This document shows, piece by piece, positions 1 through 64,000 of a DNA stretch of 64,000 bases. Every line of letters begins with the position of its first letter. Position 1 is the stretch's first letter. The notes under the pieces were generated by a model that saw only the letters and a program-made list of their open reading frames with translations, did no database searches and was not told the origin of the DNA. The stretch comes from Deltaproteobacteria bacterium (lineage in GTDB: Bacteria > SAR324 > JACQKK01), in the NCBI GenBank assembly GCA_029858505.1, contig JAOUEW010000001.1:1-64000 (forward strand), in the 5' to 3' direction. The position numbers and the translations under genes were made by a program.

Positions 1-2
1 CG

Positions 3-365
3 TTGGTGCTGGTGTGCCCCATCAGTGGAAACTTGGTGGACATGGTGGGGGGAATGCTGATGGGTGCGGGGGGGTTGTATTGGGTGGGGGTGATGTACCA
101 GGCCCTGCGGGGCCGCCAAGGCCTGGGCGATGGTGATGCCGCCGTGCTGGGGCTGGTGGGGGCCTTTACGGGGTGGCAGCCTTTGCCGCTGGTGGTCAGC
201 GGGGCCGCCGGGCTGGGGTTGGGGTGGGCGGCTTGGCAAATGGCCAGGGGCCGCTGGGAATCTGACCGGCCCATTCCCTTTGCGCCGTGCCTGCTGGCCG
301 CCGGGGGGTTGGTGTACGTCTGGATGAACACCCAGCAAGACGCCCCATGGGGCATTCCTCTGTAA
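3..365 (+). CDS. Prepilin peptidase (A24 family), C-terminal fragment
   Basis: The C-terminal part of a type IV prepilin leader peptidase, an inner-membrane aspartyl protease that cleaves and usually N-methylates prepilins. The reading frame is open to the left edge, so the true start and the first catalytic Asp lie outside the window. The motif GLGDGDAAVLGLVGAFTGW matches the family's second catalytic Asp region (GxGDxK...GAxxGW), and PIPFAPCLL matches the usual PIPFGPFL near the C-terminus. Two or three hydrophobic segments are visible. The Lys after the second Asp motif is replaced by Ala. It implies type IV pili or a type II secretion-like system elsewhere in the genome. Confidence 0.8.
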   Translation: MVLVCPISGNLVDMVGGMLMGAGGLYWVGVMYQALRGRQGLGDGDAAVLGLVGAFTGWQPLPLVVSGAAGLGLGWAAWQMARGRWESDRPIPFAPCLLAAGGLVYVWMNTQQDAPWGIPL

Positions 366-446
366 CGGGAGGACCGTGTTGACCCATGTTGTAGGAAAGT
401 CTTCGACCGCCAAACCAGCATTTCTTGGGCTTTGCCAAAATTTCTG

Positions 447-459
447 AGGGCTTCGCCCT
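447..459. terminator. Small hairpin between convergent genes
   Basis: AGGGC-TTC-GCCCT forms a 5-bp stem with a 3-nt loop that overlaps the stop codon of the leftward XTP pyrophosphatase and lies 80 bp after the prepilin peptidase stop. It has no clear T-run, so it may be a bidirectional terminator or a remnant of the GC-hairpin repeat family seen elsewhere in the window. Confidence 0.3.
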
Positions 460-1066
460 AAAGGACGGGCGGCAGGGGTTCTTTGCCCTGCAGGTGACGC
501 CCCAGGGCCCGCATGGCCTTGGCCCGCATGGAGATGGCGTTTTTCTCCTGGGGGGTCATCTGGGCAAAGGTTTGGGTGGACCCCTGGGGGCAAAAGATGG
601 CATCCCAGCCAAAGCCGCCATCCCCCACCGGGGGAACAATGGTGCCGCGGATGGATTCCTCGAAGTAATACACCCGGGTGCCATCGTGGTATCCCACCCC
701 GCACACCGCCTCCGCCGCCCAGCTGCCAAAGGGTTCCAGGGCGTCCACCAGGCCCTCCAACCCCATGTTTTCTTCAAAGTATTTGATGAACGGGCCGGGG
801 AGTTTTTTCCAGGCGGCAAACACCAGGGAAGAATCTTCCACGATCAGGGGCAGCCGCAGCTTGTGAAACGCCAGCCGGGTTTTCTGCACCACCACCGACT
901 TCAGAGAGGCCGACTGGATTTCTTCCAGGTCTACCTTCACCTGAATCACCGGCCGGGGCAGCAGGGCCATGGCCTCCCGAATTTTGTGGGGATTGGACGT
1001 GACAAAACGGAGGATGTCTCCCTGGGGAGGATGGGCTTGTTTTTCCGGGTTTGTATTCCCCTGCAT
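458..1066 (-). CDS. rdgB: XTP/dITP pyrophosphatase (RdgB/HAM1 family, ITPA-like subtype)
   Basis: Hydrolyses non-canonical purine nucleotides (XTP, dITP, ITP) to monophosphates so they are not incorporated into DNA or RNA. At 202 aa it is normal family length. Visible motifs: SNPHKI (24-29), EDSS (77-80), LPGPFIKYF (89-97) and GGFGWDAIFCP (150-160) followed by the conserved SxR region. The LPGPFIKYF block resembles the eukaryotic/archaeal ITPA form (PGPYIKWF) rather than the PGxxSARY block of most bacterial RdgB. It is transcribed leftward, divergently from pyrC with a gap of about 95 bp. The function is secure; the subtype is my reading of the motif. Confidence 0.92.
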   Translation of the reverse strand: MQGNTNPEKQAHPPQGDILRFVTSNPHKIREAMALLPRPVIQVKVDLEEIQSASLKSVVVQKTRLAFHKLRLPLIVEDSSLVFAAWKKLPGPFIKYFEENMGLEGLVDALEPFGSWAAEAVCGVGYHDGTRVYYFEESIRGTIVPPVGDGGFGWDAIFCPQGSTQTFAQMTPQEKNAISMRAKAMRALGRHLQGKEPLPPVL

Positions 1067-1161
1067 GGCGGGTATGATCCGTGGAAGGTGTTGGTGACCG
1101 TTGGTTTTCCCAAGCCCACGGCATCCTCATGGTATGTATCCTCTTTTCTGCTGAAAACGCA

Positions 1162-2433
1162 ATGAATCATCTGTTCGTGCATCACGTGGAACTGCCCAGC
1201 GGGGGGCGGGGGCACCTGTGGCTGGAAAACGGAAAAATCAAAGCCGTGGGCACCGATTTGTCTCCCCCCCCAGGGGTGCCGGTGGAAGACGGCCATGGCT
1301 GGCTGGCCCTGCCGGGGGCCATTGATCCCCACGTGCACTTCCGGCAGCCGGGGGGAGAACACAAAGAAACCCTGCTGACGGGCTCTGCCGCCGCCCTCAA
1401 GGGGGGGGTCACCACCGCCGCCGACATGCCCAACACCAATCCCCACACCACCACCCTGGCCCATGTGGAGCAAAAAGCCGCCCTGTCCCAGGGAGCCGGG
1501 GTCAACCTGTTGTTCAACCTGGGGGCCGAACCGGGCAGTCTGGAGCAGCTTCCCTTGGCGGCAGCCCACCCCCAGGTCAAGGCCCTGAAAATTTATTTGG
1601 GACCCTCCACCGGTACCGGCGGGGTGAAGGCCGATTTTGCCGATGAGGTGTTTGCCCTGGCCGCCCGGCTGAACAAGCCGGTGATGGTCCACGCCGAAGA
1701 CCCCGAGATCATCCGCCAGCAGTCGGCCCTGCACCCCCACGATGTGTTTCACCATCACCTCATCCGCTCCTTGGAGGCCGAGTTGTCGGCGGTAACCCGG
1801 GCCCTGGAACTGGCCGCCCGCCACGGCACCCGGCTGTACCTGTGCCACATCACCTCGGCCCAGGCGGTGGCGCTGGCCCAGGCCCACCCGGCCCGCGATC
1901 GCGTTATGGTAGAAGCCTGCCCTCACCACCTGCTGCTTTCGGTGGAGGGCATGGCCGACCCCGTTCCCAACCGGTTCAAGGTGAACCCCCCCCTGCGGCC
2001 CGAAGCCCTGCGGGCCGAACTGTGGAGCAAACTGGCCGCGGGCATTGACGTGCTGGGGTCGGACCACGCCCCCCACACCCTGGCGGAAAAAGAACAGCCC
2101 TACGACTTGGCCCCCAGCGGAATGCCGGGGGTGGAGTACCTGCTGCCCCTGGCTCTGAACGAATGGGCCCAGGGCACGTTTTCTCTGGAGCGGCTGATGG
2201 ACTTGACTTCAGGGAATGCCGCCCGGTTTCTGGGCCTGAACAAAGGAAAGCTGGCCCCAGGGTTCGACGCCGACTTGGTGCTGGTGGACACCCACCGCCG
2301 CTGGCGGGTGGGAGAAGACGGCGACCGCCCGGCCAGTTTGTGCGGCTGGACCCCCTACCAGGGGCGGGTGATTCGGGGGCGGGTGGAGCGCACCCTGGTG
2401 GGGGGCGTCATTGTTTACCGGGCCCCGGCATGA
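1162..2433 (+). CDS. pyrC: Dihydroorotase
   Basis: Catalyses reversible cyclisation of N-carbamoyl-L-aspartate to dihydroorotate, the third step of pyrimidine biosynthesis. At 423 aa it has the class I layout: the zinc-binding HVH pair (57-59) in DPHVHFRQPG, later zinc-ligand blocks in VMVHAEDPE and YLCHITSAQ, the substrate loop KVNPPLR, and GSDHAPH (about 299-305) holding the catalytic Asp. I chose the ATG at 1162 because the family begins just there; the frame stays open upstream to 1081 but that extension has no homology. The stop overlaps the start of lnt (ATGA), so the two are probably translationally coupled. Confidence 0.93.
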   Translation: MNHLFVHHVELPSGGRGHLWLENGKIKAVGTDLSPPPGVPVEDGHGWLALPGAIDPHVHFRQPGGEHKETLLTGSAAALKGGVTTAADMPNTNPHTTTLAHVEQKAALSQGAGVNLLFNLGAEPGSLEQLPLAAAHPQVKALKIYLGPSTGTGGVKADFADEVFALAARLNKPVMVHAEDPEIIRQQSALHPHDVFHHHLIRSLEAELSAVTRALELAARHGTRLYLCHITSAQAVALAQAHPARDRVMVEACPHHLLLSVEGMADPVPNRFKVNPPLRPEALRAELWSKLAAGIDVLGSDHAPHTLAEKEQPYDLAPSGMPGVEYLLPLALNEWAQGTFSLERLMDLTSGNAARFLGLNKGKLAPGFDADLVLVDTHRRWRVGEDGDRPASLCGWTPYQGRVIRGRVERTLVGGVIVYRAPA

Positions 2434-4205
2434 ACCCCATGACCAAGGGCATCTCCCAACTTTTTTCCCGGCTCCAGGTTCGTCCGCCCGCTCCTGGGTG
2501 GGCCCTGGGGGCCTTCTCCGGGCTGTTGACTGGCTTGCTGACTGGGTTGGCTTTTCCGCCGGCGGTTCCGGGAGTGTGGGTGGTGGCGCTGGTGCCGCTG
2601 CTGGTGGTGTTTTTCCACGCGGCCCCCGGCTTGGCCCACACTGGTCCCCAAAAAAAACGCGCCTGGGCCGCCATGGCTGGGGCTTCCCTGGCGGCGGGGG
2701 TGGCCCTGGCCATGGTCAGCGGGGGATGGATCGTCAACACGGCTGAGGTGTATGGCCAACTGCCCCGGCCCCTGGCCTGGCTGGCGGCTGGGCTGGGTTA
2801 CGGTCTGTTGAACGGGGTGGAATTTTTCTGGTTTTTGGCCCCGCCGTTTTGGCTGTCCCGTGGGCGCTCCGGCTGGCTGATGGCCCTGCTGCCCCTGTGG
2901 GCCGCGGTGTGGCAGGGGGCCGGGCCGCGGTATTTTTATTGGAGTTATGGTCAGCTGATGCACGGAGTAGAACCCCTGGCCCAGGGAGCCGACCTGGCTG
3001 GCCCGGCGGGGCTGAACTTGGTGTATCTTCCCCTGCAGTTGGCCTTGGCTTGGGAGCTCACCCGAATGGCTCGCAAGCCATCGCTCTCCCCCAGTTTTCC
3101 CCCACCGCGCCCCTGGCTGCGATGGGGGGTGCCCCTGGGGCTGTTGGCCCTGGCCCTGGGCTATGGCCTGGCCCGCACCGCCCAACTGGAAGACCAACTG
3201 GCCCGCCAACCGGGAGAAAGCCTGCGGCTGGCCGCCATGCAGCCCAACGTAGAGGTGGGGGCCCTGAACTCCAACCGGGCCCTGGCCCCGGCGGCCCGCC
3301 GGGTGACCGTGGCCCGGCTGATGGAAGAATCGGACCAGGCCCTGGCCCAGGCTGGCTGGCTGGCCGGGGAGCGGGTGACGCCGGGGGCCCCGGTGCTGGT
3401 GCTGTGGCCGGAATCGGTGTACCCCTGGCCGCTGCTGGCCCCGGATTTTATTTTGCCAGAGGCCCATCAGGCCCGGCTGACGGTGGAACAATGGGTGCGC
3501 CGCCGAAACCTGCACTTGGTGGTGTCTACCGTGGAGTTTGAACCCACCGGATTGGGGGGATGGCAGTGGTATGGAACGGCCATTCACCTGGGGCCCCATC
3601 ATCCCGAACCGGTGGTGTACCGCAAACGGTATTTAATTCCCTTCGGGGAATACGTGCCCCTGGGAGATTGGATCCCCGGATTCCGCCGGATGGTGATGAA
3701 TTGGATCCCCCAGATTTCCTTGTTTGTGCCGGGGGACCAGCCGGTGCTGTTCCCCCTGGAAAACGGGGTCACCGCCGCCCCCATGATTTGCTTCGATGCC
3801 ATTCGCCCCGACCTGGCCCGGGATGACGTGCTGGCGGGAGCCAACCTGGAAGTGCTGATGGCCAACCTGGCTTGGTTTGGCAAAACCTCGGCCCCCGATC
3901 AGTTTTTTCAATACGCCCGCTTTAGGGCCGTGGAAAACCGGGTGCCCCTGGTGGCGGTGGGGCAAAGCGGCCCCTCCATGGTGTTCAGCCCCCTGGGCCG
4001 CCCGCTGGTTCAGGGGCCTCCTTGGTTTACCAACGGAGCCATGACCGCCGTGGTGCAAGTGCCCCGGCTGGCGTCTTTCTATACCCGCTGGGGAACCTGG
4101 AGCGCCTGGGCCATGGGGCTGGCCCTGCTGGCGCTCATGGCGCTGGCCAGGCGTTTGCCCACCCCCCAGGGCCATGATACATCTAACCCAACGCCCCCTG
4201 TTTGA
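2430..4205 (+). CDS. lnt: Apolipoprotein N-acyltransferase (first copy)
   Basis: Transfers the third acyl chain from phospholipid to the N-terminal Cys of apolipoproteins at the periplasmic face of the inner membrane. It is 591 aa, with several N-terminal membrane segments and then a nitrilase-type domain. All three catalytic residues are visible: Glu328 in LWPESV, Lys399 in YRKRYLIPFGEYVP and Cys454 in MICFD; their spacing resembles E. coli Glu267/Lys335/Cys387. It starts in an ATGA overlap with pyrC (a second ATG lies at 2439) and a last membrane segment sits at the C-terminus. A second, divergent Lnt lies at 14011-15588. Confidence 0.92.
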   Translation: MNPMTKGISQLFSRLQVRPPAPGWALGAFSGLLTGLLTGLAFPPAVPGVWVVALVPLLVVFFHAAPGLAHTGPQKKRAWAAMAGASLAAGVALAMVSGGWIVNTAEVYGQLPRPLAWLAAGLGYGLLNGVEFFWFLAPPFWLSRGRSGWLMALLPLWAAVWQGAGPRYFYWSYGQLMHGVEPLAQGADLAGPAGLNLVYLPLQLALAWELTRMARKPSLSPSFPPPRPWLRWGVPLGLLALALGYGLARTAQLEDQLARQPGESLRLAAMQPNVEVGALNSNRALAPAARRVTVARLMEESDQALAQAGWLAGERVTPGAPVLVLWPESVYPWPLLAPDFILPEAHQARLTVEQWVRRRNLHLVVSTVEFEPTGLGGWQWYGTAIHLGPHHPEPVVYRKRYLIPFGEYVPLGDWIPGFRRMVMNWIPQISLFVPGDQPVLFPLENGVTAAPMICFDAIRPDLARDDVLAGANLEVLMANLAWFGKTSAPDQFFQYARFRAVENRVPLVAVGQSGPSMVFSPLGRPLVQGPPWFTNGAMTAVVQVPRLASFYTRWGTWSAWAMGLALLALMALARRLPTPQGHDTSNPTPPV

Positions 4206-4224
4206 CCCTGGCCCCCGGAACTCC

Positions 4225-5184
4225 ATGACCCCACCGCGCCCCCAACGGACCCCGGCGGCCCAAGATTTGGGCGATGATTCCGCCCCGCGCCAAAATTCTC
4301 TGCACCAAAATTCAGTACACCAAGATTCTCTGCGCCAAGATTCATTGCATATTGTGCAGGGGGCTTGCCAAGACGTGCTGGCCCGAATGCCCCGCCATTC
4401 GGTGGACCTGGTGGTGACCTCTCCCCCCTACGCCGACCAACGGAAAAACACCTATGGCGGGGTGCCTGCCGACCATTACGTGGAATGGTTTCTGCCCATT
4501 GCCGACGGCCTGCACCGGGTGTTGAAACCCACCGGCTCCTTCGTGCTGAACATCAAAGAACGGGTGGTCGCGGGGGAGCGCCACACCTACGTTCTGGAGT
4601 TGATTCTGGAAATGAAAAAACGGGGCTGGCTGTGGACGGAAGAATACATTTGGCACAAGCGAAACTGCTACCCCGGCAAGTGGCCCAACCGGTTTCGTGA
4701 CGCCTGGGAGCGCTGCCTGCACTTCACCAAGCAAAAAAACTTCGCCATGTACCAAGAAGACGTGCGGGTGCCCATGGGAGACTGGAAACACGCCCGCCTG
4801 CGGTCTCTCAGCAGCACAGACAAAACCCGCGACGAATCCAAAGCGCGAAGCGGCTTTGGCAAGAAAATCGAAAACTGGGTGGGGCGCGACCTAGCCTATC
4901 CCACCAACGTGCTGCACCTGGCCACCGAATGCGCCAACAAAAATCACAGCGCGGCCTTTCCGGAAGGCCTGCCCGCTTGGTTCATCCGCCTGTTCACCCA
5001 GCCGGGAGACACCGTGCTGGACCCCTTCATGGGCTCTGGCACCACCCTGCTGGCGGGCCGCAAATTGAACCGCAACGTCATCGGAATCGAAATTTCCCCG
5101 GAATACTGCCAATCCGCCGCCGAAAAATTGGGAATAGACTGGAAGGCGTTCTTGGCTTACAATTCAAGAAATTCCAAACCCTGA
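4225..5184 (+). CDS. Site-specific DNA methyltransferase, probably N4-cytosine type
   Basis: An amino-methyltransferase of 319 aa in the beta (permuted) order. The catalytic motif TSPPYADQR comes first and the AdoMet-binding DPFMGSGTT comes near the C-terminus. An SPPY catalytic motif usually indicates N4-cytosine methylation, whereas DPPY or NPPY usually means N6-adenine. I chose the ATG at 4225 (GGA upstream at good spacing); an in-frame ATG at 4174 overlaps lnt and has a poorly spaced site. The first 42 residues are unconserved and include a pentapeptide repeat. No restriction endonuclease is adjacent, so it looks like an orphan, possibly regulatory, methylase. The target site cannot be read from sequence. 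Confidence 0.88.
   Translation: MTPPRPQRTPAAQDLGDDSAPRQNSLHQNSVHQDSLRQDSLHIVQGACQDVLARMPRHSVDLVVTSPPYADQRKNTYGGVPADHYVEWFLPIADGLHRVLKPTGSFVLNIKERVVAGERHTYVLELILEMKKRGWLWTEEYIWHKRNCYPGKWPNRFRDAWERCLHFTKQKNFAMYQEDVRVPMGDWKHARLRSLSSTDKTRDESKARSGFGKKIENWVGRDLAYPTNVLHLATECANKNHSAAFPEGLPAWFIRLFTQPGDTVLDPFMGSGTTLLAGRKLNRNVIGIEISPEYCQSAAEKLGIDWKAFLAYNSRNSKP
4291..4350 (+). repeat. Four 15-bp tandem repeats inside the methyltransferase N-terminus
   Basis: Four imperfect 15-bp units (4291, 4306, 4321, 4336), each beginning CAARATTC, encode the pentapeptides QNSLH, QNSVH, QDSLR and QDSLH. The unit is a multiple of three, so copy-number change lengthens or shortens the N-terminus without a frameshift. 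A degenerate unit may precede it at 4261. Confidence 0.9.
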
Positions 5185-5212
5185 CTTGATCTTTTTTCCC
5201 CTAGGAACCTTC

Positions 5213-6013
5213 ATGCGCCCATTGTTCTTTTCCATGCCGGGACGGCGGGCCCGCCTGGCCCTTGGCTGTATGGCGGCATTGCTTACCGCCTCTTGCAGCG
5301 ATGACACCCCCCACTTTAAGTCTCAGGTTCCAGGCCCCTCCTATTTTTTCCAATCGGGCAAGCTGGAAGACGGCAAACGCTACAACGAGGCGGTGTCCAA
5401 GTTATCCACCATCGTCTATGCCCAGGCGGGCACCCGGCTGGCCAACCTGGCCTATTTAAAATTGGGAGACATTCAATTTGAAAAGGGCGACTGGGAAGAA
5501 GCCGAATACAATTACCGGTCCTTTTTGCAGCGCAGCCCCGACAGCCACCTGGCCGCCTACGCCATGTACAAACTGTTCGTGGTGACCTACAAAAACACCC
5601 TCACCGGCATGTTCATCAAATCCCCCGAGTACGAGCGCAACATTGCCCCGGCCCGGCAGTTGGTCACCGAATACCAACGGTTCGTTTTGCTGTACCCCAA
5701 CAGCATATATATCCAAAAAGCCCGCCCTTATTACGAAGAGGCCCTGGCCAACCTGGCCGACTATGAAAAACTGGTGGGGGATTTTTACCTGGACAGAAAA
5801 GAGTACCCCTCGGCCATTGGGCGCTACAATTATTTGTTGCTGCATTACCCCGGCTACCGAGACAGCCGCCCGGTGCTGGAAAACTTGACCCGGGCTTACC
5901 TGCACAACCGCCAGCCGGGCAAAGCCAAAGAAACCCTGGGCGTTCTCCAGGCCGCTTTTGGCCCCCAGGCCGCGACGGAACTGGCCCAGGATCTGGATAT
6001 CTCCTACCCCTAA
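5213..6013 (+). CDS. bamD: Outer-membrane protein assembly factor BamD-like lipoprotein
   Basis: A 266-aa periplasmic lipoprotein of the BamD/YfiO family, which helps the BAM complex insert beta-barrels into the outer membrane. The start at 5213 follows an AGGAA site at good spacing. The signal peptide ends in the lipobox LTASC, with the modified Cys at residue 28. The mature part is built of tetratricopeptide-like helices: KLGDIQFEKGDWEEAEYNYR and YYEEALANLADYEKLVGDFY fit the BamD pattern, including the long RPYYEEAL helix. It lies between the methyltransferase and dprA on the same strand. A general TPR lipoprotein remains possible, but length and motif order favour BamD. Confidence 0.82.
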   Translation: MRPLFFSMPGRRARLALGCMAALLTASCSDDTPHFKSQVPGPSYFFQSGKLEDGKRYNEAVSKLSTIVYAQAGTRLANLAYLKLGDIQFEKGDWEEAEYNYRSFLQRSPDSHLAAYAMYKLFVVTYKNTLTGMFIKSPEYERNIAPARQLVTEYQRFVLLYPNSIYIQKARPYYEEALANLADYEKLVGDFYLDRKEYPSAIGRYNYLLLHYPGYRDSRPVLENLTRAYLHNRQPGKAKETLGVLQAAFGPQAATELAQDLDISYP

Positions 6014-6040
6014 CCCTCCGGGGTTTCCCCCCGCCCGCCC

Positions 6041-7231
6041 ATGACCCCCCACCAGGAAAACCTGCTGGCTTTGGCGCTGGTAGACGGCCTGGGAGCCCGC
6101 GCCATTCAGCGGCTGCTGGAACGGTTTGGCTCCCCGCTGAACGTGCTGGCCCAGCCCCCCGCCGCCCTGCAAGAGGCCGGGCTGAAGCCAGAACTGGCCG
6201 AACGGGTGACTCGCGCCGCCGACAACCCCCTGTTTGTCCGCGAGCGGCGGTTGATGGCCGACCGGGGGGTGCGGCTGGTGGCCTGGGGGGCGCCGGATTA
6301 CCCGGAGCGGCTGGCCCGGATAGACCCCCCCCCGCCGCTGCTGTTCGTGCGGGGGGTGTGGCCCCTGCCCCCCGGCCCGGCCCTGGCGGTGGTGGGCACC
6401 CGCCGGGCCACCCGCTACGGAGAAGAGTCCACCCGGCGGCTGATTGCCAGCACCGCCCGGCTGACCCCCGGCCTGGTGGTGGTGAGCGGCCTGGCCCGGG
6501 GGGTAGACACCTTCGCCCATCAGCAGGCCCTGGAGCTGGGCCTGAACACCGTGGCGGTGATGGGCGGGGGACTGGCCGATATTTACCCCCCGGAAAACAC
6601 CCGCTTGGCCGAACGCATTGCCCAGCAAGGAGCGTTGGTGTCTGAGTTCCCCATGAGCAAGAAACCCCTGGCCCGCAACTTTCCCATCCGCAACCGCATT
6701 ATCTCCGGCTTGTCCGATGTCATTCTGGTCACCGAAGCGGGGGAAAAAAGCGGGGCTTTGATTACCGCCGGGTTTGGGGCCAACCAGCGGCGGCCAGTGT
6801 TTGCCGTTCCCGGAAACATTGACCAACCCGCCAGCCTGGGCACCAACCGCCTGCTGGCCCAGGGGCTGGCCTTTCCGGCCCTGGGGCCGGAGGGTCTGGC
6901 CCAGGGCCTGGCCAACCCGGCAGCCCTGGCGCCCATGACCCCCCAAGGCAAACCGGCACGCCAGTTGTCTTGGCTAGACTCCGCTGGATACACGGCGTCT
7001 TCTCCGGCAACCCGTTCCCAGCCCTCCGCTCAAAAAGAAAAATCCCTGCCCCCCTTGCCCCCGGAGAAAGCCGCCGTGGCCGCCGCTTTGGGGGGCGGCC
7101 CCCGCCACCCCGATGACCTGAGCCAAGAACTAAACCTGCCGGTGGAACGGCTGCTGGGGCTGCTGCTGGAACTGGAATTGGAAGGCATTACCCAGGCCCT
7201 GCCAGACCACCGCCACGGGCTGGCCGGGTAA
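6041..7231 (+). CDS. dprA: DNA-processing protein DprA
   Basis: Binds incoming single-stranded DNA and loads RecA during natural transformation; in non-competent bacteria its role is less clear. The protein is 396 aa. An N-terminal helix-hairpin-like segment (about 1-60) is followed by the Rossmann-like core, with VVGTRRATRYG, VSGLARGVD, VMGGGLADIYPPEN, SEFPMSKKP and NFPIRNRIISGLSD. The C-terminus has a winged-helix DML1-like domain (about 340-385). It starts 27 bp after bamD and precedes topA, an arrangement (dprA-topA) common across bacteria. Confidence 0.95.
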   Translation: MTPHQENLLALALVDGLGARAIQRLLERFGSPLNVLAQPPAALQEAGLKPELAERVTRAADNPLFVRERRLMADRGVRLVAWGAPDYPERLARIDPPPPLLFVRGVWPLPPGPALAVVGTRRATRYGEESTRRLIASTARLTPGLVVVSGLARGVDTFAHQQALELGLNTVAVMGGGLADIYPPENTRLAERIAQQGALVSEFPMSKKPLARNFPIRNRIISGLSDVILVTEAGEKSGALITAGFGANQRRPVFAVPGNIDQPASLGTNRLLAQGLAFPALGPEGLAQGLANPAALAPMTPQGKPARQLSWLDSAGYTASSPATRSQPSAQKEKSLPPLPPEKAAVAAALGGGPRHPDDLSQELNLPVERLLGLLLELELEGITQALPDHRHGLAG

Positions 7232-7377
7232 GTTCGGGGGTTATGCTTTTTCGATTGGACGATAGGATTTGTGCTTTAGGAAAACGTTATGATACCAAAG
7301 GGTACGCCTTTCCGGCGTGTCTTACCGTTTGAACGGCAACACCAGAGTACCCTTTTGTCACCTTCGGAGTGTATTAC

Positions 7378-10197
7378 ATGGGCAAATCCCTGGTCATTGT
7401 GGAGTCTCCCACCAAGGCCAAAACCATCTCCAAATTTTTGGGGGCGGACTTTATGGTGGAATCCTCCATTGGCCATGTGCGCGACCTGCCGGAGTCGGCC
7501 AAAGACATTCCCGCCAGCCTGAAAAAAGAACCCTGGGCCCGGGTAGGCATTCAGGTGGATGCCGACTTCCGCCCGCTGTACATCATTCCTGAGCGGAAAG
7601 AAAAACAGATCGCCCTGCTGAAAAAACTGCTGAAAACCGCCGACGCGCTGTATCTGGCCACCGACGAGGACCGGGAGGGAGAAGCCATTTCTTGGCACCT
7701 CACCCAGGTGCTGGAACCCACGGTGCCCACCCACCGGCTGGTGTTTCACGAGATCACCCGCCAGGCCATCCAAAACGCCCTGCAGCACACTCGCCAGGTC
7801 GACGCCCGGCTGGTGACCGCCCAAGAAACCCGCCGGGTGCTGGACCGGTTGTATGGTTACGAAATCTCTCCGCTGCTTTGGCGCAAGATTGGCCCCCAGT
7901 TATCGGCGGGGCGGGTGCAAAGCGTGGCCCTGCGGGTGCTGGTGGCCCGCGAGCGGGAGCGGATGGCCTTCCGCGCGGCCCAATACTGGGGGCTGGAAGC
8001 CCAACTGACCGACCAACAAAAAGACGGTAAGCCATTCACCGCCAAACTGGCCCAGGTCTCGGGCAAAAAAATCGCCGAGGGCGGCGACTTCGACCCGGCC
8101 ACCGGAAGTCTGTCGGCCAAAAAGAAAGACCAAGTGACCGTGCTGGACGAACCCGCCGCCCGCGCCCTGGCCCAAACCCTCACCCAGGCGGCCTGGGTGG
8201 TGGATCACATTGAAGAAAAGCCCTTCACTTCCCAGCCGGCGGCGCCGTTCATCACCAGCACCCTGCAGCAGGAAGCCAGCCGCAAGCTGCGGCTGACCCC
8301 CCAAGAAACCATGCGGGTGGCCCAGTCGCTGTACGAGGAAGGCTATATTACCTACATGCGGACGGACTCTACCTCGCTGTCGGAGCAAGCCATAGCGGCG
8401 GCCAGGGGGGCCATTGCCCAGCGCTTTGGAAAAGAATTTCTGCCCCCCGCCCCCCGGGAATACCGCTCCAAGGTGAAAAACGCCCAAGAGGCCCACGAGG
8501 CCGTCCGCCCGGCGGGGGAGCAATTTACCGCGCCGGAAGACCTGCCCGCCTCGTTGAACCGGGCCCAGAAAGAACTCTACGAACTGATCTGGAAGCGCAC
8601 CCTGGCCAGCCAAATGCCCGACAGCAAGGGCAAGCGCACCACCCTGTCCCTCAGCGCGGGAGAAGCCCGCTTCTCCGCTTCGGGTCAGGTCATTACCTTT
8701 CCCGGTTTCCGCCAAGTGTATCTGGAAGGCACCGATGAACCAGAAGATGGCGAAGAGGGCATTTTGCCCACCCTGACCCAGGGGCAAAAAATCTACTGCC
8801 AGCAGGTCACCCCCCAAGACCACACCACCCAGCCCCCCAGGCGGTTCACCGAAGCAGTGCTGATTCGCGAACTGGAGAAAGCGGGTGTGGGCCGCCCCTC
8901 CACCTACGCCAGCATCATCGACACCATCACCCGGCGCTATGTGTTTAAAAAGGGCGGGTCCCTGGTGCCCACCTTCACCGCCATTGCCGTGGTGGCCCTG
9001 ATGGAAGAATACTTTCCTCACTTGGTGGACCTGAGCTTTACCGCCCACATGGAAGACACCCTGGACGCCATCGCCAACGGCGACCAGCAGCACCTGCCCT
9101 ACCTGAAAGATTTTTACTTTGGCTCGGCCCAGGTGCCGGGGCTGGTGAACCTGGTAAAAGCGGAAATTGACCCCCGCAAAGCCTGCACCATTGCCTTTTG
9201 CGCCGACCCGGAAGGGCGGGCGGTGAACATCCGGGTGGGCAAATACGGCCCGTACCTGGAACGGGGAGAAGACCGGGCCTCGCTGCCCATGGACATGCCC
9301 CCCGATGAACTGACCCCAGAAAAAGCCCTGGCCCTGGTGGCCAGGGGCAACGCCCCGGACCTGCTGGGGTACGACCCCGCCACCGCACTTCCGGTGTACC
9401 TCAAGGTAGGCCGCTTTGGCCCCTACGTGCAGTTGGGCCCGGCAGAAGCCCCCCCTGAGCCAGAATCTCAGCTCGACACCGCTCCCGCGGAACCCGCAGA
9501 ACTTCCAGCCGAGCAAATCAAGGAGGATACCGCGGACACCGAAACCCAGGGGAAAAAGAAACGTAAAGCCGGGGCTAAAACCACCGCCAAAACCACCGCC
9601 AAAACCGGCAAGGGAAAGAAAAAAGCCCCCCCGGTGGAAAAGCCGAAAATGAAATCTTTGCTGCCGGGGCAAACGCCGGAAACCCTGACCCTGGAGCAGG
9701 CCCTGGAGCTGCTTTCCCTGCCCAGGGTGGTGGGAGAAGACGTTGCCACTGGCGAACCAGTGTTGGTGGACTATGGCCGCTTTGGGCCCTATGCCAAAAA
9801 AGGCGCCGACACCCGCTCTCTGCCCAGCCCCAACGTGCTGTTCACCATCGGCATGGATGAACTGGCCGCCCTGTTTGCCCAGCCCAAATCCTTCCGGCGG
9901 GGCCAGGCCCAGGCCTTGAGAGAAATTGGCGCGGTGAAAGAAGGCCCCAACACCGGGGCCCTGGTGAAACTGATGAACGGCCGCTTTGGCCCCTACGTTA
10001 CCGACGGCGAGCTCAACGCCTCGCTGCCCAGGGGAACCGACCCGGCCCAGCTCACCCTGGACGAAGCCCTGGAACTGCTGGCCAAACGGGCCGCCATGGG
10101 CCCAGCCAAACCCCGGGGGCGCTTTGGAAAAGCCGCTGGCAAAAAAGCCGGAGCCGCCCCCGCAAAAAAAGCCGGAAAAAAAGGAAGCCAGGGGTAA
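7378..10197 (+). CDS. topA: DNA topoisomerase I
   Basis: Type IA topoisomerase that relaxes negative supercoils. It is 939 aa from the ATG at 7378, which has a CGGAG site 8 nt upstream; an in-frame GTG at 7369 would overlap that site. The Toprim domain begins VESPTKAKT and has the acidic DEDREGE near residue 96. The active-site Tyr is about residue 326 in YITYMRTDS. Instead of C-terminal C4 zinc fingers it has four repeats with GKYGPY/GRFGPY cores, split by a Lys-rich linker (about 720-760) and ending in a Lys/Ala-rich tail. Such basic tails usually aid DNA binding and processivity. Confidence 0.96.
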   Translation: MGKSLVIVESPTKAKTISKFLGADFMVESSIGHVRDLPESAKDIPASLKKEPWARVGIQVDADFRPLYIIPERKEKQIALLKKLLKTADALYLATDEDREGEAISWHLTQVLEPTVPTHRLVFHEITRQAIQNALQHTRQVDARLVTAQETRRVLDRLYGYEISPLLWRKIGPQLSAGRVQSVALRVLVARERERMAFRAAQYWGLEAQLTDQQKDGKPFTAKLAQVSGKKIAEGGDFDPATGSLSAKKKDQVTVLDEPAARALAQTLTQAAWVVDHIEEKPFTSQPAAPFITSTLQQEASRKLRLTPQETMRVAQSLYEEGYITYMRTDSTSLSEQAIAAARGAIAQRFGKEFLPPAPREYRSKVKNAQEAHEAVRPAGEQFTAPEDLPASLNRAQKELYELIWKRTLASQMPDSKGKRTTLSLSAGEARFSASGQVITFPGFRQVYLEGTDEPEDGEEGILPTLTQGQKIYCQQVTPQDHTTQPPRRFTEAVLIRELEKAGVGRPSTYASIIDTITRRYVFKKGGSLVPTFTAIAVVALMEEYFPHLVDLSFTAHMEDTLDAIANGDQQHLPYLKDFYFGSAQVPGLVNLVKAEIDPRKACTIAFCADPEGRAVNIRVGKYGPYLERGEDRASLPMDMPPDELTPEKALALVARGNAPDLLGYDPATALPVYLKVGRFGPYVQLGPAEAPPEPESQLDTAPAEPAELPAEQIKEDTADTETQGKKKRKAGAKTTAKTTAKTGKGKKKAPPVEKPKMKSLLPGQTPETLTLEQALELLSLPRVVGEDVATGEPVLVDYGRFGPYAKKGADTRSLPSPNVLFTIGMDELAALFAQPKSFRRGQAQALREIGAVKEGPNTGALVKLMNGRFGPYVTDGELNASLPRGTDPAQLTLDEALELLAKRAAMGPAKPRGRFGKAAGKKAGAAPAKKAGKKGSQG

Positions 10198-10200
10198 CCC

Positions 10201-12504
10201 ATGACCCGCCCGCCCCGCGCTGAACCCCCGGCCCATTCTCCCGCCAGCCCCCTGGCGGCCATGCCGGAACTCTACGCCCAAAACACCACCCCCCGCGAGC
10301 AACAGCGCCACGCCCAGGTGTTGGCCCGGCTGGCCGCGCCCGGCGGCCCCTCTGAAATGGTGGTGGAAGGGGTGGTGGGAGAAGACGGCGGCTGGCAGGC
10401 CGAAATCATCACCCACGACTGGGACGAACCGGGCCTGCTGGATAAAATATTCGAAGCCATTCTGCTGTGCATCCGCATTCCCGGCGGGGTGGTGGTCAAG
10501 CGGGCCCGCATTTTCACCGGGCTGCAAGGCCAGGTGGTGAACCTGCTGGAACTGGTGGATTATCACGGCCAGCCCCTGACCCCGGACAACGGGGAGCTGG
10601 TGCTGGAGCGGCTGCGAGACATTCAAAAGGGCGAGCGCACCGTTTTGGAGACCATTGAAAATCTCCCCTTCACTTCCCTCATTCCCCTGCTCACCGAATA
10701 CCCCCTGCTGGACAACGACCGCTCGGAACACTACACCTACCTGGAACTGCCGGTGAAGCGGGTGTCGAACCGTTTCACCAGCGTGCTGTTTCACTTCCTG
10801 GCCCGCTCGGAATTTCAGGTCAACGTGCAGCTGGCAGAGTTTTCCTCCGGCACCGGTTACCGGTTGTGGCTGTGGAACAAAGAGGGCAGCAAACTGGCCG
10901 ACACCCATTTCAGCCGGGTGTCGATGATCTGGGCCTTCGAGGCCATCAACCGCATGGTGATGCGGTTCAACCTGCATTACATTCGCCTGGCTTGGCGCCG
11001 CCGGGCCGGAACTTCAGACCGTCAGTATTGGATGTCTCGCCCCAACCCCAGCCAAGCCGCCCTAGACGTGGAAGCCATTGAACAACTGGCGGCCCTGAAG
11101 GGCTTTGCCGGGCTGGAAGCCCTGGTGGAAGGCGGCTTGCTAGACAGCCGGGATTTTTTCTTCTTGAAAAAATTTTCCCGGTTCTGCCAGCGCCACCAAG
11201 ACGCCATCACCTCGCTGAAGCGGGAGGAACCCACCCCTGAAATCATTGCCCTGTGCCGGGAATATTTTGACCTGCGGCGGCAGTCGGCGCTGATTTTGGG
11301 GCCGTTGTTTCACCAGTTGTGGGAAATGGAGCCCGCCCGCCCCTGGCTTTCCGACAGCCAGCGGATGGAAGCCCTGTGCCGCCCCCTGGACCCTTCGGGT
11401 TACGCCATGGATACCCGGCAGTTGATCTACCGCACCAACTCGCCCTGGATCACCGACCCGGCCCGTGCCCTGGAGCCCTTCCGGCTGATGGCCCGCACCG
11501 GGTCTCCCCTGCGGGAAGACCTGCAAACCGCGGTAGAGGCCAGCCTGGAGGGCTGGACGCCGGATTTTTTGGAAAGCCGCAGGGAAACCTTGGGGAAAGA
11601 ATTTCTGGAGGTACTGGATGAATCCATCCGCCAAGGCACCACCGGCCGGGTGTTCCGGGGGCTGCGCCAAGTGGGGCTGTTGCAGCGCTACCTGCCGGGG
11701 TTCAGCCAGGTGGCGGGGCTGATTCACGTGAACCAAGACCACGTGTACACCGTGGACGAACACACCATCGTGGCCATGGAAGCCGTGACTGGCCTGGGCA
11801 TGCTGGCCCAAGCCCTGCCCAAGGCGGGAAAATCCAGAATGCGCGCCGACTACGCCAAGATTCAAACCCCGGTGGGGCTGTCTCGGTTCGTGCGCAAGTA
11901 CGCCCTGGAAATTCGGGTGCTGCAATCCATTCCGGCCATGCGCGACAACCCCTCCACCGTGCCCTTCTTCAACCTGGTGGATGAGGTGCGGGCCAACAGC
12001 CTGGAATACTTGGTGGAGGTAAACCTGCTGGAACACAGCTTCGCCACCTGCATGACGGCCCTCAACGAAGCGGAAAAAATCCGCGCCGGGTTAGACACCC
12101 TGCTGGCCCATTACCAGGCCCTGCCGTTTTCGGCTAAACGGATGCTGGCGCTCACCGCCCTGCTGCACGACCTGATGAAACCCCACCAAGATCACGGCCC
12201 CCGGCTGGCCCCCCACATCGGCAGCCTGCTGAACACCATGGGCCTGCCCCTTTCCCCCGCCGATGCCGACACCGTGGCTTGGCTGGTGGCCCACCACCTG
12301 GACCTGGCCGGGCTGCTGCAACGGATGGGCAAGGAGGGAGACCAGGCCATTCACCAATACGTGCGCGAAGCCCACGACCCAGAGCGGGTGCGGCTGTTGA
12401 TTCTGTTCACCTACGCCGACCGGCTGGCGGTGTTTGGCGAACCCGCCCGCAACGCCCACAACGCCCTGGTATTGTCGGATCTGCTGCGAATGGTGGAAGG
12501 GTAA
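10201..12504 (+). CDS. GlnD-related ACT-ACT-HD protein lacking the nucleotidyltransferase domain
   Basis: A 767-aa protein clearly related to the PII uridylyltransferase GlnD but rearranged. Residues about 52-120 look like an ACT domain (core DEPGLLDKIF...ARIFTG) and about 180-260 like a second. The middle matches the GlnD linker, including GLLQRYLPGFSQVAG and HVYTVDEHT (518 onward). The HD phosphohydrolase signature LLHDLMKP is near 654, with later AHHLDLAG and TYADRLAV. I see no GSxxR...DxD nucleotidyltransferase motif anywhere, and nothing follows the HD domain. It may be a uridylyl-removing or signalling hydrolase controlled by amino acids through ACT domains. It starts 3 bp after topA. 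Confidence 0.8.
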   Translation: MTRPPRAEPPAHSPASPLAAMPELYAQNTTPREQQRHAQVLARLAAPGGPSEMVVEGVVGEDGGWQAEIITHDWDEPGLLDKIFEAILLCIRIPGGVVVKRARIFTGLQGQVVNLLELVDYHGQPLTPDNGELVLERLRDIQKGERTVLETIENLPFTSLIPLLTEYPLLDNDRSEHYTYLELPVKRVSNRFTSVLFHFLARSEFQVNVQLAEFSSGTGYRLWLWNKEGSKLADTHFSRVSMIWAFEAINRMVMRFNLHYIRLAWRRRAGTSDRQYWMSRPNPSQAALDVEAIEQLAALKGFAGLEALVEGGLLDSRDFFFLKKFSRFCQRHQDAITSLKREEPTPEIIALCREYFDLRRQSALILGPLFHQLWEMEPARPWLSDSQRMEALCRPLDPSGYAMDTRQLIYRTNSPWITDPARALEPFRLMARTGSPLREDLQTAVEASLEGWTPDFLESRRETLGKEFLEVLDESIRQGTTGRVFRGLRQVGLLQRYLPGFSQVAGLIHVNQDHVYTVDEHTIVAMEAVTGLGMLAQALPKAGKSRMRADYAKIQTPVGLSRFVRKYALEIRVLQSIPAMRDNPSTVPFFNLVDEVRANSLEYLVEVNLLEHSFATCMTALNEAEKIRAGLDTLLAHYQALPFSAKRMLALTALLHDLMKPHQDHGPRLAPHIGSLLNTMGLPLSPADADTVAWLVAHHLDLAGLLQRMGKEGDQAIHQYVREAHDPERVRLLILFTYADRLAVFGEPARNAHNALVLSDLLRMVEG

Positions 12505-12510
12505 GGGGAT

Positions 12511-12527
12511 TGGGGGCGAAGCCCCCC
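12511..12527. terminator. GC hairpin between convergent genes
   Basis: GGGGGC-GAA-GCCCCC gives a 6-bp GC stem in the 38-bp gap between the convergent GlnD-like gene and panC. The position suits a bidirectional terminator, although the T-run is weak. The same hairpin recurs in other gaps of the window. Confidence 0.5.
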
Positions 12528-12542
12528 AACTATCTTTCGAAT

Positions 12543-13382
12543 TCAATCTTCCAAAAGAATATTGTCAATCAGCCGAGTGGTGCCCAGCCGCACAGCCAAC
12601 GAGGCCATGGCCCGGCCCTCCACCACGTCCAATTCCGCCAGGGTATCGGGGTCGGCCACCGACACGTAATCCAGCCGGGCCAAGGGTTCGGCCTCCACCA
12701 CATGTTGCATGCGCTGGCGCAGCACCTGGGCCTCGCGCTGGCCAGACGCAAAGGCCGTGCGGGCCAGTTCCAACGCGCGGAACAACACCGGGGCGGCGTG
12801 CAGTTCATCGGGTTTTAAATATTGATTACGGCTGCTCATGGCCAAGCCGTCTTTTTCCCGCAGGGTGGGGCAAGTCACGATTTCCACCTGGGGGAACAAA
12901 TCCGCGGCCATGCGGCGGATCACCGCCACCTGCTGGCCGTCTTTCTGGCCAAAGTAGGCCCGATCTGGCCGCACCAGGGTAAACAGCCGGGCCACCACCG
13001 TGGCCACCCCTTCAAAATGGCCAGGGCGGCTGGCCCCTTCCAGCACATCGCCCATTCCCTCTACCCGCACCCGGCTGGCAAAACCTGGCGGGTAAATGTC
13101 CTCCACCCTGGGCACAAATACCACATCGGCCGGGGCCCGCACCGCCAGTTGATGCAGGTCGGCCTGCAAGGGGCGGGGATAACGCTTAAAATCTTCACCG
13201 GGGCCAAATTGGGTGGGGTTCACAAAAATGCTCACGGCCACCCGGTCGTTTTCCACCATGGCCCGCCGCACCAGAGACAAATGCCCCGGGTGCAGGGCGC
13301 CCATGGTGGGCACAAAACCCAGGGTGCCCCGCAACTGGTCCCGGGCCGACAACCAGTCTTCCAGGGTATTCAATACCTTCAT
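12543..13382 (-). CDS. panC: Pantothenate synthetase (pantoate-beta-alanine ligase)
   Basis: Makes pantothenate from pantoate and beta-alanine with ATP, on the route to coenzyme A. It is 279 aa from the ATG at 13382; the frame stays open upstream without homology. Family motifs in order: VPTMGALHPGHLSL (HxGH nucleotide site), FVNPTQFGPGEDFKRYPR, RPGHFEGVATVVARLF, FGQKDGQQ and CPTLREKDGLAMSSRN (the KMSKS-like ATP loop). It follows a small membrane-anchored gene by 23 bp on the same strand. panB and panD are not in the window. Confidence 0.96.
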   Translation of the reverse strand: MKVLNTLEDWLSARDQLRGTLGFVPTMGALHPGHLSLVRRAMVENDRVAVSIFVNPTQFGPGEDFKRYPRPLQADLHQLAVRAPADVVFVPRVEDIYPPGFASRVRVEGMGDVLEGASRPGHFEGVATVVARLFTLVRPDRAYFGQKDGQQVAVIRRMAADLFPQVEIVTCPTLREKDGLAMSSRNQYLKPDELHAAPVLFRALELARTAFASGQREAQVLRQRMQHVVEAEPLARLDYVSVADPDTLAELDVVEGRAMASLAVRLGTTRLIDNILLED

Positions 13383-13405
13383 GGGGGGGTCTCTTGGCTG
13401 CCAGG

Positions 13406-13903
13406 TTACGGCCGACAGGGCTTGCGATTGTTGGTCTGGGCGCAGGACGCACTGTTGATCAGCTTGTCCAGGCTGGCATCGGGGGAGCTGCACACCAAGT
13501 TGGCGCCGTCGCTGTCAGGGTCCTTGGGAAAGGTTCCCAACGAACGGCAATGGTGCCAGGCCATGTCTTTCTTCAGCCGCAGGGTCATGGTGGCCGACCC
13601 CATCAGGTTGCGCATTCCCATGCCGCGCAGGGTATCCTGGTATTCCTTGGCTGGCAGGCACCAAAAGGGCTGGCCTGGGCGCCACAGGGGAGAAAGGCTT
13701 TGCATTTGGGTTCCGCACCAAGCCCGGGCCAAGCGTTCCTCCGCCAGGGTTTCCGGGGTCACCACCGGTTCGGGGGTTTCCAGCACGGCAATCCGCCCCC
13801 CCATGGCCGAAAATATGCTCCAGCCCCCCACCACGCCCAGCACCCCCACAATCACCAGCCAAGTGACAAGTTTTTGAGAATCTTTGGGTTCCGTTGGGGT
13901 CAT
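13406..13903 (-). CDS. Cys-rich single-pass membrane-anchored protein, unknown function
   Basis: I do not recognise a family. The 165-aa protein has one hydrophobic segment (about 11-35, LVTWLVIVGVLGVVGGW) after a short polar N-terminus, so it is probably an inner-membrane anchor with a periplasmic tail. The tail has six Cys in the contexts AWCG, FWCLP, HHCR, LVCS, ASCA and KPCRP, enough for three disulfides. It is 23 bp upstream of panC in the same direction and divergent from the second lnt. Codon use looks like the neighbours, supporting a real gene. Confidence 0.65.
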   Translation of the reverse strand: MTPTEPKDSQKLVTWLVIVGVLGVVGGWSIFSAMGGRIAVLETPEPVVTPETLAEERLARAWCGTQMQSLSPLWRPGQPFWCLPAKEYQDTLRGMGMRNLMGSATMTLRLKKDMAWHHCRSLGTFPKDPDSDGANLVCSSPDASLDKLINSASCAQTNNRKPCRP

Positions 13904-14010
13904 GGGCCGCCTGTTGGAAGGGTGGAAAAGAAAAAAACACGAGTGATAGAAACATTCTGGTCAACCTGAGGTTTATTTTCAAGAGGTTTCACCCCCCCCC
14001 AAGGCGCTCC

Positions 14011-15588
14011 ATGGGCAGATTCTTCTCATCCAAAGCGGTGCTGCTGGTGCCCTTCACCGCCCTGTTGACGCTTCCCGCCCATCCCCCCCTTCACATGCCC
14101 CCCTGGGGCTGGGTGGCCCTGGCCCCGGTGGCGTGGGGGCTGGCGGGCCCCGGCCCCGGCACCCTGGGCTGGCTGGGGCTGGGCTGGGGCTGGGGGGTGA
14201 TTTTTTACGGCCTGCGGTTGGAATGGCTGCCCGACACCCTGGGCCAAAAAGGGGGCATTCCCCCAGAGACGGCCATGGGTTTTTCGGCGGCGGTGGTGCT
14301 GGCCCTGGGGTTGTTCCCCGCCCTGGCCATGGGGGTTACCCGCTGGGCCCGGCTGCGCCATGGCCTCAACCCGTTGGTCATGTTCCCGGTGTTGTACGCC
14401 CTGCAAGACGCTTTGCTGGGGGTGTTCCCCTTTGGCGGGGTGCCCTGGGGCACCCTGGCCGCCACCCAGACCGACACCCTGGCCGCCCGCTGGCTGGTGC
14501 CCTGGGGCAGCTCGCTGCTGGTGCTGGCCATGGCCCTGGGGGGCTCGGCCTGGGCGGCCTGGGGCAGCCAGATGGTCAAGCATCCTACGGTGAAACATTG
14601 GGCGCATCGTCCAGCTTGGTCACTATTCAGCGGGGGTCTGTTGCTGTTGGTTACCGGGCTGGTATCGGCTCCAGTCCCGGCCACGCCACCGCCCGCGCAA
14701 CCTGAAAGCCCCCGTGTGGTGCTGGTGCCGGGGAACCTGCCGGTGGGCCTGATGGCCAACCCCGGCTTGGCTCCGTTTCAACGAGACGACCAACTGGCCC
14801 GCAGCCGGGCCGGAGTGGAACACCTGCGGAACACCAACGATTGGCGGGGGCCGGTGCTGGTGGTGTGGCCAGAGAGCGCCATTGCCGGTCTGCCCGCCCA
14901 GGGGCCCATGCTTGGGGAGCTGGAGCGGGCGGCAAAAGACATGGGGGCCCTGGTGTTGTGGGGGGCCAACGGTCAGCTGACCCACCAGGGAATCCCCCGC
15001 GGCACCAACTCGGCTTGGCTGGTGGGAGGGCCCGCCGTGCTGCGCTACGACAAACGGTTTCTGGTGGCCTTTGGCGAATACGTTCCCTGGGGCTTCCGCT
15101 GGATGCTGGGCCGCAAAGTCACCGCCGGAGACCAAGACGATTTGGCGGGAACCTCTCCCCCGGTGTTGGCCTGGGGGAACGAACGGGTGGGGGTGGCCAT
15201 CTGCCAAGAAAGCACCCTGCCCCTGGCCTTCGCCCAGGCCGCCCAGGGCACCCGCTTGGTGGCGGTGCTGGCCAACGACGCTTGGCTGCCCCCCCGCGGG
15301 GCCAGCCACCACCTGCGGCTCTCCGCCCTGCGGGGGTTAGAAACCGGCCGCCCGGTGGCCGTGGCGGCCAACGGGGGATATAGCGGTGTGCTGTGGCGGG
15401 GGCGGCCCATCCCATTGGCAGCGCCAACACAAACCGGGTTGCCAGCGCCTGAGCCGTTCTGGCTGGCCTCGGCCCTGCCCCCGGTGGAAAACACCCCCTG
15501 GCTAACCTGGGGATATCTGCCCTTGTTTTTCATGGCAGGTCTGCTGACCCTGGGCGCATGGCTGCTGCGCCGCCCGCCGGAAGAGTAA
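14011..15588 (+). CDS. lnt: Apolipoprotein N-acyltransferase (second, divergent copy)
   Basis: A second nitrilase-domain acyltransferase, 525 aa, with an N-terminal membrane region and one membrane segment at the C-terminus. The catalytic triad is complete: Glu288 in VVWPESA, Lys348 in YDKRFLVAFGEYVPW and Cys398 in VAICQES. The Cys motif (ICQE) differs from the first copy (ICFD), and overall identity looks low, so this is an old duplication or a separate acquisition rather than a recent one. I chose the ATG at 14011 ahead of the first hydrophobic segment. It could be the housekeeping Lnt or a specialised acyltransferase. Confidence 0.85.
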   Translation: MGRFFSSKAVLLVPFTALLTLPAHPPLHMPPWGWVALAPVAWGLAGPGPGTLGWLGLGWGWGVIFYGLRLEWLPDTLGQKGGIPPETAMGFSAAVVLALGLFPALAMGVTRWARLRHGLNPLVMFPVLYALQDALLGVFPFGGVPWGTLAATQTDTLAARWLVPWGSSLLVLAMALGGSAWAAWGSQMVKHPTVKHWAHRPAWSLFSGGLLLLVTGLVSAPVPATPPPAQPESPRVVLVPGNLPVGLMANPGLAPFQRDDQLARSRAGVEHLRNTNDWRGPVLVVWPESAIAGLPAQGPMLGELERAAKDMGALVLWGANGQLTHQGIPRGTNSAWLVGGPAVLRYDKRFLVAFGEYVPWGFRWMLGRKVTAGDQDDLAGTSPPVLAWGNERVGVAICQESTLPLAFAQAAQGTRLVAVLANDAWLPPRGASHHLRLSALRGLETGRPVAVAANGGYSGVLWRGRPIPLAAPTQTGLPAPEPFWLASALPPVENTPWLTWGYLPLFFMAGLLTLGAWLLRRPPEE

Positions 15589-15680
15589 ACACATGGCACA
15601 ATGTATGAGATGATCGAAACACATTTCTATGATCAGGGGCGGCCAAGCCCCCCCATGGATATCCAGAAATCTCCTCCAGA

Positions 15681-15796
15681 GTTTTTGCCGTGAATGGGGG
15701 GGAATGGGGGGCCAAGCCCCCCCCAATAAAATCATCCCCCTTCCCTCAGGGAAGGGGGCAGGGGGATGGGAAAAAATAAGTTATGCAGATGTCTCA
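15681..15796 (+). repeat. GC-hairpin repeat (family B), long copy
   Basis: The 239-bp gap before the Ste24-type protease has no gene. It holds GTTTTTGCCGTGAA (15681), a GGGGGCCAAGCCCCCC hairpin (about 15706-15722), a perfect 11-bp hairpin CCCCCTTCCCT/AGGGAAGGGGG (15736-15758) and GATGGGAAAAAATA (15765-15778). The same blocks recur near 30342, 58708 and 60342, always between genes. The 11-bp hairpin could terminate transcription from lnt. Confidence 0.7.
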
Positions 15797-15827
15797 TCCA
15801 TTCTCTCAACCGATGACCGGAGCTTTC

Positions 15828-17117
15828 ATGTCCCCGACCCTTGTGGATTCTTTTGCTGAGCCTGCTGTGGTTTTTTCGTTCCCAGTCATCCAACTGGTGG
15901 TGCTGGGTTTTTTGCTGGCCGAGTTTGCCGTGGAAACCCTGCTGGACGGGGTGTACCTCGCAACCCTGGCCCGTGGCAGCCAACCCCTGCCCGCCGTGTT
16001 GGCCCAGCGGCTGGCCCCCGAGGCCGTGGCCAAAAGCCGGGCCTACGCCGGGGCCCGGCTGCGGCTGGGGTTGGCGCAGCGGTCGGTGGCTTGGGTGGCC
16101 GTGCTGGCGGTGCTGTTTGGTGGGGGGCTGACCACCCTGGAACACCAACTGACGGAGTTGGGGCTGAGCGGAACAGAATTGTCGGTGGGGTTTCTGCTGG
16201 CCCTGGCGGCGGGGTTTCAATTTCTGGGGGTGCCCTTCGCTTTGGTGTCTACCTTTGGCATCGAGCGCCGATTTGGGTTTAACCGCCAAACCTGGGGCGG
16301 CTGGCTGGCCGATCAACTGAAAGGGTGGCTGGTCTCGCTGGCGCTGGGGGTGCCGTTCCTGCTGGGGGCGGTTTGGTTTGTTTCGGCCGCCCAAGAATTT
16401 TGGTGGCTGTGGCTGGCGGCCTTCATATTGGGGGTGCAGTGGGTTTTGGTGTGGCTGTTCCCCACCTTCATCGCCCCGTTGTTTAACCGCTTCACCCCCC
16501 TGCCCGCGGGAGAACTGAGGGAGCGGGTGGAGGCCCAGGCAAAGGCCGGGGGCTTTCGCCCCAAAGGGGTCTTCGAGATGGACGCCAGCCGCCGATCGGG
16601 GCACTCCAACGCTTACTTCACCGGCCTGGGGCGGTCGAAACGCATCGTGTTGTTCGATACCCTGCTGAAGGACCTGACCCCCACCCAAATCGAAGCCGTG
16701 ATGGCCCACGAGATTGGCCACTACAAGCTGGGTCACATTCGGCGGCGGTTGGCCTGGGGAGCGGCTTTCACTTTTGGTTTGCTGTTCGCCGCCAGCCTGG
16801 CGGCCCGCCAACCCGCCTTGTACCAGGCTTTCGGGCTGACCGCCCCCACCCCCCACGGCCTGCTGGCCCTGCTGGTGCTGGCGGGGGGGCCGCTTACCTT
16901 TTGGCTGGCCCCTGCCATGGCCGGGCTGTCGCGCCGCCACGAATTCCAGGCCGATGCCTACGCCCGGCAGGCCGTGGGCCGGTCGGACACCCTGGCCGAA
17001 GCCCTGGTGAAGTTGTCGGTGGAAAACCTGTCGAACCCCACCCCTCACCCTTGGTACGTGGCCTGGCATGCCTCTCACCCGCCCTTGGCCCAACGGCTGG
17101 CGGCCCTGGAAAAATGA
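15828..17117 (+). CDS. Ste24/HtpX-type M48 zinc metalloprotease
   Basis: A membrane-embedded zinc protease of the CAAX-protease (Ste24) branch, 429 aa, with six or more hydrophobic segments. The zinc motif is HEIGHYKLGH, and the third ligand lies in RRHEFQADAYA; both are intact, as is the Ste24-type block SGHSNAYFTGLG upstream. I chose the ATG at 15828 because CGGAG sits 6 nt upstream; in-frame ATGs at 15783 and 15813 lack such a site. In bacteria these enzymes are thought to act in membrane-protein quality control, as prenylated substrates are absent. It is followed by rlmE after 70 bp. Confidence 0.9.
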   Translation: MSPTLVDSFAEPAVVFSFPVIQLVVLGFLLAEFAVETLLDGVYLATLARGSQPLPAVLAQRLAPEAVAKSRAYAGARLRLGLAQRSVAWVAVLAVLFGGGLTTLEHQLTELGLSGTELSVGFLLALAAGFQFLGVPFALVSTFGIERRFGFNRQTWGGWLADQLKGWLVSLALGVPFLLGAVWFVSAAQEFWWLWLAAFILGVQWVLVWLFPTFIAPLFNRFTPLPAGELRERVEAQAKAGGFRPKGVFEMDASRRSGHSNAYFTGLGRSKRIVLFDTLLKDLTPTQIEAVMAHEIGHYKLGHIRRRLAWGAAFTFGLLFAASLAARQPALYQAFGLTAPTPHGLLALLVLAGGPLTFWLAPAMAGLSRRHEFQADAYARQAVGRSDTLAEALVKLSVENLSNPTPHPWYVAWHASHPPLAQRLAALEK

Positions 17118-17187
17118 AGCCCCTTTTGTCTTTCCACGGGAAGGAATGCATAATTGAAAACATCCCGTTGATCTGCTGGTTAGGCCC

Positions 17188-17817
17188 ATGAAGAAGGTTC
17201 AGGACCACTATTTTGAAAAAGCCCGCAAGGCCGGATACCCGGCCCGGTCGGTGTATAAGCTAGAGGAAATCGACCAAAAGAAGGGCCTGCTGAAACCGGG
17301 GATGCGGGTGCTGGATTTGGGTGCCGCCCCTGGCTCGTGGTTGTTGTACGCGGCGGAACGGGTACGAAAACCGGAAGGATCCTCCCGTGATCACACCGGA
17401 ACCGTGACGGGAGTAGATTTGCAGCCCCTGAACATTGGGCTGCCCGCCAACGCTCGGTTTATCCAAGGCGATGCCGGGGCCCTGGCCCCTGAAGACCTGT
17501 TGGCCGGGGGCGGGTTGTTCGACGTGGTGCTGTCGGACATGGCCCCCAAAACCAGCGGGGTACCTTCTGGCGATGCCCTGAAGAGCGCCGGGCTGGTGCA
17601 GGGTGTGCTGGCCCTGTGCCCGGCCCTGCTGAAACCGGGCGGCACCCTGCTCACCAAAATCTTTCAGGGTTCCGGGTTCGATCCCATCCGGGAGGAATTC
17701 CGCCGGGCCTTCCGGCAGGTCTCGGTAGAAAAACCCAAGGCCGCCCGCTCGGAAAGCGTGGAAGTATTTCTGCTGGGGCGGGGATACCAGCCGCAACAAT
17801 CTCCACCTGAAGGCTAA
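17188..17817 (+). CDS. rlmE: 23S rRNA 2'-O-methyltransferase RlmE (FtsJ/RrmJ)
   Basis: Methylates the ribose of U2552 in the A-loop of 23S rRNA, a late step of large-subunit assembly. At 209 aa it is normal length. The AdoMet motif is VLDLGAAPGSW, and the K-D-K-E catalytic set is visible: Lys in SVYKLEEID, Asp in SDMAPKTSG, Lys in LTKIFQGSGF and Glu in ESVEVFLLGRGY. A short insert (about 65-70) before GVDLQPL is not typical but lies in a loop. Confidence 0.95.
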   Translation: MKKVQDHYFEKARKAGYPARSVYKLEEIDQKKGLLKPGMRVLDLGAAPGSWLLYAAERVRKPEGSSRDHTGTVTGVDLQPLNIGLPANARFIQGDAGALAPEDLLAGGGLFDVVLSDMAPKTSGVPSGDALKSAGLVQGVLALCPALLKPGGTLLTKIFQGSGFDPIREEFRRAFRQVSVEKPKAARSESVEVFLLGRGYQPQQSPPEG

Positions 17818-17849
17818 CGAATACAGAGTAAAAAATTTTCATCCTGAAT

Positions 17850-18035
17850 ATGGGTCTTGCTTGTGATGGCTGGACCAAAGAGCGAAAAGCAGAATACATC
17901 AAGAGAATAGAAAGAACAGAGCGAGAGAAAGCAGAGAGTCAGGAAGAAACAGGACAAACAGACGGGGCTGCCTTGCTTGATGACGTTTCAAACCTATCTG
18001 TGTTGAACGGACCGGAAGAACAGGCCACAAAATGA
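17850..18035 (+). CDS. Possible small charged protein, unknown
   Basis: A 61-codon frame rich in Lys, Glu, Arg and Gln, likely a single amphipathic helix, with lower GC than its neighbours. No good ribosome-binding site precedes it and I know no family. The 308-bp gap between rlmE and the aminotransferase otherwise shows nothing clear. It may be real or chance. Confidence 0.25.
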   Translation: MGLACDGWTKERKAEYIKRIERTEREKAESQEETGQTDGAALLDDVSNLSVLNGPEEQATK

Positions 18036-18125
18036 ACACACGGAAATTTATCAAGAGCCGTTAAGAAATATAAACTTAAGACATCCTGTAAGCGTCTTCT
18101 TCACCCTATCTATCACCGAGAGACC

Positions 18126-19049
18126 ATGAGCGGCCAAACCAGCAATGGCATTGTGTACCTGAACGGAAAATACCTGCCGGTCGAGCAGGCCAACGTGAAC
18201 GTGCTGGACCGGGGGTTTATCTTCGGCGACGGCATTTACGAAGTGCTGCCCGCTTACGACAGCAAGCCCTTCCGGGTGGCCGACCACCTGGCCCGCATGG
18301 GGCGCAGCCTGGAAGGGGTGATGATCGCCAACCCCCTTACCCCCGCCCAGTGGGAAGCCGTGTTTCACCAACTGATTGAAGCCAACGGCGGGGGGGACCT
18401 TTCTATCTACATTCAAATTTCCCGCGGGGTGGCCAAGCGAGACCATGTGTTTCCCGCCAATGTGACCCCCACCGTGCTGGTGGTGTGCACCCCCCTGGCC
18501 CCTCCCCCGGCGGCGTGGCGCGAGACCGGCATGAAGTGCGCCCTGCGGGAGGACATCCGCTGGCAGCGCTGCGACATCAAATCCATATCGCTGCTGGGCA
18601 ACCTGCTGATGCGCCACCAGGCCACCCTAGAGGGCGCCAACGAAACCATTTTGGTGCGCGACGGATTTCTCACCGAGGGGTCTTCCAGCAACGTGTTCGT
18701 GGTGAAAAACGGCAAGGCGGCCACACCCCCCAAGAACAACCTGATTCTGTCGGGCATCACCCGAGAAGTGACCGTGGAATTGGCCCCCACCCTGGGCATT
18801 CCCTGCGAGGAGCGGGCGGTGAGCCAGCAAGAACTGCTGTCTGCCGATGAAATCTGGGTGGCTTCCAGTTTCCGCGAGGTGGCCCCGGTGTGCTGGCTCG
18901 ACGGCAAAAAAGTGGGCAATGGCCTGCCCGGACCCCTGTGGAAAAAAATATGGGATGGATTCCAAGCCTACAAGCGGGGCCAAGCCGCCCTGGCTGGTAT
19001 TCAACTGGGGGCGGGGGGTTCCGCCCAAGCGGGCGCACCCCACCCATGA
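18126..19049 (+). CDS. dat: D-amino-acid aminotransferase (class IV PLP enzyme)
   Basis: PLP-dependent transaminase, probably interconverting D-alanine and D-glutamate for peptidoglycan. It is 307 aa. Fold-type IV landmarks: LDRGFIFGDGIYEV near the N-terminus, the cofactor Lys in CDIKSISLLGNL, TEGSSSNVF (phosphate/cofactor contacts) and the C-terminal SSFREV. The CDIKS context resembles D-alanine aminotransferases more than branched-chain enzymes, which carry longer N-termini. The stop overlaps the larC start by 4 bp (ATGA). A branched-chain or 4-amino-4-deoxychorismate lyase role is less likely. Confidence 0.85.
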   Translation: MSGQTSNGIVYLNGKYLPVEQANVNVLDRGFIFGDGIYEVLPAYDSKPFRVADHLARMGRSLEGVMIANPLTPAQWEAVFHQLIEANGGGDLSIYIQISRGVAKRDHVFPANVTPTVLVVCTPLAPPPAAWRETGMKCALREDIRWQRCDIKSISLLGNLLMRHQATLEGANETILVRDGFLTEGSSSNVFVVKNGKAATPPKNNLILSGITREVTVELAPTLGIPCEERAVSQQELLSADEIWVASSFREVAPVCWLDGKKVGNGLPGPLWKKIWDGFQAYKRGQAALAGIQLGAGGSAQAGAPHP

Positions 19050-20410
19050 GAATCTTGTATTTGGATTTGGTCGGGGGCATTGCCGGTGACATGGCGGTGG
19101 CCGCCCTGCTGGAACTGGGGGTTCCCTGGGAACTTCTTCAACAGGGGGTGAATTCGCTGGCATTGCCTGGGGTCAGCATCCAGCGGTTTTCTGGCCAGCG
19201 CCACCAAATTTCTGGCACCCACTTTCAGGTGGTGGTGGCCGGTGCCGGGGGCGAAAACCTGGAGCAACCCGCCCAGCCCGTCCATGCCCACTCCAGTCAT
19301 GCTCATCCCCCCCACAGTCCTTCTTCTCACCATCACGCTTCTCACGATCACGAACATACCACCCACGAACACCGGGCAGGCTCTGCTTCTCACGCTCACC
19401 GGCCCTACCGGGAAATCCGGGAACTGCTGGAAGGCAGCCCCCTGGCCCAGGGCCCCAAGGCCCTGGCCCTGGCGTTGTTTCGCAAGCTGGCCGAAGCCGA
19501 AGGGGCCGTGCATGGCGTGCCCCCCGACAACGTGACCCTCCACGAGGTGGGGGCCCTGGACGCCATTGTGGACGTGACCTGCCTGGCCCTGGCCCTGGAC
19601 TGGCTGAAGCCCCAGGTGGTGTATTGTTCTGCGGTGCCCCTGGGGCGGGGCATGGTGCGGGGGGCCCACGGGCTCACCCCGGTGCCCTCTCCCGCCGCGT
19701 TGAATTTGCTCACCGGGTTTCCGGTGATCAACGGCGGGCCAGCCTACGAGCAGACCACCCCCACCGGGGCGGCCCTGCTGGCGGCCCTGGCCCGGCCCCT
19801 GCCCCCAGGCAGCGTGTTCACCCCCCTGTCGGTGGGGGTGGGCCTGGGCACCCTGGACCCCCCCGACACCCCCAACCTGCTGCGGGCCGTGCTGGCCGAC
19901 ATGCCGGATGCGGCCGCGCCAGCGGAAGAACCCCCCCCCGCCGGTTTAGCCCTGTCTCACGCCCGCCGGGAATGGGTGGAACTGGCCACCGCCAACCTAG
20001 ATGACCACAACCCCGAATGGCTGGGGCACCTGCTGGAACGGCTGTGGGAGGAAGGCGTGCTCGACGCTGCCCTGGTCCCCGTGCAGATGAAAAAAAACCG
20101 GGCGGGCACGCAGTTACAGGTGCTCTATCCCCCAGCCCTGCGGGGGCGGGTGGAACAACTGGTGTTCAGCGAAACCACCACCCTGGGGCTGCGCTTTCAA
20201 GTCATGGAACGGGCCGTGCTGCGGCGGGAGCCCCGCCGGGTGAAGACCCCCTGGGGCGAGGTGGAAGGAAAAGTGGGATGGGTAGGGGATACCCCCCGCT
20301 TTACCCCGGAGTATGAGTCGGCCCGGCAGGCCGCCCGGCGGGGCGGGGTGGACCTGCCCCAGGTGTACCGCGCCGCCCAACGGGCCTTTGAAGATTCCGA
20401 GCCGGAATAA
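19046..20410 (+). CDS. larC: Nickel pincer cofactor biosynthesis protein LarC
   Basis: LarC inserts nickel into the pyridinium bis-thiocarboxylate made by LarB and LarE, completing the nickel-pincer cofactor. This 454-aa protein begins MRILYLDLVGGIAGDM, has a His-rich stretch at about 80-118 (metal-binding), then TLHEVGALDAIVDV and the DUF111 C-terminal half with ANLDDHNPEWLGHLLERL. In Lactobacillus plantarum LarC is made as LarC1/LarC2 through a ribosomal frameshift; here it is one uninterrupted frame. larE lies 11 kb away and no larB or larA is seen in the window. Confidence 0.9.
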   Translation: MRILYLDLVGGIAGDMAVAALLELGVPWELLQQGVNSLALPGVSIQRFSGQRHQISGTHFQVVVAGAGGENLEQPAQPVHAHSSHAHPPHSPSSHHHASHDHEHTTHEHRAGSASHAHRPYREIRELLEGSPLAQGPKALALALFRKLAEAEGAVHGVPPDNVTLHEVGALDAIVDVTCLALALDWLKPQVVYCSAVPLGRGMVRGAHGLTPVPSPAALNLLTGFPVINGGPAYEQTTPTGAALLAALARPLPPGSVFTPLSVGVGLGTLDPPDTPNLLRAVLADMPDAAAPAEEPPPAGLALSHARREWVELATANLDDHNPEWLGHLLERLWEEGVLDAALVPVQMKKNRAGTQLQVLYPPALRGRVEQLVFSETTTLGLRFQVMERAVLRREPRRVKTPWGEVEGKVGWVGDTPRFTPEYESARQAARRGGVDLPQVYRAAQRAFEDSEPE

Positions 20411-20442
20411 AATATTCGAAGCCGGATTTGATTCATCCCAAC

Positions 20443-20641
20443 AACACCCCTCCCTGGCGGCTTGCGCCGCCTGTCCCTCCCCATCGGAGAGGGACAATAC
20501 GGCTTAGATCGAAGGGTGGGAAATAGAACCCGTTCGATTCGTGAATCCGGAAGGAAGTAAGCGCATCATTTTTCGGATTCGAGTTGTTCCCCTCCACGAA
20601 GGGGAGGGGATGCCCCCGCCAGGGGGCAGGGGAGGGGTGTT
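20443..20641. repeat. MITE-like intergenic repeat (family A), copy 1
   Basis: A 199-bp element whose ends are inverted: AACACCCCTCC at the left and GGAGGGGTGTT at the right. Internal blocks include the hairpin GGCTTGCGCC and GGGGAGGGGATGCCCCCGCC. It lies in the 516-bp gene-free gap after larC, next to copy 2 in the same orientation (period about 252 bp). No coding capacity. Confidence 0.85.
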
Positions 20642-20694
20642 TGTGAGGACTGAACGGCAGCAAGCCCAACTTTTCAGATTTGATTCATCCCAAC

Positions 20695-20891
20695 AACACC
20701 CCTCCCTGGCGGCTTGCGCCGCCTGTCCCTCCCCAGTCGGAGAGGGACAATCGTCGAATCCATCGGTTATTCTTTTCAACCGTTCGGGTGATTCAGCCGG
20801 ACGGAAACCATCACATGACCCTCTGGCTTTGATTCAATCCCTTCTCCGTCGGGGAGGGGATGCCCCCGCCAGGGGGCAGGGGAGGGGTGTT
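20695..20891. repeat. MITE-like intergenic repeat (family A), copy 2
   Basis: The 197-bp tandem partner of the element at 20443. The first 58 or so bases (from 20677) and the last 40 are nearly identical to copy 1, while the interior has diverged. Both copies keep the AACACCCC/GGGGTGTT ends. The gap has nothing else I can identify. Confidence 0.85.
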
Positions 20892-20926
20892 GGTGGGATG
20901 CCCTCAGGGTTGGGACAGCCCCCAAA

Positions 20927-22021
20927 TTATTTACTCGGTTTTTGATATCCCCGCTGGGGGTATTTGGCCCAAACGCCATCCCGCCCCTTGCCGGATCTTT
21001 TTCCTGGATTGGGCTTCCCGGTTCCCGGTTTTTTGCCTGGGTTGGGTTTGGACCCCGGCTTGCCGGGCTTCCCCGCGCCGCCAGAATTTTCATCCTGGTC
21101 GTCCGATTCATCCAGACCGCCGGCCTGCATCCATTGCAAATGCTCCAGCAGTTCCCGGCGCACCTGGGGTCGGCGGGAGGGGGGCGTGCCCAGGGGCCAG
21201 GGGTGGGCCTCTTGCCGCCACAGGGCCACCCAGCGGCGGTCCAGGGGTTCGTCTAGCCAAGAAAACCGGCTGGCGGCCTGGGTGGTCTGGCGCACCTTGC
21301 CAATGGAAGGACCCTTGCCCACGAACCAGCCCCCCAGCAGCATGGCTGCCCGGCTGGCCGGGCTGGAACTGTAGGTGACCAGCATGGCGTCACCGCCAGG
21401 GCGGCGGGCGGCATACAGGGCCGAGAACACATCCACCGTCCAAGCTTCGGGGTTGGAGCGGGGAGAAAACGGGTCAAAGAACATCAAGTCTCCCCGGCGG
21501 GGCTCTACCTTCACCAATTCCGTCAGGTCCCCCATCCGCAGTTCCCAATGCACTTCTCCCGCCGGGTCGGCCCACTGGCCCTGGGTCATCAACTGCCGCA
21601 GGGTGTCTTCCCAGCCCAGGGGGTAAGCCAGTTCCGCGGCGCATTCCACCGCCTTACGCAGGGGAGAAAGATCATGCTCAAAACTCACCACCCTTAAGGG
21701 GCGGGGGGCCGGGCGGCCCTGGCTTTTGTGCCGGGCGGCCAGTTCGTGGCGGGTGGCCAGGGCCCCCAGGGCATTGGCGGCCCCCCCCAGGCCCACGTCG
21801 AACACCACCACCTCTCCCGTTTCTCCGGACCAGCGGCCCCGGGCGGTCAGGGCATCGGCCAGGCCCCCGGCTCCGGCATATAGCCGGGTGGCTTCCTCCC
21901 AGGGGCCCACCCCAGGGTGCATGGTTTCTCCCAGCGCCGGGTTAAACAACGCCAGGGCGCCGTTGTCTTGGCGCTTCAACACATACTCAGCGGATTCGGA
22001 GGTTGGATGTTTTTCGCTCAT
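20927..22021 (-). CDS. MnmC-like (DUF752) methyltransferase with Lys/Pro/Gly tail
   Basis: A 364-aa AdoMet-dependent methyltransferase of the MnmC N-terminal/COG4121 group. In gammaproteobacterial MnmC that domain makes the last methylation of mnm5(s2)U34 in tRNA. Visible: the AdoMet-binding block VVVFDVGLGGAANALGAL and the family signature DLMFFDPFSPRSNPEAWT. The FAD-dependent half of MnmC is absent, as in stand-alone relatives. The last 60 or so residues are low complexity (KPGSKPNPGKKPG type) and probably bind RNA nonspecifically. It is divergent from the S41 protease. The substrate is inferred. Confidence 0.75.
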   Translation of the reverse strand: MSEKHPTSESAEYVLKRQDNGALALFNPALGETMHPGVGPWEEATRLYAGAGGLADALTARGRWSGETGEVVVFDVGLGGAANALGALATRHELAARHKSQGRPAPRPLRVVSFEHDLSPLRKAVECAAELAYPLGWEDTLRQLMTQGQWADPAGEVHWELRMGDLTELVKVEPRRGDLMFFDPFSPRSNPEAWTVDVFSALYAARRPGGDAMLVTYSSSPASRAAMLLGGWFVGKGPSIGKVRQTTQAASRFSWLDEPLDRRWVALWRQEAHPWPLGTPPSRRPQVRRELLEHLQWMQAGGLDESDDQDENSGGAGKPGKPGSKPNPGKKPGTGKPNPGKRSGKGRDGVWAKYPQRGYQKPSK

Positions 22022-22370
22022 GAAGCCAGATTACCACGAGGGGAGCAGCGGGGGGAAAGATTTGTAAAACCCCGGTTCTGGTTTTATCAGATAAAGTGGC
22101 GTTCATTGCCAACCCCCCCCCTGTTTGGTAGGGTGAACGATATCCGCCATCCGCGTTGATTTTGTAGCCGTTCACCCCATTTTTCGCCCCATGGGTTTCT
22201 TTTTTTTCAACCCATCCGACACCCTTCCTCTTGTGTTCGCCATGAACAGAAAAAATGAGGGGGCCATCCCTCGAATTTCTGGCATGGAGACATCTGAAAA
22301 ACAGAACGGTCACAGGGGACCTTTTTTCTTGGCGTTGTTGTACACCCATTCTCCCCACAGGACCAGCCCC
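22022..22370. other. 349-bp divergent gap, no gene identified
   Basis: The region between the leftward methyltransferase and the rightward S41 protease must hold both promoters, but I see no convincing -35/-10 pair. The S41 reading frame stays open back to 22191, without a signal peptide in that extension. Confidence 0.5.
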
Positions 22371-25118
22371 ATGAGATGGCATTGGAAAACATGCCTGGCC
22401 AGTGCCTTGGCCTGTGTTTTGTTATGGGGCGCGCCGGTTCTGCGGGCCAATGAGGGCGGAGAGCAGCTTGTCTACGAGGTGTTCCAGCACTTAGACAAAT
22501 CCTACGTGGCGCGGGATCACATGGATTTAGAGCTGATGCTGGACCGCGCCATGGAGCGGTTAAGCCGGGCTTACCCGGAAGTGCTGTACACCCTGGAAAA
22601 AAGCGGGGGCGGGGTGCGGTTGAAGTTGTCGGTGAACAAAGTGCAAATGACCCACCAGAACATCCGGCTGTCAGACACCGCCCGGTTGATTCGCCTGTTC
22701 GGCCAGATTCACGGGTTTCTCCAGTCCAACCTATCCACCGCCCCCGACCCTGAAACAACCGCCCGGCTGATGGTGGAAGGCGCCCTGTCGGCCCTGGACC
22801 CCCACACCACCCTGCTGGCGGGGTCCATCCTGGAGCGCTTTCAAACCGCCACCACCGGAAAGTTTGGGGGGGTGGGACTGGTGGTGGGGCTGCGCCTGGA
22901 GCGCCTGACGGTGCTGGGCTTGGTGAAGGATTCTCCCGGAGCCGCCGCCGGCGTACTGGCCGGAGACCAGATCACCCACATCAATGGCCAGGCCACCCAG
23001 GGCATGGACATGAACGAAGTGCAGTCTTTGATGCATGGAACCGTTGGCTCTAAGGTTACCCTGCTGCTGCGCCGGGTGGGGGCCCCCAAACCCCTGCAAG
23101 TCACCCTCACCCGCGCGCCCTTGCGGGTCACCAGCGTAGACAGCCACCTGTTCTCCGAAGGCGAGGACCGCTTGGTGGGCTACCTGCGCATACGGTCGTT
23201 TCAAGAAACCACCAGCGGAGAACTGGCCAGCGCCATCGATCAACTGGTGGTTAACCACCCTGGCTTCCAGGGCATTGTGTTGGACCTGCGGGGCAACCGC
23301 GGCGGGGTGCTGGAACAAGGGGTGCGTTCCGCCGGAATGTTCGTGGAGCGGGGGGTGATTGTCAAAGTGAGAAAGCCCGGCCAGATCGAAACCCAAAAGG
23401 CCCGCTGGCAGCAAACCGTGAACCATTCCCCCCTGGTGGTGCTGATCAACGATCAAACCGCCTCCGCCGCCGAGGTGATGGCCGCCGCCCTGAAAAACAA
23501 CCAGCGGGCCCTGGTGGTGGGGTCTCGCTCTTACGGCAAGGGCTCGGTGCAGGGGGTGGTCATGTTGTCCAACGGGATGGCCCTGAAACTCACCATCGCC
23601 GACTACCTGACCCCCGGAGACTTGTCGATTCAAGGCGTGGGGGTGGTACCCGACATCGCGCTGTACCCTTTGGCGGCGGGGCCGGACCTCTATCGGCTGA
23701 GGCTGGTGGACCCTCCCCGGGCCGAGGCCCCCTTTGTGCTCAGCAGCGACCCCCCCAAGCCACCGGAGAAACCCCTGGCGGTGCTTTCTTACCTGGCGGA
23801 CTCTTCGGATATCGCTTTGCCAGACTCGGTGCCCCTGTCGGACAACCCCGCGGAGCGGCAAAAACTGCTGGACCACGACCTCGTGATTACCCTGGGTCGC
23901 AATATTTTAATGGCTAACGGCCGGTTGGATTATCACAACTTGGCGCAGTCGGCCCAAACCCTGGTGAACCGGGAACGGCCCCGCCAGCAGCAAAAACTGG
24001 AAGAAACCCTGGCGGCCCAGGGAATTCGTTGGAGCGATGGACCCAACCTGGAATCGAAAGCAAAAATTACCCGGGTAGAGGTAGACACCGCCCAGGGGAG
24101 CGGATTCACCCAGCCCAAGGGATGGGTGACGGCGGGCAGCCGGGTGCGCTTGACCCTCACGGCAGCCAACACCGGAGAGGCCCCCTTGCATCGGGTGCTG
24201 GGGGTGGCTTCCAGCCCAGAGGGCCTGTTCGAAGACATTGAATTTCCCCTGGGCACCCTGCGCCCCGGAGAAACCCGCGATTTCAAAGGAACCGCCAACT
24301 TGCCCGCCACCTTGTTGTTAGGGGTGCGGCCGGTGGAGCTGACCCTGCTGGGCAGCCATGGGCAGGTGCTGCACCAAACCCAGGTCTTTCTTCCGGTGCG
24401 GCCCCGGCCCCGGCCCCGGTACCGGGTTACCGTGGATACCTTCGACAACGGTTCCCGCGGATCCAAAGGCAACGGCGACCACAAACCCCAGGCCGGAGAA
24501 ATTTTGGTCTTTCAAGTGCGGCTGGAAAACCTGGGCCTGGGCGAATCTCCAGGCGGGAAACTGCTGTTGGGCCGCCGGAGAAAAGGATCCGATAGCCTGC
24601 TAGCCCGCACCGCCTTCGGCGAAATCAAACCCGACAAATCTTTCAACGGAGCGTTGAAGCTGGCCGTGCGCCAGGAAATCACCGGCCCCCTGTCGCTGTT
24701 TTTGCGGGTGGAAGACAGCCAGTTCCCCGAGGCTTCTGTGGAACGAGAAATTCTGCTCACCCCCTACGCCCCCATGGGGCGGTTGATCTTTCAACCGCCG
24801 CTCATTCAGGTGAACGCCATCGATCCGGTGCAGGTGTCTCCCCAAACCGGGCTCACGGGGGTGATTCAAGATGACGATACCGTGAAAGAAATGGTGATTT
24901 TGGCCAACGGGCGAAAATATTTCTACCGGCCCCAATTGGACCCGGCGCACCGGCAAAAATTGAATTTTGATTCGTACGTGCTGCTGGAAAAAGGGCAAAA
25001 CCATGTGGTGGTGGAAGCCTGGGACCAGGAGGGATTGCCCAGCCGATGGGAAATGAACATTTGGCGAGGGGAACTAGGCGGCCTGCCCGTGGCGGGGCTG
25101 GAAAGTTTTTCCCGCTAG
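22371..25118 (+). CDS. Carboxy-terminal processing protease (S41) with long C-terminal extension
   Basis: A secreted serine protease of the Ctp/Prc family, 915 aa, about twice the usual 400-450. The start at 22371 gives a clean signal peptide (WKTCLASALACVLLWG, cleavage after about residue 27). A PDZ domain (GLVVGLRLERLTVLGLV...) is followed by the catalytic core, with Ser365 in QTASAAEV and Lys390 in SYGKGSV, spaced 25 residues as in E. coli Prc. After about residue 480 come two beta-rich segments resembling CARDB/NEW3-type adhesion modules (VRLTLTAANTGEAP; ILVFQVRLENLGLGE). The extension may anchor the protease or bind substrate. Confidence 0.88.
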   Translation: MRWHWKTCLASALACVLLWGAPVLRANEGGEQLVYEVFQHLDKSYVARDHMDLELMLDRAMERLSRAYPEVLYTLEKSGGGVRLKLSVNKVQMTHQNIRLSDTARLIRLFGQIHGFLQSNLSTAPDPETTARLMVEGALSALDPHTTLLAGSILERFQTATTGKFGGVGLVVGLRLERLTVLGLVKDSPGAAAGVLAGDQITHINGQATQGMDMNEVQSLMHGTVGSKVTLLLRRVGAPKPLQVTLTRAPLRVTSVDSHLFSEGEDRLVGYLRIRSFQETTSGELASAIDQLVVNHPGFQGIVLDLRGNRGGVLEQGVRSAGMFVERGVIVKVRKPGQIETQKARWQQTVNHSPLVVLINDQTASAAEVMAAALKNNQRALVVGSRSYGKGSVQGVVMLSNGMALKLTIADYLTPGDLSIQGVGVVPDIALYPLAAGPDLYRLRLVDPPRAEAPFVLSSDPPKPPEKPLAVLSYLADSSDIALPDSVPLSDNPAERQKLLDHDLVITLGRNILMANGRLDYHNLAQSAQTLVNRERPRQQQKLEETLAAQGIRWSDGPNLESKAKITRVEVDTAQGSGFTQPKGWVTAGSRVRLTLTAANTGEAPLHRVLGVASSPEGLFEDIEFPLGTLRPGETRDFKGTANLPATLLLGVRPVELTLLGSHGQVLHQTQVFLPVRPRPRPRYRVTVDTFDNGSRGSKGNGDHKPQAGEILVFQVRLENLGLGESPGGKLLLGRRRKGSDSLLARTAFGEIKPDKSFNGALKLAVRQEITGPLSLFLRVEDSQFPEASVEREILLTPYAPMGRLIFQPPLIQVNAIDPVQVSPQTGLTGVIQDDDTVKEMVILANGRKYFYRPQLDPAHRQKLNFDSYVLLEKGQNHVVVEAWDQEGLPSRWEMNIWRGELGGLPVAGLESFSR

Positions 25119-25123
25119 CGGGC

Positions 25124-25726
25124 CTAAAACAGGCTCATCTGCTCGGCTTGGGGGGCCGCGGCGGTTTTTAAGGCCCAGTCCAGGGCCACGGTTTTCACCC
25201 CGCCCTTGGAATCGTAAGACAACTGGTGGTGCTCCAGGGCGTATTGGTGAATTTGGCGGGTCACTTCCACGTCGCGCTTGCAGTATTCGATAATCAAATC
25301 CATGCGCCCCTCTTTGTACCACTGCAGGGCCTGTAGGCCATCGGCGGATTTTCCCGCTTGCAGGGTAGAACGGGCGATGGAGTCTAGCTTTAACCGGTGG
25401 CCCAGAATTTTCTTCAGCTCGGACAGCATGTCGAAGTTGGGCAGGCTCACCAGCTCGGCATACAGCCGCTGGCGGGCGGGACCGGGGGGCTGGGACCCGG
25501 CCACCACCATTAGGTCGAACCCCACGTGGTTAAACCCCACGATCAGGTCGGCGGTTTTCAGGTGGGCAATCAACTGGGGAATTTGGTGTTCCAGATACAC
25601 GTGAAACTTGGCGTCGGCGGTGTCCCACAGGATTCCCACCGACATGCCCATTTCGGCAATGTGGTCCCACCCCCCCACATCCTCGGCGGAATATTTGGTT
25701 TCCAGGTCAAAGTACAAAACGCGCAT
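25124..25726 (-). CDS. DEDD-family 3'-5' exonuclease/RNase H-like protein with clamp-binding tail
   Basis: A 200-aa ribonuclease-H-fold nuclease. The three Exo motifs are visible: FDLETK (Exo I), IVGFNHVGFD (Exo II) and YCKRDVEVT (Exo III), making it a DEDDy-type exonuclease like those linked to YprB or helicases. The ATG at 25726 is preceded by AAAGGA at good spacing. The last residues, QMSLF, match the bacterial beta-clamp-binding pentapeptide (QL[S/D]LF), suggesting recruitment to DnaN. It converges on the S41 protease with a 5-bp gap and is divergent from the bactofilin. Confidence 0.8.
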   Translation of the reverse strand: MRVLYFDLETKYSAEDVGGWDHIAEMGMSVGILWDTADAKFHVYLEHQIPQLIAHLKTADLIVGFNHVGFDLMVVAGSQPPGPARQRLYAELVSLPNFDMLSELKKILGHRLKLDSIARSTLQAGKSADGLQALQWYKEGRMDLIIEYCKRDVEVTRQIHQYALEHHQLSYDSKGGVKTVALDWALKTAAAPQAEQMSLF

Positions 25727-25750
25727 GGGGAATCCTTTCCCTGAGGAATT

Positions 25751-25780
25751 TTGCTCGAACATCTATTTCTAGCATATACT
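25751..25780 (+). promoter_or_regulatory. Candidate promoter for bactofilin
   Basis: TTGCTC (25751-25756), an 18-bp spacer and TATACT (25775-25780) resemble a sigma-70-type promoter, 76 bp upstream of the bactofilin start in the gap from the divergent exonuclease gene. Confidence 0.45.
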
Positions 25781-25856
25781 AAACACCGGCTGAAAAAGCC
25801 ATCCACGGCTTGTTTTTTGTATTTTCATCGACCTCTATTATCCGCGAAGAGCCGCC

Positions 25857-26204
25857 ATGACCACCTTGAAAAACGTGAAGACCACCTCCTTCCTGGCGGA
25901 GGGAACCGAGCTGGAGGGCGATCTCTTCCTGACCGGGGCCATCCGCATCGACGGCCAATTTAAAGGCAGCATTCAATGCGACTCGGTGGTGTTCGTGGGA
26001 GAAAACGGCCGGGTGGATGGGGACATCACCGCCCAGGGCGTGGTGTCTAGCGGGGTCATTCACGGCAACCTCAACACCACCCACGAAGTGATTCTAAGCC
26101 TGCCGGGGCGGTTCAAAGGCAAGGTCATCACCCGAGAACTGGTGCTAGACAACGGCGTGCACTTTGAAGGCCAGTGCGAACTGCTGGAAGACGCGGCCAA
26201 ATAG
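25857..26204 (+). CDS. Bactofilin (polymer-forming cytoskeletal protein)
   Basis: A 115-aa member of the bactofilin/DUF583 family, which self-assembles without nucleotide into filaments that organise cell shape, stalks or polar machinery. The protein is almost entirely a right-handed beta-helix; hallmark blocks are GTELEGDLFLTGAIRIDG and FKGSIQCDSVVFVGENGRV, with short flexible ends. It sits 34 bp before selB on the same strand, which is probably chance. No M23 peptidase partner is adjacent. Confidence 0.92.
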   Translation: MTTLKNVKTTSFLAEGTELEGDLFLTGAIRIDGQFKGSIQCDSVVFVGENGRVDGDITAQGVVSSGVIHGNLNTTHEVILSLPGRFKGKVITRELVLDNGVHFEGQCELLEDAAK

Positions 26205-26238
26205 ACTTGGAACTCCCCCCAGCCGGAAGGATGTTTTC

Positions 26239-28167
26239 ATGAGCAACCCCTCCCCGCCCCATTGGGTGGTGGGAACCAGCGGCCACATTGACCACGGCAA
26301 ATCCACCCTGGTGAAAGCCCTCACTGGCACCGACCCCGACCGGCTGGCGGAGGAAAAATCCCGGGGCATCACCATAGACCTGGGGTTTGCCCGCTGGGTG
26401 TCTCCCGGCCAAGCCGAAATCTCCTTTATCGATGTTCCCGGTCACGAACGGTTTGTGCACAACATGCTGGCTGGGGCCCATGGGCTGGATGCCGTGCTGC
26501 TGGTGGTGGCGGCCGACGAAGGGGTGATGCCCCAAACCTTGGAGCACTTGCACATCTGCCGCCTGCTGGGGGTGCGCCGGGGAATCATCGCCCTCACCCG
26601 GGCCGACCTGGCCGACGCCCCCCGCCTGACCCAAACCCAAGACGAAGTCCGCGCCGCCGTGCAGGGAACTTTTTTGGAACCGGCCCCGCTGGTGGCGGTG
26701 TCGGCGGTCACCGGCCAGGGCATGGAACAACTGCGGGAACAACTGACCGCCCTGGCGGAACAGGCCCTGCCTCAAGACCAAGCCCGACGGCAGGAGGCCC
26801 TGGCCCTGCCCTTTCGGCTGCCGGTGGACCGGGTGTTTACCCTGAAGGGTTTCGGCACGGTGGTCACCGGCACGGTGGTCAGCGGACGCTATCGGCCCGC
26901 GGAAGAGCTCATGCTCTATCCCCAGGGTTTGGCGGTGCGGGTGCGGGGGCTGCAAGTGCACGGCCAGCCAGCGGAACAGGTGGAAGCTGGCCAACGGGCC
27001 GCCCTGAACCTGACCGGCCTGGGCAAAGACGCCCTGGGCCGGGGCTGCCAATTGGCGGCCCCTGGCAGTTTGGGGGTCACCCGCCGGGTGGCGGCCAGGG
27101 TGCGGCTGCTGGAGGGCGCCCGCCTCAGCCGCCGGGTGCGGCTGCACCTGGGCACCCAAGACGTATCTGCCCGGGTCTCGGTGCTGGGGGCCATGCCCCC
27201 AGAGGGCCATTTGCCGCCGGGAAGTGACCACTGGGTGATGCTGCACCTGGAAGCCCCGGCGGCGGCCCGCTGGGGCGACCGCTTCATCCTGCGGGGCGGG
27301 TCTCCCCAGGCCACCCTGGGGGGCGGGGTGGTGGCCGACCCTCTCCCTGGCGCCTCCCGCCATGGCCGGGCGGAACTTCCCCAACGGCTGGAGCGCCTGG
27401 CCGGAGACAACCCCCCTTGGCGGGTGGAAGAAGCCGCCGCCCTGCAAAGCCCCCGGCCCCTGGCAGCCCCAGAGGGCATGGTGCGCACTGGCCTGGGACC
27501 CCAGGCCTACCAACAGGCCCTGACCCAGGCCCTGGCTGCCGGGCGGGTGATGGAGCTGGGAGAGCGGATTATCCACCCCCAGGTCGTGGCCCGGCTGGGA
27601 AAATTTCTGCTGCGGGTGTTGGAACAACAACAACGGCTATCCCCCGAACGGGGAGGCCTGACCCGGGCCGAAGCCGCCGGAAAGCTGGCCGCCCTGTACA
27701 CGGAAAAAGAAATCCACCGGCTACTGGCCCACTTGGCGGCGGCCCAGGTCATTGCCCTGGCGGGGGAACGGATCACCCTTCCCGGCGCCCAAACCCAGGC
27801 TCCCGCCAACCCCCAGTTGGCCAAAGTAACCGCCCTGCTGGAACAAGCCGGGCTGCAACCCCCCCGCCTGATTCCCCTGCTGGAAGCGGCCGGGCTGGAT
27901 CGGCGGGAGGGAGAGAAACTACTCAAGACGGCGGCCCATCAAGGGGCCCTGGTAAAAGTGAAAGACGATCTGTTTTATTTACCCACCGCTTTGGCCCAGG
28001 CCGAACAGGCCTTGAAAACTTACCTGGCCGGGCATGGCTCCATTACCGTGGTAGAATACAAAGACCTGCTGGGGGTGGGCCGCAAACACGCGGTGGACCT
28101 GCTGGAATACTTTGACGGAAAAAAAATAACCCTGCGGATGGACAACACGCGAGTGCTGAGAACCTAA
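26239..28167 (+). CDS. selB: Selenocysteine-specific elongation factor SelB
   Basis: A GTPase that delivers selenocysteinyl-tRNA to UGA codons marked by a SECIS hairpin. It is 642 aa. The GTPase domain has GHIDHGKST, GITIDLGFA and DVPGHERFVHNML; the EF-Tu-like beta domains follow, then C-terminal winged-helix repeats (about 390-642) that bind the SECIS. The start at 26239 follows GGAAGGA at good spacing. selA, selD and the selenocysteine tRNA are not in the window and no selenoprotein is evident here. Confidence 0.93.
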   Translation: MSNPSPPHWVVGTSGHIDHGKSTLVKALTGTDPDRLAEEKSRGITIDLGFARWVSPGQAEISFIDVPGHERFVHNMLAGAHGLDAVLLVVAADEGVMPQTLEHLHICRLLGVRRGIIALTRADLADAPRLTQTQDEVRAAVQGTFLEPAPLVAVSAVTGQGMEQLREQLTALAEQALPQDQARRQEALALPFRLPVDRVFTLKGFGTVVTGTVVSGRYRPAEELMLYPQGLAVRVRGLQVHGQPAEQVEAGQRAALNLTGLGKDALGRGCQLAAPGSLGVTRRVAARVRLLEGARLSRRVRLHLGTQDVSARVSVLGAMPPEGHLPPGSDHWVMLHLEAPAAARWGDRFILRGGSPQATLGGGVVADPLPGASRHGRAELPQRLERLAGDNPPWRVEEAAALQSPRPLAAPEGMVRTGLGPQAYQQALTQALAAGRVMELGERIIHPQVVARLGKFLLRVLEQQQRLSPERGGLTRAEAAGKLAALYTEKEIHRLLAHLAAAQVIALAGERITLPGAQTQAPANPQLAKVTALLEQAGLQPPRLIPLLEAAGLDRREGEKLLKTAAHQGALVKVKDDLFYLPTALAQAEQALKTYLAGHGSITVVEYKDLLGVGRKHAVDLLEYFDGKKITLRMDNTRVLRT

Positions 28168-28181
28168 CCCTGGATCCTTCC

Positions 28182-29207
28182 ATGAAGCCCCTGCTGCTCA
28201 TCGTTGGTGACCCCTTAAGCATTGGGCCAGAAATCACCGTGAAGGCCCTGGCCCGCCCGGAAGCCCAGGGGCCCCTGGCGGTGATCGGCCCGGTGAACAT
28301 CTTAAACCGCACGGCGGAAACCCTGGGGTTAAAGCCCCGTTTCATCCGGGTGGATTCGCTGGAACACTTGCCTTCCAACCCACAGGTTATTCCCGTGCTG
28401 GAACCCCCCGGAGACTGGTCGGGGCTGGACGCTCTGCCCATGGGCCGGGTGCACCCCCTGGCGGGGAAAGCCAGCGTGGAATACGTGGTGCTGGGGGCCC
28501 GGCTGGCCCTGGCGGGGCTGGCCCAGGCATTGGTCACCGGACCCATCAACAAAGAATCGGTGCAGCAGGCGGGGTACCACCAGTTCATCGGCAACACGGA
28601 AATTTTGGAACAGGTTTGCGCCGAAACCCTGGGGCGGCCCTTCGCCGGAAAATGCCTGACCATGCTGATCTCTGGCGGCCTGCGGGTGGCCCATGTCACC
28701 CGCCACGTGGCCTTCCGAGACATCTCCGCCAAACTAACCGTGGACAAACTGCTGGAAGTGATTCGCCTGACCGCCCTGGGCATGGTGTCTTTGGGGCTGC
28801 CGGGGGCCGCCATAGCCGTGGCGGGGTTAAACCCCCACAACGGTGACGGCGGGCTGATGGGGGATGAGGAATCCAGGGTTATTGCCCCGGCGGTGGCCCA
28901 GGCCCAGGCCGAAGGGCTGAAGGTGGAAGGCCCCCTGCCCGCCGACAGCGTGTTTCACTTCGCCATCCGGGGGGCCTATCAGGCGGTGGTGGCCCTGTAT
29001 CACGACCAGGGGCACATCGCCATCAAAACCCATGGGTTTGAGCAAAGTTACTCGGTTAGTTTGGCCCTGCCGATCATCCGCACATCGGTGGACCACGGCA
29101 CGGCGTTTAACATTGCTGGCCAAGGCCTGGCCAACGAAACCAGCCTGATGGAGGCCCTGGCCGCCGCCCGCCATATTGTGGCCGTAAACCAATGGCAAGT
29201 CGCCTAA
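28182..29207 (+). CDS. pdxA: PdxA-family dehydrogenase (4-hydroxythreonine-4-phosphate dehydrogenase-like)
   Basis: A 341-aa member of the PdxA family, which oxidises 4-phosphohydroxy-L-threonine in pyridoxal phosphate synthesis; the PdxA2 branch acts on D-threonate or D-erythronate 4-phosphate. Metal-site blocks are present (TRHVAFRD, YHDQGHIAIK), as are GLNPHNGDGG and IRTSVDHGTAFNIAG. Two changes stand out. The first glycine-rich block is GDPLSIGPE rather than GDPAGIGPE, and the substrate-binding GHTE is GNTE (Asn138). In E. coli that His is His136. The gene follows selB by 14 bp. The exact substrate is uncertain. Confidence 0.8.
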   Translation: MKPLLLIVGDPLSIGPEITVKALARPEAQGPLAVIGPVNILNRTAETLGLKPRFIRVDSLEHLPSNPQVIPVLEPPGDWSGLDALPMGRVHPLAGKASVEYVVLGARLALAGLAQALVTGPINKESVQQAGYHQFIGNTEILEQVCAETLGRPFAGKCLTMLISGGLRVAHVTRHVAFRDISAKLTVDKLLEVIRLTALGMVSLGLPGAAIAVAGLNPHNGDGGLMGDEESRVIAPAVAQAQAEGLKVEGPLPADSVFHFAIRGAYQAVVALYHDQGHIAIKTHGFEQSYSVSLALPIIRTSVDHGTAFNIAGQGLANETSLMEALAAARHIVAVNQWQVA

Positions 29208-29211
29208 GCCT

Positions 29212-29363
29212 TGGAGAGGGAGAATACTCGAAGCCAGCGGATAATCTATTCAACCGATCGGCTGGTGATCCTTGGGCGGTTGCAAAAGATATCCTGTTCG
29301 GCTTCGAGTGATTCCCCTCCATGAAAGGGAGGGGATGCCCGAAGGGCAAGGGAGTGGTGCTGT
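29212..29363. repeat. Family A repeat, truncated copy
   Basis: Directly after the pdxA stop. It starts inside the element (GGAGAGGGAGAATACTCGAA) and keeps the interior and the right end (GGGAGGGGATGCCC ... GGAGTGGTGCTGT), but lacks the left inverted end. Confidence 0.65.
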
Positions 29364-29418
29364 GGAGATGACCAACGTTTGAACAACCAAAAACCCAAAA
29401 CCTAAGGGATGAATTTCC

Positions 29419-30219
29419 ATGAGCAACAAGCCCGTGTTTTTGCTGGTGAACGATGACGGCATCCGCTCGCCGTTTTTAGGGCCCCTGGCCGACCACTTGG
29501 CCCAGTTGGGAGAAGTGCGGGTGGTGGTGCCCGACAGCGAACAAAGCTGGAAGGGAAAATCCATGACCCGGTTTGGTTCTTTGCGGGCCCAACCGGTGGA
29601 AGGCTTTCCCGGCCCGGCCTTCACGGTGAACGGCACCCCCGCCGACTGCGTGAACCTGGGGGCCCAGTGTTTGTTTCCCCAGCCCCCCGACTGGGTGGTG
29701 GCGGGGGTGAACATTGGCTTTAATTACGGGCTGAACCTCACCCTCAATTCCGGCACGGTGGGGGCCGCCATGGAAGCGGCCCTGATGGGCATTCCCGCCG
29801 CGGCGTTTTCCACCGAAACCAAACCGGAAGAATACGGCGAGTGGGTGCGAACCCACGCCATCACTGGACCCGATGCCCAAGCCATGGTGAACGAATCCTG
29901 CCGCCGCGCGTCTGAAATGATGGCCACCTGGGTGGGCCAAGGTCTGCCCCCTGGGGCTCGGCTGGTCAGCATCAATTTTCCCCGGCGGTTGAACCCCAAC
30001 ACCCCGGTGCGCTGGACCACCCTGCTCGACAACCGCTACGGCCCGTTGTTTTCCCCTGACAACAAGGGGGGGTGGCGCCACACCTACATGGGAGACACCC
30101 AGTCGGAGGGCCATGCCCATGCCGACGTGACCACGGTGCGGTTGGGAGGAAACATCAGCGTCACCGCCTTGAACCTGGACAGGCTGTCATTTCTGCCGGA
30201 ACAGCCCACGAAATTTTAA
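29419..30219 (+). CDS. surE: 5'/3'-nucleotidase SurE
   Basis: A metal-dependent phosphatase acting on nucleoside monophosphates, often linked to stationary-phase survival. It is 266 aa. The metal ligands lie in LVNDDG, the active loop is PDSEQSWKGKS, GTPADCVNLG follows, and GVNIGFNYG with SGTVGAAMEA closes the site. The pattern is complete, though the second loop (SEQSWKGKS) varies from the common SxxSGxG form. It stands alone between repeat-containing gaps; pcm and nlpD, frequent partners, are not here. Confidence 0.93.
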   Translation: MSNKPVFLLVNDDGIRSPFLGPLADHLAQLGEVRVVVPDSEQSWKGKSMTRFGSLRAQPVEGFPGPAFTVNGTPADCVNLGAQCLFPQPPDWVVAGVNIGFNYGLNLTLNSGTVGAAMEAALMGIPAAAFSTETKPEEYGEWVRTHAITGPDAQAMVNESCRRASEMMATWVGQGLPPGARLVSINFPRRLNPNTPVRWTTLLDNRYGPLFSPDNKGGWRHTYMGDTQSEGHAHADVTTVRLGGNISVTALNLDRLSFLPEQPTKF

Positions 30220-30568
30220 GGGAACGGTTTATTTGGAACCGGATTTGAACCTGTGGGCGGTCAGGACACTCTAATCCTTGTCTGGACATTCCAACCGGAC
30301 TTGGTCTCGTTTTCTTAGATGGAGACCTTTGCGTAACCCTGGTTTTTTGCCCTGAACAGGGGGAATGGGGGCGAAGTCCCCCATAAAATCATCTTCCCTT
30401 TGCCTTGAGTTTTTTAGGGAAAAGGCGTGTACTCAAAGTCATATCCAGATATATCCGTGCGTGGCTTGTGTTGTGAGAGCGGTGGATACATGCAGAGCCG
30501 CCCGCTGTTTCAATATTTTTTCCCGTTTTTATCCATAGTTTTATCATTCCCTTTTTTCGGAGAAACCC
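30220..30568. other. 349-bp gap with family B repeat, no gene
   Basis: The gap between surE and the Spy-like gene includes a family B unit at 30342-30394: GTTTTTTGCCCTGAA, then a GGGGGCGAAGTCCCCC hairpin, then ATAAAATCATC. Short frames overlapping the next gene look spurious. A GGAG site at 30558 belongs to the Spy-like gene. Confidence 0.6.
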
Positions 30569-31075
30569 ATGACTTCCTTATCTGCGAAATTGTTTTCTCG
30601 GCGCGGCGCGCTGGCGTTGTTTACCGCGTTGATGGTGATCTCGATGGCCTCTACCGGTTGGGCGAAAAAACCCGGCAAAGAACATGGCATGGAACGCGGC
30701 CATGGAATGGGCCCCATGGAAGGCATGAAGGACATGCCCTTTTACAAAAATCTGACCGACAAACAGAAAAAAGATTTGGACGCCCTGCATGAAGAACATA
30801 AAAAAGGCATGAAAGCCCACATGGAAGCCATGCAGCCCCTGCATCAACAAATGATGGAAGCCATGCATGCCTATCCCGTGAACGCCGCCAAGGCCAAAGA
30901 CATTCACCAGCAGATGGCGGGCCACATGACCGAACTTCACCAACTGCGGGTAGACCACATGGTGAAAATGCAGCAAATTTTGGGCGAGAAAAACTGGAAG
31001 GAATGGGTGGCCGAACACGAGAAAAAAATGAAAGACCACATGAAAGAAGGCCACCACGGCATGGGTGGCTGGTAA
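30569..31075 (+). CDS. Spy/CpxP/ZraP-like periplasmic metal-binding protein
   Basis: A 168-aa exported protein, with a signal peptide ending near residue 32 (STGWA-KKP). The mature part is helical and very rich in His, Met and Lys (EHGMERGHGMGPMEGM; the C-terminus ends in HHGMGGW). LTDKQ at 62-66 fits the LTxxQ motif of the Spy/CpxP superfamily of envelope-stress chaperones and zinc-binding ZraP proteins. The Met/His content suggests copper or zinc binding. It is monocistronic: a clear ribosome site precedes it and a strong terminator follows it. Confidence 0.78.
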   Translation: MTSLSAKLFSRRGALALFTALMVISMASTGWAKKPGKEHGMERGHGMGPMEGMKDMPFYKNLTDKQKKDLDALHEEHKKGMKAHMEAMQPLHQQMMEAMHAYPVNAAKAKDIHQQMAGHMTELHQLRVDHMVKMQQILGEKNWKEWVAEHEKKMKDHMKEGHHGMGGW

Positions 31076-31113
31076 CCCTTTGGTCAATCCATCGTCACCA
31101 TTCGTCACCAGAC

Positions 31114-31143
31114 GGGGCGGGGTTTCCCCCGCCCCTGTTTTTT
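31114..31143 (+). terminator. Rho-independent terminator after Spy-like gene
   Basis: A perfect 9-bp stem GGGGCGGGG/CCCCGCCCC with a 4-nt loop (TTTC) is followed by TGTTTTTT. This is the clearest intrinsic terminator in the window, 39 bp after the stop codon. Confidence 0.88.
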
Positions 31144-31150
31144 CCTGAGA

Positions 31151-31356
31151 AACAGCACCCCTCCCTGGCTCCTGCGGTGCCTGTCCCTCCCCTTCGTGGA
31201 GGGACAATACGGCTTAGACAGAGAGGTGGGAGATAAAATCCGTTCGGAATATTATAGACTGAACGGAAGAACACACCTCACCCACCGGATTCGATTCTTT
31301 TCCCCTCCACGAAGGGGAGGGGATGCCCGCGAAGAGGGCAGGGGAGGGGTGCTGTT
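31151..31356. repeat. MITE-like intergenic repeat (family A), copy with perfect ends
   Basis: A 206-bp element flanked by a perfect 14-bp inverted repeat, AACAGCACCCCTCC (31151-31164) and GGAGGGGTGCTGTT (31343-31356). Inner inverted blocks are CCTCCCCTTCGTGGAGG and CCTCCACGAAGGGGAGG. It lies between the Spy-like terminator and larE, and has no ORF of its own. Confidence 0.88.
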
Positions 31357-31429
31357 GGGGTTCTCCGCAGCCCTCGAATGCGTTTCACAAGCCACCCCAA
31401 TCATCTGACAACAAACCCGCCACCCCCCC

Positions 31430-32377
31430 GTGAGCCCCGTGAACCCGCCGCCCTGGAACCCCATCCTTCCGCCGGATTTGGCCCGCAAAGGCCAGCGGGT
31501 GCTGGAACTGTTGTCCTCCTACCCATCTACCCTCACGGCCTATTCCGGCGGGGTCGACAGCACCCTGGTGGCGGTGCTGGCCCAGCGGGTTGGGGGCCGG
31601 GCCCTGGCCGTCACCGCCGACTCCCCCAGCCTGCCCAGGGAAGAGCTGGCCCTGGCCCGGCAAACCGCCCAAACCCTGGGGCTAAACCACCGGGTAATTT
31701 TGGGAAAGGAAATGGCCGACCCGGCCTATCAGAGCAACGGGCTTACCCGTTGCTATCACTGCAAGGGCGCCCTCTATCGCCAGTTGAAGGAGCTGGCCCA
31801 GCGGGAAGAATGGGGAGTGATTTTAAACGGAACCAACCTGGATGACCTGGGAGATTACCGGCCCGGACTCACCGCCGCCCAAGAACAGCGGGTGGCCCAG
31901 CCCCTGGCCGAAGCCGGGCTAACCAAGGCCGATACCCGAGCCCTGGCCCAGGCCCTGGGGCTGCCCAACTGGCAGAAGCCCGCCCAGGCTTGCCTGGCCA
32001 GCCGCCTGCCCTACGGCACGGCGGTAACCCCCCAGGCCTTGGCCCAGGTGGAACAGGCGGAACAGACCCTGCGGGGGCTGGGGTTCTCCCAGGTGCGGGT
32101 GCGCCACCACGGAACCACCGCCCGGATAGAGCTTCCCCCGGAAGACATGGCACGGGCCTGGGCCCTGGGGCAAGATTTGGCGCGGGCCATCAAGGCGGCG
32201 GGGTTTACCTTCGCCGCCCTGGACCTGGAGGGCTACCGGTCAGGGTCCCTGAACGAAGGACAGGCTACTGAAAGTCTGGTTCCCGTTAACCATACCGCTC
32301 TTCCGTCCAAGGGTCCCCGTGGTTGTGATACCCCCGCTGCTCCCAATATCCCGGCTGATCCTGAGCCAAAAAGGTAA
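31430..32377 (+). CDS. larE: Pyridinium bis-thiocarboxylate synthase LarE (sulfur insertase)
   Basis: An ATP pyrophosphatase-type enzyme that adenylates and sulfurates the nicotinate-derived precursor of the nickel-pincer cofactor. It is 315 aa. The PP-loop SGGVDST is at 39-45, followed by LTRCYHCKGALY, NGTNLDDLGDYRPGL and ACLASRLPYG. The extra CxxC pair in RCYHCK suggests the [4Fe-4S]-dependent form rather than the sacrificial-Cys form, although the ligand set is inferred. The start is a GTG (31430; another GTG lies at 31439). After the usual end at about DLEGYRSGSLNE there is a 40-residue tail lying antisense to the next gene. Confidence 0.88.
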   Translation: MSPVNPPPWNPILPPDLARKGQRVLELLSSYPSTLTAYSGGVDSTLVAVLAQRVGGRALAVTADSPSLPREELALARQTAQTLGLNHRVILGKEMADPAYQSNGLTRCYHCKGALYRQLKELAQREEWGVILNGTNLDDLGDYRPGLTAAQEQRVAQPLAEAGLTKADTRALAQALGLPNWQKPAQACLASRLPYGTAVTPQALAQVEQAEQTLRGLGFSQVRVRHHGTTARIELPPEDMARAWALGQDLARAIKAAGFTFAALDLEGYRSGSLNEGQATESLVPVNHTALPSKGPRGCDTPAAPNIPADPEPKR

Positions 32378-32861
32378 GCCCCGTTAAAAACTTGGCCGAC
32401 TTCCAGGCATACAGGTCCGGCACCACCAGCCGCACTGGGCCGCCGTGTTCCAGGGGCAGGGGTTGGCCATCCAGCGTATCGGCCAACAACACATTGGCCG
32501 CCAGGGCTTCGGCCAGGGGCAAGTTGGTGGTGTAACCATCGGCGCACCAGGCCACCACAAACCGGGCTTCCGGCAGGGGCTGGGCCAACCGCGCCAGTTC
32601 GGCCATGGCCACGCCCCCCCAGTCCACGTCCAGGCGGCTCCAACCGGTCACGCAGTGAAAATCGGCCTGGGCCCGCACCCGGGGCAAGGCCTGAAAGGCC
32701 GTCCAGTCCAGCTCCATGGGCCGGGCGGCCAAGCCGTTCACCGTGAACCGCCACCGGACCGGGTCAAACAAGGGGCGAATGCCCAAATCCAACACCGGGA
32801 ATTTTCCGGTTTGGGTTTGCCCTGGGGGCACCCTGGGTTTGTTATGGGGCTTGCCTGTCAT
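32286..32861 (-). CDS. MsrP/YedY-like molybdopterin oxidoreductase, no export signal
   Basis: A 191-aa protein with the oxidoreductase molybdopterin-binding (sulfite-oxidase) fold. The molybdenum-ligand Cys is in FHCVTGWSRLDVDW; later blocks are CADGYTTNLPLAEAL, LEHGGPVRLVVPDLYAWK and a C-terminal YWEQRGYHNHGD. It lacks the Tat signal of MsrP and is short, so it belongs with cytoplasmic YedY-like proteins of unknown substrate. Its 3' end overlaps larE by 92 bp on the opposite strand, and its start is 24 bp from the divergent trmL. No MsrQ partner is nearby. Confidence 0.82.
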   Translation of the reverse strand: MTGKPHNKPRVPPGQTQTGKFPVLDLGIRPLFDPVRWRFTVNGLAARPMELDWTAFQALPRVRAQADFHCVTGWSRLDVDWGGVAMAELARLAQPLPEARFVVAWCADGYTTNLPLAEALAANVLLADTLDGQPLPLEHGGPVRLVVPDLYAWKSAKFLTGLTFLAQDQPGYWEQRGYHNHGDPWTEERYG

Positions 32862-32885
32862 GTTTTCTTCTCCAATAATCACTGC

Positions 32886-33386
32886 ATGAACTCTCCCTCC
32901 CTGGCTCCTCAAATATTGTACAACGATCCGCCCTTTCGTGTGGTGCTGGTGGAACCAGAAATTCCCCAAAACACCGGCTCGGTGGCCCGGCTGTGCGCCG
33001 CCACCCGCTGCCACCTGATTTTGGTGGGAAAACTGGGGTTTGACCTGAGCGACGCAGCGGTGAAGCGGGCCGGGCTAGACTATTGGCCCCTGGTCAGTTG
33101 GGAACACCAGCCGGACCTCGACGCCTTTGTGGAGGGTCTGGACCCCGCCGCCTGCCTGTTGTTTTCGGCACGCTCTGGCCGTTCGTTTACCCACATGGCC
33201 CCCCGGCGGGGGGATTATTTGTTTTTCGGGCGTGAAACCAAAGGTCTGCCCAAGGGGTTCCTTCAGTCCCACCCCGATCAATGCTACACCCTGCCCATCC
33301 GGGAACCGGGGGTGCGATCCATCAACTTGGCCCAGGCCGCGGCGGTAGCGTTGTACCATGGCTTGTGGAAAACCGGTGAAATATAA
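32886..33386 (+). CDS. trmL: tRNA (cytidine(34)-2'-O)-methyltransferase TrmL
   Basis: A SPOUT-class methyltransferase that 2'-O-methylates the wobble base of tRNA-Leu species. At 166 aa it is the size of minimal TrmL. Motifs: VEPEIPQNTGSVARLCAAT (motif 1 region), FFGRETKGLPKGFL (motif 2) and the trefoil-knot motif 3 LPIREPGVRSINLAQAAAVA. The ATG at 32886 is the first in frame with homology; the open frame continues upstream only as antisense to the MsrP-like gene. Confidence 0.92.
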   Translation: MNSPSLAPQILYNDPPFRVVLVEPEIPQNTGSVARLCAATRCHLILVGKLGFDLSDAAVKRAGLDYWPLVSWEHQPDLDAFVEGLDPAACLLFSARSGRSFTHMAPRRGDYLFFGRETKGLPKGFLQSHPDQCYTLPIREPGVRSINLAQAAAVALYHGLWKTGEI

Positions 33387-33517
33387 CCGGTTTGGGGAAC
33401 ATTCTTCCCGTTTTTGGCGCTTTTCTTGTATGTTGAATCTCATGTGGAATCTTTCGGGACAATATATTTCTGGGCTCACACGCTATTTCTGGGCACTCAC
33501 GCTCTGACGGGGTCATT

Positions 33518-33970
33518 GTGAACGTTTTGGATGTCCTATTTCTCGCTTTGGTGGCCATCTTCACCCTGTTCAGCCTCACCAAGGGTGCCCATCGAGAGCT
33601 GTTTCCCGTGGCAGGCTTGCTGACGGGGTTTCTGTTCGCCGGAACACTTCACTTGGCCCTGGCCAAATATTTTACTTGGATTCACGACCCTCGGCTGGCG
33701 GGTCTGTTGGCTTATCTGCTGGTCGTGGCGGGGGGGTACGCCATTGGCGTGGTGCTAAGCGGCCTGGGAGAACGAATGGCCCGGGATCCCCATGGATTTT
33801 CGGACCGGTTGTTTGGCGGGCTGTTGGGCATCTTGAAAGGCAGCATTTTCTCCCTGGTGATCTTTGAATTGATTGTCCGGTATGTGGATGCTTTTCAAGA
33901 CCTGCTGCGCCATGGCCGGTCCTATGGGTGGATGATGGAAGTGTTACGGCTGGTACGGAAAATCGGTTAG
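33518..33970 (+). CDS. cvpA: CvpA-family membrane protein
   Basis: A 150-aa inner-membrane protein of the CvpA family (colicin V production), a small multi-pass protein tied to envelope homeostasis in several bacteria. Four hydrophobic segments are visible, beginning VLFLALVAIFTLFSLTKG, with the typical GxxRE-like KGAHRELFPVAG turn and the conserved GLLGILKGSIFSL block. It starts with GTG at 33518. The next lipoprotein gene starts 13 bp downstream, so they may be co-transcribed. Confidence 0.85.
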   Translation: MNVLDVLFLALVAIFTLFSLTKGAHRELFPVAGLLTGFLFAGTLHLALAKYFTWIHDPRLAGLLAYLLVVAGGYAIGVVLSGLGERMARDPHGFSDRLFGGLLGILKGSIFSLVIFELIVRYVDAFQDLLRHGRSYGWMMEVLRLVRKIG

Positions 33971-33983
33971 TCAGGAACCAATC

Positions 33984-35513
33984 ATGTTCACTACTGGTGG
34001 GTTGATCTCTATTTTTACCGCTCGCCGCCCCCCGCGCCACACCGTTGGGAAGCCCGCCGGATTGTTTGCCGGATTGGGGTTTGTTCTGATGTTGGCCGGG
34101 TGCTCCGGCTTACAGGTCAGCGACCCGGCAGGGCCGCCGTTGATTGACAGGCTGGTGGATACCCTGGTGCTGGAACCCATATCCACGTCCCGCGGCACCA
34201 CGGCCAGCGCCGCCGAGTTGGATGCCCTGAAGAAAACCCTGGGCCAAGACCTTTCCAGCCGGGGGCTGTACCGAGTGATGGACCGGCCCCGCGTTCGCCT
34301 GCCCAACGTGGCCCACCTGGGGGGCGTGGTGCGCAAACTGGCCACCAACGACAAAGAATTACAAGGCGGTGGGTTGCTACGCACCATTGAAATCGAAGCG
34401 GCAATATCCCTGCGTTACCCCTACATGGAAACCCCGCCCGCTCCGTTGATTCTCACCCGGGCCTATTCCTTCCAAAAAATTTATCCCCCCGGAACCAGCG
34501 TCCCCTCCGCGGCCCAAGACCGAGAGGTGGCCCTGGTGGAACTGGGGCATGTGTTTACCGAGGTACTCTTTCCCACCCCCGACAGCCCCCCCATTCCCCT
34601 GCGAACGGGAGAAGACGAGGACGACGACGGCCAACCGGTTCGGCTGCTGGAAAAAGCCAACGACTTGGCCCAAGACTTAAATTACGCCGATTCGGTGCGG
34701 GTGTGGCGGATGGTGCTGTTTGACCCGGTGCCCCAGCTGGAAGAAAAAACTTTTCGTTATAACCAACGGGCCAAACGGGTGCTGACCCTGAAGGGATTGA
34801 GCGAAGACCAACTGACCCGCCTGGAACCCTTGATGGAAGAAGAGGAAGAACCCTTCTACCGGTTCAAAGACCTGCTGGCCGAACATTTTTCTCAGCCGGA
34901 TGATTTGTTGTGGCAAGAAGACGTGGTGGCTCAGTCTTCCTTGGAGAATTACTACATTTATCTGAATCTGGCCGATGCTCACTACAACTTGGCCCAGGTC
35001 CACATTTACCTGAAGGAACTGGACCTGGCCTCGTATCACTTGGCCATGAGTTACCTGCTGTTGCAAAAAAAGAGCGACTTGGACAACTGGACGGAAATGA
35101 TGGAAAAACGGGGCTTTCCCAGGGGAACTTTGAACCCGGAGCAATGGATCGCCCTGTATCAACACCTCTCGCCGCCCTCCAGACTTCCCAAAACCCAGGG
35201 AAAACGAGAGCACTTCCTGTTGTATCCGGAAGAGGAAGCCTTGGAAGACATGGAAGTCAAGGTTCCCGGAGCCAAAACCCCCGCGCCAAACAAACCCATT
35301 CCCCCCACAGAAACCCCCGCTTCTCCAGAGGTTCCTCCCGCCCACAACCCCGAGCCCCCCACGGCAAATCCTCCCGCCGTGAATCCGCCGGTCGGCCCGG
35401 TACCAGAGCATCCCGCCGCTGTGCCTGGGCCTTCCGCCCAACCGGTACCCGCCCCAACCCAGCCCACCCAACCTCCACCCGCCCCAGTGGAAGCTCCCCA
35501 CATTTTCCGGTAG
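33984..35513 (+). CDS. Lipoprotein with Pro-rich C-terminus, unknown function
   Basis: I do not recognise a named family. The 509-aa protein has a long N-terminus before a lipobox LAGC (Cys near 40), so an internal start closer to the hydrophobic stretch is possible. Residues about 50-200 (LDALKKTLGQDLSSRGLYRV ... LRTIEIEAAISLRYP) resemble CsgG/LpoB-type alpha/beta domains in pattern only. A helical TPR-like middle (LNLADAHYNLAQVHIYLKEL) follows. The last 85 residues are rich in Pro, Ala, Thr and Val and could span the periplasm. It is followed by the FlgT-like gene. Confidence 0.7.
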   Translation: MFTTGGLISIFTARRPPRHTVGKPAGLFAGLGFVLMLAGCSGLQVSDPAGPPLIDRLVDTLVLEPISTSRGTTASAAELDALKKTLGQDLSSRGLYRVMDRPRVRLPNVAHLGGVVRKLATNDKELQGGGLLRTIEIEAAISLRYPYMETPPAPLILTRAYSFQKIYPPGTSVPSAAQDREVALVELGHVFTEVLFPTPDSPPIPLRTGEDEDDDGQPVRLLEKANDLAQDLNYADSVRVWRMVLFDPVPQLEEKTFRYNQRAKRVLTLKGLSEDQLTRLEPLMEEEEEPFYRFKDLLAEHFSQPDDLLWQEDVVAQSSLENYYIYLNLADAHYNLAQVHIYLKELDLASYHLAMSYLLLQKKSDLDNWTEMMEKRGFPRGTLNPEQWIALYQHLSPPSRLPKTQGKREHFLLYPEEEALEDMEVKVPGAKTPAPNKPIPPTETPASPEVPPAHNPEPPTANPPAVNPPVGPVPEHPAAVPGPSAQPVPAPTQPTQPPPAPVEAPHIFR

Positions 35514-35632
35514 AATATTTGAAACCTTTATAGCATCCAGGTTTGCGTCTTTTTGAGTATGTTCCATGAACAGGGAGAAGGCTTCGCCCCCCATCCTCTC
35601 CCTTGAATGCCCCTTTCTGAAAGGCATCTCCC

Positions 35633-36838
35633 ATGAATTCTTCCCTTTCCATTTCTAGGGTTTGGCGGTTGGTTGTGCTGTTGGCCGTGCTGCACGCGGC
35701 CCCCGCGCTGGCCGATGACGTCATCGCCGAGGGCGAGGCCGCCATCCTTTCTGGCAACCGGGCCGCCGCCAGGGAACAAGCCGTGCGCAACGCCCAGCGC
35801 AACGCCGTGGAACAAAGCGTGGGGGTGCTGCTCGACTCCAAAACCGTCATGGAAAACTTCGAGGTCATCAAAGACAAAATCCTCACCTCCAGCGAAGGAT
35901 TCGTCACCAAATATAAAGTGTTGGAAGAATCGGTGTCTCCGGATGGATCCAGCATGCGGGTCAAAATCGAAGCCACGGTGGAAAAAAACCTGCTGAAAGA
36001 CCGCCTGGCGGCCCTGCGCATTCTGCACCAAAAAATGGGCAACCGCCGCCTGATGGTGGTGTACGCCAGCAACAACAAAAACGCCCTGCCCAGAAACCAC
36101 GGCGCCAATCGCTCGGCGCTGGAGGCCATTCAAGATGAATACGGAAAAATGGGCTTTCGGGTGTTCAACGAAAAAGAAACCGAACGCGTTTACGCCGAAA
36201 TTGAACAAGGCGCCCAGGTAGACACCCAAAAGGAAGACCTGCTGGCCCTGGCCCTGGCCCAACAGGCCGACATCATGGTGAGTTTTGAAAACGTTTCTGG
36301 TCAGCGCCAAAACAAAGATGAAAAATTCCACGCGGCCTACGCCACCATTCGCGTCAGCGTGTACGACACCAACAGTGGAGAACAACTGGCCACGGCCGAC
36401 GTGGAAGGCAAGAAACTGTTGCTGCCCAACGCCGGGCCCTACGACTGGGAAAAAGCCCTGGCCGGGGCTGCCTCGGCCGCGGCACGGCAGGCTTCCCAGC
36501 AGACCATTGATAAAATCGCCGCCTATTACCAAAAAATAGACAGCGAAGGCCGGGCCTTCTTGTTGTCTTTTCGGGGGTACAACGACGACGAGAAAAACAA
36601 AATTTTAGACGTGCTGGAAAACCTTTCCGGAGTGCGGAATTTGTCGGAATTGAAAAACGCGGATTATTACCTGGAGGTCGAATTGTTTTCCACCGAGGAG
36701 CCTTCTCGGATGCGGCGGATGATTCAATCGGAACTACAAAAAAGTGGCATTGCCCTGCAAACCAAAACCTCAAACCGCACGCGGGTGTTGTTTGTGAACC
36801 CCCGGCGGCCGGACGCCCTGACTTCTCCGGCAAACTAA
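35633..36838 (+). CDS. FlgT-like exported protein
   Basis: A 401-aa secreted protein with a signal peptide (RLVVLLAVLHAAPALA-DD). Residues about 28-110 match the FlgT N-terminal domain pattern (AEGEAAILSGNRAAAREQAV), found in the flagellar H-ring protein FlgT and in related LPP20-type envelope proteins. The middle (about 140-270; LMVVYASNNKNAL ... ATIRVSVYDTNSGEQLA) looks like the CsgG/FlgT middle domain. No flagellar gene is nearby, so a flagellar role is not implied; an envelope role beside the upstream lipoprotein is likelier. The fold assignment is by pattern. Confidence 0.7.
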   Translation: MNSSLSISRVWRLVVLLAVLHAAPALADDVIAEGEAAILSGNRAAAREQAVRNAQRNAVEQSVGVLLDSKTVMENFEVIKDKILTSSEGFVTKYKVLEESVSPDGSSMRVKIEATVEKNLLKDRLAALRILHQKMGNRRLMVVYASNNKNALPRNHGANRSALEAIQDEYGKMGFRVFNEKETERVYAEIEQGAQVDTQKEDLLALALAQQADIMVSFENVSGQRQNKDEKFHAAYATIRVSVYDTNSGEQLATADVEGKKLLLPNAGPYDWEKALAGAASAAARQASQQTIDKIAAYYQKIDSEGRAFLLSFRGYNDDEKNKILDVLENLSGVRNLSELKNADYYLEVELFSTEEPSRMRRMIQSELQKSGIALQTKTSNRTRVLFVNPRRPDALTSPAN

Positions 36839-36952
36839 GGGTTTTGGCCTAGGGGGGAACCAAGAGACTTTTGATGTGTCCATGAATCCATGGCCAACTA
36901 TCACGGCTTGGGGAAACCACCCCTATAAACACTTGAAAAAAATTTTGGCCGT

Positions 36953-38302
36953 ATGGATCCAAACCTGATCGAAACTTGGAACCGCTGTCGTCAGGCCTTG
37001 ACGCATCGTCTTCCGCCAGAAGATGTGGAAAGCTGGCTGGCCCCTTTGCGATTGTCGGCTTTTTCTCCGGGGCGGGTGGCTTTTACCGGCGTGCCCAACA
37101 CATTTTTTTTAAACCACATCCTGCGTCATCACTTGACCTTGCTGCGCCAAAACCTTACCCAGTGGTTTCAACCCCTGGGTCTGGTGGAACCATTCCGGCT
37201 GGAGTTGGCCCTGGGCAACGGCGAGGAACCCGCCCCGGCGGATAGCATCGCGGCCGCTCCTTCTCGATTCGACCCCCCGCCAGGATCGGCACGCTTTACC
37301 TTTCAAAACTTTCAAGCCACGGGAGACAACCATGCGGCGGCGGCCCTGGCCCAAGAAGCCGCCCTGTTCCCGGGGCGGTACAATCCCTTAATGCTGGTGG
37401 GAGATGAGGGGCTGGGAAAAACCCATCTGTTGATGGCCACGGCGGGGCTCATCCGGCGCAATCATCCTGGGGCAAAAATCGCCGTGTTATCGGCGGAAGA
37501 TTTCACCAACGCCGTGTTGGAGGGCATCCGCTCCAAGCGCATGGAACAGTTGCGGCAGACCTTTCGCAACCTGGACTGCCTGCTGATGGATGGCTTGGAG
37601 TTTCTGCCCGTCTCGGTGAAAGCCCAGGAAGAACTGACCCACACCTTCGACGCGTTGCACGGCAAGGGGCGGCAGTTGGTGCTGGCGGGGCGCCAGCTTC
37701 CCCGAAGCATGCGGGATTTGACCGAGGGGCTGCGCAGCCGGCTAGAAATGGGGGTCATTGCCCAGCTGGTGCCATTAGATGAACGCGGGCGAACCGAACT
37801 GGTGCGGAACCGCGCCGCCGAGGAAGGATTGAAATTGCCAGAGGAAGGCCTGGGCTTGCTGGCCCGCCGCATTCGGGGAAACCCACGGCAGTTGGAGGGT
37901 GTGATCTTAAAACTGGTGGCCTTCAAATCGTTGTACCAAAAAGATTTCACCCTGGAATTCATTCAAGAACAAGCGGCACCCTACCTAGAGAGCGAAGAAA
38001 GCCATGGCGGGTTGATCCCCCAAGACAAGGTATTGGAAGACGTGTGCGATCATTTTTCCATCTCCATGAAAACGCTGTTGGGTGCTGGGCGTACAGCCCA
38101 TCTATCGGCCATCCGGCGGATTGCCATGTATCTGCTGAGACATTCCTCTGGTTTGGCCCTCAAAGACATCGGTCAACGGTTTAATCACCGCACCCACAGC
38201 ACTGTTTTGCACGGATTAAAGTTGCTAGAAAAAGACATGGCGGAAGATCCGGGGTTGAAAAAACTGGTGATGCGGTTACAAGCCCATCTTTCCCAAAGAT
38301 AA
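36953..38302 (+). CDS. dnaA: Chromosomal replication initiator DnaA, divergent
   Basis: An AAA+ initiator of 449 aa with all four domains: domain I (about 1-80), a short linker, the ATPase (about 112-345) and the DNA-binding domain IV (about 355-449). Walker A is GDEGLGKTH (150-158). Walker B reads LLMDGLEF, so the second Asp of the usual DD pair is Gly214. Sensor 2 is GNPRQLEG with Arg312. In the recognition helix NHRTHSTVLHG (411-421), Thr414 and Ser416 replace E. coli Asp433 and Thr435; His434 is kept (His415) and Arg399 is kept (Arg380). A TATAAACAC element (36924-36932) in its upstream region resembles the downstream repeats. Confidence 0.92.
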   Translation: MDPNLIETWNRCRQALTHRLPPEDVESWLAPLRLSAFSPGRVAFTGVPNTFFLNHILRHHLTLLRQNLTQWFQPLGLVEPFRLELALGNGEEPAPADSIAAAPSRFDPPPGSARFTFQNFQATGDNHAAAALAQEAALFPGRYNPLMLVGDEGLGKTHLLMATAGLIRRNHPGAKIAVLSAEDFTNAVLEGIRSKRMEQLRQTFRNLDCLLMDGLEFLPVSVKAQEELTHTFDALHGKGRQLVLAGRQLPRSMRDLTEGLRSRLEMGVIAQLVPLDERGRTELVRNRAAEEGLKLPEEGLGLLARRIRGNPRQLEGVILKLVAFKSLYQKDFTLEFIQEQAAPYLESEESHGGLIPQDKVLEDVCDHFSISMKTLLGAGRTAHLSAIRRIAMYLLRHSSGLALKDIGQRFNHRTHSTVLHGLKLLEKDMAEDPGLKKLVMRLQAHLSQR

Positions 38303-38628
38303 ATCGGGATCACGGCATGATGTGTGTTTTTGGATTTCGACTAAAATTTATTCGACAAAACATCGACATGCAAAACACTATGGAATCAAGGAATTTAAAA
38401 TGTTTTTCGTGCGGGAGGGCATCATTTCCAGTATAACAGGCTAGGTTTATCGGCATTGGGAAAATTCTGCAGAACCACCCACGGAATTCGAAATTATTAT
38501 AAACATTTATTAAACATATTATAATCAATAAATAAACATACCGAAATTACTAATAAACATAACAAAACAAATAGATATATAAAATATTAACAAAATAACT
38601 CTCTTTCTACTTCTACTATTAAATAAAC
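38303..38628. other. Candidate replication origin (oriC) or origin-like AT-rich region
   Basis: A 326-bp gene-free gap between dnaA and dnaN. Its right half (about 38480-38628) is strikingly AT-rich in a GC-rich genome, as expected of a DNA-unwinding element. No TTATNCACA box is seen on either strand. Instead five direct TAAACAT repeats occur. Placement and composition argue for an origin; the gene-strand pattern around it does not (see findings). Confidence 0.65.
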
Positions 38629-38630
38629 AT
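38500..38630 (+). repeat. Five direct TAAACAT repeats, candidate variant DnaA boxes
   Basis: TAAACAT occurs at 38500, 38511, 38533, 38554 and 38624, all in the same orientation. The first four are spaced 11, 22 and 21 bp, close to one, two and two helical turns. The first reads TTATAAACAT, which matches the TTATNCACA consensus at eight of nine positions. The last overlaps the dnaN start codon. Confidence 0.85.
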
Positions 38631-39753
38631 GGATATTCTTCTCTCTAAATCCGTCTTAGTACAAGCGCTGCAAATCATTACGCCCATTACCGACAAAAGC
38701 TCGACCAAGCCCATCTTGTCGAACTTTCTGCTGACCTCCGAAGGCGTGGGAGAAAACCAAGTTGAGTTTTCGGCCACGGACTATGAAATCTCCATTCGGG
38801 GACGATTTCCCGTGACGGTGAATCAAAGCGGATCCATCTGCGTGTCGGCGAAGAAACTGTTGGATATCTGCAAGGAATTCCGCGAGGAAACCATTTCCAT
38901 TCGTTCCGATGACCAGAAATGGGTGATGGTGGAAAGCGGTCCTTCTAAACTGCGGCTGCCCACCATGGAAATTGGGCTGTACCCCCGCATGGAATCGGTG
39001 AAACTTTCCCAATCTTTCCGCATGGAACCCAAAGCCCTGCGGCAGACCATTGAACGCACCAAGTTTGCCATCCAAACCAACGAATCCAGAAAAACCCTAA
39101 TGGGCGTCTGCCTGAATATCAGCAACGGCCATACCGCCCGCTGGACCACCACCGACGGCCACCGGCTGGCCCAGGTAATGCTGGAGGTAGACCAGCCCCA
39201 ACTGAATGCCCCGCCGGAAATCATCATTCCCCGAAAAGCCCTGGAGGAATTGTCGAAGGTGGCCCAGGCCGCCCAGGGACCGGTGGACATTTCGTTTGAT
39301 GAACGCACCCTCACCGCCAAGGCTGGCCAGCTGGAACTGACCACCCGGCTGATAGAGGGAAAATTCCCCAACGTGGATCCGATCATTCCTCGGGGGAATC
39401 CCCGCCACGTGGTGGCAGAACGAGACCGCTTGCTGAGCACCCTCACCATTATTTCGTTGATGAGCGGTGACAAAATTAAGCCGGTGAAACTGAACCTGGA
39501 GGCGGGCAACATTCGGTTGGAAAGCGAAAAAAGCGAAGTGGGAGAGGTGAGCGACGAACTGCCGGTGGAATACGCCGGAGAGTCCGTTCAGGTGGGATTC
39601 AACGCCAGTTACCTGCTAGACGTGCTGAAGGTGCTGGACGGCGCCAAGAACGTGCAGATGGAACTGAACGGCCCCCTCAATCCCTGTCTGATTCACGTGC
39701 CGGGAGACGACTCCTTTCTGTCGGTGGTGATGCCCCTGCGGATCGAATGGTGA
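38629..39753 (+). CDS. dnaN: DNA polymerase III sliding clamp (beta subunit)
   Basis: A 374-aa ring-forming processivity clamp. The three-domain pattern is clear: MDILLSKSVLVQALQ at the start, the DGHRLAQVML block in the middle (about residues 182-191) and a C-terminus ending VVMPLRIEW, a variant of the common MPMRL end that forms part of the partner-binding pocket. It follows the AT-rich gap and overlaps recF by 7 bp. Its start codon lies within the last TAAACAT repeat, so initiator binding there would block it. Confidence 0.97.
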   Translation: MDILLSKSVLVQALQIITPITDKSSTKPILSNFLLTSEGVGENQVEFSATDYEISIRGRFPVTVNQSGSICVSAKKLLDICKEFREETISIRSDDQKWVMVESGPSKLRLPTMEIGLYPRMESVKLSQSFRMEPKALRQTIERTKFAIQTNESRKTLMGVCLNISNGHTARWTTTDGHRLAQVMLEVDQPQLNAPPEIIIPRKALEELSKVAQAAQGPVDISFDERTLTAKAGQLELTTRLIEGKFPNVDPIIPRGNPRHVVAERDRLLSTLTIISLMSGDKIKPVKLNLEAGNIRLESEKSEVGEVSDELPVEYAGESVQVGFNASYLLDVLKVLDGAKNVQMELNGPLNPCLIHVPGDDSFLSVVMPLRIEW

Positions 39754-40817
39754 TTCAAGAATTGGGTTTGTCTGGTTTTCGGAACTACCAGGAATTGTTC
39801 TTGCCCCTGGGAGAAGGCATTCACCTGTTCTTGGGGGCCAACGGCCAGGGAAAAACCAATCTGGCCGAAGCTCTTCATCTCATCACCCACCTCGAATCCT
39901 TCCGCTCCCGCCGGTTAGAGCCTCTCATACGCAAAGGGCAAGACACCGCCCGCATCAAAGCCCGCTTTACCCGCCAGGGGCGCCCCTGCCTGGTGGAAAT
40001 CGAAATTGCCCGGGGAGGAAAAAAAGTTTGGCTAGACGGTCAACCGGTGGGGAAAACCTCGGAATACTTACCCCTGTTCTTTTCACTGTTGTTCAACGCC
40101 GAACATTTGTATTTTTACCGTTCCTTTCCGGCCTATCGCCGGGCCTTCTTCGACCGATTGATTTCCTTCCACGACCGGGGCTATTTGGAATCCCTGAAGC
40201 AGCTGCGGGTGGTGCTGGCCCAAAAAAACAGCTTGCTGCGCCAGGGAGACCTGTCTTCGTTGGCCGACTGGAACCGGCTGTTCATGGAAAAAAGCCAAGA
40301 CATCACCGGCCGCCGGGAATTGACCGTAAGCCAGCTGCGGCCAGAAATGGAGAAATCCTTTCAGGGCATCACCGGCCGGGAGGGCCGGTTGACCCTGACC
40401 TACCGCTCATCGCTGCCGGCCGACCCGGTGGGATGGCCGGAGTTTTTGCAAGCCGCCCAAGAAAAAGAATCCCAGGCGGGATATGCCCTGTATGGCCCCC
40501 AACGGGACGATTATCGAATGACCCTCACCGAGGGGGGGGCCACCGCCAAGGAAGGGGAATTCTCTCAAGGAGAATACCGGGCCGCCCTGCTGGCCTTGTT
40601 GCTGGGGGCCAACCGCCTGTGCCAACAACTGGGGGCCAGACCGGTGTTGATTCTGGACGATCTGTTTTCCGAATTGGATGCCAAGGTGCGGGAGCATTTG
40701 GCGGCCCGCTTGGACGAGCTAGACAATCAAGTGTTCATCACGGCCACCCAGGCCCCCGATTTTGGGCGGAGAGGAAAACGCTATGGAATCTCTGGGGGAA
40801 CCTGCCAAGGAGAATAA
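39747..40817 (+). CDS. recF: DNA recombination/repair protein RecF
   Basis: An SMC-like ATPase of 356 aa that helps load RecA at gaps with RecOR. Walker A is GANGQGKTNL, the signature motif is FSQGEYRAALLAL and Walker B is PVLILDDLFSELD. It overlaps dnaN by 7 bp, the standard dnaN-recF arrangement. The C-terminal 15 residues after ITATQAPDF are variable. Confidence 0.96.
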   Translation: MVIQELGLSGFRNYQELFLPLGEGIHLFLGANGQGKTNLAEALHLITHLESFRSRRLEPLIRKGQDTARIKARFTRQGRPCLVEIEIARGGKKVWLDGQPVGKTSEYLPLFFSLLFNAEHLYFYRSFPAYRRAFFDRLISFHDRGYLESLKQLRVVLAQKNSLLRQGDLSSLADWNRLFMEKSQDITGRRELTVSQLRPEMEKSFQGITGREGRLTLTYRSSLPADPVGWPEFLQAAQEKESQAGYALYGPQRDDYRMTLTEGGATAKEGEFSQGEYRAALLALLLGANRLCQQLGARPVLILDDLFSELDAKVREHLAARLDELDNQVFITATQAPDFGRRGKRYGISGGTCQGE

Positions 40818-40918
40818 CCCAGAAAGGCCCCTGCGTCATCCGGGTGATGGCCAAAATGAGGAGAAGGGGGGCAGGGGAAGGGGAAAAATAGGTGATGTAG
40901 AGGTTTCCCCGAATCATT

Positions 40919-40945
40919 TTGTTCCGGCGGAAAAATGGTTATAAT
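40919..40945 (+). promoter_or_regulatory. Candidate promoter for gyrB
   Basis: In the 221-bp gap between recF and gyrB, TTGTTC (40919-40924) is followed after 15 bp by TATAAT (40940-40945). The -10 is perfect but the spacer is short. Just upstream (about 40860-40910) lies a partial family B repeat (GGGAAAAATAGGTGATG). Confidence 0.4.
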
Positions 40946-40993
40946 AAGCAGATGACAACTTTGCCGGGCCTCCCCTGGGCCTGGGCCATGTAA

Positions 40994-43423
<2,430 letters not shown>

Positions 43424-43431
43424 CCGGCGAA

Positions 43432-43448
43432 CGGGTCAGGTTGACCCG
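43432..43448 (+). terminator. Hairpin after gyrB
   Basis: A perfect 7-bp stem CGGGTCA/TGACCCG with a GGT loop starts 9 bp after the gyrB stop. No T-run follows, so it may be a weak or Rho-assisted terminator. Confidence 0.4.
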
Positions 43449-43510
43449 GATATGTTGTAGCGATGGTTTATTTATTCCCATTGAAGCCCTGTTTTTCTCT
43501 CTGAGCCGCC

Positions 43511-44605
43511 ATGTCAACGCCTCCCCTGTTTACCCCCATCACCCTGGGGGACCTTACCCTGCCGAACCGCATTGTGATTGCCCCCATGTGCCAATACTCC
43601 GCCCGTGAGGGTGTGGTGGGGAACTGGCACCACATTCACCTGGGCAACTTGTCGCACAGTGGGGCGGGGCTGTTGATTGCCGAGGCCACCGGCGTAACCC
43701 CGGAGGGGCGCATCACCCCGGCTTGCCCTGGGTTGTGGAACGAGGGGCAAGAACAGGCCTGGGGAAGTCTTGTTTCTATGTTGCGGGAATTTTCGGCCAT
43801 GCCCTTGGCCATACAACTGGCCCATGCTGGCCGCAAGGCATCCACGGCCAAGCCATGGGAGGGTGGCAAGCAGGTGCCATTGGATCAAGGCGGCTGGGAG
43901 ACGGAAGCGCCCTCCCCCCTGCCCTTTCAGGCCGGGGAGCGCACCCCCCACCCGCTGGATGCCGCCGGGTTGAAGCGCGTGCGAGAAGCCTTTGGCCAGG
44001 CTGCTGGCCGGGCCCACCGGGCCGGGTTCGACGCGGTGGAAGTCCATGCCGCCCACGGTTATCTGCTGAATGAATTTCTGTCTCCCGTGACCAACCAGCG
44101 GACGGATGCCTATGGGGGTTCGCGGGAAAACCGGATGCGCTTTGTGCTGGAAGTGTTTGAGGCCGTGCGGCAGGGGTTTCCCTCTCCAAAACCGGTGGGC
44201 ATTCGGGTGTCGGCCAGCGATTGGATGGACGGCGGTTGGGGGGTGGACGACACAGTGGTGTTGGCCCAGGCCCTGAAAGACCGGGGCTGCGCTTACATGC
44301 ATGTGTCGGGCGGGGGGTTGGATCCCAAGCAAACCGTGCCCAAGCTGGAACCGGGCTATATGGTGGCATACGCCCGCCGGGTGAAGGAAGAAACCGGCTT
44401 GGCGGTGATGGCCGTGGGAATGATTACCCAGCCCGATCATGCCAACCAAATCATTGCCCAGGGCCATGCCGACATGGCCGCCCTGGCCCGGGGGATGCTC
44501 TACAACCCCCGCTGGCCCTGGCATGCCGCCGCCCAATTGGGGGCCCAAGTCTCGGCACCCCCCCAACTGTGGCGCGCCACCAAGCCGGGGTTGTTTCTGG
44601 GGTAA
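43511..44605 (+). CDS. NADPH-dependent flavin oxidoreductase, YqjM-type Old Yellow Enzyme
   Basis: A 364-aa FMN enzyme of the Old Yellow Enzyme family, class III (YqjM/XenA-like), which reduces activated C=C bonds of enones and related compounds. Landmarks: APMCQYSA (the redox-tuning Cys of this class), QLAHAGRKAS, the HxxH-type substrate block VHAAHGYLLNEFLSP, YGGSRENRMRF and the FMN-phosphate region ARGMLYNPRWPWHAA. It appears monocistronic, with repeat-rich DNA downstream. The natural substrate is unknown. Confidence 0.92.
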   Translation: MSTPPLFTPITLGDLTLPNRIVIAPMCQYSAREGVVGNWHHIHLGNLSHSGAGLLIAEATGVTPEGRITPACPGLWNEGQEQAWGSLVSMLREFSAMPLAIQLAHAGRKASTAKPWEGGKQVPLDQGGWETEAPSPLPFQAGERTPHPLDAAGLKRVREAFGQAAGRAHRAGFDAVEVHAAHGYLLNEFLSPVTNQRTDAYGGSRENRMRFVLEVFEAVRQGFPSPKPVGIRVSASDWMDGGWGVDDTVVLAQALKDRGCAYMHVSGGGLDPKQTVPKLEPGYMVAYARRVKEETGLAVMAVGMITQPDHANQIIAQGHADMAALARGMLYNPRWPWHAAAQLGAQVSAPPQLWRATKPGLFLG

Positions 44606-44702
44606 TGTGTCTGGGGTTGTTCCAGACAATTCGTGAATTCAGCTTTTGGTTGTTCAAGTGCCCTTCGCACTGCGTATGGTCCCTCTCTAAAACACCCGCC
44701 CT

Positions 44703-44904
44703 AACAACACTCCTCCCCTGCCCCCTGCGGGGGCTTCCCCTCCCCTTCATGGAGGGGAATGATTCGCGTCCGGTGGGTTGGGTGCTTGTTTCCGTCCTGT
44801 CTATATATTCCGCGCGGATGAATCGAATAACCGATGGCTTCGAGTAAAGGGACAGGCACCGCAAGTGCCAGGGAGAGGTATGGTTGGGGAAAAGGGGTGC
44901 TGTT
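44703..44904. repeat. MITE-like intergenic repeat (family A), inverted and degenerate copy
   Basis: In the 408-bp gene-free gap between the Old Yellow Enzyme and mtnA. It is in the opposite orientation to the other copies: it opens AACAACACTCCTCCCCTGCC and closes GGGGTGCTGTT, with a small insertion near the right end. The rest of the gap shows no gene. Confidence 0.7.
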
Positions 44905-45013
44905 TCTCCAAAAAGAACCCCGCTGAGGGCATCTTACACCGAAGTGCAATAGCTGTTTCAGCGGGGAGCAAATATCGTTAAAACTTTCTGCATCACAAAT
45001 GGAGATAAAACAT

Positions 45014-46078
45014 CTAGGTCGGGCGTACGTGTTTCATCCCTGAAAAATTATATCGCGGTCCACGGTGCACGCCCTGTTCGGTGATGATGGCGGAGATCAA
45101 TTCCGCCGGGGTCACGTCGAAGGCCGGGTTCCACACCGGGGGGTTTCCCACCCCCATGCCCTGGGTGATTTCCTCTGGGCTGCGTTCTTCGATGGGAATG
45201 GACTTGCCGGAGGTGGTGGTGGGGTCCACGGTGGAGGTGGGAGCCACCACATAGAAGGGCACTTTGTGGCGGGCGGCGGAGATGGCCAGGGGAAAGGTGC
45301 CAATTTTGTTGGCGGTGTCTCCGTTGGCGGCGATGCGGTCGGCCCCCACCCACACGCTATGAATGTTTCCCCGGCTCATCAGCGAAGCCGCCATGTTGTC
45401 GCAGATCAGGGTATGGGGCACCTTGTGGCGGGCCAGCTCCCAAATGGTCAGCCGCCCCCCTTGCAGGCGGGGGCGGGTCTCGTCGGCATACACGTGAAAC
45501 CCCCCCAGTTTGTTGTGGCCATGAATCAAAGCTCCCAAGGCCGTGCCCAGGGCCCCAGTGGCCAGGGGCCCCGTGTTGCAATGGGTGATCAGCCGGGCTT
45601 CTGGCACCAGCAGGCTGGCGGCGTAGTCGGCCATTTTTTGGTCTTGGGTCACGCCGTCTTGGTGAATGGCCAGGGCCTCTTGCTCCAGCACGGTGAACCA
45701 GCCGGTTTCCGGGGCTTTGTTCCACACCGATTCCATGCGGTCCATGGCCCAAAACAGGTTCACCGCGGTGGGGCGGGTGGCCCGCAGCCGGGTCAGGGCG
45801 TCCCGGGCCCGGGGGTCGGCCTCGGATTTGGGGCGTTCCGCGGAGGCTTGCATGGCCACGCAAAAACCATAGGCAGCCGACACCCCGATCAAGGGGGCGC
45901 CCCGCACCGTGAGCGTGCGGATGGCATGCTCTACGCTTTCCAGGTCTTCCAGCACCAAGTTGCGTTCTTCCAGGGGGAGGCTGGTTTGGTCCAGCACGGT
46001 CAGCCGTCCCGCTTGGTAGGAGGCCACTAAATAAGGCGGTTGATGGGGGTACTGCACGCCAGCGATCAGTTGAGTCAT
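45014..46078 (-). CDS. mtnA: S-methyl-5-thioribose-1-phosphate isomerase
   Basis: Isomerises methylthioribose-1-phosphate to the ribulose form in methionine salvage. It is 354 aa. Family motifs: RGAPLIGVSAAYG, THCNTGPLATG (catalytic Cys), DNMAASLM and VGADRIAANGDTANKIGT (catalytic Asp), ending in FDVTPAELISAIITEQG. These residues separate it from the regulatory eIF2B subunits of the same fold. No other mtn gene is in the window. It is followed on the same strand by no gene; upstream is an ArgA-like acetyltransferase. Confidence 0.95.
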   Translation of the reverse strand: MTQLIAGVQYPHQPPYLVASYQAGRLTVLDQTSLPLEERNLVLEDLESVEHAIRTLTVRGAPLIGVSAAYGFCVAMQASAERPKSEADPRARDALTRLRATRPTAVNLFWAMDRMESVWNKAPETGWFTVLEQEALAIHQDGVTQDQKMADYAASLLVPEARLITHCNTGPLATGALGTALGALIHGHNKLGGFHVYADETRPRLQGGRLTIWELARHKVPHTLICDNMAASLMSRGNIHSVWVGADRIAANGDTANKIGTFPLAISAARHKVPFYVVAPTSTVDPTTTSGKSIPIEERSPEEITQGMGVGNPPVWNPAFDVTPAELISAIITEQGVHRGPRYNFSGMKHVRPT

Positions 46079-46115
46079 GGAGAAATAAACATGAGAGTAG
46101 GAAGAGAAAAAATGG

Positions 46116-47210
46116 TTATGGCTTGAAGTGAAGCCGAAAGGCTTTGGATGGCCGTAAAAAATCGTACCCTTTCTTCCAGCTTGTGGGAAGGGTTTCCCGG
46201 GGAACTTCTTGAAACCCCAGCCCCTGAAAGAAGGCCCACATGCGGGGGTCTACGCTCAGGGCAAACACGGCTTGATACCCCTGGCCGCGGGCTTGGTCAA
46301 TCAGCCGCTGGGCCAGTTCCTTTGCCCGCCCCCGCCCCCGGTAACGGGATAGGGTGGTGAATTGAGCCAATTCGGCTTGGTCTCCCTGGGGTTTCAGCCG
46401 GGCTACCCCCACCAAATCTCCCTCGATGTCGTAGACCCAATATTGATGGATGTGTTCCTCCACCTCGTTTTCTTCCACCGGCAGAATGCGGCCTTCCTCC
46501 ACCCCAGGGCGGATCAACAACATCAGGTTGGTAATGTCTTCTACCCTGGCTTGGCGGATGTGGGGTTGCCGGGTGCGGTTGAACAACACCCCCGCCCCGT
46601 CGTAGGTAAACACTTCTCGGAACAACTGGGTGGGTTCTCCATCCAGCAACACCAAGTCAGACACCCCCTGGGCCAATTGCCGCTCAATGAAATTCAGCAA
46701 TTCCGTTGAAACCTCTGGGGGTGGGGGGGATTTTCGCCAAGCGGCCAGTTCCTCGGCGGTTACATGGCTGCGGCCCAGGGCCTTTTGCCAGGGGGAGGTA
46801 TCCGGCAGCAGCAAAAACAGTTTGTGGGCTTCCAGGGCCTGGGCGGCTTTCCCCGCCAGGCGGTGGGCTGGGGAGGGATATTCCTGGCCGGCTTCCCGGC
46901 TGGTTAACAGAGGGGTGCGGCCTTGGGCCAAAATGGCCTTCAGTTCCCCTGGGTGGAGGGGGTGTTCGGGGGGAATCCATTGAAACCGGGTGCCCCGGGT
47001 GTTGGAACGGGCCACCAGCCCCTCCAGGGTGCCCTGGGGGTCGGGGGCCGCCAGCACCACCTGAATCCGGTAGCCGGTCAACACCTTGATGTCGGGCAGC
47101 AGCAGGGTAAACGACGCTGTTTCCGGCAACCCGATGACAAATACCTTGTCTCGGAACCGTTCCGCGTAGTGGGCCCATTCCAGGGCCTGAAACAGTTCCT
47201 TGCTTGGCAT
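46116..47210 (-). CDS. N-acetylglutamate synthase-like protein (degenerate kinase domain + GNAT)
   Basis: A 364-aa two-domain protein with the ArgA layout. Residues about 1-200 look like an eroded amino-acid-kinase domain: FRDKVFVIGLPE and LLPDIKVLTGYRIQVVLAAPDPQ align with the FRGKTFV...LLHxLGIRLVLVxGxRPQ block of ArgA, but the glycine-rich site is missing. Residues about 225-364 are a GNAT acetyltransferase (IRQARVEDITNLMLLIRP; RYRGRGRAKELAQRL), ending with the ArgA-like LPTSWKKGYDF...SKAF. I chose the ATG at 47210 by homology. It could make N-acetylglutamate for arginine synthesis. It precedes mtnA on the same strand. Confidence 0.72.
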   Translation of the reverse strand: MPSKELFQALEWAHYAERFRDKVFVIGLPETASFTLLLPDIKVLTGYRIQVVLAAPDPQGTLEGLVARSNTRGTRFQWIPPEHPLHPGELKAILAQGRTPLLTSREAGQEYPSPAHRLAGKAAQALEAHKLFLLLPDTSPWQKALGRSHVTAEELAAWRKSPPPPEVSTELLNFIERQLAQGVSDLVLLDGEPTQLFREVFTYDGAGVLFNRTRQPHIRQARVEDITNLMLLIRPGVEEGRILPVEENEVEEHIHQYWVYDIEGDLVGVARLKPQGDQAELAQFTTLSRYRGRGRAKELAQRLIDQARGQGYQAVFALSVDPRMWAFFQGLGFQEVPRETLPTSWKKGYDFLRPSKAFRLHFKP

Positions 47211-47306
47211 GGGAACAAAAAAAGAAAGGGTGGAAGAAACCGGCGGTGGATATAACCCTATGTACATCTAACCCAACCAGCGGGGGGGCCGCCATCCTTT
47301 TCCCCG

Positions 47307-47335
47307 TTGTGGTAAAACCTTCCCCCGTTTACAAT
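47307..47335 (+). promoter_or_regulatory. Candidate promoter for ftsH
   Basis: TTGTGG (47307-47312), a 17-bp spacer and TACAAT (47330-47335) form a plausible sigma-70-type promoter, 93 bp before the ftsH start and divergent from the ArgA-like gene. Confidence 0.45.
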
Positions 47336-47427
47336 AGACGCTAACCATTTTAACACGGAATTTCTGGGAGCAGGGGGGCCTAACGTGGCCCTGGGAGTTT
47401 CCGGAAAACCACTGCTGGAGAATCACC

Positions 47428-49248
47428 GTGAATTCCAACCTGAAAAGTCTGGCCATTTGGCTGCTGATTCTGGGCGCCCTGATGCTGTTGATCCGATCCA
47501 TGGGTACCGAGGCCCCCGCGGTTCAGGTATCGTACAGCGATTTCCTCCGCCAGGCCGAAAGCCGCAAGGTGGCCGAAGTGACCATCCGGGGGCAAGAGGT
47601 CTCTGGCCAGTACGACAACAACACCACGTTTGTCACCTACATTCCCAAAAATGCCGATACGGTGACCCAGTTGGTGGATTGGGGCATTCGGGTGAAGGCC
47701 GAAACCCCCGGCCAAGACGGTTTGTTCTTTGCCTTCCTCACCGGCTGGCTGCCTCTGATTCTCATCATTGGGTTGTGGATTTTTTTCATGCGCCAAATGC
47801 AGGGCGGGGGAAACCGCGCCATGAACTTTGGCAAGATTAACCTGAAGGCCACCCAGGGCAGCGAGAACCCCATCACCTTTCAAAACGTGGCCGGCATCGA
47901 GGAATCCAAAGAAGAGGTGAAGGAAATCGTGGACTTCCTCAAAGACCCCAAAAAATTCGACCGGTTGGGGGGAGAAATTCCCAAAGGCGTGTTGTTGATT
48001 GGCCAGCCCGGCACGGGAAAGACCCTGCTGGCCAAAGCCATTGCCGGAGAGGCGGGGGTTCCCTTCTTTTCCATCAGCGGTTCAGACTTCGTGGAGATGT
48101 TCGTGGGGGTGGGGGCCAGCCGGGTGCGGGATCTGTTTGAGCAAGGCAAACGCAATGCCCCCTGTATTATCTTCATCGACGAAATTGACGCCGTGGGCCG
48201 CCACCGGGGAACCGGCCTGGGCGGGGGGCACGACGAGCGGGAACAAACCCTGAACCAGTTGTTGGTGGAAATGGACGGCTTTCAACCGAACGAGGGCGTG
48301 ATTATCGTGGCGGCCACCAACCGGGCCGACGTGCTGGACCCGGCCCTGCTGCGCCCCGGCCGGTTCGACCGCCACGTGGTGGTGCCCCTGCCCGACGTGC
48401 GGGGCCGGGAAGACATTTTGCGGGTGCACACCAAAACCATGACCTTGGCCCCCGACACCGACCTGCAGGTGCTGGCCAAGGGCACCCCTGGGTTTACCGG
48501 GGCCGACCTGGCCAACATGGTGAACGAAGCGGCTTTGTGGGCCGCCCGCCAAAACAAAGAATGGGTGAACATGGAAGACTTTGAACACGCCAAAGACAAA
48601 GTGACCATGGGGTCCGAACGCCGCAGCATGGTCATTTCCGCCGAGGAAAAACGGGTGACGGCCTATCACGAGGCCGGGCACGCCCTGGTGGCCGCTTTGA
48701 TTCCAGAAGTGGACCCGGTGCATAAGGTGTCGATCATTCCCCGGGGGCGGGCCCTGGGGGTGACCATGCTGCTGCCCGCCGAGGACCGCCATAGCATGAA
48801 CCGCACCCAGCTTACCGCCCAGATTGCCATGATGCTGGGGGGCCGGGCCGCCGAGGAAATCGCCTTTCAACAGGTGACCACCGGCGCCGCCAACGACATT
48901 CAACGCTCTACCGAGCTGGTGCGCCGCATGGTGGTGCAGTGGGGCATGAGCGAAGAAATGGGCCCCGTGGCGTTCACCGATCGGGCCGGGCAGATGTTTC
49001 TGGGCCGCGACTTGGTGCAGCACAATCACGTTAGCCAGCACACTGCCCAGCGGATTGACGGCGAAATTCGGGGGATGATTGCCAGCTGTTACCAGCGGGC
49101 CATGACCTTGCTGAATACTTACCGGCAGGCGTTGGAAAAGCTGGCTCAGGAGCTGATTGAACGGGAAACGATTGACGGGGCTGAAGTGCGGGGAATTCTG
49201 GCCAGTCTGTATCCCAACCCCCCGGAACCGGCCCCGGAGAATTCGTAA
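47428..49248 (+). CDS. ftsH: ATP-dependent zinc metalloprotease FtsH
   Basis: A membrane-bound AAA+ protease of 606 aa that degrades unstable and misassembled membrane proteins. Two transmembrane segments flank a small periplasmic domain (about 5-125). Walker A is GQPGTGKT near 192, Walker [10 protein letters not shown], the second-region Arg fingers lie in RPGRFDR, and the zinc site HEAGH is near 414. It starts with GTG after GGAG at good spacing. cdaA and cdaR follow; in many bacteria folP lies between ftsH and cdaA, but here the gap is 231 bp without a gene. Confidence 0.97.
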
Positions 49249-49479
49249 CTCGCCCCTGTCATGATTTGAATACGGCTTGAAAACATGGCGTAGCCAGGGA
49301 TGTTGCTGATGAACGGGGAGTGTGGAGGCAGGCCCAATAAAGCTCAACGCATTACCCAGCTTTTCTTAAGGGGGGTGGGAGAGATTGGAAAAAAATGGAC
49401 GATGGGATGGTCTCTGATCTTGACCTGTTCAATAAAATGCCTGTGGTGACTCAACAGACAACCCTAGGGAGGAAACGGA

Positions 49480-50295
49480 ATGTCTGAAAAACTGGTGAAT
49501 TTGCTGGCCACGATCCGCATCCCCGACTTTATTGACGTGGGGGTGATGGCGGTGGTGATTTACCGGTTTTTGCTGCTGATCCGCGGTACCCGCGCCATTC
49601 CCATGGTGATTGGCCTAACGGTGATTCTGGGGGGCACCTATGTGCTGGCCACGGTGTTCTCTCTCGACGCCACCGGCTGGCTGGTGGAAAACATGGTTAG
49701 TTCCGCCATGGTGATTCTGGTGGTGCTGTTTCAGCACGACATCCGCAACGCCTTGGCCCAGGTGGGGCTGATTACCATGCGCGAGGGCGCCGGGGTGTCT
49801 CGCTCCGACCTGATTGACGTGGTGGTGCAAACCGCCTTTGTGTTGGCCCCCCGGCGCATCGGGGCGTTGATTGCCATCGAACGGGAGGGCGGTCTTCGCG
49901 ATTTCATCGAAAAGGGCAAACCCGTCCAAGCCCTTCCCACCGTGGAAATCATGGAGGCCATTTTTCACACCTCATCTCCCCTGCACGACGGGTCGGTGAT
50001 CATCGACCGGCGGGGACGGCTGGCCGCCGCCGGCTGCATTCTTCCCCTCACATCCAGAAACCCCGTGAACGCCAAGATGGGCACCCGCCACCGGGCTGCC
50101 ATTGGCTTGTCGGAAGACACCGACGCGGTGGTGGTGGTGGTTTCGGAAGAACGGGGGCAGGTGTCGATTGCCATTCAAGGAACGATTTTGGAAAACCTAG
50201 ACAAAACCCAAACCCGGGCCAAACTAAGCGAAATTCTGAACCAAACCAAAAAGGCCGATGGAGCAGCCCAAGAACACCAAACCCAACCCGTCTGA
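49480..50295 (+). CDS. cdaA: Diadenylate cyclase CdaA (cyclic-di-AMP synthase)
   Basis: A membrane-bound DAC-domain enzyme of 271 aa that makes cyclic-di-AMP, which controls potassium and osmotic balance. Three N-terminal transmembrane helices precede the cyclase. The active-site blocks are present: LHDGSVII (Asp170) and GTRHRAAIGLSE. The usual DGA motif is DGS here (Ser172), a conservative change. Good ribosome site GGAGG before the ATG. It overlaps cdaR by 38 bp. glmM, the usual third gene, is absent downstream. Confidence 0.94.
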   Translation: MSEKLVNLLATIRIPDFIDVGVMAVVIYRFLLLIRGTRAIPMVIGLTVILGGTYVLATVFSLDATGWLVENMVSSAMVILVVLFQHDIRNALAQVGLITMREGAGVSRSDLIDVVVQTAFVLAPRRIGALIAIEREGGLRDFIEKGKPVQALPTVEIMEAIFHTSSPLHDGSVIIDRRGRLAAAGCILPLTSRNPVNAKMGTRHRAAIGLSEDTDAVVVVVSEERGQVSIAIQGTILENLDKTQTRAKLSEILNQTKKADGAAQEHQTQPV

Positions 50296-51283
50296 TTCGA
50301 CGGGATGGAAAAAAACCGGTTATTTCGGCTCCTGGTCACGGCTGGGGTTTTCGGAAAACCTCAACCTCAAATTGCTGTCGCTCTTTTTGGCGATTACCAT
50401 CTGGGGGTTTGTGGCGCCCCAGAAACGGGGCGAATCCACCGAGTTTAAATTTTTCACCCCCCTGGTGTTGAAAAACATTCCCCCCTCCATGGCCATTACC
50501 TCCGACCCCCCCCAGTCGGTGAATGTGCACCTGCGCGTGCCGCGCTATATTCTGGCCGATATTAACTCCAGCCAGTTTCAGGTGGTCATGGACCTGTCGA
50601 ACCAGTTGCCGGGGCGGTTCAATTACACCCTCGACGTTCGCAACGTGACCTATCGAAACGAAAAAGTGCCCGATGGGGTAGAAATTCTCCAGGTCTCTCC
50701 GGTGCAAATTCCCCTGACCCTGGAAGAAATGGTGAGCCGGCGGGTGCCTCTGAGAGCGAAATATTCCGGAACCCTGGCCAAGGGGTATGAAATTGAACGA
50801 ATCCGGATGATTCCTTCTACCCTGGAATTGATGGGCCCCCGCACCCGGATGGAACGGGTGAAGGAAGTGTTTATCAAACCGTTGGATTTGCAGGATTTGA
50901 ACGCCTCGGTGGAAATGCTGGCGGTTCCCGACTTGCCCCCGTTGTTCCGGCTGGCCAACCCCAACGAGCAATTCATGGCCGAGGTGGCGGTGGTTTACAT
51001 GCCCCAGCGGGTGAACCTGCAAAACATTCCGGTGTTGTTTGAAAACGCGGCGTATTCTTGGCGGGCCAACCCCACCCACATCAACGCCAAAATGATCGGC
51101 CCCGCCGCGGTGGTGCGGCTGATGAATGAAAAAAACGTGGTGGCGGTGGTGGACCTGAAAGGTTTGGAACCGGGGGAATACAAGGGTTTGGAACCCCAGT
51201 TGGAACTTCCCCCTTATGTGCGCATTCTGCGCCAATGGCCCAAGGTGGATGTGGTGATTTTGAAATCCAAGCGACAGCCCTAA
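50258..51283 (+). CDS. cdaR: CdaR/YbbR-domain regulator of CdaA
   Basis: A 341-aa protein with a single transmembrane segment near residue 40 (LLSLFLAITIWGFVAP) and extracytoplasmic YbbR repeats, such as VNVHLRVPRYILADI and VEILQVSPVQIPLTLE. CdaR binds and modulates CdaA at the membrane. The 38-bp overlap with cdaA implies coupled translation, although the N-terminal 30 residues in the overlap may not be conserved. Next is rng, 26 bp away. Confidence 0.85.
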   Translation: MEQPKNTKPNPSDSTGWKKTGYFGSWSRLGFSENLNLKLLSLFLAITIWGFVAPQKRGESTEFKFFTPLVLKNIPPSMAITSDPPQSVNVHLRVPRYILADINSSQFQVVMDLSNQLPGRFNYTLDVRNVTYRNEKVPDGVEILQVSPVQIPLTLEEMVSRRVPLRAKYSGTLAKGYEIERIRMIPSTLELMGPRTRMERVKEVFIKPLDLQDLNASVEMLAVPDLPPLFRLANPNEQFMAEVAVVYMPQRVNLQNIPVLFENAAYSWRANPTHINAKMIGPAAVVRLMNEKNVVAVVDLKGLEPGEYKGLEPQLELPPYVRILRQWPKVDVVILKSKRQP

Positions 51284-51309
51284 ATTCCACCCGTTTCCCC
51301 AAGACCGCC

Positions 51310-52812
51310 ATGAAGGAAATCATCATCAATAAAACATCCCAGGAAACCCGGGTGGGGGTGATGGAAAACGGCTTGGTGACCGACTTGTATCATGAGCGGG
51401 AGCGGGAACGGGGGGTGGTGGGAAACATTTACAAGGGCCGGGTGGTGAAGGTGCTTCCCGGAATGGAATCGGCCTTTGTGGACATTGGCCTGGAAAAGGC
51501 TTCGTTTCTGTATGTGGACGATGTGCTTTCGGACCCGGCGGTGTTGGATGACTACGAAGATGAAGAAGAAGGGCAGCTCAAAAAATCGAAGCGATTCCGT
51601 GAAAAACGCCAACCCATCACCCAACTGCTAAAAGAGGGTCAAGAAATTTTGGTGCAGGTGGCCAAAGCGCCCATTGGCACCAAGGGGGCCCGGGTCACTG
51701 GGCATATATCTTTGCCGGGGCGAAACCTGGTGTTCATGCCCACCATGGACAACGTGGGGGTCTCGCGCCAAATTACCGACGACCAAGAACGCCAGCGCCT
51801 AAAGGGCATCATTCAACGGCTGCGCCCCCAAAACACCGGCTTTATCCTGCGCACCGTGGCCGAGGGCCGCGACGAGGAAGAACTGAAGGCCGATGTTCAG
51901 TTTTTGGTCTCCCTGTGGGAAGACATCCGCCACCGATACAACACCTCCAAAGCCCCCGCCGAAGTATACAAGGACCTGTCCATTACCTACCGCATCATCC
52001 GAGACTTGGTCTCTCCGGACGTGAAACGGCTGGTGCTGGACGATGACGCGGAATACCGGGGGTTGAAAGAGTTTTTGAAGCATCACCTGCCCAGGTATTT
52101 GTCTGTGCTGGAATTGTATAACCGGAAAGAACCCGTGTTCGACGCCTTTGGAATTGAAGAGGTGATTGACCGGGCCATGAACCACAAAGTCTGGCTAAAG
52201 TCGGGCGGCTACTTGGTGATTAACCAAACCGAAGCCCTGACCGCCATCGACGTGAACACCGGCCGGTTCGTGGGCAAGGGCAGCCACGAGGAAACCATCT
52301 TCAAAACCAACCTGGAAGCGGCGGAAGAAGCCGTGTATCAACTGCGGCTGCGCAACATTGGCGGAATCATCATCATTGACTTCATCGACATGGAAAGCCA
52401 CGCCAACCGCCAAAAAGTGTATCAGGCCCTGAAAGATGAACTGAAGAACGACAAGGCCCGCAGCAAGATTTTGCAAATCAGCGAAATCGGCTTGGTGGAA
52501 ATGACCCGGCGGCGCGACCGGGAAAACCTGGAGCGGCAGTTGACCCGCCCCTGCCCGGCCTGCGACGGCACGGGCCGGGTCAAGTCGCTGTCCACGGTGT
52601 GTTACGAGCTGTTTCGCGAGCTGGACCGGCTGCGCCCCGCCAAATCCTCTGGCCCGGTGGTGGTGCATGCCCACCCCGACCTGGTGGAGTTCATTGAGCG
52701 CCAAGAAAAAAACCACCTGGGCCGGCTGGAGGAAAAACTGGGCGGCACCCTGTCTTTGAGGGTTCAAGACACCTTGCACCCGGAACAATACGAGATATAT
52801 GAGTTTTCATGA
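51310..52812 (+). CDS. rng: Ribonuclease G/E
   Basis: An endoribonuclease of 500 aa acting in 5S/16S rRNA maturation and mRNA decay. The S1 domain lies at about 38-130; the DNase-I-like catalytic part has AIDVNTGRFVGKG and GGIIIIDFIDM with the two catalytic Asp residues; and the zinc-link motif CPACDGTGR joins dimers. It lacks the long RNase E scaffold, so RNase G is the better name. I chose the ATG at 51310. It overlaps rluD by 14 bp. Confidence 0.94.
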   Translation: MKEIIINKTSQETRVGVMENGLVTDLYHERERERGVVGNIYKGRVVKVLPGMESAFVDIGLEKASFLYVDDVLSDPAVLDDYEDEEEGQLKKSKRFREKRQPITQLLKEGQEILVQVAKAPIGTKGARVTGHISLPGRNLVFMPTMDNVGVSRQITDDQERQRLKGIIQRLRPQNTGFILRTVAEGRDEEELKADVQFLVSLWEDIRHRYNTSKAPAEVYKDLSITYRIIRDLVSPDVKRLVLDDDAEYRGLKEFLKHHLPRYLSVLELYNRKEPVFDAFGIEEVIDRAMNHKVWLKSGGYLVINQTEALTAIDVNTGRFVGKGSHEETIFKTNLEAAEEAVYQLRLRNIGGIIIIDFIDMESHANRQKVYQALKDELKNDKARSKILQISEIGLVEMTRRRDRENLERQLTRPCPACDGTGRVKSLSTVCYELFRELDRLRPAKSSGPVVVHAHPDLVEFIERQEKNHLGRLEEKLGGTLSLRVQDTLHPEQYEIYEFS

Positions 52813-53758
52813 GGTGGTGGCGTTGGAGGATGACCGGCGGCGGTTGGACAGTTGGCTGGCCCTCCGTCCGGGAATTGTTTCTCGGGGCATGGCCCGCCGC
52901 CTGATCGAATCTGGCGTGGCCCGGGTGAACGGAGATGCCGCCCCGCCAGACCGCAAGCTTCACGCCGGAGACACCGTCACCTGGGCGGTGGACCCGCCCA
53001 AAGATTCGGGCCTCATTCCCGAACCCTACCCCCTGGAAATTCCCTTCGAGGACAACGCCTGTATTGTGGTGAACAAACCCGCTGGCATGGCGGTGCATCC
53101 TTCACCTGGTCATTCCACCGGCACCCTGGTTCATCACCTGCTGGCCCACGACCGAAATTTATCCTCGGTGGGGGGGGTGGCCCGCCCAGGCATTGTGCAC
53201 CGGTTAGACAAAGACACTTCCGGGTTAATGGTGGCGGCCAAAACCGATGAAGCCCACCACGCCCTGGCCCTCCAGTTTCAACAACACACCGCCCAGCGCA
53301 CCTACCTGGCCCTGGTGGTGGGCCGCCCCAAAGACAACAAGGGAACCATTGTATCCAACCTGGGCCGCGACCCCGCTCACCGCTTTCGGCGGGCCCCGGT
53401 GTCTCACGGCAAGCGGGCCGTGACCCATTGGCAGGTGGTCAAACGTTTGGGGCCCTTCACCCTGCTGCGGTTGGTGCTGGAAACCGGCCGCACCCACCAA
53501 ATCCGGGCCCACTTGGCGCACCAAGACTGGCCCGTGCTGGGAGACCCCCTGTACGGCAAAGGCCGCCATCGGGGCATGTCCCTTCCCCCCCCGGTGTTAC
53601 AGGGCATTGAAGCCCTGAACCGCCAAGCGCTTCATGCCGCCCGGTTGGAGTTCGCCCATCCCGTCACCGGGCAGCGGGTGGTGTGCCATGCTCCCCTGCC
53701 CCTCGACCTGGCGGGGCTGTTGGAAGTGTTGGAAAAGCACTACCCTAAAGCAGGATAA
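52799..53758 (+). CDS. rluD: 23S rRNA pseudouridine synthase, RluD/RluA family
   Basis: Converts specific uridines to pseudouridine; RluD acts on helix 69 of 23S rRNA. It is 319 aa. An S4-like RNA-binding N-terminus (about 14-70: RRLDSWLALRPGIVSRGMAR) is followed by the catalytic domain, with NKPAGMAVHPSPGH and the catalytic Asp in HRLDKDTSGL, then TGRTHQIRAHLA. The S4 domain favours RluD over RluA. It is coupled with rng by overlap. Confidence 0.9.
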   Translation: MSFHEVVALEDDRRRLDSWLALRPGIVSRGMARRLIESGVARVNGDAAPPDRKLHAGDTVTWAVDPPKDSGLIPEPYPLEIPFEDNACIVVNKPAGMAVHPSPGHSTGTLVHHLLAHDRNLSSVGGVARPGIVHRLDKDTSGLMVAAKTDEAHHALALQFQQHTAQRTYLALVVGRPKDNKGTIVSNLGRDPAHRFRRAPVSHGKRAVTHWQVVKRLGPFTLLRLVLETGRTHQIRAHLAHQDWPVLGDPLYGKGRHRGMSLPPPVLQGIEALNRQALHAARLEFAHPVTGQRVVCHAPLPLDLAGLLEVLEKHYPKAG

Positions 53759-53858
53759 ATCCACCGGACCTGAAAACATTCGTTCCGGCCAATGCCGCGA
53801 AAGTTTCTGTATTTCTATTTCTTGGGCGCGGGGAAAAAATTCTCAAAGGTCCTAACAC

Positions 53859-54572
53859 ATGAGAGCAACAGGGGTAAAACCATGGGTCTTGGGGCTGGTG
53901 CTGCTAACGGCGGCGGGCTGCTCGGAACCCCGTTATTCCAAGCCCACCTTTTGGGGTCAGGGAGGGGAGACCCCCCGGCGGGAAGACACCCCCAACGGAT
54001 TGAACCCCCTGGGGGGAGTAGAAGAATGCCCCGCGGGGGTGCGGGCCCCAAAAATGGTGAACCGGGTGCTGGTATCCAAGCCCCAATCGCTTTCGCGGAA
54101 TGCCACCCAAATGCTGTTGGAGTTAAAAGATACTTTAAAGTATAGTCAAAACATGAACATGGTGGATCAGATGTTGTTGTCTCCGGCACCCATCCTTTCT
54201 GTTGAAGATGCGTTGAAAGAAGGAAAGCGCTGCGGCGCCCTGGTGGTGTTGTGGGAACGCCCCTCCGGCCGAAACCTGGAAATGACACTGGTGGAATCTC
54301 CACCCCTGCCTTACCGGCGACCCATCCACGACCATCTGTGCCCCTTTGGCAGCAAAACGGAACGGATGGATATTTTGTATAACATCATGGCCGGGCTGGG
54401 GCGGCTGCAACAGGGCGAAACAAAAAGCGCCGGGGCTTTTTTTGACCGGGCCCAATGGGTGGATGCCTGCTGCTTTCGCTTTGTGCGGCGTCCCAACCGG
54501 GAAGGAGACACCAATATGGAAGCCTTTTGCGAGGTTCCTCTGTCTCCGGCCAAACCCGCTGGCAGGGGATAA
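53859..54572 (+). CDS. Lipoprotein of unknown function
   Basis: A 237-aa protein with a signal peptide and lipobox TAAGC (Cys21). No family is recognised. The mature part is poorly structured at first (FWGQGGETPRREDTP), then has an alpha/beta pattern with VEDALKEGKRCGALVVLWERP, and a C-terminal stretch with several Cys (VDACCFRF, AFCEVP). It lies 60 bp before a TPR protein in the same direction, so the two may act together in the envelope. Confidence 0.6.
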   Translation: MRATGVKPWVLGLVLLTAAGCSEPRYSKPTFWGQGGETPRREDTPNGLNPLGGVEECPAGVRAPKMVNRVLVSKPQSLSRNATQMLLELKDTLKYSQNMNMVDQMLLSPAPILSVEDALKEGKRCGALVVLWERPSGRNLEMTLVESPPLPYRRPIHDHLCPFGSKTERMDILYNIMAGLGRLQQGETKSAGAFFDRAQWVDACCFRFVRRPNREGDTNMEAFCEVPLSPAKPAGRG

Positions 54573-54632
54573 CGGGTCCAGAGCACCAAGAAAAGGGAAG
54601 GTTTTCCTGGGGGGAGACCAGGGCAAAAAGAA

Positions 54633-56375
54633 ATGATGGGGATTTACGGGCAAAGGGCACAACACCAAACATGGGGCCGCATCCTTCCCTGGATCTGCGG
54701 GATGGTGGGTTGCGTGTTGCTGCTGAGCGGCGTGGCTCAGGCCCAGCGCAAGGACGCCAAAGACACCAAAGAAAAACCCGACAACCCTCCCCAAGTGGTG
54801 GTGGTGTACCCGTTCCAGGATATCCGCCATCCAGGCGCCCATGGATGGCTGGACGGTTATTTGCAGCAGGCCTTGATGCGCGAGATGCACCGGCTTCCGG
54901 GCCGGGCGGTGCTGCCCGCGGAATCGGGATTTACCTGGCAGTTGCTGCACGAGCGAGAGGAACTGGGCTTGGCTGGTCCGCCCCCGGCCAAATTCCCCGG
55001 CCCATGGCTCATCGCCGGAACGGTGCAATTGGTGTTAAGCCAGGGAGAACTGACCCTGTCTGTTCAACCCGTGGGAAACGCTCCCTCCATTCCTCCGGAA
55101 AAAATCCGGTTGAATCTGCGAGAGGAATCCCCCCAGCAGGTGGTGGACCAGGCCATGGGGGTGCTGGCAAGATTTTTAGGATCCAAACCCCCCAAGGCAG
55201 TCTTTCCTCAGCCCCCCGATTGGGAATCGGTGCAGGCGTTGTTCGAGCAAATGGCTGGGCCAGAGGAAGGCCCCCTCACCATCCAGCAAAAAATAGACGG
55301 GCTGCTGAAAGGAACAGCCCCCCCAACCCTGGAAAGCGAGCGGTTGCTGAAGCTGGCTTGGCTGCGGATGGTGCTGGCGGTTCGCCACACCAACAACCCG
55401 CGGGAAAAATCCGCACTGTTGACTCAGGCGGAGGGGGACGTGAACCAGGCTTTGGCCCATACCCCCGCCGAGGATGCTTTTCAAACAGCCCGTGCCCTGG
55501 GCTTAAAGGCCGAAATTTTGTACTTCAACCGGCAGCCCGACCAAGCCCGGGTGAATGCCGCCTTGGCCCGGATGAAAAATCCGGCCGACCCCCTGGGGCT
55601 GGCCATGCTGGGCTTTTCCGAGGGCATCTCCACCGCCCTGGGGAACGACATGCTCACCCAGGCTCTACGGTTGAATCCGGCTTTGGGAGAAAACCCCGCC
55701 GGTCTGCCTCCCTTTCAACAGGGGCAGCTTTCTCCCCTGCTGGCCCAATGGACGCGGCTGAAATCCAAACCGCCCCCCAAAGACGAAAAGCGGATGGACA
55801 AGGCGTTAAGCCAGGGAGACAAATATTTTTTAGCGGGTGAATGGGGAAAAGCGGAAAAGGCCTACCGGAAAGCCCAAAAAATAGATGACGGTGATTATCG
55901 GCCCCCCATGATGCTGGCCCGGGTCCACGCCGCCAAGGGCGAGACCCAGCAGGCGGTGGCCGAACTGCGGCTGTTGAACCAAGAGTATCCCCAGGAAGGG
56001 GCGTTGCTGCGGAACCTGGGGGTAGTGCTGGCCCAGGCCGAAGACAACGAAGAAGCCATGCAGTTTTTGCAACAGGCCCTGGAGGAAAACCCCAAAGACG
56101 ATGAGGCGTTCCATCAAATGGGGGAAGTGTGGTTAAAGATGGGCAACGCCGGGGGGGCCGCCCAAAGTTTCCGCCAAGCGTTAGACCTGAACCCCCGCCG
56201 GGCCGATTCGTGGCTGGGGTTTGGCAAGGCCCTGTTCAAGGTGGAAGATTACGAAGGGGCCGAACGGGCTCTGTCCACCCACCTGTCTTTGCAGCCAGAT
56301 TCGGAAGAAGGAATCATCTGGCTGGAACAAGCCAAACTGAAAAAAGCCGAGGCCATTCCCCAGGGGAAGGGGTAA
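54633..56375 (+). CDS. Exported TPR protein with TolB-N/CsgG-like domain
   Basis: A 580-aa protein with a signal peptide ending near 37 (SGVAQA-QR). Residues about 53-165 have the pattern VVVVYPFQDIR ... YLQQALMREM ... WLIAGTVQLV typical of TolB-N/CsgG-type alpha/beta domains. From about 225 it is helical, and from about 388 it carries TPR repeats in series (ALSQGDKYFLAGEWGKAEKA; AMQFLQQALEENPKDDEAFH; SFRQALDLNPRRADSWLGFG). Probably a periplasmic scaffold. Function unknown; it follows the lipoprotein and precedes aroC. Confidence 0.75.
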   Translation: MMGIYGQRAQHQTWGRILPWICGMVGCVLLLSGVAQAQRKDAKDTKEKPDNPPQVVVVYPFQDIRHPGAHGWLDGYLQQALMREMHRLPGRAVLPAESGFTWQLLHEREELGLAGPPPAKFPGPWLIAGTVQLVLSQGELTLSVQPVGNAPSIPPEKIRLNLREESPQQVVDQAMGVLARFLGSKPPKAVFPQPPDWESVQALFEQMAGPEEGPLTIQQKIDGLLKGTAPPTLESERLLKLAWLRMVLAVRHTNNPREKSALLTQAEGDVNQALAHTPAEDAFQTARALGLKAEILYFNRQPDQARVNAALARMKNPADPLGLAMLGFSEGISTALGNDMLTQALRLNPALGENPAGLPPFQQGQLSPLLAQWTRLKSKPPPKDEKRMDKALSQGDKYFLAGEWGKAEKAYRKAQKIDDGDYRPPMMLARVHAAKGETQQAVAELRLLNQEYPQEGALLRNLGVVLAQAEDNEEAMQFLQQALEENPKDDEAFHQMGEVWLKMGNAGGAAQSFRQALDLNPRRADSWLGFGKALFKVEDYEGAERALSTHLSLQPDSEEGIIWLEQAKLKKAEAIPQGKG

Positions 56376-56413
56376 TCTACACCAACTGAAACTTCATCAT
56401 TAGGATAGGCATC

Positions 56414-57523
56414 ATGGGCGATTCATTGGGCAAAGTGTTTCGTATCACCACCTGGGGAGAGTCTCACGGTCCCTCGGTGGGGGTGGTGGTGGAGGGCTGC
56501 CCCGCGGGGGTGCCCCTGACCGAAGAAGACGTGCAGACCGAACTGGACCGCCGCCGCCCCGGCCAAAGCCGCATTACCACCCAGCGCAAAGAAGGCGACC
56601 GGGTGCGGTTTCTGTCGGGGGTGTTTGAGGGGAAAACCCTGGGCACGGCCCTGGCCATGATGGTGGAAAACACCGATCAGCGCTCCGGGGATTACGATGA
56701 GATGGCGGAGGTCTTCCGGCCCAGCCACGCGGATTACACCTATCAGGCCAAGTATGGCCACCGAGACTGGCGGGGGGGCGGCCGCTCCAGCGCCAGGGAA
56801 ACCGTGGGCCGGGTAGCCGGGGGGGCTTTGGCCAAAAAGCTATTGTCGACCTATTTTGGGATCGAAACCCTGGCTTGGGTCAGCCAGGTGCACACCCTGC
56901 GTACCAGTATTCCCCCAGCCAAAGTAACCCTGGAAGCGGTGGAGGCCAACCCGGTGCGCTGCCCCGACCCCGTCATGGCCCCGCAAATGTTGGAAACCAT
57001 CGAGCAAGCCCGCAAGTCGGGCGACAGCGTGGGTGGGGTAATCTCGGCAGTGGTGCGGGGCTGCCCCCCAGGTCTGGGAGAACCGGTGTTCGATAAACTT
57101 ACCGCCGACCTGGCCAAGGCCCTGATGTCCATCCCCGCCACCCGGGGAGTGGAGTTTGGCTTGGGGTTCCAGGCGGCGGAAATGACCGGGCTGGACCACA
57201 ACGACCCCTTTGTGTTGAAGGATGGCCGGGTGGCCACGGCCTCCAACCGGTCGGGGGGCATTCAGGGGGGCATTTCCAACGGTGAAAATATTTTGCTGCG
57301 GGTGGCCTTTAAGCCCACGGCTACCCTGATGGTCCCCCAGAAAACCCTGAACACCAAGGGAGAAGCGGTAGACATGAAGGGGAAAGGCCGCCACGACCCC
57401 TGCGTGCTGCCCAGGGCCGTGCCCGTGGTGGAGGCCATGATTCATTTGGTGCTGGCCGACCACGCTCTGCGGGCGGCGCTCAACCGAGATCCCGGCGGCT
57501 TGGCTGCCCGCCTGAAGGGCTAG
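56414..57523 (+). CDS. aroC: Chorismate synthase
   Basis: Converts 5-enolpyruvylshikimate-3-phosphate to chorismate using reduced FMN, the last shared step of aromatic amino-acid synthesis. It is 369 aa. Signatures in order: [35 protein letters not shown], the FMN loop [17 protein letters not shown] and [19 protein letters not shown], then the C-terminal KPTATL block and [17 protein letters not shown]. All expected regions are intact. Confidence 0.97.
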
Positions 57524-57561
57524 CCGGGCAAGGCTTAGATCAATGTTCACCTTCTTGCTTT

Positions 57562-57579
57562 TCCCCGCTTCAACGGGGA
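57562..57579 (+). terminator. Hairpin after aroC
   Basis: TCCCCG-CTTCAA-CGGGGA forms a 6-bp stem 38 bp after the aroC stop; just beyond (57591-57615) is a family B fragment GGGGGAATGGGGGGCGAAGCCCC. No T-run. Confidence 0.35.
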
Positions 57580-57669
57580 GAAACCAATCCAAAGGGGGAA
57601 TGGGGGGCGAAGCCCCAAGATAGCAGCCCTTAACAAAATCTCTCCATTATTTTTGAAAGAATCCCGCCC

Positions 57670-58722
57670 ATGAAATCTGGCAAACCCCGTTCACCCTCTG
57701 GGGGAAAATCTTTTCCCAAGAAACCCTTTCCCAAGAAATCTGGAGGATGGAAGGCTTCGGGGGATGACGAGACCCCTCGGGGCCGGCAGCCCTCTGGGGC
57801 GGCCAGAAAATTTTCCCCAGACAAACCATCCGGCAAACCATCTGGTAAACCATTCGGTAAAGCTCCGGCTCTCCACGCTCGTCGGGAGCCGGAACCTCCC
57901 CCCGTGAAACCCCGCCCCGCCGGGCCCGCCGGTGGAGACTTTGTGTATGGCATGAACCCGGTGGAACGGGCTCTGATCTCTGGCCGGCGGAGCCTGAAGG
58001 CCCTGTGGCTGAAGGAAGGCCGCCTGAGCCCCCGAATGGAAGAACTGGTGCGGCTGGCCCGCCAGCGAAACCTGCCAGTGAGCCAAGTGGCCGGGTACGA
58101 ATTGGACCAACGATTGGGTCACGAACACCACCAAGGGGTGGTGCTGGTGGCGGGCCCCTTGCCCGCCCTGGAAGAACAAGACCTGTGGAATTTGACCGCC
58201 CCCCAGGGCAAGGCGGAACCGGGCACCCTGGTGGTGGCCCTGGACGAAGTGGAAGACCCCCAAAACCTGGGGGCCATCGCCCGCAACTGCGCGGCCTTTG
58301 GGGTGGCGGCGCTGGTGGTGGGCCGCCGCCACACAGCACCGCTAAGCCCGGCGGCCTCTAAGGCTTCCGCTGGCTGGCTGGAGTGGCTGCCGGTGGTTCA
58401 GGCGGCCAACCTGTCTCGGTTTTTGGGAGAAGCCAAGAAACGGGGGTTCTGGGTGGTGGGGGCCACCGGAGAAGGCGACCAACCTCTGGCCGGGTTTCAA
58501 CCCCCCGGTGCCGTGGTGCTGGTGCTGGGCAACGAGGGCCGGGGGCTGCGCCAATTGGTGGCGGCCCAATGCGACTTCAAGGTGGCCATTGCCACCCGCC
58601 AGGGGGCCAGCCTGAATGTGGCTTCGGCCTCGGCGTTGTTTCTGCATCATCTGGCCGGTGAACCCTCTTCCGTGGATGAACCAGGGTTTGAATCCTCTGC
58701 ATCACCCGGGTTTTTACCGTGA
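57670..58722 (+). CDS. rlmB: 23S rRNA (guanosine-2'-O-)-methyltransferase RlmB-like (TrmH family)
   Basis: A SPOUT methyltransferase of 350 aa. After a basic, repetitive 90-residue N-terminal extension (KSFPKKPFPKK and KPSGKPSGKPFGK units) comes the RlmB substrate-binding domain, from VYGMNPVERALISGRRS. The catalytic part follows, with ALDEVEDPQNLGAIARNCAAF, VLVLGNEGRGLRQLV and the knot motif 3 RQGASLNVASASALFLHHL. RlmB methylates G2251 in the P-loop of 23S rRNA. The N-terminal extension is probably a disordered RNA-binding arm. Confidence 0.9.
   Translation: MKSGKPRSPSGGKSFPKKPFPKKSGGWKASGDDETPRGRQPSGAARKFSPDKPSGKPSGKPFGKAPALHARREPEPPPVKPRPAGPAGGDFVYGMNPVERALISGRRSLKALWLKEGRLSPRMEELVRLARQRNLPVSQVAGYELDQRLGHEHHQGVVLVAGPLPALEEQDLWNLTAPQGKAEPGTLVVALDEVEDPQNLGAIARNCAAFGVAALVVGRRHTAPLSPAASKASAGWLEWLPVVQAANLSRFLGEAKKRGFWVVGATGEGDQPLAGFQPPGAVVLVLGNEGRGLRQLVAAQCDFKVAIATRQGASLNVASASALFLHHLAGEPSSVDEPGFESSASPGFLP
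57706..57858 (+). repeat. In-frame tandem repeats in rlmB N-terminus
   Basis: Two 15-bp units (57706, 57721) encode KSFPK and KPFPK, and three 12-bp units starting AAACCATC/AAACCATT (57823, 57835, 57847) encode KPSG, KPSG and KPFG. All are multiples of three, so slippage changes arm length only. Confidence 0.8.
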
Positions 58723-58784
58723 AAAGGGGGCAGGGGAAAAAGGGAGCAGGGCGATGGGAAAAAATAGGGAATGCAGAGGTCTCG
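58708..58784 (+). repeat. GC-hairpin repeat (family B), partial copy
   Basis: GGGTTTTTACCGTGAAAAGGGGG (truncated here to its key part) starts inside the last codons of rlmB and is followed by GATGGGAAAAAATA (58753-58766) and ATGCAGAGGTCTC, the same order as at 15681-15796 but without the central hairpins. Confidence 0.65.
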
Positions 58785-58869
58785 GTTTGTCTTGCCCCTG
58801 GTCAGTGAATGGTTTAAGAACGAAGAGAGGGAGTGCTGAAAGAAAAACCCCGAAAAATGTTGGAGACCC

Positions 58870-59676
58870 ATGAGCTCCCCAAAAGTTTGGTACATTCTCG
58901 ACGTGTTGCACCAGGTGTATGGCCCTTACCCCACCGAAGAAGTGAAGCGGATGGCGGGCAAAAACCCTAACTTTTTTGTGGGGTTACCTGGCGACACCGA
59001 ATGGTTGTCGGTGGATTCCGTGCCGGAACTGATGGACGATGCAGAGAGTGATGCCACCAAACATCACGGCATGGGAGAGCCCCTGCCCCACCAACTGCAA
59101 CGGGCGGTGGATGAATTGATGGGTATCTGCAAGGGAATTATCTCTGATGGGGTGGTGACCCCGGAAGAAACCCGCTACCTGGACCGCTGGCTGAAGGCCA
59201 ACACCAAGGTTTCTCGCGTGTGGCCCGCCGATGCCATTGGAAAACGGCTGGGAGAAATCTTGGCCGACGGGGTGGTGACCCCGGAAGAACAGGAAGACCT
59301 GCTGACCCTGTTAAATCGCATCACGGGTGACCAGCCCGAACTCAGCCAAGTCGACCAAATCGCCAAGCGGATTCCCTTCGATCACCCCGAGCCCGAAGTG
59401 CGGTTTGCCAACAGTGAATTCTCGTTGGTGGGCCGGTTTCTGTTTGGCACCCGCATGAAGTGCGAGGAAGCCATTCAAAACAAGGGCGGGCGGGTGGTGC
59501 CCCACCCCGAACGAACCACTCAATACATGGTGGTGGGTTCCCTGGCCATCGAGGAATGGCTGCGGAAGTCTGGCCAGCACAGGCTGGATCAAGTGCTGGA
59601 TATGAAACAACAGGGCCTGGGCCCTGCCATCATCACCGAAGAGCACTGGTGCGCTCACCTGTTCCGCTGGGATTGA
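58870..59676 (+). CDS. GYF-like / repeated TerB-like / BRCT domain protein
   Basis: A 268-aa cytoplasmic protein with a mosaic layout. The first 50 residues resemble a GYF_2 domain (VWYILDVLHQVYGPYPTEEV). The middle has two copies of DGVVTPEE (93-100 and 133-140), each starting a helical hairpin like TerB or EF-hand-type units. The last 80 residues are a BRCT domain (about 181-255: SLVGRFLFGTRMKCEEAI ... GGRVV ... YMVVG), the type found in DNA ligase and DNA-damage proteins. Function unknown; the BRCT suggests a DNA repair or replication contact. GGAG precedes the start. ribE follows after 6 bp. Confidence 0.75.
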   Translation: MSSPKVWYILDVLHQVYGPYPTEEVKRMAGKNPNFFVGLPGDTEWLSVDSVPELMDDAESDATKHHGMGEPLPHQLQRAVDELMGICKGIISDGVVTPEETRYLDRWLKANTKVSRVWPADAIGKRLGEILADGVVTPEEQEDLLTLLNRITGDQPELSQVDQIAKRIPFDHPEPEVRFANSEFSLVGRFLFGTRMKCEEAIQNKGGRVVPHPERTTQYMVVGSLAIEEWLRKSGQHRLDQVLDMKQQGLGPAIITEEHWCAHLFRWD

Positions 59677-59682
59677 GAGACC

Positions 59683-60282
59683 ATGTTCACCGGCATTGTG
59701 GAAGAAGTCGGCACCGTGCTGTCTGTGACGGGGGACCCCCAGGGCATGGTGTTGGAGCTGGAGGCCCCCCTGGCCAGCCAGGGCACCCGCCTGGGAGACA
59801 GCATCGCGGTGAATGGGGTGTGCCTCACCGTCACCCGGTTGCAGCAGGCCCGTGTTTCTTTTGGGGTGGCCCCAGAAACCCTGCGGCGCACCAACCTGGG
59901 GGCCTTGGCCCCCGGCCAAGGAGTGAACCTGGAGCGGGCCCTGGCGGCCCAAGGCCGGTTGGGGGGGCACTTTGTGCAGGGCCATGTGGACGGCACTGGT
60001 CGGGTAACCGCCAAAACCCCCGACGGCACCTCTCTGCGGGTGCGGGTGGCGGCCCCCCCTGAAATTCTGCGGTACCTGGTGGAGAAAGGGTTCATCACGG
60101 TGGATGGCGTGAGCCTGACCCTCACCGAGGTAGGGGCCGCGGACCTTGGTTTTATGCTGGTGGACTACACCCAACACCACACCACCCTGGCCCAATTGCC
60201 CCTGGGGGCGGTGGTCAATCTAGAGATCGACATTCTGGCCAAATACGCCGAGCGTTTTCTTTCTCCCCTCAGGGATCAGTAA
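59683..60282 (+). CDS. ribE: Riboflavin synthase, alpha chain
   Basis: Dismutates two 6,7-dimethyl-8-ribityllumazine molecules to riboflavin. It is 199 aa with two tandem lumazine-binding domains: MFTGIVEEVGTV and VNGVCLTV in the first, GGHFVQGHVDGTG and VDGVSLTLTEV in the second. The conserved N-terminal MFTGIVE fixes the start. No other rib gene is close by, and no FMN riboswitch was seen in the 6-bp gap upstream. Confidence 0.96.
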   Translation: MFTGIVEEVGTVLSVTGDPQGMVLELEAPLASQGTRLGDSIAVNGVCLTVTRLQQARVSFGVAPETLRRTNLGALAPGQGVNLERALAAQGRLGGHFVQGHVDGTGRVTAKTPDGTSLRVRVAAPPEILRYLVEKGFITVDGVSLTLTEVGAADLGFMLVDYTQHHTTLAQLPLGAVVNLEIDILAKYAERFLSPLRDQ

Positions 60283-60341
60283 AGAGGTCCTGCCCTGTTT
60301 TGCTAACCCCTCATCGATTTGCGGAGATGTCCGCCTAACCC

Positions 60342-60401
60342 GGGTTTTTGCCGTGAAAGGGGAAAAAAGGGGAGAAGGGGAATGGGGGGCTTCGCCCCCC
60401 A
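60342..60401. repeat. GC-hairpin repeat (family B) before ruvC
   Basis: GGGTTTTTGCCGTGAAAGG (60342-60360) is followed by a perfect hairpin TGGGGGGC-TTC-GCCCCCCA (60383-60401). It lies in the 154-bp gap between ribE and ruvC, 35 bp before the ruvC start, and could terminate ribE transcription or attenuate ruvC. Confidence 0.7.
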
Positions 60402-60436
60402 ATCAAATCAACATCCGGGCTGGAGAAACCAAACCC

Positions 60437-60967
60437 ATGTCCGCCCCAATTCTTGTGCTGGGCATTGACCCCGGCAGTTTGAAAACAGGCTGGGGAATGA
60501 TCTTCCACCAGCCAGGGCAAAGCACCTACTTGGCCAGCGGGGTGATTCGCCTGGAAGCCAAAGCCCCCCTGGCCCAACGCCTTACCGTGTTGCACCAAGC
60601 CTTGGCCAACAACATGGCCCAAGCCCTGGCCCGCCACCAGCCCCAGGTGTTCCACGGCGCGGTGGAGGCCATCTTCCACGCCAAAAACAGCCGCAGTGCC
60701 TTGGTGCTGGGCCATGCCCGGGGGGTGGCCCTGCTGGCGGCGGCCCAGGCCGGGGCCCAGGTGCATGAATATTCCCCGGCGTTGGTGAAGCAAGCGGTGA
60801 CCGGCAGCGGCCGGGCCGACAAAGACCAAGTGGGCCGCATGGTGCGGGCCCTGCTGGGTTTGCCCCAGCCCCCCGCCGAAGACGAAGCCGACGCCCTGGC
60901 CGTGGCCCTTACCCACGCGGCGGCGCTCGACTCTCCAGCCCTTCGCCTTTCTTACCGAGCCCCATGA
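60437..60967 (+). CDS. ruvC: Holliday junction resolvase RuvC
   Basis: A dimeric endonuclease, 176 aa, that cuts Holliday junctions. The D-E-D-D site is visible: Asp in GIDPGSLKTGW, Glu in AVEAIFHAKN, and two Asp in AEDEADALAVALTHA. I chose the ATG at 60437, since the upstream frame is repeat sequence. It overlaps ruvA by 4 bp (ATGA). Confidence 0.95.
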   Translation: MSAPILVLGIDPGSLKTGWGMIFHQPGQSTYLASGVIRLEAKAPLAQRLTVLHQALANNMAQALARHQPQVFHGAVEAIFHAKNSRSALVLGHARGVALLAAAQAGAQVHEYSPALVKQAVTGSGRADKDQVGRMVRALLGLPQPPAEDEADALAVALTHAAALDSPALRLSYRAP

Positions 60968-61533
60968 TTGCCTACTTGGAAGGAGAAGTGATTTCCGCCG
61001 CCGCCAACGGGGTGGTGGTGAAAACTGTGTCCGGGGTGGGCTATTTGGTGCTGCTGCCCGCTCCCCTGCTGGCCCAGGGCATGACCCCTGGCCGCCGGGT
61101 GGAGTTTCATGTCTCTACCCAGGTGCGGGAAGGGGAAATGACCCTGTACGGTTTTGCCGAGCCGGACCACCGGCGGTTGTTTGAACTGCTGCAGAAGGCC
61201 TCTGGCGTGGGGCCCAAGGCGGCCTTGGGGCTGCTGTCGGCGCTCTCTCCTTCAGTGCTGATTGACGCCATCCGGCGGGAAGACTTGGCTAGGCTGTCGA
61301 GTGTTCCCGGTATTGGCAAAAAAACAGCCAGCAGAATTTGCCTAGACTTGAAAGACCGCCTGAAGGATTGGGACAGTCCGGCGGGGGTTCCCGGTGGAGA
61401 TTTGGCCAGCGCCTTGACAAACCTGGGGTATCACGAGAAAGATATCTATTCCGTTCTCTCCCGGATTCCGGCGGAGGCTGAGGGTTTTTCCGACCAGCTT
61501 CGCCATGCCCTGCGGTTGTTGTCCAAAGGGTAA
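60964..61533 (+). CDS. ruvA: Holliday junction DNA helicase subunit RuvA
   Basis: Binds four-way junctions and targets RuvB for branch migration. It is 189 aa. OB-fold N-terminus (MIAYLEGEVISAAANGVVV), two helix-hairpin-helix motifs (SGVGPKAALGLLSAL and PGIGKKTASRICLDLKDRL) and the C-terminal domain III (ASALTNLGYHEKDIYSVL) that contacts RuvB. ruvB is not adjacent: ssb comes next. Confidence 0.95.
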   Translation: MIAYLEGEVISAAANGVVVKTVSGVGYLVLLPAPLLAQGMTPGRRVEFHVSTQVREGEMTLYGFAEPDHRRLFELLQKASGVGPKAALGLLSALSPSVLIDAIRREDLARLSSVPGIGKKTASRICLDLKDRLKDWDSPAGVPGGDLASALTNLGYHEKDIYSVLSRIPAEAEGFSDQLRHALRLLSKG

Positions 61534-61603
61534 CAGGTTCCAGCCCACTGGCCCCTGATCGAATCCGTTTTCAGCTTTCACAGGTTTGTTACTAGAGGCA
61601 CCT

Positions 61604-62071
61604 ATGGGCAATTTGAACAAAGTGATGTTGATTGGCCGCTTGGGGGCAGACCCCGAGCTGCGCCACACCAAAAACGGCGATTCCGTGGCCAACTTTCGGC
61701 TGGCCACCTCGGAAACTTGGCGCGACAAAAGCGGCAACAAACAAGAACGCACCGAGTGGCATTCCATCGTGGCCTGGCGCCATCTGGCCGATCTGGCCCA
61801 GAACTACCTGAAAAAAGGCCGCCAGGTGTACATCGAGGGCAAGCTGCAAACCCGCGATTGGACCGACGCCCAAAACGTGCGCCATTACCGCACCGAAGTG
61901 GTGGCCAGCCGGGTGGAATTCTTGGAGCGCATGGACAGCGCCGGTGGCAGCACCGGCCCCCGGGCCTCCTCCGGCGGTCAGGACCCCTACCACAACCAGG
62001 CACCGCCCCCAGAATCCTACGACGAGCAGCCCCCCTCCGGCGGTTATGTGGAGGACGACATCCCCTTTTAG
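61604..62071 (+). CDS. ssb: Single-stranded DNA-binding protein
   Basis: A 155-aa homotetrameric SSB. OB-fold start [19 protein letters not shown], then [10 protein letters not shown] and the [13 protein letters not shown] strand. A Gly/Ser/Pro-rich linker follows, and the acidic tip DDIPF, which recruits repair and replication partners, is intact. I chose 61604 because AGAGG is 5 nt upstream and the family begins MxNxNKV. Confidence 0.97.
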
Positions 62072-62187
62072 CGGGCGGTGTTCTCCAACACTCGAATCAC
62101 CCGGTGGTTGGGAATCGGCAGATGGAAAACAGAGAGCAAGGAAAGTAAAAAGCAGGGAAATTAAAACGGGCGGGAATCGTTCCTTTC

Positions 62188-62262
62188 AACAGCAGCCCTG
62201 GTGGCTGCGCCGCCTGTCTCCCCCCGTTAAAGGTGGAGAATCACATCCGTTTGATTCATGAA
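62188..62262. repeat. Family A repeat, left-end fragment
   Basis: AACAGCAGCCCTGG followed by CTGCGCCGCCTGTC and a GTTTGATTCATGAAGC tail matches the left third of the family A element. It lies in the 246-bp gap between ssb and gatC, which otherwise holds AT-rich sequence just before gatC. Confidence 0.55.
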
Positions 62263-62317
62263 GCCCAACGGAAGCAAGCATCAAATATATAAATATATTA
62301 TCTATAGGCATCGAGAA

Positions 62318-62587
62318 ATGACCCGTATTAACATTGAAAAAATTGCCAAACTGGCCAACCTGGACCTCACCGAGGAAGAGAAACACACCTTCCAAACCCA
62401 GTTCGATGCCATCCTGGACCATGTGGAGGTACTGTCGAAGGCCCCGGTGGACCCCTCCGCCCAGGAAGAAATTCACACCGGCTCCCGCCTGCGGGATGAC
62501 CAAGCCATTCCCTCTCCGGTCACCCCAGAATCCTTCAGCCCCTACCTGGAAAACCACCACTTCAAGGTTCCCCGGGTGATCGAGTAA
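62318..62587 (+). CDS. gatC: Glutamyl/aspartyl-tRNA amidotransferase subunit C
   Basis: The small subunit of GatCAB, which amidates mischarged Glu-tRNA-Gln and Asp-tRNA-Asn. It is 89 aa; the conserved pattern INIEKIAKLANLDLTEEE ... LDHVEVLSKAPVD ... LRDDQ is complete. The start at 62318 matches the usual MTRINxExVxKIAxLAxL opening. gatA and gatB do not follow: a small zinc-ribbon ORF and the aldehyde ferredoxin oxidoreductase come next. Confidence 0.92.
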   Translation: MTRINIEKIAKLANLDLTEEEKHTFQTQFDAILDHVEVLSKAPVDPSAQEEIHTGSRLRDDQAIPSPVTPESFSPYLENHHFKVPRVIE

Positions 62588-62620
62588 TGTTCCTGTGATA
62601 CAATAACCCCGTAAGGCCGA

Positions 62621-62642
62621 AACCCCCGTTCAGCAGGGGGTT
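62621..62642 (+). terminator. Hairpin after gatC
   Basis: AACCCCC-(8-nt loop)-GGGGGTT forms a perfect 7-bp stem 33 bp after the gatC stop, followed by CTCTTG rather than a T-run. It also sits in the leader of the small zinc-ribbon ORF. Confidence 0.45.
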
Positions 62643-62667
62643 CTCTTGAAATGTTCAGGAGCCCGCC

Positions 62668-62850
62668 ATGCGGTTGTGCTACCAATGCCAAAAACCCATC
62701 CCCTTGCAGCGGCGGCACCACGCCTTTTGCTCCGACCGTTGCCAGCAGCTTCAGGCCCAGCGGGAAGAAGGAACCCGGCCCGTTCGGCCAGTACGATCTG
62801 CCCCAGCTCTCCTTCGTCCAACTCGCCAAGCCCATCCCCCTACCTCGTAG
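62668..62850 (+). CDS. Small zinc-ribbon protein, possibly frameshifted
   Basis: A 60-aa frame with a good ribosome site (AGGA, 7 nt) and a treble-clef/zinc-ribbon start: CYQCQKPI followed by FCSDRC, giving CxxC and CxxxC pairs as in YacG-type or HypF-like zinc fingers. After about residue 37 the sequence loses protein-like character, while another frame of the same DNA reads FGQYDLPQLSFVQLAKPIPL, which looks more natural. A frameshift is possible. Function unknown. Confidence 0.4.
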   Translation: MRLCYQCQKPIPLQRRHHAFCSDRCQQLQAQREEGTRPVRPVRSAPALLRPTRQAHPPTS

Positions 62851-63055
62851 ATGGCCTACAAAGTCGGCACTCGAGTTCGAGTGGAGTTGTTTGGGGTTCC
62901 CGCCTCCCATCTTCCCTTGCCCAGGTAATAACCCTGGTCATGTAGAATTCTCATGACGCCTGCCGGATTCGAGCTTAGATGCTTTTGAAGAGGGGGCTAG
63001 GTACAATCGAACCTTCACGGAAATTTTTCTCCCCCATCCAATAGACGTAATCTAT

Positions 63056-64000
63056 ATGGCCGCCGGAAAGGGATACCACGGAACGATTTTGCGGGTGGAT
63101 CTCTCCCGAGGGGAGATTTCAACCGAATCGCCGGATGAGGTGGTGTATCGGCGCTATCTGGGGGGCGGGGGCCTGGGGGCCTATTACTTATTGAAAGAAC
63201 AAGCGCCGGGAACGGACCCCTTGTCACCGGAAGCCCTGTGCGTGGTGGCCACCAGTGTCATGGGATGGGGGCTGCTCAGCGGGGCCAACCATTTTTCCGT
63301 GGTGGCCAAAAGCCCCCTCACCGGAGGGTTTGGAGAGTCGGAGGCGGGGGGCTATTGGGGGCCGGAGTTCAAAGCCACCGGGTTCGACGCCATTCTGCTC
63401 ACCGGCAAAGCCCCCCGGCCAGTGTATTTGTGGATCAGCGATGGCCGGGCCGAGCTGCGAGATGCCGCCCCCTTTTGGGGGCAGGAGGCCCTGGCGGTCC
63501 AGCGGGGGCTGGTGGCCGCCGTGGGAGACCCCCGGGCCCGGGTGCTGCAAACCGGCATTGCCGGAGAAAACCTGGTGCGCTACGCGGCCCTGGTGAATGA
63601 GTGCCGCCACTTCAACGGGCGGGGGGGCATGGGGGCGGTGTGGGGGGCCAAGAACCTGAAAGCCATTGTGGCGCGGGGCACCCGCCGCCTGCGCCCCGCC
63701 GACCCGGAATTGGCGAAGCGGGTGACCGAAGAATTCCGCCGGGTGTACGACCGAGAGCGGGATACCATGCACAAATTTGGCTCCAGCCGGGCGGTGGCGC
63801 GGCTGAACAAAGACGGCATGCTGCCTGTTCGAAACTTTAGGGAGGGAACCCTGCCCGGAGCGGAGGAACTGGGGGGCCAGCGCATGGCCGAAACCATTTT
63901 AAAGCGGCGGGGTACCTGCTTTGGCTGCGCCGTAAGCTGCAAGCGCGAGGTGGAGGTGCCCGAACTGGGCGTTACTCCCCACTACGGCGGACCGGAGTAC
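63056..64000 (+). CDS. Aldehyde ferredoxin oxidoreductase family protein, N-terminal part
   Basis: The first 315 residues of a tungsten- or molybdenum-bis-pterin enzyme that oxidises aldehydes to carboxylic acids with ferredoxin; the gene runs off the right edge. The start at 63056 gives GYHGTILRVDLSRGE. Cofactor blocks follow: YLGGGGLGAYYL, SPLTGGFGESEAGGYWGPE and NGRGGMGAVWGAKNLKAIV. Three of the four [4Fe-4S] ligands are at Cys288, Cys291 and Cys295 in CFGCAVSC; the fourth is expected past the edge. The family has many substrate branches, so the substrate is not assigned. Confidence 0.93.
   Translation, partial: MAAGKGYHGTILRVDLSRGEISTESPDEVVYRRYLGGGGLGAYYLLKEQAPGTDPLSPEALCVVATSVMGWGLLSGANHFSVVAKSPLTGGFGESEAGGYWGPEFKATGFDAILLTGKAPRPVYLWISDGRAELRDAAPFWGQEALAVQRGLVAAVGDPRARVLQTGIAGENLVRYAALVNECRHFNGRGGMGAVWGAKNLKAIVARGTRRLRPADPELAKRVTEEFRRVYDRERDTMHKFGSSRAVARLNKDGMLPVRNFREGTLPGAEELGGQRMAETILKRRGTCFGCAVSCKREVEVPELGVTPHYGGPEY

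Follow-up and report, generated by a model that had tools for sequence, protein, structure and literature searches.

DnaA and its box are treated as all but invariant among bacteria, and programs that look for origins commonly search for TTATCCACA, allowing a few mismatches. The locus described here raises the question of whether a dnaA-dnaN gap that lacks canonical boxes is a chromosomal origin, and whether initiator and box have changed together there. The window, by which we mean the whole 64-kb stretch of DNA analyzed, is the beginning of a 982-kb contig (C4) in a genome of 2.79 Mb. Within it, 326 bp separate dnaA (36953..38302, 449 aa) from dnaN (38629..39753; TIGR00663, 265 bits, above cut-off), both on the forward strand, as are all features given below. 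This gap (38303..38628) is the predicted oriC based on a skew minimum at 43 kb, AT-richness and phased boxes. It contains no TTATNCACA, as had been proposed, and no TTWTNCACA, the only three window matches to which lie at 18937, 33364 and 49961.

The original prediction described TAAACAT five times in the gap, at 38500, 38511, 38533, 38554 and 38624, with 11, 22 and 21 bp between the first four copies; positions, common strand and spacings are all correct. The first four copies fall in candidate boxes TTATAAACA (38497..38505), TATTAAACA (38508..38516), AAATAAACA (38530..38538) and TAATAAACA (38551..38559). The fifth had been counted with the array but is out of phase and overlaps the dnaN start codon, as part of a second AAATAAACA copy (38621..38629) that is probably no box. 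The description was also incomplete in omitting three features. Near the dnaA stop is a pair of candidate boxes, TATTCGACA (38349..38357) and ACATCGACA (38360..38368), set 11 bp apart like pairs found in relatives. A possible box, ATATTAACA (38584..38592), lies in phase 33 bp from the previous box and is a single weak match to TN[A/G]ACA. Finally, a DnaA-trio-like tract, CTACTTCTACTATTA (38607..38621), is read from the sequence 14 bp after ATATTAACA. Basal unwinding regions follow the rule of a DnaA box, a spacer of no more than 16 bp and three or more NAN trio motifs (PMC8287927); in the gap the trio-like element of this layout is clear and the adjoining box is the weak one. Of 20,000 dinucleotide shuffles, 0 brought TAAACAT to five copies in the whole gap, and 1 of 20,000 did so when the AT-rich part was shuffled. 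In a fairer test, some 7-mer reached five copies in 67 of 5,000 shuffles of the gap (about 1.3%). On repeat counts the gap by itself is thus only suggestive, and it is the relatives that decide.

The genomic setting fits an origin. Read in stretches, contig C4 reaches its lowest cumulative GC skew at 43 kb, about 4.4 kb from the gap. Past this point the curve rises to the contig end with some flat stretches, and its falling side is short because the contig starts 38 kb to the left of the gap. The gap is among the AT-richest stretches of the contig and is its densest 300 bp for TAAACAT. Thus, the hallmarks of oriC, a cluster of initiator-type sites with AT-rich DNA near dnaA and dnaN and near a GC-skew minimum, coincide here. 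A genome-wide search for canonical boxes elsewhere, which the original prediction had named as refuting evidence, revealed no canonical cluster, with 30 scattered copies of TTATNCACA versus 20 of a reversed control. The closest TTATNCACA pair (C14:136781/136955) was rejected as an origin, being not AT-rich and having one of its two members in a coding frame. The genome's only other close TAAACAT pair (C4:134451-134469) was also set aside: it lies inside a cluster of ATGATCATG-type repeats (C4:134430-134600; L035 1480-1600) that is flanked by two genes, one of them apparently for a Fic-type protein.

The product of dnaA is a divergent DnaA. Matches to PF00308 (136.9 bits, cut-off 23), PF08299 (66.8 bits, cut-off 31.5) and PF11638 are above cut-off, the full-length protein falls below the TIGR00362 equivalog cut-off (301.4 versus 343.9 bits), and the best solved-structure matches to its AlphaFold2 model are DnaA structures, 8btg first. 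It is the single DnaA of the genome, as judged by a single genome-wide PF08299 match. Alignment confirms the proposed residue changes: codons 38192..38203 encode T414-H415-S416-T417, aligned to E. coli D433-H434-T435-T436, where the recognition helix begins, with Thr replacing D433, Ser replacing T435, and H434, T436 and R399 kept. In the model, T414 directly precedes helix 415-431. Residues reported to contact bases are 399, 423, 432-435 and 438-439 (PMC5043019). Elsewhere in the protein, Gly occupies the position of the second Walker B acid (E. coli D236) at residues 213-214 (LLMDGLEFL), and the usual sensor-1 Asp is missing at about 241-250 (QLVLAGRQLP; SDRYP in E. coli). The Walker B site varies among family relatives (G, N, S or D), while the sister order retains this acid as well as the sensor-1 Asp; ATP hydrolysis may be altered in the order to which the window belongs.

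We examined 52 genomes of the window's phylum, all of one class. Six genomes of the family, from different genera and sharing about 40% DnaA identity with the window, have readable gaps of about 330 bp. The comparison of gaps and domain IV that the original prediction had proposed speaks for a joint change of box and initiator. TN[A/G]ACA occurs in the six gaps 32 times toward dnaN and once in reverse (shuffle mean 7.1, largest 15 in 300 shuffles), and TNCACA once. Exact 11-bp pairs number 8 (shuffle mean 0.017) and are present in five of the six genomes, GC-richer gaps included; the remaining spacings are mostly near 22 and 33. Most family gaps have two groups of boxes, one 20-90 bp after dnaA and the other nearer dnaN. 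The family motif is NNNTN[A/G]ACA, with mostly A/T at positions 1-3 and mostly A/C at position 5, so a non-canonical box was rightly foreseen, while the specific reading TTATAAACAT was too narrow. Position 6 is A in 15 and G in 12 of the 27 phased family sites, which were chosen by the TN[A/G]ACA pattern itself. The site upstream of dnaA that had been offered as a sign of autoregulation, TATAAACAC at 36924..36932, is present, but as a lone site without a consistent counterpart in the six relatives its role is doubtful, and autoregulation through it is not supported.

Residue 433 reads T, T, A, T, T, S, T in the family and is N in 11 of 11 sister-order genomes; among 79 readable diverse loci it is D in 71. 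Arrays of the sister order (f3/f4) are sparse, and the argument there depends on TTWTNAACA-type counts of A12 versus C4 at position 6. Where they meet the dnaN start, sister-order gaps finish with CCTACTACTACTATG or a near variant of it. In family f2 we detected no clear boxes in the dnaA flanks and did not locate the origin there. Several fairly complete f2 genomes (G011, G026, G027, G028, G035, G037) yielded no DnaA C-terminal domain, likely owing to assembly breaks, as the DnaA piece of G028 lies at a contig edge.

The informative box change is at position 6, which is C in TTATCCACA and A or G in the window's family; position 5 is less telling, since E. coli likewise leaves it free. The data support loss of Asp433 as the protein change paired with it. 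Thr435Ser, which the original prediction had included, is not supported as a cause of specificity because DnaAs reading DHST keep C6 (14 of 22).

A second class came to light through a non-Asp locus with T433, L051 (a Victivallales record); in a larger search the class was represented by 198 genomes. Its roughly 60 different DnaAs have N, T or S at 433, none Asp, and mostly Ala435. Many of these genomes carry TTATTAACA or TTATCAACA upstream of dnaA in exact 11-bp steps; 24 of 43 NHAT genomes of the class have no array near dnaA. Position 6 was A53 G8 T2 C0 in N/T/S-H-A-T (xHAT) arrays and T14 G3 A1 C0 (n=18) in arrays of a nested Pro435 clade (S/T-H-P-T), one of which reads CTATCTACA, TTTTCTACA, CTATCTACA. 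A nested pair with Asn436 showed T3 A1. Pro435 loci L286, L287, L292, L315 and L317 have three to four TN[T]ACA boxes in exact 11-bp steps upstream of dnaA. Pooled D433 loci, by comparison, gave C114 A39 T17 G4 (C 114/174). With kinship ignored, Fisher tests returned 4e-23 for C in D433 versus xHAT and 2e-10 for T in xHPT versus xHAT. A DnaA tree that omitted the C-terminal 80 residues placed the second class next to D433 relatives (Chthoniobacterales, Spartobacteria and a PVC bacterium) and away from the window's phylum, a position that favors separate losses of Asp433. A tree-based pair test comprised two supported contrasts, too few to reach significance. Collectively, the family and second-class counts support well the co-change of initiator and box put forward in the original prediction, shorn of Thr435Ser and of the exact TTATAAACAT reading; the counts are strong, yet the independent events are few.

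There are exceptions. Two D433 genomes (L223, L244) have mainly A6 sites, two N433 genomes (L011, L013) have TTTTGCACA, and His433 lineages keep C6. Clostridia relatives with His433-Tyr434 were rejected as an extension of the pattern because C6 is often kept. The class of L110 was also rejected as uninformative; its loci L249-L278 have Lys or Arg at 433 throughout and few boxes of any type beside dnaA. In loci L050, L108 and L112 (Acidobacteriota and Granulicella records), Asn takes the place of E. coli R399 and His that of D433, and almost no TTWTNNACA sites were found near dnaA.

It is very probable that the gap is a genuine origin of non-canonical type and that its boxes and DnaA changed together. 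The arrays with their phase and direction, the residue states and the association between them are observed directly. We consider it likely, from comparison of sequences, that the whole scheme holds: a chromosomal origin with phased boxes, a change of base 6 through loss of Asp433, a code in residues 433 and 435, and opening at the dnaN side. In this scheme DnaA, binding through domain IV, would assemble head to tail on NNNTN[A/G]ACA boxes that all point toward dnaN in 11-bp helical phase, one group near the dnaA stop and the other before the trio-like tract at dnaN. Opening would then follow on the dnaN side, in the AT-rich and trio DNA, much as in B. subtilis. The shift of position 6 from C to A or G is proposed to result from loss of Asp433 where the recognition helix begins; residue 433 may read base pair 6 directly, a link that we infer from the statistics. 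Residues 433 and 435, perhaps with 436, would form a compact code that sets base pair 6, in which Asp433 specifies C; Asn, Thr or Ser433 with Ala, Ser or Thr435 specifies A or G; and Ser or Thr433 with Pro435 specifies T.

Loss of Asp433 might instead merely relax specificity, leaving weak ordinary boxes whose position 6 goes unread and is filled by base composition. This explanation, which we judge unlikely though worth weighing, draws on a minority class of A6 sites in D433 genomes (49 seen versus 16 expected) and on family f1, in which A and G each occur at position 6. It predicts C at chance level, whereas C is found in 0 of 63 positions in xHAT arrays; moreover, f1 gaps of about 50% AT still have no C at position 6, and T, not A, fills this position in the Pro435 clade. 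Much less probable is that the repeats belong to another protein acting at the origin, for example a regulator or nucleoid protein, with DnaA using other, unrecognized sites. Some bacteria do have additional origin-binding proteins, and the assignment of the repeats to DnaA is a prediction from sequence comparison. The core T-N-N-A-C-A, however, equals the DnaA box at all positions but 6, and position 6 tracks DnaA residues; the dnaN-ward direction and 11-bp steps recur in D433 genomes, which have 11-bp pairs of canonical type of their own (24 CC, 16 AC). Chance repetition in AT-rich DNA can be dismissed as highly improbable, for although shuffles of the gap alone now and then yield a 7-mer five times, the relatives already contradict it with a strand bias of 32 to 1 and with exact 11-bp pairs, which five of the six genomes show, GC-richer gaps included.

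The favored reading, an origin whose box changed at position 6 with loss of Asp433, could extend beyond the lineages studied here. Whether residues 433, 435 and perhaps 436 constitute a general code at base pair 6, such that the box is predictable from the protein even in unstudied phyla, we regard as evenly balanced. If true, such a code would perhaps cover the odd boxes of Thermotoga and mollicutes, and origins could be located in phyla where present tools seek the wrong motif. The joint change of an essential initiator and many sites would also become testable by substitution of a few residues. Recurrence of the paired change in a separately placed second class points to a simple initiator-DNA code. 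A6 boxes are not new, having been proposed earlier for mollicutes (PMC3322544, PMC2751442). The tie to the protein looks new, as do the lack of C6 in non-Asp arrays and the T6 switch with Pro435; no report of any of the three was found in the literature searched, which takes in only a minority of subscription journals.

Compared with known systems, the gap shares with canonical TTWTNCACA origins of E. coli and B. subtilis the bases T4, A7, C8 and A9, phased head-to-tail sites, the dnaA-dnaN location and an AT-rich opening side. It differs in having A or G rather than C at position 6, looser positions 1-3 and a DnaA without Asp433; nine-base high-affinity boxes listed in passages of a review (PMC4285127) keep C at position 6. 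Head-to-tail assembly of DnaA that opens AT-rich and trio DNA has been described for B. subtilis (PMC10721633). With this basal unwinding system (PMC8287927, PMC10721633) the gap shares the trio-like CTACTTCTACTATTA at dnaN, 14 bp past a possible box, although here the adjoining ATATTAACA is a weak match and the tract is known from sequence alone. The Thermotoga maritima box is given as AAACCTACCACC in that review (PMC4285127) and as the 9-mer ACCTACCAC elsewhere (PMC10316083). T. maritima resembles the window in having a divergent box and a DnaA without Asp433 (Ser-His-Pro in alignment); its box is longer and GC-richer than the window's, and can be set in the T6 register of the Pro435 clade, although this register is ambiguous. 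Boxes proposed for mollicutes, TT(T/A)TCAACA (PMC3322544) and, in the Mycoplasma hominis group, TTATTAACA (PMC2751442), share A at position 6, a likeness of predicted boxes alone, as given in excerpts of those reports. Also comparable are the epsilonproteobacterial boxes with a TTCAC core, for which a lineage-specific box change has been considered together with residues of the recognition helix (PMC5043019); there, in contrast to the window, the change lies at position 5, and both C6 and Asp433 are kept.
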